A DNA stretch of 64,000 nucleotides from Schizochytrium sp. TIO01 (lineage: Eukaryota; Sar; Bigyra; Thraustochytrida; Thraustochytriidae). The stretch is taken from contig SMSO01000032.1 in NCBI GenBank assembly GCA_004764695.1, positions 1,324,501 to 1,388,500 of the forward strand, given 5' to 3'. Under the pieces are notes generated by a model. The model saw only the letters and a program-made list of their open reading frames with translations. It had not been told where the DNA came from and ran no database searches. This document shows, in pieces, positions 1 through 64,000 of the stretch (position 1 is its first letter; every line of letters begins with the position of its first letter). The translations under genes and the position numbers were made by a program.

Positions 1-1507
1 CAAAGCGACCAGCTGACTTTGAGCTGGGCTCGCCCTGAGGCTGGCTTTCAAGGTCATTCTTATAGTCAATGAAGCTGCTCATACCTTCAGCCTCGCCATC
101 CTGGATAGGGGCCATGTGGATTCCTTGCACGTGTTGGTGAAGCCTGCGTTCCATGTCTGCGGAGTCATCGATTCCGCGCCAATGGCTTGACGCCTCACGC
201 CAATGAGTTATTACATCATAAAGGTGACCTTCGTCGAGAATGTGGCGAATGAAACCATCCGAAAGATTGCGCTCAACTTCTTCACGCTCGACCAGAGGTC
301 CATAGCTCGTGTCATCGAAACAGTAGCCCAAGAGAGGAAGGTAGAAGGGTTTCCGGCGGAACTGCATACGGAATTTCTGAGTATCGACACGATTTTCAAA
401 CGCAATGGTGAGATTAAGAATGATTGCATCATAATGTGTAAGTGGGTCGCGACGTACAATCTTACTTGCGGTTTCGAGGTCAAAAGCAATCTCGCCCTCA
501 ATCCCAGCATCGCGGAGGATGAACATAAAGAGTCGTTGAATCTCGATGCGAGGCTCAACAATGAGTACGCGGGGAGCACGAGGGCCAGCTTTGGTACGCT
601 TGGAATTCGTTTTGCGGTTGAGGAAAGATACATTGCGCATTTTATGCGGGGCCATTGCATCAGAGCCGCGTTGGTATGGGGTAACCGCGCGAGCACTGCG
701 AATACGCTTCACAAAAGGCTCAAGAACAACAAACCTTACATACCAAGCGAAGAAACCGAACAAGTTCTTAGCGAACAAGTCACCAACTGAGTGTCCAATC
801 TTATCACCGTCCGGGCCCATCAAATTAAAGCACGGCGGTCCAAAGGCATAAAGAAAGATAAATAGACTCTGTGCAAAGAAAAAGTAGGTCATGACGGCAA
901 GAACCCACTCCCAGCAGCGTTCGTGAACGATGAAATGCTTCTTTTTTTCGCGAATCATTGCCAAAAGATCAACGACAAGCCAGAAGCACACGAAATAGGA
1001 TGCAAGGTTGAAGATCCATTTAAGTGTCACGTTCTTCTGCATGGCTGCCAACACACCAAAAGCAATCATCACGATATCTTTTACCATCATAAAGGTGACA
1101 TGACCAAGCTCTAGGTCGTCAGGGGTCATAAGATTCAGTAGAATGTTAACGTTCGAGATAATCACAGGACAGGTCATCATCCAGAACAAGTAACGGCCGA
1201 TAGCTAGATCAAAAACGTCACCAGCGTGGTTTTCAATGGGAATGTAAAGGAAATCAGTTGTTCCAAAGCAAGCGAGTGAGTAAACACAAAAGGTCACAAA
1301 TTGCACATAGATAGGATGCAAATTACAGCGTCCATTGCGATACTGGAAACCATAAAAACAAATCAGTGCAGTACTGCAGGAAAACACGCATAGACTTGCG
1401 CCTGCGACTCCTTGCGACACAGTTTCATCTGTTGTTGGCTGGGTTTGTAGTACACGAATAAACTCGCGACGCCAAAGCTCATGTTCACTCATAGCCATCG
1501 CCTCCAT
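1..1507 (-). CDS. Channelrhodopsin-like protein with C-terminal pseudo-receiver domain (partial, 3' end outside window)
   Basis: I translated the minus strand from an ATG at 1507 to the window edge: 502 codons without a stop, running off position 1. Residues about 34-262 form seven hydrophobic helices of the microbial-rhodopsin fold. Helix C reads GRYLFWMMTCP (Arg105, Trp109, Cys113, Pro114), helix D carries Asp144, and helix G reads GDLFAKNLFG, with Lys247 as the expected retinal Schiff-base lysine and Asp243 matching bacteriorhodopsin Asp212. Phe108 replaces the Asp85 counterion. Cys113 and Asp144 match the channelrhodopsin 'DC pair'. Helix F is unusual, with Gln213 where bacteriorhodopsin has Trp182. 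After a basic linker, residues 312-436 resemble a response-regulator receiver domain beginning VLIVEPR, but Asn365 sits at the phospho-acceptor position. The ATG at 1507 has A at -3 and G at +4; in-frame ATGs at 1498 and 1492 are alternatives. It is a paralogue of the gene at 4089-5996, colinear in all helices and the receiver. Light-gated anion conductance is inferred from similarity to labyrinthulean channelrhodopsins; a non-conducting sensor is possible. Confidence 0.9.
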   Translation of the reverse strand, partial: MEAMAMSEHELWRREFIRVLQTQPTTDETVSQGVAGASLCVFSCSTALICFYGFQYRNGRCNLHPIYVQFVTFCVYSLACFGTTDFLYIPIENHAGDVFDLAIGRYLFWMMTCPVIISNVNILLNLMTPDDLELGHVTFMMVKDIVMIAFGVLAAMQKNVTLKWIFNLASYFVCFWLVVDLLAMIREKKKHFIVHERCWEWVLAVMTYFFFAQSLFIFLYAFGPPCFNLMGPDGDKIGHSVGDLFAKNLFGFFAWYVRFVVLEPFVKRIRSARAVTPYQRGSDAMAPHKMRNVSFLNRKTNSKRTKAGPRAPRVLIVEPRIEIQRLFMFILRDAGIEGEIAFDLETASKIVRRDPLTHYDAIILNLTIAFENRVDTQKFRMQFRRKPFYLPLLGYCFDDTSYGPLVEREEVERNLSDGFIRHILDEGHLYDVITHWREASSHWRGIDDSADMERRLHQHVQGIHMAPIQDGEAEGMSSFIDYKNDLESQPQGEPSSKSAGRF

Positions 1508-1586
1508 CTTGGCAGAATGTGCTGGCTTTTGAAATTGTGAACTTGCCCAAGCGAAAGGCAAACTTATCAACTATACCTCAGGCCTC

Positions 1587-1602
1587 TCGAATTCGAATTC
1601 GA
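1587..1602. promoter_or_regulatory. 16-bp perfect palindrome upstream of left rhodopsin gene
   Basis: TCGAATTCGAATTCGA reads identically on both strands and lies 80-95 bases upstream of the start codon at 1507. Its position suggests a dimeric transcription-factor site, but no function is shown. The spacing does not fit a heat-shock element (GAAnnTTCnnGAA). Confidence 0.3.
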
Positions 1603-2380
1603 AGCAAGTATGCGTCTGTCCCAGCCCAGGCTCCAGCGTCAGCGTCAAGGTTGTTTGTTTGTGTGCGTATGCCTTACACAACCGGTACCTGACGTGCCTA
1701 AGCAACTCAAGCACCCAAGGTCTGGTGACCTGCTCGAAAGACGTAAAGGGTTTTGCCAGATTTTGCCAAACCCACTCGTCAGGAAAAAAAAAGTTTACGT
1801 TCTACAATTTCATAGATTTAGAACCAAAGAGAGCTCAGTGAGGTCAATGTGCAACACAAAAGCAAGAAAAACATTATTCTTATTTTAAATAAAATTTTAA
1901 TATTACAAAGAAAATGAAAGGGATAACAAGCAGATTTAGCAAGATTTAAAAACATGCCAAGTTTGTTTCCCGCAGAGCAATTCTCTTTATGCTACCCTTT
2001 TGCTACCAATATCATTTTTGTTAGAGCACCAAAATTCAACTCCGAAAGAGCCGTCAAATATTCTTACCAGTTAACTGTACAGTCAGGGCTTCCACCGGAT
2101 CGTTTAACGGACACTGGTGAGGGGCACTGTGTATTTTAATTAATCTCCTTGAGGCAGAAATGAAAATGAATAAATAAAACATGTCGTGATTAAAGAAGTA
2201 GAGTTCGTTACTTGAGCAGATTCGTAAGATCAGAGCGACTCAACTGACTGAGCCTCTTCTGGTATTAGTGCTGAGCCTGTGTGACGCATTAAATAATTAT
2301 AAATTCAAATTCCAAATACGATGGCTAAGTTGTTGTGTTACAAGAGTCTGAAACAATCATCTGACAGAAACTGGAAAAAT

Positions 2381-2381
2381 A

Positions 2382-2412
<31 letters not shown>

Positions 2413-2414
2413 AT
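2381..2414. repeat. (AAAT)n microsatellite
   Basis: About 8.5 uninterrupted copies of a four-base AAAT unit in the intergenic region between the rhodopsin genes. Confidence 0.95.
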
Positions 2415-4088
2415 TCAATGGCTCTTATTACTTCCTAGAAATTACTGAGAAACGCTGCTTCAAGTTGCGTTATCTCAGAAAATAAACAAAACAGAAAGTA
2501 AGAAATTGCAATGAAGTTGCGAGACAAGCTAGAACATGACCCAGGCGGGAGACATTTTGAGGAACTTGTTTACCCGGCTCAACAATAAGGGTGTTTATCT
2601 AATTTGAGACAGATTGTACCTGCTGCGTCATCTACACAAGCATGGATAATCTGGAAAATCAACGATAACATATTTCTGCCTGCGCGTCAGAGTTGCCAAA
2701 TCGTGTGCGTGCGTGCATGCATGCATGCCTGCAGAACGAGGCCCTTTGGTTTATATATGTAAAGGTGCAAAATGCTTGTTTTTGAAAATGTTAAAAAACA
2801 TAGAATGTGCCACTTCGACATAAAAGTTGTGGTCAGGCGATTCATAAATCTCCGCAGGAATCACAGTGAACATCAATCCGTTTGAAGAACTGCAGCTGAG
2901 GCGCAAACTCGAGAGGTGCTATATGCCAACCCTACTCAGTAGATGATGCAGCGTGGCCATGTTAGAATATTGCCTTGTTGTATATCCAGAATTTTAAACT
3001 TGCTAAATCAATTCGGAAGCTGCCTCTTCATTTATCAATTCCATTGATCATTAAAAAGTGATAAACTCTTTAAATCCGGCCAGGTGTACAAGGTTCTACC
3101 ATGTCCATTTTGGCTCCTTTCTTTGTTATAGTTGCTTTGTGCTTCATTTATAAAAGAATAAAAATAATTATAAAAACATAACCGTTTCCCTGGAATACTT
3201 TTTATTTTACAAGCCTGGACCGAAAGAAGCTCGTTTTGCTTGACTTGGTGTCATTGAGGGGGGAAATAATATTGATTCAGAGTAGGAACAGGTTCAAAGT
3301 TTTACTGGTGCGGTGACTGTAACGCAGATACTGCGACACAGTTGTGTCATTTTGAGTATCAAAAATCCCAACGGACATGTCTGTTCATCGAATGCGTAGT
3401 ACGCAACCTGAAGGCACTTCCACAGAGGAGGTAAGAAATGTCTCACTTAACTCATGCAGGCTACTCAAGGTCATAACAACCCCACTTGGTTTGTGAAGAG
3501 GCTGGCTGGAATATGCACTACGCTGTGTAGAAAAACATGAACGGATATGATCCGTTCCAGATTCTCTGTTACCAACAATTGCATCGAATGCATGTATCCG
3601 CTTACGCGCTGTGAAAAACCATAAGGCTTTGTTAATATTCAAAGAGGGAAAATGTATTGAGTGATCAGATGGTTAGATAAGATGAACGTTTCATAAGTTG
3701 GAGGAAACTAACAACTTGGCGAGAAGGGTACATTTCCAATTTGCGAATTTAAACTTAAACGAACATCATTTAATCAAGGAAGCAACTCTTGAAAGGGATC
3801 GGCGGCAAATCTGTTTTTGGCAGTCAGCCTTTGCTTGCTTTGGCTATCAGTCTTGGGCCTTGGTAAGGCAATTGCAGAAGTCTTGGCCTCGAGCATCAAG
3901 CAATAGCTCAGCCCGGCAGTCCACCCGCACTCTTGCAACGTGGACAGACCTCTGTCTTACACAACCTTTTACAGATTGGTAGACGTGTATAGCAAGACCT
4001 TTTCGTTGTTATCAAATTAATAGATAATCGAAGGCGATTCTGATTGCTGTTGAGGAAGGAAAAGAGAATCGTTGAAGCATACTTTAAA

Positions 4089-5996
4089 ATGTCTTCTCTC
4101 GTACTTGGGGCAGGCCAGTGGTTTTCAGAAAGCCTCTCAACACTTAAGCCACGCTTGCTTTCTGTAGATGACGAACTTCCTTCTGGCGTCTTTGGCGCCC
4201 GTTTATGCGTCTTTGTTTGTTCAGCTTTTTTAATTCTCTTTTACTCATTTCAGTTCCAGGCGAAGCGTTGCAACCTCTCTCCAATTTTTGTGCAGCTCGT
4301 CACCGTGACCTACTACTGCATTAGTACATTTGGATCTACTAGTTACCTGGTTCTAAATGTAGAAGACCCGGACAACTCTACCCATTTTCAATTCATGCTG
4401 GGAAGGTACATTTTCTGGATGTTAACTTGTCCTATGATCATCTCCAACCTTTGTGTGCTTTTGAATATCCTGACTCCAGACATGCTTGATTTGGGTCATA
4501 TAACTTTGCTCATGGTCAAGGATATTTTTCTCATGTGCTTTGGAATTCTTGGTGCTGCACAGAGTACGATGGGTATCAAGGCTGCTTTTGTTAGTGCTTC
4601 ATTCCTGTTTGCGGCGTGGCTTGCATACGATATTATCAATCTTGCTATTGCTCGCCGTAAGTACTTTATGGCTCATCAGTACTGCTGGAATTGGATGATC
4701 GTTGTGATCGTTCTATTTATGGTATCATGGACAGTCTTTCCTGTTCTTTTTGTCGTCGGTCCTCCGCTGCTGGACATTTCGAGCTCGGGAGCTGACCAGA
4801 TCGGACATGCTGTAGGAGATTTATTTGCCAAGAACTGCTTCGGCTTTGTAGTTTGGTACGTACGTTTTGTCGTTCTTGAGCCATACACCACACGCAATGC
4901 GATGCATCGTTCCGTTTCTCCCTATGCCTCGAACCTTTCCTCCAAGCAAATCAAACTTGGAGAAATTTCCGACGAGGCCCTGCGAACAAAACGTATCCGT
5001 CGCCACATTGGTCGTCGTAGCCCAGCAGTGCTTATTGTGGAGCCTCGTATCGAGATGCAGCGCCTTTTCAGCCTTATGCTTAACCAGGCAGGAATCATTA
5101 CTGAATTTGCGTTTGACATCAACATGGCTGTTCATATGCTCAAGCGTGATCACCTTGGTACTTATCATGTTGTATTTGTGAACCTTTCAGTGCCTACTGA
5201 AAAGCGCGTTGAAATTCAGCGATTCCGTTCTCACTACCACCGCAAGCCATACTACCTACCAGTACTCGGTTTCACCTTTGAGGAGGATCACATGGTTGAA
5301 GTTCTTGAACGCGAAGAACGTCAGCGCACGATCTGCGACGGTGTAATCCGCCACATTCTTGATGAGAACCACATTTATGAACTTGTAGTTCATTGGAAGG
5401 AGGCTGCAGCTCATTGGCGCGATATTGACATGTCTGCTGACATTGAGCGTAAGCTTTATGAAAACGTACAAGGCATTCATCGTTCGCCAACTGTCCACTC
5501 TGACGATCACAGTGAAGGGTCTTTCCAGGTTGATGACAATCATGACGAAAGTCCGCGGTATCAACAGTCTGGTGTAATGCCCTACGGTGGCTTCGGTCCA
5601 GAAGATGAGTTTGCCTACGGCAATGGGAGCCCCTCCATGACAATGCAGCAACAACCTGGAGCTTTGCCGGGCCAGATATCTGATTTCCCTTCCACGCCTC
5701 GTTCACGAGGACCTGGGTTTCCTGATGATTCGTCAGCTAGGCCCTCGGGTTATCAGCGCTCCCAAAGTTTTACAAGCGGAGATTTTGGTGCTGAGTATGA
5801 CATGTATCCCCGTCAAGACCGCGCTCACATGATGCGTAGGTCCGACTCAGCTCAATCTGGACAGTACAGTCCCCAACAGCAGTTGCAACGCTCCAACTCA
5901 ATGAACAGCTACTCTGCACAGTCTTATAATGATAATGCAGGTATGGGTGCTGGCCCTATGCAAAATGGTGCAATGTTCCGTAACAAATTCTTGTAA
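4089..5996 (+). CDS. Channelrhodopsin-like protein with C-terminal pseudo-receiver domain (complete)
   Basis: 635 residues from the ATG at 4089 (A at -3) to TAA at 5994. The frame is open upstream to 4044 without another ATG. Seven helices lie at about residues 34-57, 65-89, 103-127, 134-157, 163-187, 202-225 and 237-262. Helix C is GRYIFWMLTCP (Arg106, Phe109 in place of bacteriorhodopsin Asp85, Trp110, Cys114), with Asn120 at the Asp96 position. Asp145 in helix D pairs with Cys114 as in channelrhodopsins. Helix G is VGDLFAKNCFG with Asp244 and retinal-binding Lys248. Helix B has no glutamate, unlike chlorophyte cation channelrhodopsins. Residues 312-436 are receiver-like (VLIVEPR; VVFVNLSVP) but with Glu318-Pro319 for the acidic pair and Asn365 for the phospho-acceptor. 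Residues 465-635 are disordered and rich in Ser, Gln, Gly and Pro, with three RSxS motifs. It is probably a retinal photoreceptor in the plasma or eyespot-type membrane. The family is known to include red- to blue-absorbing anion channels in labyrinthulids; conductance and colour cannot be read here. Confidence 0.93.
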   Translation: MSSLVLGAGQWFSESLSTLKPRLLSVDDELPSGVFGARLCVFVCSAFLILFYSFQFQAKRCNLSPIFVQLVTVTYYCISTFGSTSYLVLNVEDPDNSTHFQFMLGRYIFWMLTCPMIISNLCVLLNILTPDMLDLGHITLLMVKDIFLMCFGILGAAQSTMGIKAAFVSASFLFAAWLAYDIINLAIARRKYFMAHQYCWNWMIVVIVLFMVSWTVFPVLFVVGPPLLDISSSGADQIGHAVGDLFAKNCFGFVVWYVRFVVLEPYTTRNAMHRSVSPYASNLSSKQIKLGEISDEALRTKRIRRHIGRRSPAVLIVEPRIEMQRLFSLMLNQAGIITEFAFDINMAVHMLKRDHLGTYHVVFVNLSVPTEKRVEIQRFRSHYHRKPYYLPVLGFTFEEDHMVEVLEREERQRTICDGVIRHILDENHIYELVVHWKEAAAHWRDIDMSADIERKLYENVQGIHRSPTVHSDDHSEGSFQVDDNHDESPRYQQSGVMPYGGFGPEDEFAYGNGSPSMTMQQQPGALPGQISDFPSTPRSRGPGFPDDSSARPSGYQRSQSFTSGDFGAEYDMYPRQDRAHMMRRSDSAQSGQYSPQQQLQRSNSMNSYSAQSYNDNAGMGAGPMQNGAMFRNKFL

Positions 5997-7124
5997 GGAA
6001 CCAGCTTAAGGAATGCTTTTAAAGAAAAAGGCTATCTAAAAATGTACTTCTTGTTTTATTCCTCTCTTACGTTGCTTAGTTGTTGCGTGAAACACCGCGA
6101 GCTCCCCGGTGCTTGAATTGTACTAGCGCTTCTGGCGAGTAAACTTAAACCGAATTGCATTATCATTGGATTTTTATTTTTTTAATGACGAATGCAGCAA
6201 CGTTCTTCTCGTTGATAGATGTGGCAATCTAGTCCTTATTTTCATGCCCAACGTACGATTACGTTTTCCATTTCTGTATAAAATTTCCTGTTTCTCATTC
6301 ATGTTGTTGCTTAATGAGATGTACACCCTTCTGCCTTTTCTCTGGGGTTTCTCGTTCCATCGCTATTATTTTCGAAACAGAGCGAACAGTAAAAAGCGAA
6401 GAACCCCCAAGACAACCACTTTACTATGTAACCGCAGATTCAGAATTCCCAGAAAACTGTCATCCTACGCAGCAGCACAGCTGATTGTTGGGACTATGCC
6501 AATCTTATTTGCCTTACGAAACTTTCTCCTGAGTAAGCCCGAAATCAAGTATTGTCAACCATTGCCATGAGCTTTATTTCAATAAGAACCACAAGCTTAA
6601 GGTTGCGCCACAACATCTGATTACTATATTTTACATTTGAAAAGGAGCAAAATAAAAGCAAAAATAAAAACAAAAAGGAGAAGTAGCACTATTTAGATTT
6701 TATATATAGGCCTGCTTTATAATTCTATTTGAAAAATTGAAACTCCCCAGAAAAACAGAAACAGATAGTAGTAAGTAGGTAGGTAGGTACTACCTAATAC
6801 ACCAGTTTTAATTGAGTAACCAAAACTTAAGAAGATAACCAACTAGACCCGTGCCGAACAAATGGTAACAGGCCTCAACAACAGCCCCATAGTCAATTTA
6901 AATTTAACCTCTGCGGTACGAGAGCCAATTTTTGGCTTTCTTGTTCCCAACTCAGAAAACAGGTATTGTTTCCCCCGAAATATTCTCTACTCGCACTGCT
7001 CTAGAAATGCTAAAAGTTTTACCTATCAACAGCCTCCCAAAACGACGAGGAAACACTAGAATTTATCAAACTCCAAACATATTACTCAGCAGCCCCTTCT
7101 TCGCAAGCGCTGCCAGGGCGCTTC
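5997..7124. other. Intergenic region, no gene seen
   Basis: AT-rich sequence downstream of the right rhodopsin gene. The 6166-6570 open frame is a low-complexity Phe/Leu/Arg-rich frame with no recognisable domain and is not called. It contains a TAGG repeat cluster at 6775-6796 that folds back on a nearby CTACCT. Confidence 0.6.
6775..6796. repeat. (TAGG)n with inverted CTACCT
   Basis: AGTAGGTAGGTAGG followed directly by TACTACCT gives a short tandem repeat with a partial inverted partner. Similar TAGGTAGG/CCTACCTA clusters recur at about 16004-16024, 37084-37117, 43901-43914, 46916-46950, 47427-47450 and 49411-49425. Confidence 0.7.
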
Positions 7125-8036
7125 ATGTCGGTCAGCACTGGCCGCGACTCTGGCGTAGGCCTTCCGCGCTCCGCCGTTGCCACTCTTGCAGGTGGCTACA
7201 TCTTCGTCTTAGGTGTAGCTGCTGGCCAACTGGCTGGATTCGCAGCAGGATTGAGCTGCGCCGTGCCGCTGGCTAGCTCTGTCGCAGGCGCCACCGTGGT
7301 GTCTTGTGCCGCTGTAGCATCATGTTCAGTAGCTCTCAATATCTCCGGATCGTCCTCGTCTTCCTCGCAGGCTGTCTCCTCGGCGAGCCCTGCCGCTGAT
7401 TCTTTTGTTTGTGACGGTAGTTCTGGTTTCCACGAACGTCGCATTTCGGCGCTCTTGAGTTTAGAAGATGTCGCTTCGGCGGTATCTTGCACGGCCGGCA
7501 AGTACTTTGACGCCTCTGGTCCATCCGTTGAGCAGCTATGGTGGGCTTCGGCAGCGCTGGCAGTCTACCGTTTACTCGGGGGGCGATTTGCGGCGGTCAT
7601 GCCAAGCGACCTCCTCAAGCCCGGCGCCTTTGCTCGTGAGAGCCTTCCTGCAGGTCGCCGTTACGCAAACACTGCACAGCGACAAGAAGTCGTTCGCATC
7701 GGTCGCTCCCGAGGTTGCCATTCTTGCGGCAGTCGCCGCCCAGGTGCGAGCGGATTCCATGCGGATCACATGCCACCTTCTAAGCTACGAGCTGTTCGCG
7801 AGGCAAAGCTGCCACTGCGTATCTTCAACATGCAGGTGCCACAGGTTTTCCTGCCGCAGTGTGCACAGTGCTCTGCCCTCCAGGCCTTTGCGGCAAGACA
7901 ATGGAACTCGATGTCACTGCGTAGACATGCTGCACTGCGACTTCACATCGCTGCGCTACGCCCGTATCACCTCACTGGAATTGTGGTTTGTGCAGGGGTC
8001 CTTGCAGGAGTCCCCACGAATGCACGCACACACTGA
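7125..8036 (+). CDS. Small membrane protein with CxxC / HADHMPP / CxxC motif
   Basis: 303 codons, clearly richer in GC than the flanks and with consistent codon use, so I take it as a real gene. Residues 15-70 are hydrophobic and Ala/Gly/Val-rich, probably one or two membrane helices. A Ser-rich stretch follows at 72-95. The C-terminal half has an ordered set of potential metal ligands: CHSC at 198-201, HADHMPP at 212-218 and CAQC at 246-249, preceded by a conserved-looking LKPGAFARESLPAGRRYA segment at 164-180. Two Cys pairs flanking a His/Asp/His cluster suggest a zinc-binding or HNH-like fold. I recall this general arrangement from uncharacterised eukaryotic proteins but cannot name a family. 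The ATG at 7125 has T at -3, so a different start or a 5' intron is possible. No operon-like partner. The function is unknown. Confidence 0.72.
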   Translation: MSVSTGRDSGVGLPRSAVATLAGGYIFVLGVAAGQLAGFAAGLSCAVPLASSVAGATVVSCAAVASCSVALNISGSSSSSSQAVSSASPAADSFVCDGSSGFHERRISALLSLEDVASAVSCTAGKYFDASGPSVEQLWWASAALAVYRLLGGRFAAVMPSDLLKPGAFARESLPAGRRYANTAQRQEVVRIGRSRGCHSCGSRRPGASGFHADHMPPSKLRAVREAKLPLRIFNMQVPQVFLPQCAQCSALQAFAARQWNSMSLRRHAALRLHIAALRPYHLTGIVVCAGVLAGVPTNARTH

Positions 8037-10020
8037 TAGAAAACAATAGTTGCTCTAGCCTTCCCCTTAGTGCACACTGTCTTGACCAAATGCACGAGCT
8101 CACTAATCTGTGGATTTATATCAAGGCATCGTGGAGCTCAGAGGAGGCCGCGTGCTTGATAAGCATTGCGTGTGATCACCAGCTAATACTGAAAATGGGG
8201 TGGATCTTGTGGGGTCAACGAACACGAGGAGCTTTGACTCTTGCTGACAGCCATCAACTTGATCAATAGAAGCGTGCTTTCCGAAGGCGTCCGGGCCTGC
8301 TGCGGCTGCCTCTCGCTGACTCCTTCTCTTCCCAGATTATAAAAGCACCATCTAAGGAGATGGATGGTGTGTACCCAGGAAGAAGGAGTCAACGGAGACC
8401 CTTAGCGGAGCTTCAAGCGTTGCTATTCCGGATGCTAATTCTGGTGAACCATCGATTAAGACGCGTCTCTGAGGTTCATTGGTTCTTCAAGTTGGGTCTG
8501 GGAAACGTTTGCGACGAGGCAGAGCATTGCAGGTCTGGCGAAGACAGTGCCTCTGGGCAGAGGTGAGAGAGGCGAGCAGAACTCGATGGCAGGGGAGGTG
8601 TTGGATGAGCCTCAGCTACCGAAGCACAAACAAACGGGCTACCAGCCTCTAGAGAAAGCAAGCAAGCGAGAGTCTAGCTACCTAGCTATCTAGACAGAGC
8701 CAACCTGCTAGCTGGCTATAGCTGTCTCTCTCCAGGCGAGAGTGGCGGCGGATGCATGGAGCGAGAAAACTATGAAGTATTCCGAAGCTAGCCAAGGTTT
8801 ATAGCGACTTCTTGGGCTCGCGATAGCTCTCTTCAGCTTGAGTCATCGAAAAGTTGCTGGCGTCACTTGAAAAGAAGCGAAGTGAAACTGGGAACCTGAA
8901 GCAAAGAGGCCTGTAGGAAGCTATTGTTTCTAACTGGAAAGTACGACTGTTCAGTGGACCTCGTCTCTAGGAATCACTGTCCTCTGCAAGGAGCCCGAAG
9001 GAAATAACGACGCTGAAAGGTCTCATTTGGAGCAAACAGATCAAGTCTGTAGCTGCTCCAGCAGGCCCGGCCGGTGGGATCGAGATTATCTGGTAGACCC
9101 TCGGAGAAACTGAGGAGATCTTGATGTCTTCTTTGCGGAGGGAAAAGACCTCGCTTGCAGTTGCTTGCTTACCTCGATAGGGAAGTGGCATCTGCTAGTA
9201 GATGGTCGAGTTTCAATGACCAAGATAAAGGAATAGTTTCCTAGTGAGATTTGAGCGACAGATTTATGTCTAGGGAGTCGAGGGAAAGTAAAGTTGATTA
9301 TTAGTGTGCTAAAACTTGAAGTCATCGTCATGAGACCGATCTACGCTCTTAAATTGTACTGAAGCTTGGAACAGAGAAAGGAACTTGAATAGCAGTTCGG
9401 TTTCGCGGAACAAGAAGCTCACAGATCCAGCGCTTTTGGGCTGGTTTAGCGAACTGCTTCTGACTTGGTGGAGCTGAGCTCCTTGAGTATGACACTATTA
9501 TAGGAAGAAAGCAAAGCAAGACACATCACTAGAAAATGAATGTAGCACGAATCATTTTCTCAGTACAATCTAGGCTATTCCTAAAGAATTGATGGTGATG
9601 AACTTAAGGGATGAAGAGCCACGCAGCTTTTGCATTAAAATAGACAATGTTCTTGAAAGAGAGTTCACCAAGCTGATTGAGAGCTAAGACCAGCTTGAGT
9701 CTTAGGTGAGGAGGAGTAAAGAAGAAGTTCCCCAGGACTATCTAGCCCTTCTATAACTTGAAAAGTGTTTCTCAGTGTTGGTAGGCGAACTTGACGCACT
9801 GCGCTGACCTTTAGGTCCAGCTTAAATTTAATGGTCAAAGATGAGGCGGAGCCTGCATTCATAAAGATAAGCCTCCACTCTGATACACACTGCTAAGGCG
9901 AAATAGCTTTGTTGTCTTGCCGAAGCGTGGCAAACCCAAATCACTCAAGTGCCCTTCTTCGAGGTGCTGACAGGCCAGAACATATTAAAATTGCTACAAA
10001 GACGTGCGTATTGAGTAAAT
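8037..10020. other. Intergenic region, no gene seen
   Basis: About 2 kb of mixed composition with many CTAG-containing short palindromes around 8660-8730 (runs of TAGCTA/CTAGC). Open frames here are short, overlap on both strands and show no domain. The last 40 bases before 10021 are AT-rich (ATATTAAAATTG) and may belong to the promoter of the next gene. Confidence 0.5.
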
Positions 10021-11148
10021 ATGGCCTCTATGAACGAGAACTCAGTCAGAGAAAGCAAGCTCGCCAACGAATATGAGGAAACTCATAGTGATGATGGCAA
10101 CAGCACGATCACCGGCGAAGATGCCACACACTATGGTGACTCACAAGCGCAGGATGATGTCCCTTCGCTGCATGATGATGCCACCAACGAGAATAACGGG
10201 GACGATATAAAGGTCGACATGAAAACCTACAGAAGTCATAATGAGCAACCGAGCTCAGCAGATAGCCATTATGAAAATGCTCCTCAATCACGAAAGAACA
10301 AAAGCTGGGATCACTCAAATAGTCATCGCCCTGAGTCGGTAGAGTCTCACAACCATGACCATCACAAAAACTCCACTTTCAACTACCGTGAAGGCCTTGA
10401 GGAGCTGAAACCTGACTTTAACAAGGTAAGGGAGGCAGCACCTGGAGTTGCTGAAGCACTTGGTGTCAACTTCCGTGCTAACTCGGTGGGAGCCGTGAAG
10501 AAGGCGCTCAACTTCTTGATCTATACACGTGTTCTCCAGTTCATCTTTTCTATTTTAGCTTGGGCAACTCTGGCAGCTGCCATTCAAGACTTCAAGACAA
10601 CTCTCGACGATATCGGCCAGGGAAGTATTGATTCAACACCATTTCTATCTGGTGTTATCTACGCGCTCGTGCTTATGGCTTTACTCACTGTCTTTTCAAT
10701 TCTCACGGGCCTCGCTGGGTTTCTCCTTCTCGGAGGCAACTACAACACAGAGACCCATGTGAAAGTCTTTGCTCGCTTCATGGCAGCAATGGACCTGATG
10801 TTTGTGTTTCTGACCTTTTCTGCCTTTTCATCTTGTGCAACCTCTACCATGGTCATTTCTGGTTTTGCTGATATGAACGGGGTGGAATTTGGCTCCGGCA
10901 AAGCAGCAGCGGGGGCTTCTTTTACTATTATCTCCTGGCTTACGTTGTGCTACTCCGCTGCTTTGGCGACGACAGTAAACTTGGGTCGTAACTATCTTTT
11001 GCGACCTACAGACTTTGAGCGCCCCAATGCCCGGACTATGAGCAGCTCTCAATCAAGCGATGCAAACCGCAGTAGCCATAACTTTCACGAAACCCAGAAA
11101 TACGCCCGCAATGACTTGAATGATAACACTACTGTAGCTGAGGTTTAA
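10021..11148 (+). CDS. Tetraspanning MARVEL/CASP-like membrane protein
   Basis: 375 residues, with the start ATG in good context (A at -3, G at +4). Residues 1-125 are hydrophilic, acidic and rich in Asp, Asn, Ser and His (a HNHDHH cluster near 110-115), probably a disordered cytoplasmic tail. Four membrane helices follow at about 163-187, 207-236, 249-279 and 297-319, then a 55-residue hydrophilic Ser/Asn-rich tail. An Arg precedes the second half of helix 1 (YTRVLQF), and a charged residue is buried in helix 3 (AAMDLMF). The topology (both ends inside, short loops, Arg in helix 1, Asp in helix 3) fits the MARVEL/CASP-like superfamily of membrane-organising proteins. I infer this from topology rather than a diagnostic motif, so another four-helix family is possible. 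It stands alone, with no functional link to its neighbours visible. Confidence 0.85.
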   Translation: MASMNENSVRESKLANEYEETHSDDGNSTITGEDATHYGDSQAQDDVPSLHDDATNENNGDDIKVDMKTYRSHNEQPSSADSHYENAPQSRKNKSWDHSNSHRPESVESHNHDHHKNSTFNYREGLEELKPDFNKVREAAPGVAEALGVNFRANSVGAVKKALNFLIYTRVLQFIFSILAWATLAAAIQDFKTTLDDIGQGSIDSTPFLSGVIYALVLMALLTVFSILTGLAGFLLLGGNYNTETHVKVFARFMAAMDLMFVFLTFSAFSSCATSTMVISGFADMNGVEFGSGKAAAGASFTIISWLTLCYSAALATTVNLGRNYLLRPTDFERPNARTMSSSQSSDANRSSHNFHETQKYARNDLNDNTTVAEV

Positions 11149-12087
11149 AAGGAAGGTGGTTTACACGAACCCCGTAAAACCTTCAACACCAAAATTCATT
11201 CAAAACTGCAACCCTCTCTTAAATAACTGTCAATATTTTCATGCAAGTTTCTATTCTTGCGGTCCTTTACTTGAGTAAAAGAATTTAAAAAGAAAGGATA
11301 TGCGTCATGGTACGTCACCGTTCGGTTTTCGTGTTGTAAATTGTTTCTTTTTCCTATCACCCGCATGAGACAAATCAATACGGAAAAGCCGCTGGGAACA
11401 TTATTTTTGGTATTCTAAAAGAAAAAGGAAAAAAGAGAAGGGTACCCATCATTTAGATCTCATCAAATTTTAAAACAATGCGACAAGCAAGGTGAGGTTT
11501 GATCGAAAGTTCTACCAAATGTTCTGCTGTATGTGAAGTAGCCTAAGTTTTTTAAGAATAATATTTCCTGTCCTTTTCTGGTGAAAATCATTATAATCTT
11601 TAAGATGTAAGTATGTATCTGGTTCGAGGAGGTTGCAACGAGGCATTTAAACAGGCGACCGCAAGATAAATGTCATACGACCTTTTTTTACTTTGGAGTC
11701 TTTCTAGAGGAGTTTAAAGATCAGAAGGACAATCAATGCAAACTCAGCATGAAGATATAAAGATTGTAAACATTCCTTTTTTATTTAAAATGGAGAAGAC
11801 ACAGGTTTTTGTATTGATCTTGTACAGATTGTTGAGTCAAACAGAGTAATGGCTAGTACGGTCGGTCAGATCGGTATTAGATGTAGATTCATTCAAGTCA
11901 GCTGCTTCAAGCAAGCGGGATATGTGGTGGCATGTTAAAACACAAAGAAAGATATCAAAAGAAGGTCAGGATGTAAAGCTCTCTAATAGAACTCTACAGG
12001 CGCATGACACTACCACACTATGCTTTTGCTGAAGTTTGGCAATCAACGAGTCAGAATGTACCGCCATTGGACAAAAGGGAAAGGTTA
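11149..12087. other. Intergenic region between convergent genes
   Basis: AT-rich spacer between the 3' end of the MARVEL-like gene and the 3' end of the first metalloprotease gene, which is on the opposite strand. It must hold both terminators or polyadenylation sites. I see no gene and no distinct signal that I can assign. Confidence 0.5.
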
Positions 12088-14691
12088 TCAGAAGTAAGCT
12101 ACGTAGCACTGCTTACTGGATGAAGATGGGGCAGGGTCGACGTCATTGAATTCCGCAGCCTCGCATTTAATGGAGGTCGATCCGTCATACGTCTTGAAAA
12201 CATAGTCGCCGTCAGCACCGAAGCGAACCATGCCAGCCTTCTTAACAGTTCTAGTAGCACCCTCGTTACCAAGCTTGGAGAAGTCAAGTGCAGTAGGATA
12301 GAACCAGCAGAACTTCTTCTTGTTCGGCAGAGGATCGAAGCCAAAGACATCCGTTGAGCAGTCAAAGTCCGCAGCATCATCAAAGTAGTAAAACGCGTAG
12401 GCATTCTTGTTACCGAAGCGAACTACACCAGGTTCAGAAGTAGAGCAGGACTTGTTGAGTTTGCAAAGCTTGCTACTAAAGCTCAGAGCCTTCACCTTGG
12501 TTGGTGCAGGAGTAGGGGCTTTGGTGGGCTTGGCAGTCGGTTCCGGCGTGGGAGCCTTGGTTGGTCTTGCTGTAGGAAAATCTGTCGGAGCCTTTGTCGG
12601 CTTCGTGGTGGGTTGGTTGGTGGGCTTCTTCGTAGGCTGAGCTGTGGGCGTCTTTGTAGGTTGCGGCGTAGGCTCCCTGGTAGGTCTAGCAGTTGGCTGG
12701 GGAGTGGGAGGAGTCGGGGAAGGAGTAGGGCGGTCTGTCGGCGGGCCAGTGTAGACGCAAGTTCCACTTGAGCAAACACCCTCACCACCGGCGCTGGTAG
12801 TGCAGATAGATCCATCTACAACGTTGCCAATGTAAGCTCCACTCATCTTCCAGTTTGCAGAGCAAGTGCTGCCATCCGTGCACTTGATGCGGCATCCTTG
12901 GTTAGATACTCCACAACTCTCAAGCGAGGAGGAGGCACTGCACGGATCTAGACATTGGCCGCCAGCGCTGCAGTATCCACCATCACATTCGGTATCCGCA
13001 TCCATAAGCACACCGTCGACACAGCATGAAGAATCGGAAAGGGTACCATAAGTAGTTGCACTTCCTTGTGCCACCATGTAAAATGTTGAAGTACTGCATT
13101 CCACATCTTTAGTGAGCGCGCAGTTCTTGCAGCCAGTGCAAGAGGTTCCGCCACCTACACATTCACATTCTTCATCACCACTAATGATCTCATTGCCACA
13201 AGTGGTTTCTTCCTCATAAATAGTGATGTACTCACAAGAAGCAGTAATAGCAGATTGCAGCTCTCCGCACATTTCATCGCGACGAGCGAGACGGAAGCGG
13301 TAAAGGTTAGTGCCAAGAATTTTGCCGTTGCCATAGTCCATAATACCACCTGTAGTTCCAACACCATTTTCAAAGGAATGCACAGCGGCAAAGTTATGAC
13401 CAAGTTCGTGCGCAAATGTACGCCAGAGGGAGGAAGTGTAACGAGAGATACCAGCGTTGTAATTGTTGTTGCAGAGAGTGCCAATCCAAGCAACACCAGT
13501 GGTGCTGGATCCAGAAGGGCATCCAGTAAAGTAGTGCAGAGTAGCAGCTTGCTTGGAGCTTGCAAGAGAACGGGTGAATGACGTAGCACTGTTGAGCTGG
13601 CCGCTGATGTCAAGAGGGCAAGTACTGTCGTCCGTCGAGTAGCTAAAGAACGTAGGCCATGAGCTAGGTACAGCTGAGTCAGTGGCCATCCACATGTTGC
13701 TGATCGAGAGCTGCATGTTCATCTGAATCTCATAGATAGCGCTTGATTGAGTAAAAACCTTCTCGTACTGAGCCAAGACACTTGCATTAGTACCTCCGAC
13801 GGAAGTATAGAATGCCACATCGGAGACAATGTTGATAGCAATCTGGTGAGCGCGATCGTCATCCGTGTAGCAGTCCGGAGTGAATGCATAGTCATCTGTA
13901 AGCTGGCGGCGCATAGAGTGGTCCTCAACAGATGATGTCGTGGCGTTGGTACTCTTCTTTGGCAGCTTGACCTTCTTGGCCAATGTGCTGATGGTGTATC
14001 CACTGACACCCATTGCAGAAGCAGTCTCGGAATCATCACCCAAAAGAATTTCAAGGTCATTGAGATCACTACTCTTGGCAACGATACTTTCAGGTACCTC
14101 CCAGGCTAAGCAGTCCGGGTCTTCATCATCACTGTCATCGCTAGAAAGGTGACGCTCGCTGTCGTACTTCTTGAAAATGTTATCGTGGGCCTCATCTACC
14201 TCATACCAGAACTCAGAGTCAGGGACTTCAGCAAGGATACGAGCGCCTTCGTCCTTAAGAAACATGTTGCGATGGCCGACTTGCACGGTCTTAGTGCCGT
14301 TGCGGACAATGAGTTCGATGATGTCCTCATCCGGGTGGTATGAACAAGTGAACCAGCCATACTCATGTTTGGCATGGTAGGTATATTTTGCATGTCGGTT
14401 CTCCATTGGCATGACAACCTCGCCTTCTGGTTGAGCAATGTGAATCGTACTGCCAACGGCGTACAAATTGCGCACGCGAGAAAGTTCATGTGATACATGG
14501 ATATCATCGCTGGCGCGAACGTCAACGTGGACTCTGTCCTCATCAAGACGACGTACATGGAACTGGTCAACTGGGTGAAAGGTACGGTCATTCTTTTCTT
14601 TAAGCTCTCGTGAGCGAATGTGACGAGCTTCGCTTGTACATGCAGTGCTGGCAAGCACAGCCACTGCAATGAGTAAGAGATTTGGCCTCAT
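12088..14691 (-). CDS. Secreted adamalysin-like zinc metalloprotease with disintegrin-like region, PT-rich linker and duplicated C-terminal module
   Basis: 867 residues. Residues 1-22 form a signal peptide (MRPNLLLIAVAVLASTA). The prodomain spans about 23-260 and contains a lone Cys116 in GWFTCSY that could serve as a cysteine switch. A basic site near RRQL (261-264) may be the processing point. The catalytic domain (267-490) has HELGHNFAAVH at 428-438 (three zinc-binding His and catalytic Glu429) and the Met-turn GGIMDYG at 448-454, the signature of metzincins of the M12B/ADAM type. Residues 498-565 resemble a disintegrin domain (CGNEIISGDEECEC) without RGD. A Cys-rich part extends to 645. 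A Pro-Thr linker with Lys/Arg-PT repeats fills 650-732 and is a likely O-glycosylation region. The last 135 residues hold two related modules, each with VRFG, a Tyr/Phe-rich strand and a Cys pair. It is probably secreted or wall-associated. Its close paralogue lies at 31300-33864. No transmembrane segment is seen apart from the signal. Confidence 0.95.
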   Translation of the reverse strand: MRPNLLLIAVAVLASTACTSEARHIRSRELKEKNDRTFHPVDQFHVRRLDEDRVHVDVRASDDIHVSHELSRVRNLYAVGSTIHIAQPEGEVVMPMENRHAKYTYHAKHEYGWFTCSYHPDEDIIELIVRNGTKTVQVGHRNMFLKDEGARILAEVPDSEFWYEVDEAHDNIFKKYDSERHLSSDDSDDEDPDCLAWEVPESIVAKSSDLNDLEILLGDDSETASAMGVSGYTISTLAKKVKLPKKSTNATTSSVEDHSMRRQLTDDYAFTPDCYTDDDRAHQIAINIVSDVAFYTSVGGTNASVLAQYEKVFTQSSAIYEIQMNMQLSISNMWMATDSAVPSSWPTFFSYSTDDSTCPLDISGQLNSATSFTRSLASSKQAATLHYFTGCPSGSSTTGVAWIGTLCNNNYNAGISRYTSSLWRTFAHELGHNFAAVHSFENGVGTTGGIMDYGNGKILGTNLYRFRLARRDEMCGELQSAITASCEYITIYEEETTCGNEIISGDEECECVGGGTSCTGCKNCALTKDVECSTSTFYMVAQGSATTYGTLSDSSCCVDGVLMDADTECDGGYCSAGGQCLDPCSASSSLESCGVSNQGCRIKCTDGSTCSANWKMSGAYIGNVVDGSICTTSAGGEGVCSSGTCVYTGPPTDRPTPSPTPPTPQPTARPTREPTPQPTKTPTAQPTKKPTNQPTTKPTKAPTDFPTARPTKAPTPEPTAKPTKAPTPAPTKVKALSFSSKLCKLNKSCSTSEPGVVRFGNKNAYAFYYFDDAADFDCSTDVFGFDPLPNKKKFCWFYPTALDFSKLGNEGATRTVKKAGMVRFGADGDYVFKTYDGSTSIKCEAAEFNDVDPAPSSSSKQCYVAYF

Positions 14692-14714
14692 ATTCTGATG
14701 CGCCTAATTTAGAA

Positions 14715-14725
14715 CTAGGTGCTAT
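14715..14725 (-). promoter_or_regulatory. ATAGCACCTAG element upstream of first metalloprotease
   Basis: On the minus strand ATAGCACCTAG lies 24 bases before the ATG. The paralogue has ATAGCACTTAG 27 bases before its ATG (33891-33901). Conservation of 10 of 11 bases at nearly the same distance, within otherwise dissimilar upstream DNA, suggests a transcription-start or 5'-leader element. The role is inferred. Confidence 0.4.
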
Positions 14726-15491
14726 GGCGTTCTCTTATGCTCTTTTCTTATTGTTATTCTTATTCAAAGAACGGAGACACTTTGGTTAAACTGCTAAGTC
14801 ATGCACTAATTTGTTACAAAATTTAAGCAGTCTTTCTAAGCAAGCTAATGATTAGCACGCTCAAGACCCTTATTGATGAGTGTTGATTGTGGAGTTGATG
14901 CTTTGCTTTCCCATTCAGGGTTTGCTCTTCGTTCCCGCTCGCTTGCATGCCCACTCCTACGTGCCCTTAGCCAACCTCTACCTGGCGCCTCCTTTCCAAT
15001 AGCTGCTCGATCGCTTTGTTTTCCTTTTTACTATGGCGCGGACGAGCCACTAAATGTCCCCCTCTATGACTGACATGCTCTCTTCTTACACACATTCGTT
15101 TTCTCTCTTAAAAAACAATAATAGTATTATTATGTTTAATTTTATTTAAAAAGAAGTAAGAGAGTATGTTTCTTCCGGGTAATTGCTACTGATGTGTTGA
15201 ATATTTCTACTGAGATCTGCTCGTAGAGAGTCTGTTTATGTGATATTAAAAAACAAACAAAAAAACAATGTTTTCTAAGGCACCTGAAAGCTTTCACACC
15301 AACTCTGTTGCTCCTTGATATTAGGGGTGAGTTTGGCCTGCTTCTCTTCTGTTTGATGGTTTGCCTGTCTGACCTCTTGGATTTTTGTGTGAATGACGGG
15401 GTGTACAACAGAAGGAAAGAGCTTGTTGTCTCATTGCCTTTGAATATACTTTCCCATCCTTTTTTTTCATCAAAGCTTTTCCCAATACGAT

Positions 15492-15556
15492 TAAAAAAAA
15501 AGGAGAAAGAGAAAGAAAGAGAAAAAGAAGAAGGAGCAAGCAAGCAAGCAAACAAG
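15492..15556. repeat. Purine-rich tract with (GCAA)n
   Basis: Long run of A and G with AGAAAG units passing into AAGCAAGCAAGCAAGC at its right end. Non-coding and low complexity. Confidence 0.8.
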
Positions 15557-16924
15557 TTCATACGGACTTCCTAGGCACGCGCGGATAAGCCTCCGCTGCT
15601 CGTTACCGGCACTTTGGTTGCTCCTTCACGCGCGCGAGAGAAGAGGCCTAGCGAACCAGCATAAACTTGAAGGCTCAGATGCACAAGCAGACGGTGGTCT
15701 CAGTCGATTCATATGTCCTGGACGTCTCGGCACGCCGAGCGGATGCCCAACGCCGCTGAGACCCTATCCTTTCATTTCCGAGCTTTCTTTCTTTCAACCT
15801 CACATTATTCTCTAATAAATTAAAAGAAGTCGTTCTTTTTCCGCTGCCAGGCACGTTTTTTATTAATTATTATTGCTATAACGTGCTGGAGCAGGTGTTC
15901 TTACCTTCGTATATTTGGGAGACAAATACTTACTATGAAATGTGTAGCACGTGCTAAGTAAATGTGAGCTGGAAGCACTGTACTGTTTGTCTTAGTTAGC
16001 TACGTACCTATGTACCTACCTATCATTGCAAGAGACAACCGTGAATTAATTAACTTTCCGAGCTCTTTATCGTATTACGAAGCGCTATATTAGTATATTA
16101 GAGGGAGTGTCTGTCGCATTTAAGGGAACTCGGACATAGAGAAGTTGCATAAAAGCATTATCAGATAGTAATAGAAAATCCTTCAAACGTGCTATTAATA
16201 TATTAATTTATTATTTTTAAAAAATTGAAAAAAGAAAAAAGAAAAAAGAAGAAGAAAAAGACTCATGATCATCTCCAAATGCTTCGCGAGTGAGAGCTCT
16301 TGCCCTCCTCCTGCTGCTCAATCTGTTGTCGATGATTGTACGGGTTCTGGCCCGCCTCCCTGCTGGACCTTGCGTTTCTTGTGTCTCACAGCACCTATCC
16401 AACGTAAAACGAAGGTGCCTTCCAGCCTCAACTGTTTTCTCGCCGCCGCGCACATGCTCTATTCTCCCGTTCTCTCGCCACATCGATCAGTCCATCACAA
16501 TGTCTCCTTTTCATGCACGCCTCTGGCTGCTTGGTTGTCTGAAATTATGTTCCGCCTGAAACCGATAGACGCTCATGAACATGAGAAACATCCTCTTCGG
16601 CCGCAGCCAAGGCGCATATTCATCAGCGCAGTCTATCACATTGGCATCTCTCGGGGCGGCTATTCCACAGCAAATGTCTCCGGAGCAAATGAATGCGGAA
16701 ATGTGTTACCGTGGAAAAGAACGAAGGATGAGAATCCTTTGTATCTACAGTTGTTTTTCCATGCATCTCCTTGAACATGTGTATTTCTTTTTTCTTGCCA
16801 TTGTTACTTATTAAAGAACTAGAGATGCTACACCATATCTATGAGAATGCCCATTCTTCGCTGAAAGGAATCATGTTCTACACATGCGAGGTATACTATA
16901 AAATCATGCACCCGGAAGGTGGTC

Positions 16925-16982
16925 TTTCTGTTCTTTTTCTTTTCTTTTCTTCTCTTTTCTTTTTCTTTCTTTCTTTCTTTCC
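16925..16982. repeat. Pyrimidine-rich (TTTC)n tract
   Basis: Nearly pure C/T sequence composed of TTTTC and TTTC units. Low complexity. It gives Phe-rich spurious frames. Confidence 0.85.
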
Positions 16983-19433
16983 TAAACAATAAGTGGTCGT
17001 CTCCTTCAATTCAAGAGGAGAAAAACACGTCGACTACGACTTCGCGAGCTCTCATTCGACGACTGAGAGCCCTTTCGGTTATCCATCGAATAACCGAGCG
17101 CTGCTGCTGTTCCGCCGCCAGGCAGGAAGACATGTGACTCCCGGACTCAGCGCGGGGACCTCGGGTGATCATTTTCAGCCTTCTAGTCTTGAAACTCATG
17201 GACGTTCCTAACTTTTTTTTCTTTTTTAAAAATTTAATTTTAAGTTTTAAATATTAAATATTAATAGAGTGTTGCAATTTGCAGAGATAAATGGAAAAAC
17301 GTGCCTACACTCACTGACGCACGTACATCATGATGGACACCCATTGATTGCTATGGATGGAGATGTGGCACCAAGACATGCCTCTGCGGAGCCGAGGTGG
17401 GGTGCCGCACATGTGGCCGCCGATCCTACCCCCGGCGCTGCATCTTACGTCGCGCTCCACTCGTGCGCTTGGTGATGGGGCTCTTCCCGCCAAACGTCTC
17501 GAGCGCGGGGCGGACCTTTTGCCCGCTTTCTCTCTAAAACCTTTTTTTCCTTCCCTTTTTTCTTTTATGTCGAGACTATTCAAGTTCTTTCGCAGTGATT
17601 TGTTTATTTCCAAACTTAACAATAATCTCATTCCTCATACCACGGTGGTAGGGTACTAGGTAGACCCAACCACCTTTACAAAAAAATATTTAAAAAATGT
17701 TTTATCTTTTGAAATGATTGAAGGTTAAGGAAGGACCAAAACACTATTTTTTCATCTTTTCAACAATCCACATAAATATACACAATAGGCCCTATCAAAA
17801 TATGTAAAGAAATAAAATTGGGAACCAAAGAACAGAGGATCAGAACATAGTAACACCATGGTCGCTCTCCTATTGCAGTGGTGCAAACCCAGAGCTTCTC
17901 CCGGTGCTGGTTCTCATTTTTTTTTAACGCCTTCTTGTCGAGGATGCCAAGACAAACAAACTCAGGTCGTAGAGTAGGGGTGAGTAAAAGGAGTCTTCAT
18001 ACCTTTTCATTTGTTTTAAGTACTTTTTAAGAACGCACAATGATCAAATGACTCCTCCCACGGAAATGGGGAGGGGGACAGCAACAAGGTGTACTATGCT
18101 GCTCTCTAGAACTAGCGTACCAGTGGAAGTAGAAGAAGAAGAAGAAGAAAAAAAAGCACAGAACATTGGTATGAAGTACTTTTCAAGAACAAATTCTACA
18201 ATTGCAAATGCGGCGTGCCTCGATTATGCAGCATATGAGCGACGGTCCTTAAGCGCTGCTTCCTCCTCACGGAAGGTGCTTCAAGGTCGGTCGGTTATTT
18301 GAGCAGCTGCTGCCGCTAGCTGGCACGCATTTCCAGAGACGAAGAGAGCTAGTTTGAGCGCGGGCGGGCGAGCTATGCGTTGTGTGGCCCCAAGAGGTAC
18401 CACCGTAGCAGTAGGCTTTGATAGGGTTTGATAGGGGCCTGGTAGGTGGGTATTTCGCGACCATGGTTGAAAAAGGGAAAGAATGGTGTAACAAATAAAT
18501 GAAAGTAGATGATTGATCGAACCATCCTCTTGACGCTCTGATGAGTTCACACTCAAGTTTAAAGGGAATGTGTCTCTAAGTTATCGATGTTTCTACGCTA
18601 TCGCTCCCTGAAGGCGCTCGTCGTGAACACATAGGAAGTATGGAAATGGTGAGTCTACGAGTGCAAAAAATGATTTGCAGATGGTGGTCGATTGCATCGG
18701 ACTTTGGAGACTCACGCAGTAAATGCAAAAAAGTGCGTGCAAGAAATGAAGCGATCGCCACGGCGATTGTCAGGAAGTACGCATGTGCTATTTCCATGCA
18801 GCTTTTCATTTAACAACAATTATGACTTGGTGAAGGACGCAATACAGCCATTTATGAGGGTAAACGAAGTATGATTTTGCGAAATTGCATTTTTAAAAAG
18901 CGGCTAGCAATTGCAAGATGTCAGGCGTCGCTGTGCTCATTGATATCGATCCGGTATAGATAGCTTTTAAATCTCGTGTGTTTGTGCCATCACCAAAGTG
19001 ATTTTTCAATATAAATTCACCGTTTCGAATCAACAAAGATGCCTCCAGGGTCCCCAAAACATTGTACATTGCTGCGAAATGAGGGCTAGCACTACACCAC
19101 AAACAGGAGTTAGTTTCCCAGATAGATAAAATGTAACTATGGACACTTCTTATCAGCTTTAAAATAATAATACACCAGGAAGGAATGCAGCATAATTATT
19201 GATTTTGATCCTTCTTTCCGCGTGCTCCAATTTACTATTCTGCAACAGCAGGCTGACCTAATTTAATGGTTGGCGCATGTTCATCGTGGCCGCGCTGCAA
19301 ATAAAAACCAAGCCTGACAACATGCGACATTTCAGAAGTGGTGGGCTACAGATCCAGTGCGTCGTTGTTGCTTATTTCCACACAGCTGCTACTACACTAC
19401 CACTACCAATACTGGCTCAGTACTAGCAAGCTA

Positions 19434-19462
19434 GAAAGAAAGAAAGAAAGAAAGAAAGAAAG
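19434..19462. repeat. (GAAA)n microsatellite
   Basis: About seven uninterrupted GAAA units. Confidence 0.95.
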
Positions 19463-20454
19463 GAGACAAACACAGAGGTGAACAAAAACGAGGGAGAGGG
19501 AAAAAAGGTCCACCAGAGACTGACAGTTCGACAGACTTGGCAGACACACAGCTCTTAGCTAGCAACAGCAGAGACGATTTCTCCTGTCTGCAAGGACCTC
19601 TTAGATATTCTTCCCTCGCGAAGAACCGCACCCATAATACAGCAACTTGAGGATGCAAAACAGAAATGGATTATGTAATACTTACTTTCTTTCATTCTCT
19701 GTGACAACATGACACGTTGATAATCGGTCTCTGAAAGAGCAAGTTTTTTGATGCCGTAGTACCTTCGCTATCAGCGTTGGCGAGGCCTCTTAGCACGGGC
19801 CATCTCTCCTACGCGTACTCGCCTATTTTACTTCAAGTCTGAGTATGTTGTCTTACAAGCCTAGAGTCTTTGCCTTTAGGCAGGTTCCTCTCTGATCCTC
19901 CTTATCGGTCATGGTGTTTTCGAGTTTGAGCACTTTGTTCTTCATTCATACTGTTTTTCTTGAAATAACAAAGATCGCTCATTCACAACGACCATAAAAA
20001 GAAAACGATCCGGGCTGTTGGTTGGTTGATTTGTTATGACCGCAAGCCGTTCTAAGAACAGAGTTCCTACGGACCTTATGCAGTAGCTAACAAGTCTATT
20101 TTCCAACTTGGAGGCTGCACCATTCATGTCGCTTGAACAGGTTGCAATCTATAGCGGAACTGTATTATGCGACATTTGTTCTTGAAGCTTGCTGCTAATA
20201 CCCAGAGTAACTTTTCTACCTCTTTCATTTTTAGACAAATTCAAGTTCTCACCTCTGCATACTTCCGATGTGAGCCAGTCCATACAAAATAACTCAATAT
20301 ACTCTTAGACAGACAGATGTAAAACAACTTGATAGACGTACATTCAACAAATCTATCGATCGATTGAATTAGAAAACAATCCGTGCAGGCAGGGACGGGC
20401 AGCACCAGCCACAATAAGTCGTAATCGTAACAGCAATTCCCACGTTTGGTTGGT

Positions 20455-20455
<1 letters not shown>

Positions 20456-20483
<28 letters not shown>
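20456..20483. repeat. Homopolymer of 28 T
   Basis: Uninterrupted T run followed by an AAATTTT-rich segment. On the minus strand it is a poly(A) run, which could mark the tail of an old retroposed copy, but I see no coding relic or target-site duplication beside it. Confidence 0.9.
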
Positions 20484-20490
<7 letters not shown>

Positions 20491-23400
20491 GAAAAGCGGC
20501 GTTTTTCTAATTTTAATTTTTAAAAAAATAGTTTAGTTTTACATTTGTGGTACTATCGCTTCTAGTGGAAGTTCTATCTATACCTTTCAAAGTAAAACAT
20601 CTCATTAGAAAAGAAAAAGAAGGGGGGAAAAGGAGTCAATTCCTGAGGAACAACTTTCAACAGAAAAAGGAAGGGGAGCTAATATGTATAATATGAGAAA
20701 GAGGAATGAAAGAAGTTCGGAAAGAGAAAAAGAGAAGGAAGGAAGAACACTTTTTAGGCGCGGAGTGTGTTTATAGAGAGCGCGGGGCGCCCAGCTGACG
20801 GTTGAGAGGGGTCTTCGCTTAGATCGTGATTGCTCATTTCCTTCGATAGCTCAGCACGATTAACCGCGAGATTGGCTTTACTCGAACAGCCGCCTCGAAA
20901 GCCAGATTATTCGAGGGGTTCAACCTCTGCTCGACGCGGACATACAAATACCGACCGGGCCTTCCGAGATGGTCGTCGGCGAGACTGGTCTTGCATTTTT
21001 GTTCGATTTATTTCCTCAAGTAGTGCAACAGGAGGATCTACGAATCATGTCCTGCACAGGAAATGAATACCTTGACGAGATAGTACTATATCAACTCTAG
21101 CACAAGCTAATGGATATCAACGGCATAGAGTCTGCTGGAGCATTATATTCCCTTTGCATCAATGATATGATCATGAGTCTAGGGGGTTCGGAGACATTTT
21201 TTATCCTTTTGATGACTAACAAACAAAACGAAAAGGCAAATTTCAAAGGGAAATGGGGGAGTCATCTGCTTATACTGATAAAGGCATCTGCCTTTAGCGA
21301 TGAATCGTGGGGGTATAACTTTAGGAACAAGGCGCCAAAGGGCACCCACTTGCTGTACTACGCTACGGAAATGGAAAGTGACTTTCAATGATGAAACGTC
21401 CTCAGCTTGGCACTGCCCATGAAGCATGCTTACAAAAATTGAGCCATGACATATTTTACACTAGCCTTCGCTGACTGCCATGTCCAAGAGTCGTCATTTC
21501 GAGCCATCTGAGTAGTGGCCATGACACAACAAAACCTTGTTCTACTTGAAATAATTTTGAAATTTTGCAGGGATGGACAGAGTGCGAAGTTGGCCTTCTT
21601 GTGGGTTCTAAATCTCAGTTCGTAATTCGAATAAATATTCTTTTTTAAGCAGGCCAATAAAGTAGGAAATTGCCAGCTAGCTCATGCTTCAAATATGAAA
21701 GGAAACAATAGCATTTTATAATATTCTTCCTCGGTTTCCAGCAATTACTTTGAGCAAGGACGGCCCTTTTCACATAAAAATTCGAGCCGCTTATTTCATT
21801 GACACCTTTTCCACACTCTGCCAAGGTTGTACTCTTCTCTACACCATGGATGACCAATTTCACCGAACTCTAGACAAGCTTGTGCGTGCGCCATCCCGTT
21901 ATCAACATGTCTGATCCCATTCTATATTATACGAGCTCTCTTGGCCAGACGTTGCGGCCCTAACTTTGTCTCGTCCGACATTGTCAGCAAGATCTTTTTG
22001 ACCATCGATCGAATTGGATCTTGCAAACAAGTCAAATTTCCTATTCTAGGATTTTAGACTGCAACTGATCATAAAATAGTGAATCAGCGTCCTGCACACT
22101 TGTTACTCTCACGTCCCTCCACGGCCTTGCCTTGAGGCAAAGGAAAGTCAGCTCCTTGGCGGCCCAAAGAGTTGCACTTATCAATACTCAATACTCTACC
22201 TCAAAGCCTTCGCATCTCTCGTCACCAAATCGAATGTCCTAGTATTTGGGCAAATGAGTTAGTCTAGACTGCTGCGGGACGCCCCAACGTGTGGTTTGAA
22301 GCATGTCACACTACCTATTACTACTTGGTTTTGCAAAGCGTCCGACAAACTAGTGCTAGAATTAAGAAAGAAGAGGAAATTAACATATAGAAAAGAAACA
22401 GTCTCCTCTTTAGAGGAAATGCTAGGTGTACCTAGGCACTGGTGCAAAGCGGGTTCTTGGGGGTGGAGGGCTCATTGAATGTGGCCTTTTCTGCCAATTG
22501 TGCGGACGGATCGCTCGTAAGACATCGAGTGTGGACGAATGCTGCGCTTGCTTGCAGTTTCAGTCTGAAAATCCTACATGGTACTATGAGAAGACTTTCA
22601 CAAATCTTCTTGTTGACACGAACAAGTGTCTGCGGTTCGCTCAAGCTTTTGAATAAATACCACCTACTTTGTTGACAATGAACGTGCGGCTTTGTTGTCG
22701 CACGTGCTTTGGAACCATTATGCTTGTAGTTTGACGAGAAGAAAAAAAGGAGTCTTTAAAAAGAACCCAATCGTGTTGCTCTTTGAAAAAAAATAATCTG
22801 AAAACATTTTTTAAATTTTTTTAAATATGAAAATTAATTTAAAATGTAGAAAAGAAGCAATTATTTGGATGTCTATTTATTATAAGGTTAATTGAGCAAC
22901 ACTGCGCATGGAATAATAATGTGAAGGTCTAAATAAATTCAATGCCTTACAAAGTGAGAGGAGTGGTTCAACAGTTTGGCGAATTGGATTAGGTTTTTTA
23001 TTTACTTTATACTATTCACCATGATTAAACAATTCTGCACGTACATATTTGAGTAACGATCTGCTAAAGCTTGCAATGCATTTGAATGTGCTTATTCTTA
23101 AAGTTGATCGAAATCTTAAAAGTCAAATTGAATACCTCGTTCATTTCGAGTTGACAATTAGTTTTAAATACCTTTCCGGCCTCAGGGCGTCAGCATCCAT
23201 CGAACTCCAGACGCGAAAAGCCAACTTTCGGCAATTTGGCTCGACTTTATAAAAGATTTGCCTTAAAACAAAGAATTGAACGTTGCATGAATTGCGCATA
23301 TTCTCATCGTCTCCAAATTAGTTTCCAACGGTAGTCAAACGGTAGTCAAAACAAGTCCGCGCGTTATCCAAGAAAGTTTCACGGGAAGAGTCCTCACTGA

Positions 23401-24330
23401 TGTGATGAATGACTCTGCCGACCCGGGTGCCTTTTTCCAACCCTTGAGCTCAAAAGACTTACTCATTTTCATTGCCCAAACTAATCGAGGCATCGTATGC
23501 CGGAACCAGCACCTAATAATAGTAACAGCCTCAGAACCTGTGAAACAACAAAGTGTTTTGCCTCATTGCACCCCCCTTCATAAACAAGCTCTATAGCTTG
23601 AAAAGAAGAAGCAAGAGACAATTTAAATATTTAACGTCTCCAAATTGTCCGGCCGTGCTAGTTTTTCGCATTGTCTGCCTTCCCCGAAGAGGCTCCGCTC
23701 TTGCTACTGCTCCTTTCTCGAAGTTCATCAAGACTGAGCGTTATTAGCTAGAGCACTTATTCTATTTATTTACCTTTAAATTTTATACAAATAAAATGAC
23801 TTTATTTCATTAAGAAATCAAAATCTCGTACATAGTAAGCAGCAGCAGTCAATGAATGAATGAATGAATTAGTGTGGTATTGCCCTTTAAATGCACCTCC
23901 TCTTAGTCTGAGCATGGCTGCGTAAGAAGAGCATCGTTGATGATGACATATGGGTAAGTTTTCAAGAGCGTCCGGGCTTTAGACGCTAGACTTTGGCGCG
24001 CGTGCAAATGTGACCAACCATGACTTCGCTTGGTTTCAAGCGTCCCTTGTTTTTTCAAAGAGTACTCTAGCTAGAAGAAGAGGGGAGGGATTCCAAAAGA
24101 TGCAATAAGCTGGAAAAGGAGAGACAACCTTCCCTTCATAGTGTGCCGATTGGTAAATATTGTCCTTTGGCTTGTGAATCCACAGCCAAACAGCAGATAC
24201 TTGCACTTTGGCCAAGACTTAAGGCATAAGTTTTGCCTCTACTGTAGTTGCTTTGCCTCTGTGAGGTCTTTGGCTAGGTTTGATTTCACTTATTTCAAGC
24301 TATAGAAACTTGCTGCGCTGCACAGCGTTG

Positions 24331-24377
24331 CACGGCACTGCACTGTGCTGCACTGTGCTGCACTGTGCTGCACTGTA
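24331..24377. repeat. 10-bp tandem repeat CACTGTGCTG
   Basis: Three perfect CACTGTGCTG units (24341-24370) flanked by partial ones (CACGGCACTG, CACTGTA). Short imperfect dyads (GCAC/GTGC) are internal to the unit. Confidence 0.9.
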
Positions 24378-27300
24378 CCACACCCTGTTCCAAAACTATT
24401 CTATGACATTTTTAGAAGAATACAAACGCACAGTCCCTCATTCTCTTGAAGTTTCTTAAGAAGCAATTTGTCGTTTTATCGTTCGAGGCAAGCCAGTAGT
24501 GCCACCAAATAACTCACAAAGCTGCCTTACCCTTGAATTCCGAGTGAAAGGAGGCCTTTCGAGGTCACGACTTTATGCTGCTACGCAAGTTTCAGTCAGA
24601 AATCAGCACAATCCCATCTGCTGTGATTTTTATTTAATGTAAAAAGCACGTTTCATTGAAAAATAAACAAAGTTATAAAATTAATATATATTTCTCTACC
24701 TACTCGAAAAGTTACTCTACTTTGCTTCAAACCGCAGCTTTTTGATTTTTTTGTATTTTGTATTCTATAAATAAAAAATTAAAAATGGTTTTTAAAAGAG
24801 CAAATTTAACCTTCATTATTGAATTGATAATACTCTTTAGTATTATTCATTTTTCGTATGGCTTTAAAATAGAACACTGACCTGCTGTCTTTTAAAGTTC
24901 GAGCAACTAATAAGATTGGAGTCGTGTTCTCCACCACGCTGTTTGCTTTATAACTGATGGAAGCCTTAAAAACCTCGTTCGCGCCACTTTATGAGTCACG
25001 AATCATGAATCATTCGAACTTGAAAAATTTGTCGTTGGTATCCCGAAAGATCTCGACTTCCCAAACCAGACTGGACATACAGCTGCGCAAATCCCTAATT
25101 CTATGGTGGTAAAGCTGTTTGCATTCACGAAAAAAAAAAGAGGTTGATGGATGGCTCGCTTGCCTACTATGGTATTCTTAACCATACATACACTTTCACT
25201 CAAACAAAAAACAAAACTTCAAAGCACGCAATAGTCTGGTAAGTACCTACTTGCCTCTATATATGTTGTCTTTTCCTTTTGAAAGGTGATGTAGTCAAAG
25301 CTCGTTCGTACATAATTCTTTTGCTCCTGTCAGGAAGAAAGAAGCTCAGAGCATCACGTGCAAACAAAAGCGACTTAAAGCAAGCAAGTGCAGCTTAGGA
25401 ATCGAGGCGCGTTCAAGTCCAAATTCTTCAAATCCGCCAAGTTGCACGCACACACACCTATACTCGAACTTGAACTTGGGAAGACGCCATCAGCGGTAAT
25501 CTGCTCGATTCAAGATCTCTTTCCCGTCACTCATTCATAACTAGAATGTAATTATGCGAAATGAAATGCGGCTTTTTAGGGTACCTGCCTTGCTAGCGGT
25601 GCCTAGTGTAGCAAAGCCCTTACCCTGAATACTTCTACACTCACAGTTAGTCTCCTGCTAGCATCCTTATTATTCCTCCGAACTGCGATGGTATTCCGCT
25701 TATTCCGAAGTAAGAGCGAGCCAATATAATTATTAGTACATTCATTCATTCAGGCTGATGCGGCTCAGTATCCAATTCTGTGGCTGTGAGTGTGCGTCCC
25801 TTGGCACAACCTCAAGGTCTGCAGGTCTACAGAGTCCTAGGTGCGCGTGAGATGCGGTGAACTCCGTTTCCACAAGTCGGCGAGGTCAGCGGAGCTATAC
25901 TGATTGGTCACCGCAAGAAAGCAAAGATGCAGCAACCGACCGCTTTGGAAATAACGTGACGATTTTTTGTGTTTGCACGTGAAGACGTGCTTTCTGAGGT
26001 GAGTCGCCGCGCGTGCGAGTGAGTCATAATAGCCCCTATTCGCAGTAAGTAAACCAGCGCTAGCTGGAGCCGCTAGGTGGTCTTCTGCACGTATTTCTTG
26101 GGCTAGCTTGGCTCTTCCGTGATGCCTCCTTCAAACCCTCCCTACGCTGCAGGTGCTATAGTTCTTTTGCTGCGTGGACTCTTCCGTTTTAGGTGCGAGG
26201 CTGCATGGATGCCAATGTAGAACAGCGGGGAATCTGAGAGGGAGAGAGAAATGAGCGATACTAAAACAAAATACTAGGTACCTCCCTACCTGCCTGCCAA
26301 CTAACATTATGGGCATATTTTCAAGAAGAAGACATAGCCATCCATTGGAACATGGTGTTGCTCGCTGCTGACACCTGAAAGCGCGATGTCAGTCAGTCAG
26401 TCACGTGTGTTAGAGCAGCGCTGGAGAATCTATCGCAAGTCCGCAAGGAGCTTCGACGGCAGTACCTCTCGTCATACTTGTTCAGGGATCGCATACTCGA
26501 TATTCTTTCATGCGTCGCAAATGTATGAATGAATGGTAAGAAGAACTAGCACTGACCTTTCTCTTGCTTACTCTTCTTGTCTTTAGCCAGATTTACAGCA
26601 GGCAGGAGGGTAGCTGAGTACCAACGTAGACCTCTTGTCTTCGGCCCCAGGCAAGAGGGTTCAGAGGATCGGGAGGATCAAGATCATCAAGAAGACCGAG
26701 AGGAGCAGGAGGAGCAGCAGAAGGATAATAGGCCGCAAAAAACTGCGACCCTGCACAACAATAGTAACTTTTGGCGCATACCTTGAGATGAAGAAAAAGA
26801 AAAACTATTCCATAGTATTAGCTAAGAGTTGCCTAAAAGATGGCGGCCCACTTTGCACAGCAACGACATACCAACAAAGATCGCCTCTCATTATGATCGG
26901 GAATGGAGGAAAAGAACTTGCAATACACTTTCTCTGCTGCAGGAGCCTATGGATACAATAGGCCTAGTTAGTGAATACTATTTTAATTGAATTTTTCGTG
27001 ATCAGTGCACAACCAGATGAATATTATTTTCTTCTCTCACCTCATTCGGGCTTTATTACGAGTTTCTTTTAAAAACATTATTTACTGTTTCGCATTTGAG
27101 AATTATGTTTTAAAAAAGAACAGAAAAAAAATGATTATATGATATTAACTTACTAAAACTTATTTAAAAAGACGTCTTTGACACAGCAGAAGAAGCCTTA
27201 TATAACAGTCTAAAAGGGTGAGTAAAATTAAGAAAGAAAGTAGGAAAAAAATTAAAGGTGGAAACTGCAGCAGACTTGCTTCTTCCAGTTTGTGCCATGA

Positions 27301-28866
27301 AAAATATGTTTAATCATTTTTTGAATTCTGAATATAGAGTCTTTTGAGAATAAACATTGGAACGTTAGCTATGATTAAGTGATTAGTAGGAGATGTTCTG
27401 AGTTGAAGCGATAAATAGACGATTTTGTTTCCTTTTAGTCACAGTGTCTCCTGAAGAAGCGCATACTGAATAAGCGAGGCGGGCACGTGCGGAGTGAGCG
27501 TGAAAGACACGCGAAAGGTCTCGGATTGCTGGAGCTCACTTCGGCACCTGCTAACACCACCACCGTGCAGAGCATACATGCCACCATTGTAGCGCCTTGC
27601 AACCAACCCGATTGCCGCGGTAAAAAACCAGAGCAGATGTCTCTAATTCATGTTGCGGTCTAAGAGAAGCATCAGCAAAATGATAAAGCTCGCGTATTGT
27701 TGGCTGTAGTCGTTCGGTGTTTTCTTAATTTCATTTATTTTCAATGACTAATTATTTTCTTTTTCCTATATTTACTGTTTGAATAGTCTTTTTTATTAGT
27801 CTTTAATTAAAAGAAAAGAAAAGTAGGGCATTTCATGACCCACCATGGATGGAGAGTCGTTGAGGAGCCATATGGATGCCAGGGCGTGCGCCAAAGTTGT
27901 GTAGCGTGGATAAATGGCTCGCTATAGGTGAATAAAGATGGCGTGTACCTTAGCTTGATGTTTTACAAGACGTGCAATGCTCCATCAACCAAATCAATAG
28001 ATGAGGGTCACGCCTTGTTTATCTATTCCTTTCATTCTTACTTGTTCTTTCAGGTAGGAGGAATTCATTAGGACCATCATAAGCAACTCTTAAAACTCGG
28101 ATCATCGGAGTAAGCGGAAACAGCGAGCTGTGCAATTAACTGTGAAAGACGCTTATAGCTGGTTAGCGCCAAGAATACGTTGACACGTTCCATCGATTTC
28201 TCAAGCTGCAAGACATATCTCTCGAATGCAAGTGCAACCGGCCAGGTCTCCGCTCATGTAGTTGCTCAATGCTTGGAAAGATTTTAAGTCCCAATCATCA
28301 TTATCACGATAAAACCATATATCTCGACTTGCAGGCGGACAGTCTCGCTCAACTGTCTAAGAGTATATTGTTTCCGGTCCAGTCTTACCACCAACGGGCT
28401 CGGGCTCGGGCCCAACTGAAAGATCTCTCAGCTTTGGTGGAGCGGCGCGAAGCGTCCTTGACTGTTCACTCTGCTCTCTCAAGCGCTTCTTTGTGCTGAA
28501 GTGTATACCTTCAGGCTGCCAGAAGCTCGAACCGTTGATTGGCAAGGACATTTGGCCTGAACAAACTATTGACATTGGCCAACATGCTTTGAGCAGCACG
28601 CCTTTTATTCATTCTATGTAAGACTCGGGAAACTAGAAATTCGCAATTCGTACCCACGGAACTTACACAAGTTGGTGGCCGCAAGCACCAACATGCTATC
28701 GAAGATCGCGTCGCACGCCAGTCAATTTCTTAATTATAGAGCTGCCTCCTCGCTGCTAATCACCGACCTGATCCCATGATTGATTGCTAGAGCAAATTGA
28801 CCATCATGGTGAGAGACTCTAGATCAAGTCGCACCGCGTTATATGTTAGGTTCTGCACACTAGGTA

Positions 28867-29106
28867 CTACCACAGAGAAGGGACTGTGGCAGATCGTCCA
28901 GATGGCCGTTTAGTGAGAACTCTATATTGCAAAAATAATTCTGAGTTGGATTTCAATTTAGATTGGGCCCGAGAGATCTCTTCGTCACTGAAAGTGATCC
29001 CAAGAAAGTATGTATTTTCATCCTCACCAAACGCACATTCAACAAGCTCTTTGTAGATTGAGCCATCTTGAGTGGGACCAGCAGCACATAGATCAAGGAT
29101 GGACAT
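28867..29106 (-). pseudogene. Possible decayed coding fragment
   Basis: A 79-codon minus-strand frame with protein-like composition (KELVECAFGEDENTYFLG, then FSDEEISRAQSKLKSN). Just upstream, in another frame, lies a charged stretch (RCKRVERIWDKFSIGCKG) ending at a stop. This looks like a frameshifted remnant rather than a gene. I recognise no family. Confidence 0.2.
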
Positions 29107-31299
29107 TAACCCTTACAACCTATGCTGAATTTATCCCAAATTCGTTCTACGCGCTTACATCTTTCGGTTTTCATGTTAGAAGAGCACAGACAAGTTGCTC
29201 TCTGCTGGACTGCACTAGAAGGTAACTGTCTACTCAAGGATGTTTAATTGCCCTGGTACTGGTGTTAGTTGTGTCTTTTTCTTTTCCTTTGTTTTATATA
29301 AATTATATAATTACAGTTACACGTCGGAAAGTCAAGCAAATACTACCCACATAGACTTTGATAGGCATGAAACTCTATCCTATTATCTTGCATATTTCGG
29401 TTCTAGCTCAAGCAAGCGAACTTGCTCTTTCGTATCTCCGATTGTTAAAGTGTATCAAGAAAAGCAGCTGTTTTTAAATAGCTTCTTTAAGCCGAGAAAC
29501 TAGCCGTTATGCTGTATGCTCCTCTCATTTCCAGCACTTGCCTCAGCCTAGCTTTCTCATCCTTTGAGTGGTGTTGTAGTCTACTTTGATACCTCAAACT
29601 CTCACAAGCTTTTGATGTTCATGAACTTCCCCTACCTCAGACTTACCACTATAATTCGCGTAACCAAACATCTCGCGCCGGCATATAGCCGTCACAACCT
29701 AAAAGGTTGAAAATATTTTAAACTCCGTTTATTGAGTGAAAAAAGCAAAGCATGAGCAAGGAAGAAGTGGTTATCCGAGTGAGAAACGAGTTATTTATGT
29801 TCATTTTGAACTACTCTTTTCCGATGAGATGAAAAGTTTTCAGCAGGCATTATTTGTTGTTCAAGATTTCTTTGGTTTATAGCAGCACCTGTTGTTCATA
29901 GATCGACAATAAGCCCTTTTCAGGATATCTTTTTGGAGTCGAATGCTTTCATTTCAATTAAAACCTATCATAATGCCTAGGCTAAAAAGAGGTTTGAATA
30001 AGTACTACAACAGTTGCAGTACGAATATTGCAAAGTTGACTCTAATCTTCACAAAGAACTGTTAACTTTGCCTCGGTGATTCCTACAATTCATGTATTTG
30101 TTTAATAATCATTCAGTGATCGTACAAATTCAACAGCAATTTGTTCATACACACGAAAATAAAAGACATAGCAATTTGTCTTGAGTTAATGTTTTGATTA
30201 TAATTATCCATTGAAGTTCCCTCTAGGCGAAAAGTATATATAGCCCAGAAAACGCACTTCAATACGATGTGGTACTTAGATCAAAAACTTGATGCAAGAG
30301 ATGGTATGGTATGACTATGAACGATGCGGGAGCTATTGGAAACTGTACACGTTGGTGGAGGAAAATAGTATATGAAATAAAGGTCATCAACATATAGTCG
30401 CTGAAATTGTAGATAATCGGATGTGAAGGAGATAGCTATATACCTTGTATTGACTCGGGCACTAAATTTTCACTATTAGAGATCGACTTTTTATATATAG
30501 TTACCATCCCTGTACTCAAGCTTGGTACCTTTTTGAGAAATAGCCCTGTTTTTTTTGGTTTGTTTTTTTCAGAAACTGCAGTACTTTAGTAAAAAGAGGG
30601 CAGAGCTTTTACAATTATCTTCTGAGATTTGCTTATCACAGTTTGAGGAAAGAAGCTGTGTTGCAGATGAAACAAAGCCAACTTGGCAAATCAATCGTAC
30701 AGAGCTTCAGTTATCTTCAAATAATTATAGTACACCTGTTAGAGTTTACTAGCATCTATACCACTTTTCAGAAAGCATAGAAAAAAGAAAAGAAGAAAGA
30801 ATTTGAGAAAGGGTTAATTTTTTTTTTTCAGTTTTAGAAACATCGAGTTTTGTCTAAAGTCAAGGGCAACCAAGATTTTTTAGAGTCTCTGCTCACAAGG
30901 CTCGATTACTTGGCAGGCTCAATCAGAGGCTTGGTCGCATCAGAAAGCTCAAATTGGAGTCAACAAAAGAGTGTCCAGTCAGCATTGAGCTTTCACCGGC
31001 ATCGCATTTCAGAAAGAAACAGTCATGTTGGGTGCGATCCGGCTTGAAGAAAAAACAACAGTTGACATGTATAACAGCATCGGTCGATCAGAATAGCAGG
31101 AGTAAAGAATATCATCAATCAGTCAGACCGTACGTGTATGTTATGTAACACCGATGGGCCAGTTGTGTGGCCAAAGTCAATGGTGTCATCATCATTTTCA
31201 TCATATAAATTCCTTGCATCTAGCTACATGGTTAGTTAGCAGTAGCCTTCCGCCAGGTCAGAGAGTCAAAAGTAGCAGCACAGATAGTGTGGATGGAAC

Positions 31300-33864
31300 T
31301 TAAAAGTAAGCGACGTAGCAGTATTTGGTCGCGTCTGTATCCGGCTCCACATCGTTGAATTCCGAAGAGTCGCAAGTAATTGTTGTTTTGGAGTCATACG
31401 TCTTAAAAACGTATTCGTCATCAGCGCCATAGCGCACAATACCAGCTGCCTTCACAGTCCCCGACCCACCATCACTAGTAAGCTTAGAGAAGGACAAAGT
31501 AGTCTCAGCAAACCAGCAGAACTTCTTCTTGTTGGGGCGCGGGTCAAATCCAAATGTACCAGAGTTACACTTGAAGGTCGTGGCATCATCAAAATAATAA
31601 AATGCGTATGCATCATCGTAACCATAGCGTGCTACACCAGCCGTGGTGATCTTGCATTTCTTGTTGTTCTTGCACAGCTTCTTTGAAGGAAAAGTTAATG
31701 ACTTTGTTGAAGTGGGGTTGGGGGTCGGCGATGCAGTTGGGAAAGAAGTGGGGTATGCAGTAGGCGAAGCGGTTGGGTATGGAGTTGGGAATGCGGTGGG
31801 AAAGCCTGAAGGCTTGTTCGTAGGGCTGGGCGTAGTTGGGAATGGAGTCGGAAAACCCGTGGGACTGGGTGTAGATGCAGTGGGTGAGCTAGTAGGCTTG
31901 ACCGTAGGGTCACCGGAGTAAACGCACGAACCAGAACTGCATTCACCATGAGTACCCGAGGATGTCAAACAGTAAGTGCCATCAGCTTGGTTGCCAATGT
32001 AAGTGCTGCCTGATCGCCAGTAAGCACTGCAAGTATCTCCATCAGTACACTTGAGTCTGCAACCTTGGTTTGAATAACCGCAGGTGTCCAGTCCAGATGA
32101 GTTGCAAGGGTTGACACAAAGACCGCCAGAACCACAGTATCCTCCAGTGCAGGTTGTAGTAGCATCAAGAAGTTCACCATCAACGCAGCATTCCTCGTCA
32201 GAGAGAATACCGTATGAAGCTGTCGCACCTTCTGGAACCATGTAGTAAGTGCTAGTGCTGCACGAAACGTCCTTTGTGAGAACACAAGCTTTGCATCCTG
32301 AACAAGATTTGGAGCCATCAACACATTCGCATTCTTCGTCGTCATCGATCACCAAGTTACCACAGCCCGTACCGTCATCATAAATGGAAATGTACTCACA
32401 CGAATCATCGACAGCATCCTGGATTTCTGCACACATTTCATCACGGCGAGCAAGGCGGAAGCGGTACAGACTAGTGCCAAGAATCTTGCCGTTGCCGTAG
32501 TCCATGATACCTCCAGTCGTGCCAACGCCGTTCTCAAAAGAATGTTGAGCACCAAAGTTGTGACCAAGCTCATGAGCAAAAACACGAAAAAGGTTCGAGG
32601 TGTACAGAGAAAGGCCCGTGTTGTAGTTGTTGTTACATAGGACACCAACCCATGCAACGCCGATAGTACTGTCAGAAGAAGAGCATCCTGAAAAGTAGTG
32701 TGTGGAGGCAGCTTGATCATCATCATCAAGGTCCTGGACCCAAGAAGTGACAGTGTTGAGCTGGGTGTCCACATCACCAGGGCAGCCATCATCGTCAGTA
32801 TAGGAGATGAAGGCCGGCCAAGAGCTGGGAATGGTGCCATCTGTACCCATCCAGACATTGCTAATCACCAGCATCATGTTCATTTGAATCTCGTAGATTG
32901 ATGAAGACTCGGAGAAGGCTTCCTCAAACGCAGCGAGTGCGCTAGCATTTGTTCCGCCGACAGTATCGTAAAAGGCAACATCAGAAACAATGTTTACCAG
33001 CATTTCGTGAACGCGATCATCATCGTCGTAACAATCAGGGGTGAATGCATAAGCATCAGTAAGGCGGCGTCCCGAGGTGGGAATTTCATCCAAGTCAGCA
33101 GAGGCAACCTTCGGGTACTTGGGAGCGCGGGCAAGATTACGAAGAGTGTACCCAGAAGTACCCATGTCGGATAAAGTTCTGTTGTTGATACCAGGCACAA
33201 TGGCAAGATCAACAAGGTCGGCACTTTTAGCAATCACATCATCAGGCACTGACATGGCAGTGCAACCAGTGATATCCTCATTATCACTGCTGAGGTGACG
33301 GGCTTCAGTCTCCTCAGAAGCATATTTGTTCAGGTCACCGTGAAGGGCAGTGTCATGTACGCTGAGAATTTCGATCCAGTACTCGGAGTCCGGGACCACA
33401 GATAGTTGGCGGACATCATGATCTTTGAGGAAGCGGCTGCGGTGGCCAACGTGAACTGACCGTGTGCCGTTGCGAACAATAATGCTTTGAATGTTCTCTT
33501 CAGGGACATAAGAGCAAGTAAACCAGCCAAACTCGTGCGTGGCCTTGAAGGTGTACTTGGCGTGGCGGTTTTCTAGAGGGATGTCAACTTCTCCGTTGCC
33601 CACAGCCATGCGAATCTTACTGTTCTTGCCATAAAGATTTCTGGCGCGGGTGAGGTCGTGGGAAACAAACACATGTTCTCCCGCGCGAACATCAACATGC
33701 ACGGCGTTCTTGGTGAGCTGGCGCACGGTGAAATGTTCTACCGGGTGGAAGACGCGGTTAACCTGGCGCTGTGTGGTTTGGAATCCCCCAGAGTGGGCCT
33801 GCGCCCCCTCAAGCGTCACAAGGAGGGTCGCTAATGCCAGAACAACTGCTTTAATCATGCTCAT
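31300..33864 (-). CDS. Secreted adamalysin-like zinc metalloprotease, paralogue of 12088-14691
   Basis: 854 residues, colinear with the first protease throughout. Signal peptide 1-23 (MSMIKAVVLALATLLVTLEG); a second in-frame ATG two codons later is an equally good start. The prodomain carries Cys117 in GWFTCSY. A possible processing site is GRRL near 265-268. The catalytic domain has HELGHNFGAQH at 431-441 with catalytic Glu432, and the Met-turn GGIMDYG at 451-457. The disintegrin-like region begins CGNLVIDDDEECEC near 501, and the Cys-rich part runs to about 648. The Pro-Thr linker (653-719) is uncharged, using FPT, YPT and SPT in place of the Lys/Arg-PT repeats of the paralogue. The C-terminal pair of modules is conserved (VARYG/IVRYG, KKKFCWF, CYVAYF ending). 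It is likely an extracellular protease from the same duplication. Both genes are on the minus strand 16.6 kb apart, so this is not a tight tandem array. Confidence 0.95.
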   Translation of the reverse strand: MSMIKAVVLALATLLVTLEGAQAHSGGFQTTQRQVNRVFHPVEHFTVRQLTKNAVHVDVRAGEHVFVSHDLTRARNLYGKNSKIRMAVGNGEVDIPLENRHAKYTFKATHEFGWFTCSYVPEENIQSIIVRNGTRSVHVGHRSRFLKDHDVRQLSVVPDSEYWIEILSVHDTALHGDLNKYASEETEARHLSSDNEDITGCTAMSVPDDVIAKSADLVDLAIVPGINNRTLSDMGTSGYTLRNLARAPKYPKVASADLDEIPTSGRRLTDAYAFTPDCYDDDDRVHEMLVNIVSDVAFYDTVGGTNASALAAFEEAFSESSSIYEIQMNMMLVISNVWMGTDGTIPSSWPAFISYTDDDGCPGDVDTQLNTVTSWVQDLDDDDQAASTHYFSGCSSSDSTIGVAWVGVLCNNNYNTGLSLYTSNLFRVFAHELGHNFGAQHSFENGVGTTGGIMDYGNGKILGTSLYRFRLARRDEMCAEIQDAVDDSCEYISIYDDGTGCGNLVIDDDEECECVDGSKSCSGCKACVLTKDVSCSTSTYYMVPEGATASYGILSDEECCVDGELLDATTTCTGGYCGSGGLCVNPCNSSGLDTCGYSNQGCRLKCTDGDTCSAYWRSGSTYIGNQADGTYCLTSSGTHGECSSGSCVYSGDPTVKPTSSPTASTPSPTGFPTPFPTTPSPTNKPSGFPTAFPTPYPTASPTAYPTSFPTASPTPNPTSTKSLTFPSKKLCKNNKKCKITTAGVARYGYDDAYAFYYFDDATTFKCNSGTFGFDPRPNKKKFCWFAETTLSFSKLTSDGGSGTVKAAGIVRYGADDEYVFKTYDSKTTITCDSSEFNDVEPDTDATKYCYVAYF

Positions 33865-33890
33865 GATTTCTGTGATTTCTGTGATTGATG

Positions 33891-33901
33891 CTAAGTGCTA
33901 T
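33891..33901 (-). promoter_or_regulatory. ATAGCACTTAG... element upstream of second metalloprotease
   Basis: Minus-strand ATAGCACTTAG, 27 bases before the ATG at 33864. It matches the element at 14715-14725 with one difference. The intervening DNA (repeated GATTTCTGT on the plus strand) is not shared, which makes the motif stand out. Confidence 0.4.
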
Positions 33902-36900
33902 CGTGCTTGCTATCTCTGCGCAATTTTGCAGCAGAGCTATAGCCACAAAGCTTGCTAGTTAGCAATACTTGGTTACCCCGACCCAGTCAATCGAGAGATG
34001 CCACGACGGTGTCCTGCCTGGGCTTCTTCTTTTTGTTATCTTTGGTTTGGGTTGGGCGGCGCAAGCCGTGTTTGGGGTTTGCTGATCTGCCGAGGCTGCC
34101 GGCGAAGGCTGTCTCGACTGCTTCCTATGTATCACCGATTTTGTTGTGAGATTGGTCGATCGCTCTTATATTTTGCCCATTCTTTCTCATCAATACCGGC
34201 GGCAAGTGCTGCTTCCCCCTCTTATCTTCTCTCCCTATAACTTAGAATGTTTTAGTCTTTTCTTTAAGTTGTTGTTTTTTAATTAAAAGATAAATAAAAT
34301 TAGTAAATCAACTGAGTAAAAGAAGTAAAAATCACAATTTAACAGATAAAACTGTTCAGTGTCACTTTCTTATTTAAAAGAAACAGCAATAGTGCTTAAG
34401 ATTTCCTGTTCTCTTCCTAAAGCTCTCTGCACAAGAGCGGGGTGGAGGTGCAGGAAAGAGAAGACCAGCTGATGTAGCTTAACAGGTAATTTTATCTAAT
34501 GTTGTAAGGATACCTCAAAATTCTCAAAGCAAGAAAGTTTTTTCTTTTTCTTTTTTCTTTAAGAATAAAATGTAGTATGATATTTGGAAAGCAAATATTA
34601 AAGTGCAAGCTGGCATATTTTAATTAAGGCTCATCTTATTTTAGAAAGAAAAAAAAATGTTTTTTATATTATCGCTCACATTTATGTTGCAAAACGTCGT
34701 TCTCTTCTCTTTCTAAAAGAAAAAAACAAATACACTTATCTCAAGCCTGACAGAGTTCATATTAAGTCTAACATATTTCACCTATGCAAAATTGCTTTCT
34801 AGACAATTCGATACCCTGAGGCTGGTTTATTCGAGGAGGTTTTAAAATAAAAAGAATAACGGAAGTTCAAAATATCGATGAGAGATGTCTCTCAGTTCAG
34901 AGAGGCTAGGGTGTATAATTAGTTTTTTTCATCTTGAAGACCCATCATTCAACTCTACGAATGATCATAGCCTTTATAAAATCCTGATTCAACGTGCCTT
35001 CACACACAATGCGATGATCTTCTCTCTCTGATGTTCAACACTTGAACCCTCTCTGTGATGCTCAAATGGTATGAAGTCCGGCCCTCGTGTACGAAACATT
35101 ACAATTTAAGCTCTTTTTCTTTTTTAAATTAAAAATATAACATTTTCAAAAAGTAAACAGATTACCGTCGTGCTCAATCAATAATATGGACATGTCCTAA
35201 ACATCTGCCTCCTTTCGAACAGCAACAGCAAACCGATAGAATACACCTTATGATAACTAGCAATATTTAATTATAACAAAAAAATAAAAATAAAAATAAA
35301 AGTTGGGGGGAAAACCAGGGGCTCTTGGCATTGCTGATGCTCAATCCGGCCGCCAGGTTCGTTGAAACAAGTCGTCGGAAAGGCTCCGTTGCAAGACCTC
35401 TTGGCGGTCAGTCAGGCTAATGTGAAGGTATGCGCTGCACCGCTTTGGAGTTGTGCAAATCAAAACCCTCTGTCGGCTAATGCAAAGCCTTTAAGAGCTC
35501 TTTCCTAAATCTTGGCTCGGCCTCTCCGACGATGCGATTGATTGAATGGTTTTAGTCAATACCTTCCTACCTAAACTTATTTACTGCTATGCTTCGTACA
35601 AGCAAGTGTTCTTTTCTTTCTCTAATAAACAAAAACTAAAAATAATACATACATATATTACAGATGGGCCTAATATATAGATTACATCTTTTTTGAGATA
35701 CTATACGAAGGGGACCCTTGGACCCTTTTTGAGATCACCCAGCTCTACATTCTCATTGATTGTTCTTGCCGCTTTCTCTTTTCTCATATCGGCCTGTCAT
35801 ACTTTTTCATATTCAATTTAAAAAATGACATCTTGAAGAGATTCAGGTCTTCTGTGGTTCAGGCGCGAACTTTGCACACGAATGCCTACTCTATCGTTCA
35901 TTGACAGTTCGTTGCAAGGCGCCAAGGTGGGCAAATTAATGAACCAAAGTATGAAACATATTTGCCTGCCGCGTCGCGGCCGAACCAAACACTTGAGATG
36001 TAGCGTATCGATCAAATCATATGAATAATAGTTTGCCGCACTTTTAAAAGAAACAGTATAAAAAACCTTCCATCCTTCCGAATAAAGAGCTCCGACCTGG
36101 CGCTAGAACACAGAGGCATTGAGCATGGCGGAAGACGTATCATCTGCCTGCAGTTCGGCTCTTGGTTGAGCTCGCAAGCCGTCTATGCATCTTTGCTACG
36201 GCCAAAGTCAGGATAGAGAAAGAAAACAAAAAACGTGAGTGCAAGTGCTCCTTCGCCAGCGCATTTCTGCGGCTATAAAGGTGTCCCTTTATAAAAAGAA
36301 AAGAAAAAAAGTGTTTTCTATTTTTCTGCTTTTTAATTCTTAGAAGAGCTTATGCTATAATCATTGCACAGCTGTTCTTTTGGACGGCATATTATATACA
36401 ATACATACTTAAAGCTTAGGAAAGAAATACATTACTTAGTTACATGAGGAAGTCTCACGCTGCTACTTGTTTTCACAAAGCAGCGCGTTCACGAGGTGAG
36501 AACAAGTGCAAGATAACGTGCGTGTCCAAGATCGCTACACTGCTAGGAGCAAGCACTATCTGTTTGTTAGAGTGTTAGAGCCTAATCGTAACTTGAGTAA
36601 GGAGGCAGTTTACTTATTGCCTTCGACGTTCTCTCCTCTCTCGTTCCAAACATGATCCCAGAAACTCACGCCTATAAGGCGTCAATCCTTTTCGAATTAT
36701 GAATCACCACAACACCTTTTTACAGGTCAAACTAAGCACTGTTCTAAGTTAGTGTTTGTCGAAGATGCGATGCTCTAGTTGTGATTGACACTCTGCGCTC
36801 GTAGGTCGTGCGAACGCATTCAACGAAACAGCAGCCAATTTCCTTTGCAGCATGCTAAAGCTATCCCTTGCACAATGAAGAAGCTCGCATCCACAAGAAC

Positions 36901-39900
36901 ACAAGGATCCAAACGGCAGGTTTGGTTAGGCGTCGTTCGGGGCCCACTACGGAAACCAACTACCGCCAGCGCTTATCCTTCGTGTAGGTTAGTATTATCA
37001 GGAGCCGTACGTTCACTTCACCAACAATCCACATATCCCATTATTTGCCACTTTTTCATTTCTACTACTATCATGATGAGTATGTAGGTAGTAAATACAT
37101 AGTAAATACCTACCTGCCAGTGTTCTTGGTGACCCCTAGTCCGGTGGTGGGTGGCAATGCGTCATTGATTTCTTTCTAAACTAGCCATCATGCTATAAAC
37201 TATAGTAGAAGTAGTTATCGAGAGAACACTGATACTTTTGTTCTTCAGGTTTTAATTTTTCTAAAAAATTGTAAATTCTTAAATTTTAATTTCAAAAGCG
37301 ATAATAACTTTTTCCCCCAACTACTATATGAATTACCATGTGCGATCATATGATTAAAATTTAAAACCTTTAAAATGTTTGAAAAGTTTGTTTATACTCT
37401 TCTTGATCCTTCACGTTCTTTTTATTTTACTTTAAAGAAATAAATTCAGGATGTCGCAAGGGAGACTACGAATTATGGTGATTGTTAGCTTCCAAGAGAG
37501 GTCGATCGAGATCGCGTTGGTTGTTCGATTCGATGAGTTGGGCGAGTTCGGAAATCAGGGAACGAGGTAATGCGGACGTCAGAAGCAGTCAGTCAAAGCG
37601 ACTGTCAAACTCTCAGTTTGATCAGCCTGGATGCCCTTCTTACGCAGCCGTCCGCGTGAGCCTTGACATAAAGGCGACAAAGTTGAGATTCTCTCGGTGA
37701 TATTGAGAACCACTGGTGCTCTCGCTTCTTCAAATTGATTCTTCAGCACTGTTCTAATTTAGAAAACTGTTCCGCAAACTTGTGCTGATACTGATTCTGG
37801 GACTAGTTCAATATAAAGCAACCATGGTAGTAGTAGTAGTAGGTATCTGCTACTGCTGTTCTTTATACCTCCTCTTGCCTAATTGCCCCGTCCCTCGGCT
37901 CCTTCCATGTAAGCGCAACTCCGACGCGGGAGTACGCATGGCTGCCCAAGCTAGATTGCCGCCCGATTTGCTCACCTGCACAAGGTCTTTGGCGTGGGCA
38001 GTACGAGACGTTGCTCTTCTGGTTTCATTTTAGCAGGATCAGACCTACTGCAAAGCCTTTTAATAAAATGAAAGATGGGGAAATTCGTCTCAAGTAGCTG
38101 TAATTCCAATGCCGAAAAATCTGAACAACACCTAGCATTGACATAGGTAGGAGATCTTTCCCCCATTTCAGTTTGAGTAAGCGTGCACATCGGCAAGCAG
38201 CTGCAATTATCACTTCCTACATCAACTGTGATATAGGGCATTGCAATTGGTGAATTTGGTAACATGGCAGCGAGAGAGTCGCTGCAATAAAACAAACTGC
38301 ATAGTCGAATTATGATTTTAAACAATAAGCTCGGATGCTACGCTCAATAGAGTTTGCTTCAATCGGCAAGTTGAATTATGAAAGCTCGGAACACTCGATA
38401 TATAAATTATGATGGAACATTTTTAATATGAACTTTGCAACTGATGCCGAAACCAATTAAAGAAAACAAAGAAATACATATCGGTTATCCATATTCATAT
38501 CAAAACGACATATGTCTTTTCAATGTCTTTGTGTAAGAAATTGCAAGAAAGTATGCGCATTATCTCACAGTAGCATTCATCAAATTTTGATCGTCGTTCA
38601 GCCCTTGCCGACGCACGTTCATTCTAATTACTATGCAAAGAATACGCGTTACCTTTTATTTTTCTTTCTTGAAAGTCTAGAGAACTTCAGAAACTGCAAG
38701 TTGGGTATCCATTTCAAGACTTCATTGGTTTTCAAGCCGAAATTTTGTTCATGTCTGCGGACGAAGATCGTCCAACCTTCGCTTTTCTCTTGATGATCTT
38801 TAGAATTCAAGAAGTCAAGCCAATTAAAATCGCTCGTCTGTGATAACCCACCTCAACGCACTACAAGTCTTGTCATCGCCACAGAGTGAATTTTGTTCTA
38901 CATTCGACTGCGAGCTTTACCTCTCCAAGTCAGAGTAATCTCTATCCTACAAAATTGTGGCTAAAACCTACATATTTACTTTTATTGCAGTATGTGAATG
39001 AATGTGTTTACGTGGGTAGCTAGTATGTATTACGCATATAGCAGTTCTCTCTTTCGTTCAGGTCTACCTAGTCTGCTAGTATGGGAAGACCCGCCTCTTT
39101 CCGAATCGAGCCGGCCGATGTTTTTTTCTCACGTACACTGAGCTGCCAGGGGGACACATGCTAGGATTCTTGATCCGACTCCATAACTTTACTTGTACTT
39201 TCACTCTTTCATTTGATTTGCCGACCACGAAGTCAGGCATGCTCAGGAAGGGGCTTGGCCAAGCATGTAAGGGCTCTGGGAAACTATGGCTTAAGAAGAA
39301 TACTGGCAGAGACCAGGAAGTTAGTTATTAGCGCCGGGTCGCGCGCGCCTCCGACCATAAAGACCTGCCCGAGGGCGGCTTGTGCACAACTTTAATATAG
39401 ACAAAGCCAGGCTCGGTTTATGAAGTTTGGCATCTCTTAGGACCACCACTCTTTTTACTTTTTGTTTTAAAAAAACTTGTTTATCATTTTAGTTCTTGTT
39501 ACAGAATATATGTAGGAATGTTATAGATATAGCCTAATTGTGGTGGGAGAAAAATAACTATTAGCAATAGCATTGTTACCATTATTACGATGTTTATGAC
39601 TTTATTAATTTGTTTAATTGTAATAGTAATTATTTTAGAAAGACAATTATAATTACCGTACCATTCGAGGTCTGTTCTGTTCTTGAGAGTTTATGACTTA
39701 GGGTTGACTTTTGTTTTCGTTTAAATAGAAATCAAATGGCCCCAAAATCTGAAAGCAGACTTACTCAATTTTAAGAGAGAGTGAATGTGGCGAATCATTC
39801 ATCGAAACAAATGAGAGACGTGAATCTGCACAATCTTCTTCACCATTATTCTCGTGCAACATATTCATAACATTCATTTTAGCAGGGAATCTGACTGTTT

Positions 39901-40720
39901 CTGCCAGACAGAACATCTCGATCGGTCGTTTTCACTCTCGAATGAGTAGTACACAGATTGATAATTCGTCAATAACATCCCGAGCAGAGGAAACTGGGAA
40001 CCAAGAGAACAAGTGACCCTCTTTCAGTCTCTCTTTCAGGTTCGAATTATTTAAGGCAGCCTACCTCCATTCAAGACATACTTTAAGCGCTTAAGTTTTT
40101 CCCCTTCCTTCCTTGCTTATTATATTTCTATTTTTATTTTTTAATTAAAAACCAAAACCCAGTAATCAAATAAAAATTAATAATATAGCCTAGCTAGTAA
40201 ACATTTTCAATTGTTTTCAATTGTTTACACAGTCAGGCCTGATGAAAGCATCATGAGGCGGCCTCCTGAATCATCAAACCGCGTCTAACTCGCATACCTA
40301 CTCTTCTTCTGTTCTGACCAACCTATTTCTTGGCCAGCCTCTTGGCCGGCGGCGCAGACTTTCTCATGGTTTGCACGACCTCTCACCGAATTGAATAGTA
40401 CCATCCATACCTACCGTTCAAGGTAATTGAAAGCTAATAAGCGTCTTTTAATTAACAAAACAGATGATTTCTCATTCGAACAACAGAAATATGGCGGCAC
40501 CACCGCGCCATAGACGCTCGCTCCCTTCTCATCCATCGGATGAATATGTTGGCCGTCGTGGACTCGTGGCAGTCCCGGCACCGCCGGCCATCTCGCTTTT
40601 CCCCGCCGCGGGGCGAGCACAGAGTCTGCGTCGGAATTGCGGAGGATCAAACATCGGCCTTCTGCTCGACTTCTTGAATGGCTGGAAAGGCCTACCCGGA
40701 GCCTCTTAAGGCTCTTCTGA

Positions 40721-40740
40721 GCTCAGCTCAGCTCAGCTCA
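40721..40740. repeat. (GCTCA)4 tandem repeat
   Basis: Four perfect GCTCA units with an extra half-unit on the left. Each junction forms an AGCT/GAGCTC-like dyad. Confidence 0.9.
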
Positions 40741-40829
40741 ACTCGACGACAAAAATCAAATGAGGGTTGAATGAACGAGGCAACGGAGACGAGCAATTCC
40801 CGTTCTCACCTTCGAGAACTGTAGCGCAA

Positions 40830-40845
40830 AGGTAGCTAGCTACCT
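40830..40845. repeat. 16-bp perfect palindrome AGGTAGCTAGCTACCT
   Basis: Perfect dyad in non-coding DNA. It contains the GGTAG/CTACC core that recurs elsewhere in the window as TAGGTAGG clusters. Confidence 0.85.
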
Positions 40846-43800
40846 GGTTTGTGTCCGCTGGAGTGATGTATTTATAATAAATTCTTAGAAGTAGAACTTC
40901 TTAAAGCCTGATTTTGACATGAAGAACGGCAAGTGGATTAACACATGTCTCGACATCTAAAATCTAAAGTTGGTATGAACCTAATTCATAACGAGGCAAA
41001 TATACGCAAATGAAGAAAGGCTTGAAGAGAAACAATGCGTCGAGGACAAATGGTGAAGCATGCTTTGCACGCGATGAAATGAATCACTTAGTGCACGTGC
41101 TCTCAATCTAAAAGTTCGCTTTTATTACCTCCTATCACGACTTTTTATAATTCACCAAGTAAGTACCTACATACCTTGCCTCGTTACCTTTTGTGATTTC
41201 CTTTTTTAACTTATTCTTCAAGTCGTTATTTTTTCTTTTAACAGGTTTTTATTTTTGTGGTGATTGTTGTGGTTTGATCATAATGATGTTTTAACCACTC
41301 GTGAGAGATACGAGCAAGTCGCAAATGAAATCGAGCAAGTGCTCTACTTTTTCCTCAGCTAGGAGGGTCTATCTTTACGATGCGGCGACGAAGTTTGGTT
41401 GAATAAGTAACAATCTTCTTCAATTTTGACATCAACATGGATTATATGCGAGCATTCAACTCCTCGATCGTGTCGTTATTGCTGGATGCAGATCAATCAC
41501 TCTTTTCTCAAACAAAAGAACTGTTTTCTCTTCTTAGTCGATTTTATACTATTGTACTTCATTTTAATAGCTACCTACTCACCGTATCAGGAACGACAAA
41601 AGGATCTAACGCTACAACCAGTGTTGGCCTTCGCCTCGTAGTGCTGCCGCAATTCAAAGTCGCAGCAACTTGGAAATCAACAAAAGCATGCTTTTGGCCT
41701 GAACTTGAAAAAACAAGCGTTCAAGCTTCAGAAGAACGAAGCATCGGTAGTCTCGAGCAGCCAATCATCCCAGCCGAATATCACCCTTACTTGCATACCT
41801 CTCCCAGGTAATTGCGATTGCGAGGACCAATCGGAGTCAAAGGCCGTGAAGAAGTCCAAATCAAATTTAACAGACAGCGCACGCAAAGTCGATCGACAAG
41901 CGAGCACTTGCAAAAAAGTGTTCAAGCTAACAGCAGCCAGGGTCAAAGTTTGGTTTGAGTGATTCGGATAACAACTTCAATTGATCAAAGTATTCTTTAT
42001 TGCTCACGGTTCCTGCATGACAAAGTAAAGGGACTATGGATTGACAGCATTTCAGCTGCCTCTTGCGATTTGTCTCAGGTTTGTTTTGGCTTCCCGGATG
42101 AAGGCGGCAAAGGAGCTTGTTTGCCCGCGCACTTGCCGCAGCATTCGAGCAGAAGTGGGCTGTGTAACAGTATTGTGTTTGTGAACGTGTGCAAAGATGT
42201 CTATGAGCCATCTCACCCCCCGTGAGAGATGGTATTCACAGCGAATGTCGCAGTAGAAATTCGCGACTTTTGATCTGACTTGAACAAGCTGCTTACAATT
42301 GTGTTCCTTTTTACCTTCAAGTTGGCTTTTCTTCTTCCTTTAAATTTTAAATAAACTCTTTCTGTTGCCTTCTTTTCTTCTTCTCTTTTTCAAATAAAGC
42401 GTCATCACTGCTATTCTTAGGGATAGGTATAGATGAGCTAACGAGGTTCCGGTTTAGCAAGAGTCCAAGAGCAAAGAGGAGCCCCGACTTACTCCGGCAT
42501 CGCGAAAGTATTTCTAATTCAGCCAGCTTCGTTCTTGATGTTGGGATCGCGAACATCGTTGCGGACTCATAGTTTGATTGGAATATTTCATCCATCTTGG
42601 AGTAGCAGGTTAATGTGCAGGATTAACTCAAGCTCTTACTTCGCATGCTTGTTATCGTACTATTTATTTATTTTACTTAGTGCCTAGCGCATTCCTCAGC
42701 TCCTTTATCTATCTATCTATATTACGAAACATGCGAAACATGCACCAAGATTATTCCAGCTTCGAATGAAGCACGTGAATACAAGTGCAGACGCAATCAG
42801 AGAGTTTCTAATTAGCTAGTTCTAGGTAGAAAGCTTTGGAATGTTGTGGAGGAATGGGCTAGAATAGGTTACGAGGTTCTGTATTTCGTGGGGAACTTGA
42901 GCACCGTTGTTTTAATCCAAGCAATCCGGTGGTCCGACTCCTGTGCCTCTATCCATGGAGTTGGCGATTCACTCAAAACGACATATTCCATTTCCCATTT
43001 AGAAAGCACTCATGGAGGCGACCCGCCATCTTGCTTTTCTTTTTTTATGATATACCATCAATTCTGTTTACCAAAGTTGTTAGTAGGTAGAATTTTTAGT
43101 TGTCGCGTCATGCATCATTAATTTTGCGAGGAAAATCAACTTGAAGATGAACATGCGAGACGATTTACAGTCAAACTACCGGTCTGGTCCGGGTCATGAA
43201 AACAGCTCAACAAAATTCACATCTACCAGAACTTTAGCGTGCTTGTCTTTTCTGTTTGTTTTCTTTTTTCTTTTTTTTCATAAGTCTGTAAGCTTTTCCA
43301 GCGTCCACGGCTAGAAAAACTCCCCTACTAATCGCACATCCTATAAAACTTGTGATGACTTTCCTGCACGTGCGATTATCCAAAATGCTTGCGGATCTTT
43401 ACCGCATACCAATCGAATGCTACAATGAGTTTTTTCATGTCGATTTGTGTGGCAGTTCGAAGTACGTTACTCCACCAAATGTTAAATCTGAAGATCTGAA
43501 GAATGCGGTCCAACCCAAGTTGCTCGAACAGCATATTGATTTTGAGGTGAAGTTAGCCTGATACTGAAGATCCACCTTTATTCACGCCACGAAGGTGGTA
43601 CAGCAAATGCTCTCGGACCGTTTTAAACAGCAGATCAAAGGGTTGACTTATTAAACTACTTCTTTTTCTTTTATGGTCTCCCTCCCGCGGAGCTGGAATA
43701 GGGCTAGCACCCACACGCTCTGGCGTCATACCATGTACAAGAGGTGATCCTGTTTTGCGCGCTACACTTTTGCCAGCAGAAAGAGAAGTAGACCGGGGCC

Positions 43801-46800
43801 CAACCAGCCCCAACTTATCCTTCTTGCAGGATCTTGCACGGACTCTCTCAGAACCTGCACATCGATTCTACAAACAAAAGAGCCAAGAAGCATCCCAAGG
43901 CAGGTAGGTAGATGTTGGTTGGTTAACATATATCCTTTCATTTAATGATGCTACTATTCTACTGCAGAGTTTCAACGCAAAACTCACAACTTGCATCTTA
44001 CAGCTTGGATTCGAACCACTTGGAGCGACTTGCCAATATAGCACAAATATACCCTGCATGCAACACTTGGAAAGAGTTTAAAACCTCAAGATTTGATCTG
44101 ACCATAACCGTTGGAACTCATCGCACTCTTTTGAAGCCATTTGGTTGGTTTGCATTATTCTATTATACCTAACTTTACATCTCAACAGTGAGCTTTCAAC
44201 TTGAAGGAGAGATTCCCCGAGACACCGGTCGAAGCTAGGCAAACCAGCAAGTTCTCATAGAAAACAATATAAAGTATTTAAACTCGTATGAGATTCTTGA
44301 ACGTAAGAACGGGCGACAGCCACCCAATCGGGAAATTCTTAACAAACTTGTCTATTGTTTACTATAGTACCAAGTATGAATAAAATAATAGTCGCCAGGC
44401 TATCTTTTAGTTCCCAAAAAAATCAGCATTAGAGAAGAGAACTTCGAGAACCTTCCTGATGATCAACACTGACACTCACTCCCTTATAAAGTGGCTTGTT
44501 TTGTAAACTTCTTTTATTCCTTCATGCCTGGCTGCAAGGCACAGCTCTGTATTGCGTCAGAAAGCCAGGTTCACTTCACGTGCCGGAGTCTGCGGAGTCT
44601 GCTTGTCTATAAGTAACTAATTGTTTTTTATCGTCAGAAGTCTTTCTTGGTTTGGCCAAGCCTAGTAATAGCTATATGGCCCCTACCTAGTTTGTCCAGA
44701 AAACTGCACTTCACGCGCTCAATTATATAAGAGTTCACCTATTTACGACATATACATATCATGCAACTGTTTTCTTCCTCTTTACTAAAGAACAGAACAA
44801 TATATACTTTTAAAGGCTATTGAAAGTGGTACTTTGTTTTCCCTTTTCTTTTTCTTGTTTCATAACTTAATTTTTTTCATTAAGATTAAAAGTTAAAAAA
44901 CATTTATTTTAAAAAAATCAAGTTAAATCATTTATTTATTTTGAAAATTTTGTTTTAATTTTAAATATATATAATTATGTTCTTTTCCTGGCAGGAAAGA
45001 ACAGTGTGTAGTTCAAAGCATGGAGATTGGCCTACAAGCATATACACTGTAGAGTCTACACAACTTCGAGAGAAGACACAGAAACAATGTGGATAACTTT
45101 AAAGAAAGGTCTTCTGCATATAGTATGTAGATGTTTAGGGGCAAAGTTAGCTCTTTGCGGCTTCTCGTTTGGAAAGAAGAATAAAATAAACTTTTTTTTA
45201 AAGTGACTATGAGCTCTCTAAAGTGCGATTGTGCACAAGGGCGTGGCGCTTGCACAACTCTCGATCTACTCAAGCAGATCTTCTACTGTTTAGAGCTTCA
45301 CACTCTTTCTCGCGATCTCACCACATAGCACCTAGGTTGCGCAGCTCCCAGAAAGCCCACCCTCTCGGCAGTCCTTCTAGGGCATGAGTTGCCGCGGCTC
45401 TCAGAACTTAGTGCAATCTGTGTGCTTTGATTTGCTTTGCTTTCTATAACAATCAACGATTTAACGCGGCTGATCCAAAGCGGAGGAAGGAGGAAATGGG
45501 CTTGTGAATGCAGACACAGCTCCTGTCGTCGGAGCGCGTGCAGTTGACGAGAGTCTCGTACTAGCAAGAAATTATTACCAAGACCGACTTTGGTGATTTT
45601 GATCTTCTGATTTATTGTGCAGCACGCGTCGAATGGCGCCTTTGCAAGACCGCTGCGAGGAAGAAGATGGCTAGGCATCACTGTGTTTTCTACTTTTTAC
45701 ACTTTATAATTATTTGCCCGTTCAAAATCATTCACAGTAGGGCAGCACATGCCCGCCACACTTTCCAATGCATGTGCAAGGTAGTTGTTCACCATGAGGG
45801 AGCCGCCTCTGGCGCCTTACTCACGAAACAAGGCTGCCGCAGACGCTGCCGCAGGCTGATCAGTAGGTGGCTGCTTAGCCAAGGAAGTGTTTAGCTCTTC
45901 GGTTCACTCAAAAGCCGACGAGTGCAGAGGTGTCATCGCTGAGCTGGTTGATTGATTGGATTATTTTTAACATCTTTTACACCTGCGTGCTAATTATACA
46001 TGCATTTAAAACATGAAAAGCTGGATCCTGGTGGTGAACCACGATGGCCTAGAACGGATTCGATAAATATGGTCGATGTGAGATTTGTTCGAGGAATAAA
46101 TTAGCTAGATAGATAGTTTGAAGATGTTGCCTGCTCTATCACTAAATCAGGCAATGAGAATTATTTTATATCACGAGACGAGGCGTGAACTAAGAAGAAA
46201 TCAAGACGCCGGGAACCAGAGATCGGCCATCTGAAATTCATCGCAAACGTCGCACAAATCTAAACATCTCCTGATGAGTACAACGACATGCGCGACACAC
46301 TTGGTTTTAGCTACTTGCCCGTGTGCAAGTAAGACCTCTGTAAGTAAACAAAGTCTCTCGCTCATTTTAACACATCTTCGCACATTAGGCACACCTTCTT
46401 GCCCATTTCTCCGAGTCACTTTTATCTTGAACAGCTATAGCTACTGGGCATCACTTTGAGAGTGGTTTCCTCATACAATCTGCATCCGGTCCGATTCGTG
46501 CGTGTCGTTGGCCTTAGCTAAGTGTCACAACTCGTCAATTCTTCAGGTGTCCAGCATTTACACTCCTCCGAATCGCATGCTTCATTGAGGCCCTGGAAGG
46601 TGTGGTCATCTTAAATTAGCCCACCAAACCCGCCAGAGTGAGTGTGCTCGACGCACAGAGTAGGTATACCATTCTTCTCAAAGCCATAGTTTAAAGGTCT
46701 TGGTTAATCTCGGCCTTCATATTGGCAGGACTGCTCACTTCACTGAGGAGGTAGTAAAACAAAGCACTCGACTGAGCGCACTGATTGCAAAATAGCGATC

Positions 46801-49800
46801 GAGCGAGCGGGGTCCTGCCACGCTCTCTGCGGACCCCCAACTGCGAAGTGCTCAGTGCCAGTAATTAGCCAAAAGAGTAAATATAGAGAAACTAACTTGG
46901 ATATTGATGTAGCTTAGCTACCTACTACGTATCTATCTACCTAAGGTAGAACATAGCACGCACAGTGCCAGATATACAAAATGAAGCAGCAAAAATACCT
47001 TGTTGTGTCTATTATGCTTATTTCTCTAGAGGGGGATGCAGCAAGATATCCCCCTTTCTGCCTTGCGTAAGAAATAAGCGGTGATTAAAAGTGAGACATT
47101 ACAAAAACGGAGATAATCCAATAATATGTATCAATGAATTTCCAAATTTCTCTATGCTTTTTACTTATAGGATGTTTTACTTTTACTTGAACGAATATGA
47201 CGGGATGAATAGATTTTTCATTATATTGCTACATGGCATCCTTCGTCATTGTTTACTCGCTTCCCAAATGTGCTTGCTTGATTGCTCTTACCTTCAGCCA
47301 GATTGATCCAAGAAATATGCCAAGGCAGCTTTGGGCTTGTCCGAAAATTAGGGCTCATGCAAGCAAAGATGGAGCGCTCGATATGGCCATGCGCTCAACA
47401 AAAAGCACCGGAGTACCAACTGAGGAGGTAGATAGGTACTAACTAGGTAGTCTGATAAGTTACGATACAGAGAAAACTAACTACCTTTTATATTTTGTAA
47501 GCTTATTTTGTAGCACTGCCTCCTATAACCAATTCCCTCTGCGGGCTTGTCTGTCATTAATCTGCCCTGAGTGCGGCTTGTTTGCAGATTTTGATAAAAC
47601 CGAGCAGGAATGACCACTTTCTCGATATAGCCATCACGGCTCTTGCACTATCAATGTATGTATCTATCTATATGACCAGCGCTCAGTCACGCGAGGGATG
47701 CTGATGCCACCACTTCCACAACTTCAAGAGTATCTCTTCAAGTTTGTAAAGGTAAGATGCAAAGTCGTCACCAGCACGTGCGGGAAAGCGCCTTTTTATG
47801 TATCTAAAATAAAAAGGCAAAGTGCGACCAAGATCTTGCAGCGATTAAAATATTTCAAGACAGCCCGATTGCTTGGGCCAATGATGAGTGTAATATAAGA
47901 GGCATGACCCGGACAGTGGCCGCAGCAGCCTGAGGCTCTCGTATCCTGATCGCTATACAATCGACCTGCAATTTGCTTCGTCATAGATCATGCATGATCC
48001 AGTCATGAAGGAAGAGTAAAGACAAAAGTAATTGTCAAGCAAGCCTGAATAGAAAGCTAATTGCAATCAAACACGTCTCTGCACATCCCACTCAGTCGCA
48101 CTCGATTTATATTGAAGAAATTAGAGAAGTAATTATCATGGCTAAGATCTCGGGCGAGTCGACAAGTCATTTCAAGTTAGCCTCTACACTGAGCAGCAGG
48201 AAGTTGCGACGTCAGGAAGTACTAAAAGAGCGAGAACAACTTGAGTAGCATCATTAGAAAAAATGTCATAAAGATCGCAATATAGTCCATGAGACGTGAT
48301 AAACTTGATTTTACTTGGATTCATCTTTAGATGCTTCAACATCGTGAATAAATATGCGAGAATGAAACTTTACGGCCTCATTTCTTCATATTAAGTGTGT
48401 TGTGTTCTTTTGTTCTTTTAGGAGAGGCATGCAACTCTGGACCTGGTGTATATATTGTATTTGGTTTTTAAATAAAGTTTTATTCTCAACCTTTTTATTA
48501 TTTTTTAAAATTTGATTTATTTTTTTATTTTAAATATATATTAAAATTTTGGAATGAAAAAAAAAGTTCTCTCTATCCTTGAATATTTAAAAAGAACTAA
48601 ATAGCTGAATAAACAAACTTATAAAAGGAACATATAAGTTTCGTTCGGAGGAATTCAAGGCTCTTTCTTACTCCTGGGGAACTCGACGCGTAGTAGCAAC
48701 ACAAGAATGCTCATCGTCCCTCACCGTCCTAACCTCTGAAAGGTTACAGCATTGCATAATCTTCAGTCTGTCCTGTCCATATATTAGGGAATCTTGAACA
48801 CTCGTCATGCTCGTGGCAATTTCGAGAAATTGCACCAATTTAAAAAACTATTGAACAGCATTGTATGCTTCCTGCGCCACCAGCGTGGCCCACCACCTTT
48901 TGTTATGACATACTACTTATTAATTAATCGTTCGTTCTTTATTATTAATTTTAAACCTCCTTTTATCCTCCTTCGAACCATTCCTGAATACCAGTTACTA
49001 TAATAACAGTTAATATCGCAATGAACCTTTTGATATCCCTTCCAAATAACCTCCACCACTTATTGAAATAGTTAACAATCATCTATTAGGTAGTGAGTGC
49101 TCCCTTTACTTTTCTCCCTTTCCTTTTCAATAATAAATATACTAAGACCTAAAATTAAAAACTCTCACTTTCATTCCTTTTAAGCAAAAGCGCCCCCAGC
49201 TAACTACCAACGCACTGACCTACGCACAAAAATCACGAAAACGACATTGGGACCACTACTGTGGGAAGGGGACATCATGTATAAGTCGCGGGGCTCCATC
49301 TTGTTTACATTCCCACAGCTTCGTTTGGCGGAGTATTTTATTTTGAAGTAATGATAACTTGAAGATCGGCAGGTAAGGAAGCACCTGAAAGCTTATTCGA
49401 AGCAGGCGCGAGGGTAGGTAGTAAATGCTTTGCGCCCAGGACCTTCCGAGATTCCCCAGCGCAGTGATTGATACGTCCTGAGGAGTGGGCGTTATTGCCT
49501 ATTCATGGGTGTGAACGTGGTCCCAGGGCGACCACTAGTGACGAGGTATTTTTCTGGTTTCTTTCAGCTTCCTCCTGTCCCTGCTCCTTCCCACCCAAAG
49601 GTTGTCGCATTTGCACATGCCATCTCACCTCACTTAGTTCATCCATTGATTTATTGATTCGGCTGCGCCTTTCCCATAACAGACTCTCGAGGTATGTGCT
49701 TCCTTGTTTGTTTTGATTGATTGATACACTCCATTCCCTCATTCATTGGGAAAGCGACTGATTGATAGACACGGTGATTGATCATTGTTTCAAATTGCCT

Positions 49801-52800
49801 TCCTCCTCCAGACTTAAGGCAGTCGCGGAGTCGCTCTCCGAGTTCCTACACCTCGCCTTCTCGCTGATGGCTGCTTGAAACGAGTTCTCTCTTCTGACTT
49901 GCTTAGCCTCGCTCGCTCACCTACTGAGTAGATGGCAGTCTCCACGACTGTCTGTCGTGAGCGGTGAAGGTTTCGTCAGTCTCGAGTTTCTTTCTCCGGT
50001 TTCTAGACGCTAGAAATCTCAGCTGCCTTGCTAAATCATCCTCTCCGAAGGCGTTGAATGAACTCACTCTGTTGAACTATGCTACCTATGTCATCTACAA
50101 CGCGAGAACTCCTCTCATAATAAGAGCCGCGAGCCGGGCCATGTTCACCCCCAATAAGAGAAACCGACCAAAGGCTCTCTTTTCCGCTGTCCGCCTGGCC
50201 CAAGCAGGCTTAACCAACTGATTTCCTGGCCTCAGAACGTAACCAGGGCCGCTCAAACCTGCTCTTTGCCTAATCTTCGGTCAATATTTGCTTAATCTTG
50301 GCTCAATCTTGGGTCACCAAGCTGTGAAAAGGACTCCAAGTTGTGCATCACATTCACGTGTAACAGCGCCAAGTGCGATGGAGTGAACTAGGCTTGACTA
50401 GGCACCTACTAGTTCTACCAGCTATGCTATACCTTCCAATGAGAAGAAAACAGAGAACGTGCCAGAGTGAGGAAGCGTGTGCTATCACAAATGAGTAGGA
50501 CTCTGGTAAGGCCCGCGCGCGCACTCGAAAGAAAAAAAAAGAGCCACCAAAGTGCCGTCTAATGCTAGGCCCATATAACGCCAACTGGAATGCGCAGGTG
50601 CTCTCCTTCCTCTACATACCGCGTACTGGAGTCATTAAAGGCGTTGCTTGCAGCTCGGACTTGAACGAGTGAGCACGCCGCCACTCCAACCTCTATGACC
50701 TGTCGACAGCTGCTTCGATATGCCTTCCTGGCACCAGGCGGGAGCGTTTCGCAGTGCCTTTGGGAGTAGTGTAGAGTTGGAGAAGGCGGAGGTGCTGTCT
50801 GTTATTAGGATCTTACTAGTTTTGTTTTCTATTCTGGTGCTGTTTTGGTTTTTTATTGATTGATTTGATAAATCACTCTGAAAGAGAAACGAAACTGGAG
50901 CACAGAAGTACAACTTGAAAAGTACGCAGTAAGACTACGAGTGATCGGGGTCCAAAGCGGGGAAAGGGGCTCTGAGCGAGGATTTGACGAGACAAGCTCC
51001 TTTTTTAAGGGTGTGGAGGTGTCGGTTTCCTACTTCAGCAAATTATTTTTTGGGTGGTCGATATCAGCAGATTTCATGCAGACTTACACATGGTTCTCTC
51101 TCTATTCACCTACACCCGTTGCAACAGAGCGCATTGCAGACTGCTTAATGGAAGTGGTGCAAAGAACTCTTTGGCTGAATACGAGAAATTTGCTTAGAAG
51201 ATGTTTATCGCATTTGCTATCAATTCCCCTGTACGAAACGAATGAACAGATTCGAAAGAGGTCTACAGTATTAACCGAGTAACAGCAATCAAAACTTGAA
51301 ACTTTTCGCGAACATCAACCTCTAATAAACACCACATACATGACGCAAAGTTATACGAATAGTCCGTCGAGGAGTAAGTATAGCAGTGGCTGTGACGATT
51401 TGTGTCCCAGGAGGAAACGGACACGGAAAGCTTGTGAGAACAGATATCTATATCGACGACCATCCTTGCTTATTAGCTGGATTTTGCCATATTGTATTGA
51501 TCACCCAGAAATTTTGAAACACAAGATGATGTCGTGGCTAATTTAGAACCTTTTTGGCTTTCATCTGCTTGTACTTTTTCTTTCCAAACTTAGTACCGCA
51601 GCCAATGAATCTCGAAAGCTCCTTTCTGCTACCACCCACCTGCTTCCATTAATACAACATGATTAACCCTTCTCGCCGAGATCTTTTCTTGTCTCGTAAC
51701 TATGTTGAGCTTTTTCTTTTTCTTCTTGATCGATCACGCGGTAATTTTGACCCCAAAATACAACTAATTCTAGCTACTATAGCAAATGTTTTGTTCTTGC
51801 AAAAGAAAACCATTTCCAAGGTTTCTTGATTCGAGTCTTTAAATGTAGGTATGGCCCCAAATACCATCCCGAAGCTATCTTGCCTTTCCTGGTGCCTTAT
51901 GCACAAAAAAGCCAAGTCGGTTTTTCCTAAACCAACGAAACCAGCACAACGACATCCACCGCAGCTGTTCCGCCAGTCTTCGTCAAGCTAGCCTTTTGCA
52001 AAAGCACTCGCGCTCTTTTCATCTCAGAATACTTCCCCCTTTCACATCTTCCGAGTCATTGTTTTGACAAAGGACTCACAGGAGTAGCCTCTGACTACTG
52101 AGAGTCGCATTTTCTATGGGAGCGCATCATCATATAAGTGTTAACTCAGCTGTGCGGCACGTAAATACGCGCTCCTCCTCGACATACTTGCGAAGAAGTT
52201 TTTCAGTCCATTCGAAATTCAAGCAAAACAATCAAATGAATCCACCTTCCACCGCTGTGCACAATAGAAAGCCTAGCTCAGCGGCAGCTGGAAGAGAGGA
52301 AGCGCCAACCAGGCCCCTCCCCGCTTCTCTTTCATAGAGCGTTCCCCCGTAGGCCTTGGCGATTCCATTCAAGTTGCCCCTCACCCACCATGAATGGCAG
52401 GCAGCCTACTTATTACTTACTTATTACTTCTTGTCTCAAGCTCACAACGGATAGCTCCAATAGAAATGTATCATTTCTAAATAATAGAAATCAAAGCCAA
52501 GTAATTTTCTCTCGAATCAGATTCAAAGAAATGGTCTCAAAGTCTACAGTAGTGAGTACAAAATTGTGCGCTGATGGCGCGACTTGAGAGTATTCGTTGA
52601 GCTTGAGTTTAGATTCCTGTAGCCATCTATCTCGCGGGAAGAGCGACTTCGAAGATTTGCAAAATATGAGCCCTCGCTTCTTCGTACCTTGAGTTCTTCC
52701 CTCTCATTAATAAGAGCGACAGATATCCCACAGCCAGGCTGCTCTGCTCAGCGACTGTGGAAGAGGAAACAAGGTCGGGTTCCCCCTTCAGCCATACTAT

Positions 52801-53312
52801 TATTATCCCGCAGCTCCACGCCAAACCCCGCATTTTCTTTTTTTTAATAAAGGTGCTACACTACGCCTCTAATAAGCTTCACTAAAAATTCCTCAGCATC
52901 TCAATCGCCCTTTTTCAATGCCCAAACAGAGAACTTTTCCCCACAGATTTGAAGTCACTACGAGGGAACACCTTCCTTTCTCCCCGCAGTGAAGACACAT
53001 AGCCGCTCTGATGAGAATCCTCCAGCAGCCTTGGTGTCACAATCCGATCGGCTCTAAATCCGCACCCCTCCCTCTCAGACTGGATCTTTTTACGCTACCT
53101 CCCTCTTTTCTATATCCGCACAGAAACGCTCGAAATTGCACACTTCTCCACTCCTATCGGTGGCTACTACAATTGCTGCTATGAGCTGCGATTCACGAAT
53201 CGTGAACGTGCGTCCTAAGCTTTAATTTCTCAAACTCTTTAATTAATTCTAAATTCTAAACGGAAAGAACGCGAGCGGAGGTACCGCCATAGCCCCCCTT
53301 AACCGCGTCTTA

Positions 53313-53335
53313 CCTCCCTCCCTCCCTCCCTCCCT
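53313..53335. repeat. (CCTC)n microsatellite
   Basis: About six CCTC units, followed by two copies of CCCTGCTAGCTGGCTG separated by a few bases (53333-53369). Confidence 0.9.
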
Positions 53336-53370
53336 GCTAGCTGGCTGAGAGTCCCTGCTAGCTGGCTGGA

Positions 53371-53420
53371 GAACGAAAGAACGAAAGAACGAAAGAACGA
53401 AAGAACGAAAGAACGAAAGA
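53371..53420. repeat. 8-bp tandem repeat GAACGAAA
   Basis: About six uninterrupted GAACGAAA units, a minisatellite-like array. Confidence 0.95.
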
Positions 53421-56400
53421 GGGAGAGAGAAACAAAAAGGAGTAAGGCCAGCTAGCTGCTACTACGAACACTGCCTCCCAGAAACGGAGGTGAAAACTTC
53501 GCTCGCTCGTTCTCTTTTTTGCGAGAGAAGGGTGAGTTGAGCGCTTTGTTTGTGTATCAATCATAGGTATTTGTCCTTTTTAAATCTCAAGGTTCGTTGC
53601 GAAGGTGAATCGTGAACGAGCACGGCACGGAAAGAAAGCTATGCCCGCTAGGAGTCGGCTACACAGCGGTAGCGCCCCTTGGCACGACTCGATGAACGGA
53701 GATGACGAACAGGCGGAAAAAGGGACAGGAAGTTGAAAGAAGGATAAATAGATAGATAGATGGAAAGGTATAAGCAATGAATGAATCAGTGAAGGATTCA
53801 TTACATCAACAGAAGAGCAGAATGACTTTAGCTGAAAGGAAAGAGGAGCAGAAGGTGGGAACCGATAGACTTGGAGCAGGAAATGGGTGTGAGTAAATAA
53901 GAGGCACTCTGTCCGCGCGTAGTTGGCTTTCTCGTGCGTCATCTCCTTGCTGCTTTTGCGCAAGTTCTCTTTTCTTTTGTTTGCTTTGCATTGAATACTT
54001 ATTTCTTTATTTTATTAGCTCTCTTACTGTTAATTGTAAGCACCCCTCATGAAATAAGCGCTGTTATTTGCAATTCTTTCAGATACTGAGTGATTGTGTT
54101 TTTCCTTTCAAAGTTCTGTCTCTGAAACATGAATGTTTATCAAATTCGAAGAAATTACTATTCTATGTACATTAGTTATGCTTGCTACTGTAAGAAGCTC
54201 TTTTACATTATTATTTTTCGGCATACCTAGATACTCTTTAATTAATTATAGAAATTTATTAGTTATCTTTTAAATTAATACTAGATACATAGATTCATAC
54301 GATATTATTACTTTTACTTTCAGAAAAGAATAAAACGCGCCGCCGTTCTCACTTACTTGAAAAAACTACTACATGAAGGGTAAGAGCTGCACAATTATCA
54401 CAACAGGAGAGGCTCAAAGGGAAACTCAGATTCAAAGATCGTGGCCCTGCCGAAAGATCCCTCGGACAGAAATACCTACCAGCAGGGTCAACTCCTGATC
54501 GGTCGCATGGCAGGACTTCCTTTGCTCTTCCGTAACGCACCAACTTAGCCATAAACAATAGAACGAATGGGACACTTGATGCCTGTCTCGTCGCACAAAA
54601 GACAGGAAGCCTTTGTCCAGTACAGTAGGACTGGCGTGCAATAACTGAGCAAGCGATGGCTTTTGTTATATAAAGTTATTTTCTGATTGGTGATAGGCAA
54701 ACGAAACCTAGTCATAGAAACGCGTGCGGTTCAACATGGTGTATTATGAAAACTTGGTGAGTGATTTTCTTTAGATTTGGTCTTTGCTAGATCGTTTTGT
54801 AGCGGTTAAAATATTTCCGAGAGTAAGAGGTTGAGAACGATTGTTCCAATGCTGCACAAAGAGAATCAATCACCGACCCGTCGATCCCCAATTTGTTAAT
54901 TTGAATACTTATACAGGCTTCAGAATGTGCTTGTATTTGCTGTCGTGAAGATTATGTAAGATTATATAATATTAATTAGATGACTGGAAGCTCATGTTTC
55001 GACGCGCGCAAAGCTTGATGTAGGTAGTACTCGTGTCGGTAATCTAACCAGAGATATTAATCAAGGCGGGGAAAGCATGCAAGTTTAAAGAAATTACATC
55101 ATTACCCCTCACCAAAATTGTCTATACAATGTACAACCGATGCTTTCCGATTTCCAGGGAAACCATACCGATTCCCACTCAACGATTTCCCAATTAGTGT
55201 GAGACTCCAGGCTCATGGTTACAGAGTTTATGTATATGTTAGATCTCAAACATTCGAAAAAGATTATTTTTGTGTGAATGATTTAACAAGCTATAAACAA
55301 GATAGCATCAATGATCGCCAGAAATGCCCCCTTTGTCTACTTCAGAATTTTTTTTTTTAATCACCCATCTCAAAACCACTAAGCATCTAGCCTTGAATGA
55401 TTTTACACCTCTTCGTTGTTTACATTTGTTTTTAAAGAGATTTGAAAGAGCGCGGCTTATCCGCATCGTTTTCTTGGTTCTTCTTATATGTAGAATGTAG
55501 TCTATCTCATAGCAAATACACTAGATTTTCAAATACTTCGACACAAAAGCTGTAACATCCAATGCTATCATCCTTTGATGGCCGCTTCTTGATTCAAAAT
55601 CGCACTCTGAGCTTTATGAGACTGCATGAAGTTTATATTATCCATCTTAAAATGTCTTTATCGAGGTAGAGCAGCAACTCATTTTTAGATAAATGTATTT
55701 GGTTTCATCGTCTCATAATTTGAACATTATTCATATGTGTGGCAAACAAAAAGACATTATGATGCGCGAGATCAATCGTTTCAACTTGCTTTTGAAATCA
55801 CCATCAAATTTATTTACTTTGACTTCGTATCTGACAATCTATATCTTGACAGGTAATAAAAGAATTAAGTTCAATCTTTCTATTCTTTTTGATCAGAATC
55901 TAAGAATTTATGTTTGAGGTTTCATTCCAAAAGAGGAAAATGAACGGTTGCATTCTTATCCTGACCTTTATTCTATTTTTTTTTTTTTAGCATTCAGGTC
56001 CTTTATGCAAACATTATTAGCCCAGGAAAGGAGTTCTCCTGCTTTAAGAAACACCAACTTTGCGACCCCATCTGAAGCGAGAAGATCGGTAAAATCCAGG
56101 CTTTCTTAGATTTCTCTTTCGTAAATGTGCGGCGTTCTAGTATGTGAGCTTCAGCACAATATTTTTCCCTTTCCTGTTACCTCCTTCCCTTGAGGAAGAA
56201 ATAAGCTACTACCTAGGTTCAATTCCAACCAGTTAAACCTAGCCTATATCGGCACACGTCCGCATCAACGGGAATAAGCTGTCGATCCAAGCCTCTCGGG
56301 TTCCAGGCCTGAAGGCTGGACTTCAATCAACGCCCCTTTTGGACGTTGACACTATGCACTTGCATCCTGGAATTAAAAGATCTCCACATTTTATTGACAT

Positions 56401-56905
56401 GCTCAGTAACATCTATAAGAGATGTTACTGTAAAAGTTATAGAACGTTGATCTAGCAGCCAACAACTCAGAAACGGCATAAAACACCCAAGTAACGAGTC
56501 CTCATGCTCAATGTGCGTGCGAGGCACTCGTTTCTAAAACAGGCTTTTTGTAGATTTCCTGGCGAGAAAGACAGGCAGTGAGAAAATTATTATTTTCACA
56601 AGCTGGCAGCCCTACAAAGTGAACGATGCGAGATCCATCTAACTACATTTAAGATGAACCCGTCTTTGGTTTCCAGCGTTCGAGCCTTGCTGATCAGATA
56701 ACTCTGAGGCTACCTGAGCTTAGTTGGTACCACCTTGGAAATGCCTGCGGGTACACGGTTGAGTTCCTGTAGATTGCATTACTTAGTGTTGGGAATAACC
56801 ATGAGAAAGGCTTTCTTTCTTCCTTTATTTGATTCTCACCCATCACTATCATTTCTGCAAGTTCTCATGATCGCAACAGCCACCCATCCATCTGTCTTGC
56901 TCCAC

Positions 56906-57406
56906 CTATTCTTTTCTATGTTTGAACCTTGAAGTCTTGGTTGTATCAAGAACAAACTGCTCGCATCCCGAAGAGTGCTCCAGCCATGCCTCAACCAGCG
57001 ATCCTTCCAAATCCATTGTAAAAAGGAGGCTCTTCAAATCACCCTCAGTTTAGAAAGCCTGGAGTGGGAGAAACGCGCGAGACTTGGCGGGAATACCTTT
57101 GAAGATCCCTGCAACTGCTCTGCTGATGGCCCGGACCCCTAAGCTAAGTTTCTTCGAGTATAAGAAACTATACAAAGATTCCTGAAAAAGAGTTCCATAC
57201 ACTGCAAGACCTTTTAATCTTATGGTAGATGGCAAGAACACATAGCGTTATACTGATATGATCTCTTCGTCTGAATTTGATGCGTGTCCCAGAGTTGCTA
57301 GTAGGATGCATGGAGGGGTCAGCTGAATGTAATTGTCTGTGAAAAGGATCAGATTTTTAAGCAAAAAAAAAGCAATAGACGCAGTTCTGGAAATTTTTCT
57401 CAGTTT
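56906..57406 (-). pseudogene. Decayed protein-coding gene with in-frame stops
   Basis: Reading the minus strand in one frame from 57406 to 56906 gives 167 codons of convincingly protein-like sequence, interrupted by TAA at 57248-57250 and 57050-57052 and ending at TAG 56906-56908. Typical stretches are LILFTDNYIQLTPPCILL, YVFLPSTIRLKGLAVYGTL and LKSLLFTMDLEGSLVEAWLE. That three consecutive stop-separated blocks stay in the same frame argues for a gene broken by point mutations rather than chance. I do not recognise the family. Introns covering the stops are possible but no clear splice sites were seen. Confidence 0.5.
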
Positions 57407-58084
57407 TCAAGACAGCCGAAAATAGTTCGCAGAGGAAGTTTCCCGTTGAAAGGAATTTGATGATCTCATGATGTACTTTATTCAATTCAATTTCTCGTTT
57501 TACATTATTTTTTAAGTATTTTTTATTGTGGAAGGCTACATGTATCTACGCAATCCATAACTGCTGAGATTGTCTTGCCAATCACAAACTTTATAATTAA
57601 ATCATAATGGCCTGGGGAAAAGCCTGTCAGGCTTTTTTAGCACATTAACTTCAGTCATTTTCTAAGAAGGGAACACCCATGCAGGTAACATGAAACTAGG
57701 CAACTAGCCCCACGACATTTGCGCAGCTGCGATGAGATTGCACACTTGAAATTAGGGTGGGCATAATTCAATAGAACCCTTGCTGCTGCCAAAGCCAAAT
57801 TTAGTAATCAACGGAAAGTATAAAAAAGAAATTATGCATGCATGATAACTCCCGAAATCTTCGAATGTTAGATTTATAGATAAAAGGTTGCTTTGAATGA
57901 CTGATTTTTCGAAATGAAAGAATATATCAACACCGTATGAGCAAAGCTAGACTTCGATCTGTTTGACAACCTTGATATAATTTAGATGCATAATAATAGA
58001 ATGAACAACAGATCTCAAAGTCTTTGGTAAAGTCTATTAAATTTTACGCTTATAAAATTGTCACTCTACTTAACCCAACTTAGA

Positions 58085-58288
58085 TTAAATCAGCTCGTCC
58101 AGTATTTTAAAGTTATGCAATCTTTCAATATAAAGATATCCAAAGCAGGACTCAATATGCGCATAAAGGTTCGTTATGCACTCTCGAAGTACTCCTACTA
58201 ATTCAAAATAAATCATCCAGAATTTGTAGTCTTTCTCATCAGTATATGAAAAACGAAATCTTGCCAAAAAGGCTTTACCATTTCGCAT
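58085..58288 (-). pseudogene. Possible decayed coding fragment
   Basis: 67-codon minus-strand frame with strongly protein-like content (RFRFSYTDEKDYKFW, ELVGVLRECITNLYAHIES). No family recognised. It lies among other relics, so a pseudogene fragment is the likeliest reading; an exon of an unrecognised gene is the alternative. Confidence 0.3.
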
Positions 58289-58503
58289 GTTTCATACATT
58301 CAATCGAACTGTGGTAAAATAATACAACTTTGCATGATGATTTTAGGATATCTGAATAGGCATACCTACAAATCTTCACATTAACTAATTTATTATGTTT
58401 ACATTACTTAAACGTTGCTCTCCATTGAAATTCAAATATCAACACCAGAGGTTCTGAGTTTTCATTTATATTTTGATGAGAAGAAGGCTTTTTATCTCCT
58501 TTA

Positions 58504-58853
58504 ATGCAGAGTGAGTATTCTCGAAAATTATTGCTTGTGGCATATTGGACGCCTCAATTTCTCTACTACTATATCTTGCGCTCTAGTCGTCCAGAGGTTG
58601 CCAGACGAGTTGATTTCAAGACGCTTGGAAACATGAAAACCTGGGAATGCATTTTCGACTTAGATTTTCAGTCGAAGTGACCGGTTGGACCTATGGAATT
58701 ACTGAGATCTTCAATCGAAGGGACATTAAAAATGAAAAATGTTCGAGTTCGTTCTTAGCATACCAATGTAAGCCTCAAGGATCAAGGACTTTCATAGGAA
58801 TAAAGCTAAATAACCATATTTATGCCAAAGATGTACATTCGCATTCGCTATAA
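58504..58853 (+). pseudogene. Decayed coding fragment with a frameshift
   Basis: A 58-residue frame (58504-58680, containing LLLVAYWTPQFLYYYILRSS and MKTWECIFDLDFQS) stops and appears to continue in a second frame (58647-58853, containing GWTYGITEIFNRRD). Both blocks look like real protein. The join needs a frame change near 58670. The family is unknown. Confidence 0.35.
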
Positions 58854-59540
58854 TCAAGTATGGTGGGGTTTGAATTGATCGCTTAAGAGATGAGTTGACA
58901 TAATCTCGTCAATTATTCAAATTGCTGAAAATTGTTACCTCATTAATCTGCAGTTGCCTAGGAAGACAAAGGCACTCTTGGAAAACATGACAGAGATTCA
59001 AGAAGGCGTTGTATAATTAGGTTTGTTGAAATTGTAATATGTTGACCTCCGAGATGAATAGAATACCAAGGTGTCATTAGGAGACTAGCACATACTTGAT
59101 CTATGTTACATGTAACCGAAGAGCTTAGGCCAACTTGCTTCCTCAACCACAACTTCGAGTGTAGCCTTACAAATTCGCTTCAAAATGTAGTGCGTCCCTT
59201 TAGTCCCTTGCACTCATACTTTTGTATCTGATTTTCTGATTCTTATCTCACATAATATCTAAGATTTTAGAACTTATACTATAGTGCCAAGACGTTGGTG
59301 TTGTATTGTTCTCAAGAGCCCTCGATTAATGTTCTCAGCAACCCCTAGCTTTAAAACGTTGCACTCTTTGGAAACTGGTCTGTGTAAAGCTCGTCCTCCA
59401 ACAATAAACGCACTGTATTTTATGAGTTTTTCTCCTATTGTTGCTATTATTAACGATCTCTGATCTTTTATGTAGTTCTGAGATCTTCCATCACGACTAT
59501 TTGATAAAAGAACAATGGAAGTTTAAATTATTTGCATTCA

Positions 59541-59606
59541 GATCAATCAGAGGTTGACTCGCACGATAAATGAAAACTATCTGAAGGCTAAAGAAGATTT
59601 AAGAAG
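59541..59606 (+). repeat. Diverged 70-bp motif, copy 1
   Basis: Shares CAATCAG...GAGGTTGACTC and a downstream AAAGAAGA(T/C)TTA(A/G)G with the copies at 60211-60280 and 61613-61680. It translates as a charged, helix-like segment (NENYLKAKEDLRRFRKL), so the copies may be fragments of one decayed coding family. Confidence 0.4.
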
Positions 59607-59677
59607 GTTTCGCAAGCTTTGACTTTTTGATTTAGTAATCTGCTAACCTTAGAAACCAGATGGATTGATTGAGCTTT

Positions 59678-59705
59678 AACTGGGGGACTTCAACTGGGGG
59701 ACTTC
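59678..59705. repeat. Two perfect 14-bp tandem copies
   Basis: AACTGGGGGACTTC is repeated twice without mismatch. Confidence 0.95.
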
Positions 59706-60131
59706 AAAACACGCTCAGTTTGTAACACACATCATTAGAGAGGGTAATTCAATTAACCTCTTCGTGCTTTAATTCAGTTTTCACACGTCCTATTACACTC
59801 AAATACATGTAAGATTTTAATTATTAAGTCCTTATTTTCACAAGCAAATGTCTAGCTGGACTGTGTTACAGTTTTGTCTTTGATTGGCATTCTCAGTACG
59901 AAAGGAGAACAGTTTGCGCGAGCTTCCAGCAAGCTATTGCTATGAAGTTGTATCATAGAAGAACTCGAATCCAATATGAACAAACGGCACCAATTTTGAT
60001 GCGAATGGCATCTAATGTAAGCGTAATCAAATGCTGGAATTCAGCAATATGATATCGAAGTGAATATTCGATGAATGCTGTAGAACTTGATTTTCATATA
60101 CCTTACTGGGATTGAATGGATTAAACTTAAC

Positions 60132-60296
60132 CATGTATAGATGAATAAATTCCGCTCACTTGGGCTTTGCCTCAGTTAGCTTGCTGCTCCTCTGATGAAA
60201 GATGAATCTGGTCAGCTAGAGGTTGAATATGAAAGTGAAGACAACAGGCTAGATATAGGCTCTAAGAGTTTTAGAAGGCATGATAATCTGTGGATT
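60132..60296 (+). pseudogene. Decayed coding fragment containing motif copy 3
   Basis: Plus-strand frame with one internal stop. Protein-like text includes LMKDESGQLEVEYESEDN and RLDIGSKSFRRHDNLW. The QLEV segment matches the repeat copy at 61613-61680. The family is unrecognised. Confidence 0.35.
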
Positions 60297-60542
60297 AGGA
60301 GTTAGATATCTGTCTTTGGAACCTAACTCCAAGGCAGACTGCTTCAGGTTGTAATTAAGAGACTGAGACACACTTGAACTGCGTAAGACACAATTCATAG
60401 GTTAGGTTAACTTGTCTCTTTTAACCATCGATTCAGATTCCACTATTGATTCTAGGAAGAGTGTATGCACAGTTTTGGCTCTTGACATCTAAACCAGGTA
60501 GGTCTGGTTGCCTAGTTCTATTCTATTGTAAACCCTATCTTC

Positions 60543-60811
60543 ATGGGTTTTTACCAGGGGATGCCTAAAACTCTAGCAATATCTCATCAACTAGTTCCTT
60601 CAATTGAAGATCTCATCAGCATCCTCAATGCTCACGTCTTGGTGGAAGATGATCCCAAACAGCTTTAGGTTAATTAGAAAGGGAAAGTGAAGAGGAGAGG
60701 CTTAAAGAAAGTTTAGAAAGAGTTTTTATATTTGGTTTTGGAGTTAACGATCTTCTTCAAGGTGGACCAAATCATGTTTCACTAGGAAACTTTAGTAGAA
60801 GTAGTCTGTAA
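60543..60811 (+). pseudogene. Decayed coding fragment with a frameshift
   Basis: 60543-60668 encodes MGFYQGMPKTLAISHQLV and IEDLISILNAHVLVEDD before TAG. After a frame change, 60677-60811 encodes ERESEEERLKESLERVFIF and GVNDLLQGGPNHVSLGNF to TAA. Both halves have clear coding character and acidic, helix-forming composition. No family is recognised. Confidence 0.4.
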
Positions 60812-61350
60812 ATACACTATATATCATTCAAAAGGATAATTCCTTTTGTCACTTCAGCTAGCAAGTTAGATTTCACGATTCACATTCTGTTTAACAAGTA
60901 TGTAAGCATTCAATTCTTGAGTTCCTTGGCTTCATAACCACGTATCTGATTTTCTAGTTTTACTTCCACGTGCAACCTTACTCCTGAGAACTTTGAAAGC
61001 TTCTACAGAAGGTCTAGTGATTTCTTTTTCACTAGCTGCTTCGCATGGAGATCACGGCAGCTGCTTGTCTTGCCAAAATTTAGTAAGGTTTAGGATGCAT
61101 ATATGCAACTAATATATACTCATATGGGTCCACTTTTCAGCATACTGTTACTGCGTCACTGATAAGATTCCAGTTTGGTAGAAAATGATGAGAAATGCTC
61201 AGTCTAGATCACAAAATGTGATTGAAAAGTGGAGATGTTGAATTCATACACTGCAACCAATCAGAGTGAAAAGGTGCATGATCAATTAGGACCACAAATA
61301 GACAAGGGTAGCTGATTCGACAAAATAAATATAGCATCGATAACATCAAA

Positions 61351-61566
61351 TTCTTCAATTCTGTTTGGTGTCACAGAAAGACTTGTGCGGACGTAGCAAT
61401 TTCGTCAAATGTGAAAGTGGTGTTTTATATCTTCTATAGTAAGGAATCTGGTATTCATTTTGCATAGAAGCATACACAATTTAAAAAGCCTTGTTTCAGT
61501 GAATCAATTTTTCACAGAAGTCATCTGTCTTCCTGCGAAAATAGATTTCCGCGTAGACTCCCATAG
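61351..61566 (+). pseudogene. Decayed coding fragment with in-frame stop
   Basis: Plus-strand frame containing VWCHRKTCADVAISSNVKV, VFYIFYSKESGIHFA, a stop, then a further 38 codons rich in Phe, Ser and Arg. It is adjacent to repeat copy 2 (61613-61680). The family is unrecognised. Confidence 0.3.
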
Positions 61567-61612
61567 TCGATAGGGTCAAGGTGCTTGAATTCTTTATGCT
61601 AAAAGTTCTACT

Positions 61613-61680
61613 TCAATCAGCTAGAGGTCGACTCTCAAGTTAAATGCAAGATGCTAAAAAAGGCCAAAGAAGACTTAGGA
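61613..61680 (+). repeat. Diverged 70-bp motif, copy 2
   Basis: Compared with copy 1 it has a 4-base insertion (CAG-CTAG-AGGT) and other small indels. Its readable frame gives NQLEVDSQVKCKMLKKAKED. Confidence 0.4.
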
Positions 61681-62039
61681 AGCCATTATTAATATGGTAC
61701 TGCCAAAATTAAGTGTTGGAGGAATAAGTAAATATAGCATTCGTAGAGTGGAGAAAAAAGCATTTGTTAAACCTAAAATTGCATAACACAAGCATTACCT
61801 AGGCGTAACAATCAATGATTTTTGAGAACATCAAGCAACAAATTGAACAAATCGCTTACCTACTCCGTAGATTGTGACTAGCCAAAGCTACAGCTGATGG
61901 CTAGGTTGCAATTGCGTGAGATGTGCTTAAATAGTGTTTTTGTCCTTGGTGCTTAAAAAAAATCTAATATAATTATAATAATTTACAAGTTTTTAAAAAC
62001 GTTGGCAGAACGCTCATTCATGAGTCGAAACCTCTTCCT

Positions 62040-63130
62040 CGTGCTTCTTGCTTTTTCACTCGAGATCAAGCTGTTTGAGCTTATCTAAATTTCGCAAATC
62101 TCTCACTTGACAAGTATCAGCTTTCAGAAGGCATAGCAATCTTGCTGCATTTTAGAATGAGTTCCGAGATGAACTGTTCTCGTACATCGCTGAATGACGG
62201 AAGTCAATAAAATTTGCCTTCTTGGATCTTCATTTGACTGCAGGATGCTCGAAACTCTCAGGTGACCATGCAAAATACCACGCGCGCAAATCTGATCTGA
62301 AGCCCCATTGACACGTGTCTTAAACTCATCCGATAGAGAATCAAGAGATTCATAAGTGAGCGACCCACGTAAATAAAAAGTAGCAAAACTGTACTGAGAT
62401 CCACCTACATCAGTAATTGAACTGTGGCCCAGGTATCTGGGAATACGAACGCCTTGCAGGTCATACAGGTTCTCATAGACTATGCTTCAAATTTGACCTG
62501 CTCGAGACGCTCATCAGCATCTTCATGCTCACTGAGTTCGTTGTACTCGACCACCGCTCACTGGCCTCGAATCTCACACTCAACTGCATTACCCGTGTTG
62601 CAATTAAAAAAAGTGCTTGCAGTCATAGAGATCATACCTAGTGATGAGAATGGCATGTTCTTTGTAAGAGAAGTTCCTTCCCCTTTGACACGTAGTAGCA
62701 CTTCTAGATGCATTGACAGTAGGTTTTAGATCGCAGTCCCCAACCCATTTGCAATGGTCAAGAAAAATAGTATGCGCTTCTCCCTTTCGTCCTGTACGGT
62801 CCGTCCCTTTTTCTATCGCGCTTTAACAATATGGTCTTTCTCTGGCATTCCAAAACTGTTGTACTTCCTTCTCCATGGGAATCATGGTATCCTGAGGCGG
62901 GAACTGCGGGACTCTTAAGAAAAGAGTTGCGTGAGACCATCGGGTTGTAACAGACATGCTTCTTCAATCACAGGAACATGCTGCAGTACGGTCATAGTGA
63001 GGGTAGACAACAGCAAGCTTGCCAGAACTGACCATGTAGTTATACAACTGTCTAATTGAAGACGCAGTCCAGTGTCTCTCAGGATGGCACGGGTTTCAGT
63101 CGACGTCAAAATCACACCAACGACGTACAA
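62040..63130 (-). pseudogene. Broken protein-kinase-like gene (crinkler/fungal-type 'LQG-IP' kinase)
   Basis: Minus-strand translation gives kinase-like sequence spread over three frames. Upstream blocks include VIEEACLLQPDGLTQLF and KEVQQFWNARERPY. A long clean block then carries GEAHTIFLDHCKWVGDCD. The kinase part reads ERLEQVKFEA, then after a one-base shift VYENLYDLQGVRIPRYLG (about 62430-62480), the AYxxLxxLQGxxIP segment of this kinase type. The catalytic loop at 62250-62280 is GILHGHLRVSSIL, where HGDLxxxNI is expected, so the catalytic Asp is His. The metal-binding motif appears as FIDFRHS in yet another frame (62200-62208). Several TAA, TAG and TGA stops interrupt it. It is therefore dead. 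Kinases of this type occur in crinkler-like proteins and fungal expansions; which one is inference. Confidence 0.6.
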
Positions 63131-64000
63131 ACCTGTTAGGTTCTGGGTTAAGACTCTTCATTTCACCTACAAGTAAGGAATCAATCTCACCTCAGATCCT
63201 GTCTTTGATGGTTCCGACAATAGGGCCAAAGGAGGATTGCGCTGGCCTCCAGAACCTTCTTTTTCGAAGTCAAGTTTATCAGTTTTCTCTTGGAATTTGC
63301 AAAAAGTAGCCAAAGGTATCCTTTAAACCCCAAGAGTGGAACTCATTGAAAGCCTACACACCAGATTCGACGCCTTCTCGGGCGCAGAGCCATCCTTACT
63401 TTTACTCCTTGATGGTGCACGTAATGACAGAATCCCAGCACAACAATTTTCCCTTTGTAATGACGAAGGGTGAATCATTCTAGATCTAGCCTGACCAACA
63501 AAACCCAGTTAGAACAGCACTGGACACTAGTTTTGCTTAAGCGTACCTTCCCGCTCTCAGCTTTTATCAGAACCCCCAAGCGATCTATCATCTGCGCAGC
63601 TTCAAAATTCTGTACTGAAAATAAAAGAATACAAAACCAGATTAGACCTCTTTTACTTTTAAAGAAAGAAAGAAATGACCCAAATGTCTTGTTTTTATCT
63701 AAGAGGTGACATCGAGTATGTCTCATGAAAAATGTCTATTACCTACACAACCAGTAGTAGTTTCTTTACTTTTGAAACGGACATTCGTCCTCCTCTCCCG
63801 AATTCAACCAACAGACCACCTCATAGTTTCCTCAGCTCGTAATCCTTCTCCAGCCTAAGAACTATCGGTCAGTCTAAAACACTTCTGGCGCAAGCAAGCG
63901 CCGAAGAAGTTTCTATTCTTAATCTTCATACTGGGTTACCTTACTAGTTGATAGTAAGTAGCCTTTAATTAGCATTTCTGGGCCTTCTTTTCTTTCTCTG
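63131..64000. other. Right end of window, possible upstream part of the kinase relic
   Basis: The minus-strand frame at 63475-63726 has some protein-like text (MIDRLGVLIKAESGKVRLSK) and may belong to the same decayed gene. No stronger feature is seen. Confidence 0.25.

Follow-up and report, generated by a model that had tools for sequence, protein, structure and literature searches.

A head-to-head pair of probable anion channelrhodopsin genes with pseudo-receiver domains in the thraustochytrid Schizochytrium sp. TIO01

Layout of the Locus

The first few kilobases of the window (the whole stretch of DNA analyzed, 64,000 nt from Schizochytrium sp. TIO01) hold two rhodopsin genes that point away from each other, each of which continues into a receiver-like domain. 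This raises the question of what kind of photoreceptors they encode, whether the attached domains can act in a phosphorelay, and whether the genes share their regulation. Our best explanation, which we consider quite likely as a whole, is that this locus, from a thraustochytrid (a fungus-like protist of the sea) near Aurantiochytrium, encodes a pair of paralogous anion channels opened by light, both belonging to the labyrinthulean anion channelrhodopsin (ACR) family. Both genes are open ORFs, gene 1 on the minus strand and gene 2 on the plus strand, with the following features:

1..1507, minus strand: gene 1, putative RubyACR-type channelrhodopsin with pseudo-receiver (PF01036, E 2.8e-22), ortholog of Hondaea FCC1311_007872
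110..568 (approximate limits), minus strand: pseudo-receiver domain of gene 1, from profile comparison and active-site columns
704..1411 (approximate limits), minus strand: seven-helix rhodopsin domain of gene 1, from Pfam and alignment
1508..4088, no strand: spacer between the start codons, 2,581 bp
4089..5996, plus strand: gene 2, putative channelrhodopsin with pseudo-receiver and low-complexity tail, 635 aa, ortholog of Hondaea FCC1311_007882
4176..4904 (approximate limits), plus strand: seven-helix rhodopsin domain of gene 2, from Pfam and alignment
5025..5486 (approximate limits), plus strand: pseudo-receiver of gene 2 with a long last helix, from the AlphaFold2 model and profile comparison
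5487..5993, plus strand: Q/S/P-rich tail of gene 2, with low conservation (39% vs. Hondaea P0002 over 167 aligned positions)

The start ATG of gene 1 is found at 1505–1507 and its ORF stays open up to the start of the window; a further 583 bases lead past this point to the stop, which ends at C31:1323917. The full ORF encodes 696 aa, or 691 aa if a later ATG is used. Gene 2 runs from the ATG at 4089 to a stop at 5994–5996. The two genes are paralogs (213 of 479 aligned positions identical, 44%, E 7e-156) and have the same domain order, starting with a microbial-rhodopsin domain, continuing with a receiver-like domain, and ending in a low-complexity tail. The rhodopsin plus receiver-like architecture of the pair is far beyond chance. 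No ORF of at least 100 aa lies wholly inside the spacer. Inspection by eye of the larger ORFs near the pair revealed no light-related neighbors, and Pfam recognized none in the six ORFs submitted to it. On the outer side of gene 2, a 303-aa ORF without a Pfam match starts at 7125.

Relatives in Hondaea and Aurantiochytrium

The genome (64 Mb) contains three rhodopsin loci, a number on which both genome searches agree. Gene 1 groups with the Hondaea protein P0007 (FCC1311_007872) and gene 2 with P0002 (FCC1311_007882), both groupings being starred in the 7TM tree and also in the combined tree. In the receiver-only tree the relation of gene 1 to P0007 was not resolved, and gene 2 joined P0002 only at 91/89, with long branches flagged; the orthology rests on the other two trees. 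The truncated P0006 was left out of the receiver and combined trees, and P0005, P0001, and P0009, near-copies of genes 1, 2, and 3, respectively, were left out of all trees (P0009 is also partial).

P0007 carries F104, M143, and A242, which match the numbering published for HfACR1 (Phe104, Met143, and Ala242; PMC12448745), and P0007 is taken here as HfACR1. HfACR1 is a characterized RubyACR of Hondaea fermentalgiana, with a wavelength of ∼610 nm and a light-gated passive anion current reported by others. It is identical to gene 1 at 204 of 242 positions in the seven-helix part, at 129 of 156 in the receiver and at all 22 pocket sites, and the domain order is the same. The two differ in genus and in the tail, which is just 45% identical over 179 aligned positions.

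The comparison of gene 2 with its Hondaea ortholog P0002 gave a different picture. The receiver is identical at 139 of 157 positions (89%), whereas the seven-helix part is identical at 154 of 243 (63%) and 7 of the 22 pocket sites differ. Between the two genera the opsin of gene 2 diverges fast while its receiver is strongly kept, a contrast that genes 1 and 3 do not display. This asymmetry seems to be new. Decay of the Hondaea ortholog alone was rejected as its cause, since relative-rate counts with three outgroups (19 v 28, 19 v 27, and 20 v 21) were in no case significantly unequal; both gene 2 lineages have therefore changed.

The tags FCC1311_007872 and FCC1311_007882 look like neighbors and are found on contigs of the same length, so the red channel and its partner are probably linked in Hondaea too. 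The two adjacent photoreceptors noted in the preliminary description are thus probably an arrangement of a second genus as well. The labyrinthulean origin given in that description was also borne out.

Near-copies of gene 1 (P0005) and gene 2 (P0001) are present in sequence collections, and a transcriptome protein with the organism entry 'Auranti...' matches 59% of the length of gene 3 at 98% identity (among the 8000 candidates sharing most words, which were scored). The two genes of the pair probably represent ACRs already known from Aurantiochytrium, in the copies of another strain. Aurantiochytrium limacinum has three named ACRs (AlACR1, AlACR2, and AlACR3), as many as the rhodopsin loci found here, and AlACR1 is the most likely counterpart of gene 1. 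PMC10147648 prints the GenBank accessions MT002467 to MT002469 for AlACR1, an entry spelled A1ACR1a, and HfACR1. For A. limacinum, a 2020 PNAS paper reportedly gives 485, 545, and 590 nm. The locus is less novel than first assumed, as labyrinthulean ACRs including the gene 1 ortholog have already been characterized and the near-copies P0001 and P0005 exist. One scan of viral contigs returned 28 pattern matches, none of which was confirmed as a relative.

Channel Hallmarks and Predicted Colors

Both genes carry R82, T89-C90-P91, D115, D212, and K216 (bacteriorhodopsin, BR, numbering). The Schiff-base lysine is Lys247 in gene 1 (encoded at 767–769) and Lys248 in gene 2 (4830–4832). All of the rhodopsin hallmarks named in the preliminary description are present in the two paralogs; both sets are complete as claimed, although gene 1 itself is incomplete inside the window. 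Gene 2 also matches Bac_rhodopsin (PF01036; E 1.3e-21), and for each gene the nine closest solved structures are all channelrhodopsins, with 3ug9 as the best. Their E-values range from 1.2e-17 to 1.9e-8 for gene 1 and from 3e-18 to 1.4e-12 for gene 2, while the best solved rhodopsin of another type has E 5.1e-5 and 2.1e-8, respectively. Membership of the channelrhodopsin family is borne out by these matches.

The BR Asp85 site is occupied by a non-carboxylate in both proteins (Phe108 in gene 1 and Phe109 in gene 2), and at the glutamate sites of CrChR2 TM2 there are no carboxylates (0/5 in gene 1 and 0/5 in gene 2). A non-carboxylate at BR85 together with replacement of most or all of the five TM2 glutamates is the ACR pattern according to two articles (PMC8406140, PMC8818676), and the former states that such non-carboxylates are insufficient as proof of anion selectivity (PMC8406140). 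For genes 1 and 2 we infer anion selectivity.

The pocket of gene 1 contains the full RubyACR set, i.e., F85, M118 (Met147), N138, Y142, Q182, I186, and A215 (Ala246). Y142, Q182, and I186 are the residues called unique to RubyACRs, and N138 is a substitution tested alongside, in PMC11473104. In that study none of W142Y, W182Q, and G186I moved the color of MsACR1 to the red (it stayed as it was or became bluer), whereas F138N alone produced a small shift to the red (PMC11473104). As these three Ruby-type substitutions did not redden MsACR1, the red color of gene 1 rests on the identity of its whole pocket with that of HfACR1. Because of this identity gene 1 is very likely a red-light anion channel, with a predicted orange-red peak at about 590–610 nm. 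Gene 2 does not have the RubyACR pocket: F85 and A215 (Ala247) are kept, but the other sites hold L118 (Leu148), V138, F142, W182, and P186. It probably absorbs at a shorter wavelength than gene 1, although its color is not confidently predictable. The view that two receptors with anion-type residues and different color pockets lie side by side is supported.

The Receiver-Like Domains

Pfam Response_reg gave no match in gene 1 up to E 1 and a sub-threshold match in gene 2 (E 0.24, 12 bits vs. a cut-off of 30.2). Alignment of the receiver-like family with 18 receivers of the genome by hhalign gave a probability of 96.2 (E 2.7e-9), compared with at most 1.0 for the controls (10 shuffled, 1 reversed). 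With the full-family profile 81 columns were aligned; the probability was lower, at 89.9, for the subgroup of gene 3 by itself. For the gene 2 domain, AlphaFold2 gave a model (5001–5498; pLDDT 87.3, pTM 0.80) with four strands of at least three residues and a fifth of just two. As judged from the profile comparison and this model, the domain has the alternating strand/helix fold of a receiver.

The active site is a different matter. In both genes the acidic pocket reads Glu-Pro, the Asp57 equivalent is Asn, and the Lys109 region is Leu-Asp-Glu. Of the 11 family rows (which include P0005, the near-copy of gene 1), 10 have Asn or Ser in place of Asp57 and 9 have Pro in place of the second acidic residue, and all 10 rows covering the Lys site read Leu-Asp-Glu there. 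The 18 genome receivers, in comparison, keep the phospho-acceptor Asp in 17 cases and the Lys in all. As the phosphorylation site and the catalytic Lys are lost, we call both domains pseudo-receivers. They are like the PF00072 receiver domain in fold order and profile similarity, but unlike it they have lost the phospho-acceptor, one acidic residue and the catalytic lysine, and they score below the Pfam cut-off. The receiver-like domain noted for each gene was confirmed in its fold but lacks the phosphorylation site.

Alternative Readings of the Locus

A signaling-type cytoplasmic domain attached to a rhodopsin could point to sensory rhodopsins, or pumps, instead of channels, all the more as PF01036 spans microbial rhodopsins generally. 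This is very unlikely given that channelrhodopsins rank ahead of other rhodopsins for both genes, that the DC pair C90/D115 is present and the carboxylate at BR85 absent, and that photocurrents are reported for the gene 1 ortholog HfACR1. Hardly credible, too, is light signaling via a two-component pathway with the domains as working phosphorelay receivers. The lost residues in nearly all family rows, set against their retention in the genome's own receivers, led us to reject it and make ordinary phosphorelay through these domains unlikely, even though they are homologous to true receivers, the genome search lists 18 receivers above the Pfam cut-off, and the relative P0003 retains Asp at the phospho-acceptor site.

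It is also doubtful that the two channel genes are kept together by common regulation or by a bidirectional promoter serving both. Their divergent orientation would suit this, and the adjacent-looking Hondaea tags suggest an old linkage, but a tandem origin alone can explain a conserved linkage and the start codons are 2,581 bp apart. The sole repeat near both starts is 14 nt long, with a 93% match on one strand, and repeat pairs of equal quality were found in 36 of 100 shuffled spacers. A shared promoter built on this repeat was set aside as a chance-level match, and the earlier suggestion of shared regulation is left without a convincing shared element. A 9-base core of the repeat was not found in L006, the region of gene 3.

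Proposed Function

In the anion channel reading that we prefer, light would isomerize the retinal bound to the helix-7 lysine of each channel, and an anion path would then open within the seven-helix domain. The anion flow would alter the zoospore's membrane potential and in this way steer the flagellated cell. Gene 1 would be the RubyACR, and gene 2 its companion, with another pocket and probably a shorter working wavelength. The pseudo-receiver would most likely serve as a docking, dimerization or targeting module at the membrane. In the A. limacinum proteome (PMC12221091), vegetative cells reportedly contained significantly less AlACR1 than zoospores did, and AlACR2 and AlACR3 followed the same direction non-significantly.

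A bolder idea, which we think improbable, is that the pair forms a conserved two-color module with a frozen red pocket and a retunable partner, in which mixed oligomers held by the long-helix pseudo-receivers would allow two wavelengths to be compared. If true, a non-photosynthetic swimmer would compare wavelengths by means of the two anion currents that a single linked locus provides. A degenerate receiver under much stricter conservation than its channel, as seen in gene 2, suggests a concrete and testable answer for this ACR family, and a red channel that is probably linked with a partner whose pocket changes fast would provide a natural series for color-tuning work. The genome also contains two RPE65-family loci, a possible source of retinal.

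A Divergent Pair of Channelrhodopsin Genes

Two uninterrupted open reading frames (ORFs) with seven-helix rhodopsin (7TM) domains diverge from one another at the start of the window:

1507 to beyond the window start, minus strand, gene 1
4089–5996, plus strand, gene 2

The flank beyond the window start completes gene 1 as an ORF of 696 aa (691 aa from a later ATG), which ends 583 bases before the window. Both proteins match the Pfam family Bac_rhodopsin and are identical at 213 of 479 aligned positions, in agreement with the oppositely oriented paralogous pair of the preliminary description. Its assignment of both genes to the channelrhodopsins was borne out as well, since the top nine solved-structure matches are channelrhodopsins for gene 1 and gene 2 alike. 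Both lack carboxylates at all five TM2 glutamate positions of CrChR2 and at site 85 in bacteriorhodopsin (BR) numbering. This pattern is described for anion channelrhodopsins (ACRs) in the available text of PMC8406140, where it is not sufficient alone.

The overall interpretation was mostly right, but its novelty was less than claimed, as labyrinthulean ACRs and the red-light RubyACRs are established in the literature consulted. The sources covered by our search, which had the 2020 and 2023 RubyACR papers outside its scope, contained no description of the head-to-head arrangement or of a pseudo-receiver on such channels. Three elements are fresh: a linkage that is probably conserved, a pseudo-receiver on the channels, and unequal evolution of the two domains of gene 2.

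Rhodopsins and a Possible Retinal Supply in the Genome

The genome (64.06 Mb, 37 contigs) contains at least three rhodopsin loci, on which protein search and family search agree; the genome search is blind to introns, so the locus counts are lower bounds and additional opsins split by introns may be present. The third locus lies on a different contig from the pair:

L006:4111–6142 (contig C13, outside the window), minus strand, gene 3

Gene 3 groups with P0008, P0009 and P0010, which have a C-terminal MYND zinc finger, and shows 98% identity over 59% of its length to an MMETSP0958 'Auranti...' transcriptome protein, which makes the organism an Aurantiochytrium or a very near relative. Relative to the transcriptome protein P0009, the stretch coding for the finger lies 3' of the gene 3 stop in another frame, which may reflect an assembly error, a splice or a real change. 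Two RPE65-family loci were also found; the available text of PMC10016063 discusses this family in the role of a retinal-forming oxygenase.

Orthologs and Probable Linkage in Other Genomes

Three protein searches returned 6, 5 and 3 matches, the third among 8000 candidates scored, and proteins nearly identical to those of gene 1 (P0005) and gene 2 (P0001) were already present in the protein collection. The orthologs in Hondaea fermentalgiana are P0007 (FCC1311_007872) for gene 1, P0002 (FCC1311_007882) for gene 2 and P0008 for gene 3. The public name of P0008 is 'Programmed cell death protein 2', yet the protein combines a rhodopsin with a receiver-like region and with a MYND finger. Gene 1 paired with P0007, and gene 2 with P0002, in the 7TM tree (10 rows) and in the two-domain tree (9 rows), each time with starred support. 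In the receiver-only tree (9 rows) the former grouping stayed open and the latter had 91/89.

P0007 and P0002 carry consecutive-looking tags and lie on contigs of equal size (535,287), and from these two features the pairing is probably conserved in Hondaea. The ACR-like P0003 and P0006 (JGI source) also lie on contigs of equal size (136,917) and are a possible further linked pair. P0004 comes from a 12.4-kb contig recorded as belonging to the dinoflagellate Durusdinium trenchii; it clusters with the ACRs of labyrinthuleans and may have entered that assembly by contamination.

A Predicted Pseudo-Receiver

The preliminary description placed a receiver-like domain on both genes. Pfam gave a receiver match for gene 2 only, below threshold. 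Comparison of a profile of nine family domains with 18 true receivers of the genome gave a probability of 96.2 (E 2.7e-9, 81 columns); the value was 96.9 over 107 columns, almost the whole receiver, without the gene 3 group, and 89.9 over 84 columns for that group alone. Among ten column-shuffled profiles and one reversed profile the highest value was 1.0; the seven-helix profile gave 0.4. An AlphaFold2 model of the gene 2 receiver (166 residues, 9 sequences; pLDDT 87.3, pTM 0.80) alternates strands and helices in receiver order, with a fifth strand of two residues and a last helix of 37 residues. The automatic name of P0004 is 'Response regulatory dom...', so the resemblance had already been noticed by annotation software.

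The likeness thus stood, but the active-site residues are replaced. Of 11 family rows, 9 have Glu-Pro where the acidic pair belongs, the phospho-acceptor site is Asn in 9, Ser in one and Asp in one (P0003 alone), and the Lys region reads Leu-Asp-Glu in all 10 rows covering it; the true receivers keep the Asp in 17/18 and the Lys in 18/18 cases. Judged from these residues, the attached domain is a pseudo-receiver.

Unequal Evolution and Predicted Color Tuning

Identity to Hondaea does not differ significantly between the domains for gene 1 (204/242 in the 7TM, 129/156 in the receiver, p 0.68) and gene 3 (206/240 and 124/156, p 0.10) and differs strongly for gene 2 (154/243 and 139/157, Fisher p 1.0e-8). 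In this respect gene 2 departs from gene 1 in its 7TM (p 1.8e-7) and not significantly in its receiver (p 0.15), so the fast-changing part of gene 2 is the channel part. Relative-rate counts singled out neither lineage. Among 22 retinal-pocket sites, differences from Hondaea number 0 for gene 1, 7 for gene 2 and 0 for gene 3.

We take P0007 to be HfACR1, the characterized Hondaea RubyACR, because it carries exactly the residues F104, M143 and A242 given for HfACR1 in the available text of PMC12448745. The pocket of gene 1 is identical to that of HfACR1 (22/22 sites), whose maximum is 610 nm according to the text available of PMC8818676. Gene 1 has Y142, Q182, I186 and N138; the first three are called unique to RubyACRs in the accessible part of PMC11473104, where N138 was tested too. 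Position 186 is BR Pro186 as fixed there, and 138 and 142 were placed in helix 5 by our alignment. As the Ruby-type substitutions at 142, 182 and 186 gave no red shift in MsACR1 in the same source, these residues are family markers rather than proof of color.

In gene 2, F85 and A215 are retained and L118, V138, F142, W182 and P186 differ. Aurantiochytrium limacinum reportedly has ACRs at 485, 545 and 590 nm. Changes of the Met118 site of HfACR1 to Cys or Val blue-shifted absorption (PMC12448745, in the text available), and by analogy a shorter wavelength would be expected for gene 2.

Spacer and Flanking Genes

The 2,581-bp spacer holds no ORF of at least 100 aa wholly inside it. No convincing shared element was seen in it, and repeats like the sole one lying close to both start codons arise in 36 of 100 shuffled spacers. 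Shared regulation of the pair, as suggested earlier, is possible but unsupported. In the available text of PMC12221091, vegetative cells had less AlACR1 than zoospores, a significant difference; AlACR2 and AlACR3 were also lower in them, not significantly. Outside gene 1 the nearest ORF of at least 120 aa is about 5.1 kb off. The spacer and flanks contain:

2383–2413, short run of tandem AAAT units within the spacer
Start at 7125, ORF of 303 aa beyond gene 2, without Pfam match
10021–11148, plus strand, MARVEL-like ORF beyond gene 2 (sub-threshold Pfam, E 2.1e-4)
L004:3158–3799 (outside the window), minus strand, MARVEL-like ORF on the gene 1 side (sub-threshold Pfam, E 1e-6)
12088–14691, minus strand, M12B reprolysin-type metalloprotease ORF (PF13688, E 3.9e-18)
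31300–33864, minus strand, M12B reprolysin-type metalloprotease ORF (PF13688, E 2.2e-17)

The rhodopsin pair may be flanked by two related membrane-protein genes, the MARVEL-like ORFs. The two M12B-type ORFs are large and similar, and both have a HELGHNF motif and proline/threonine-rich repeats.
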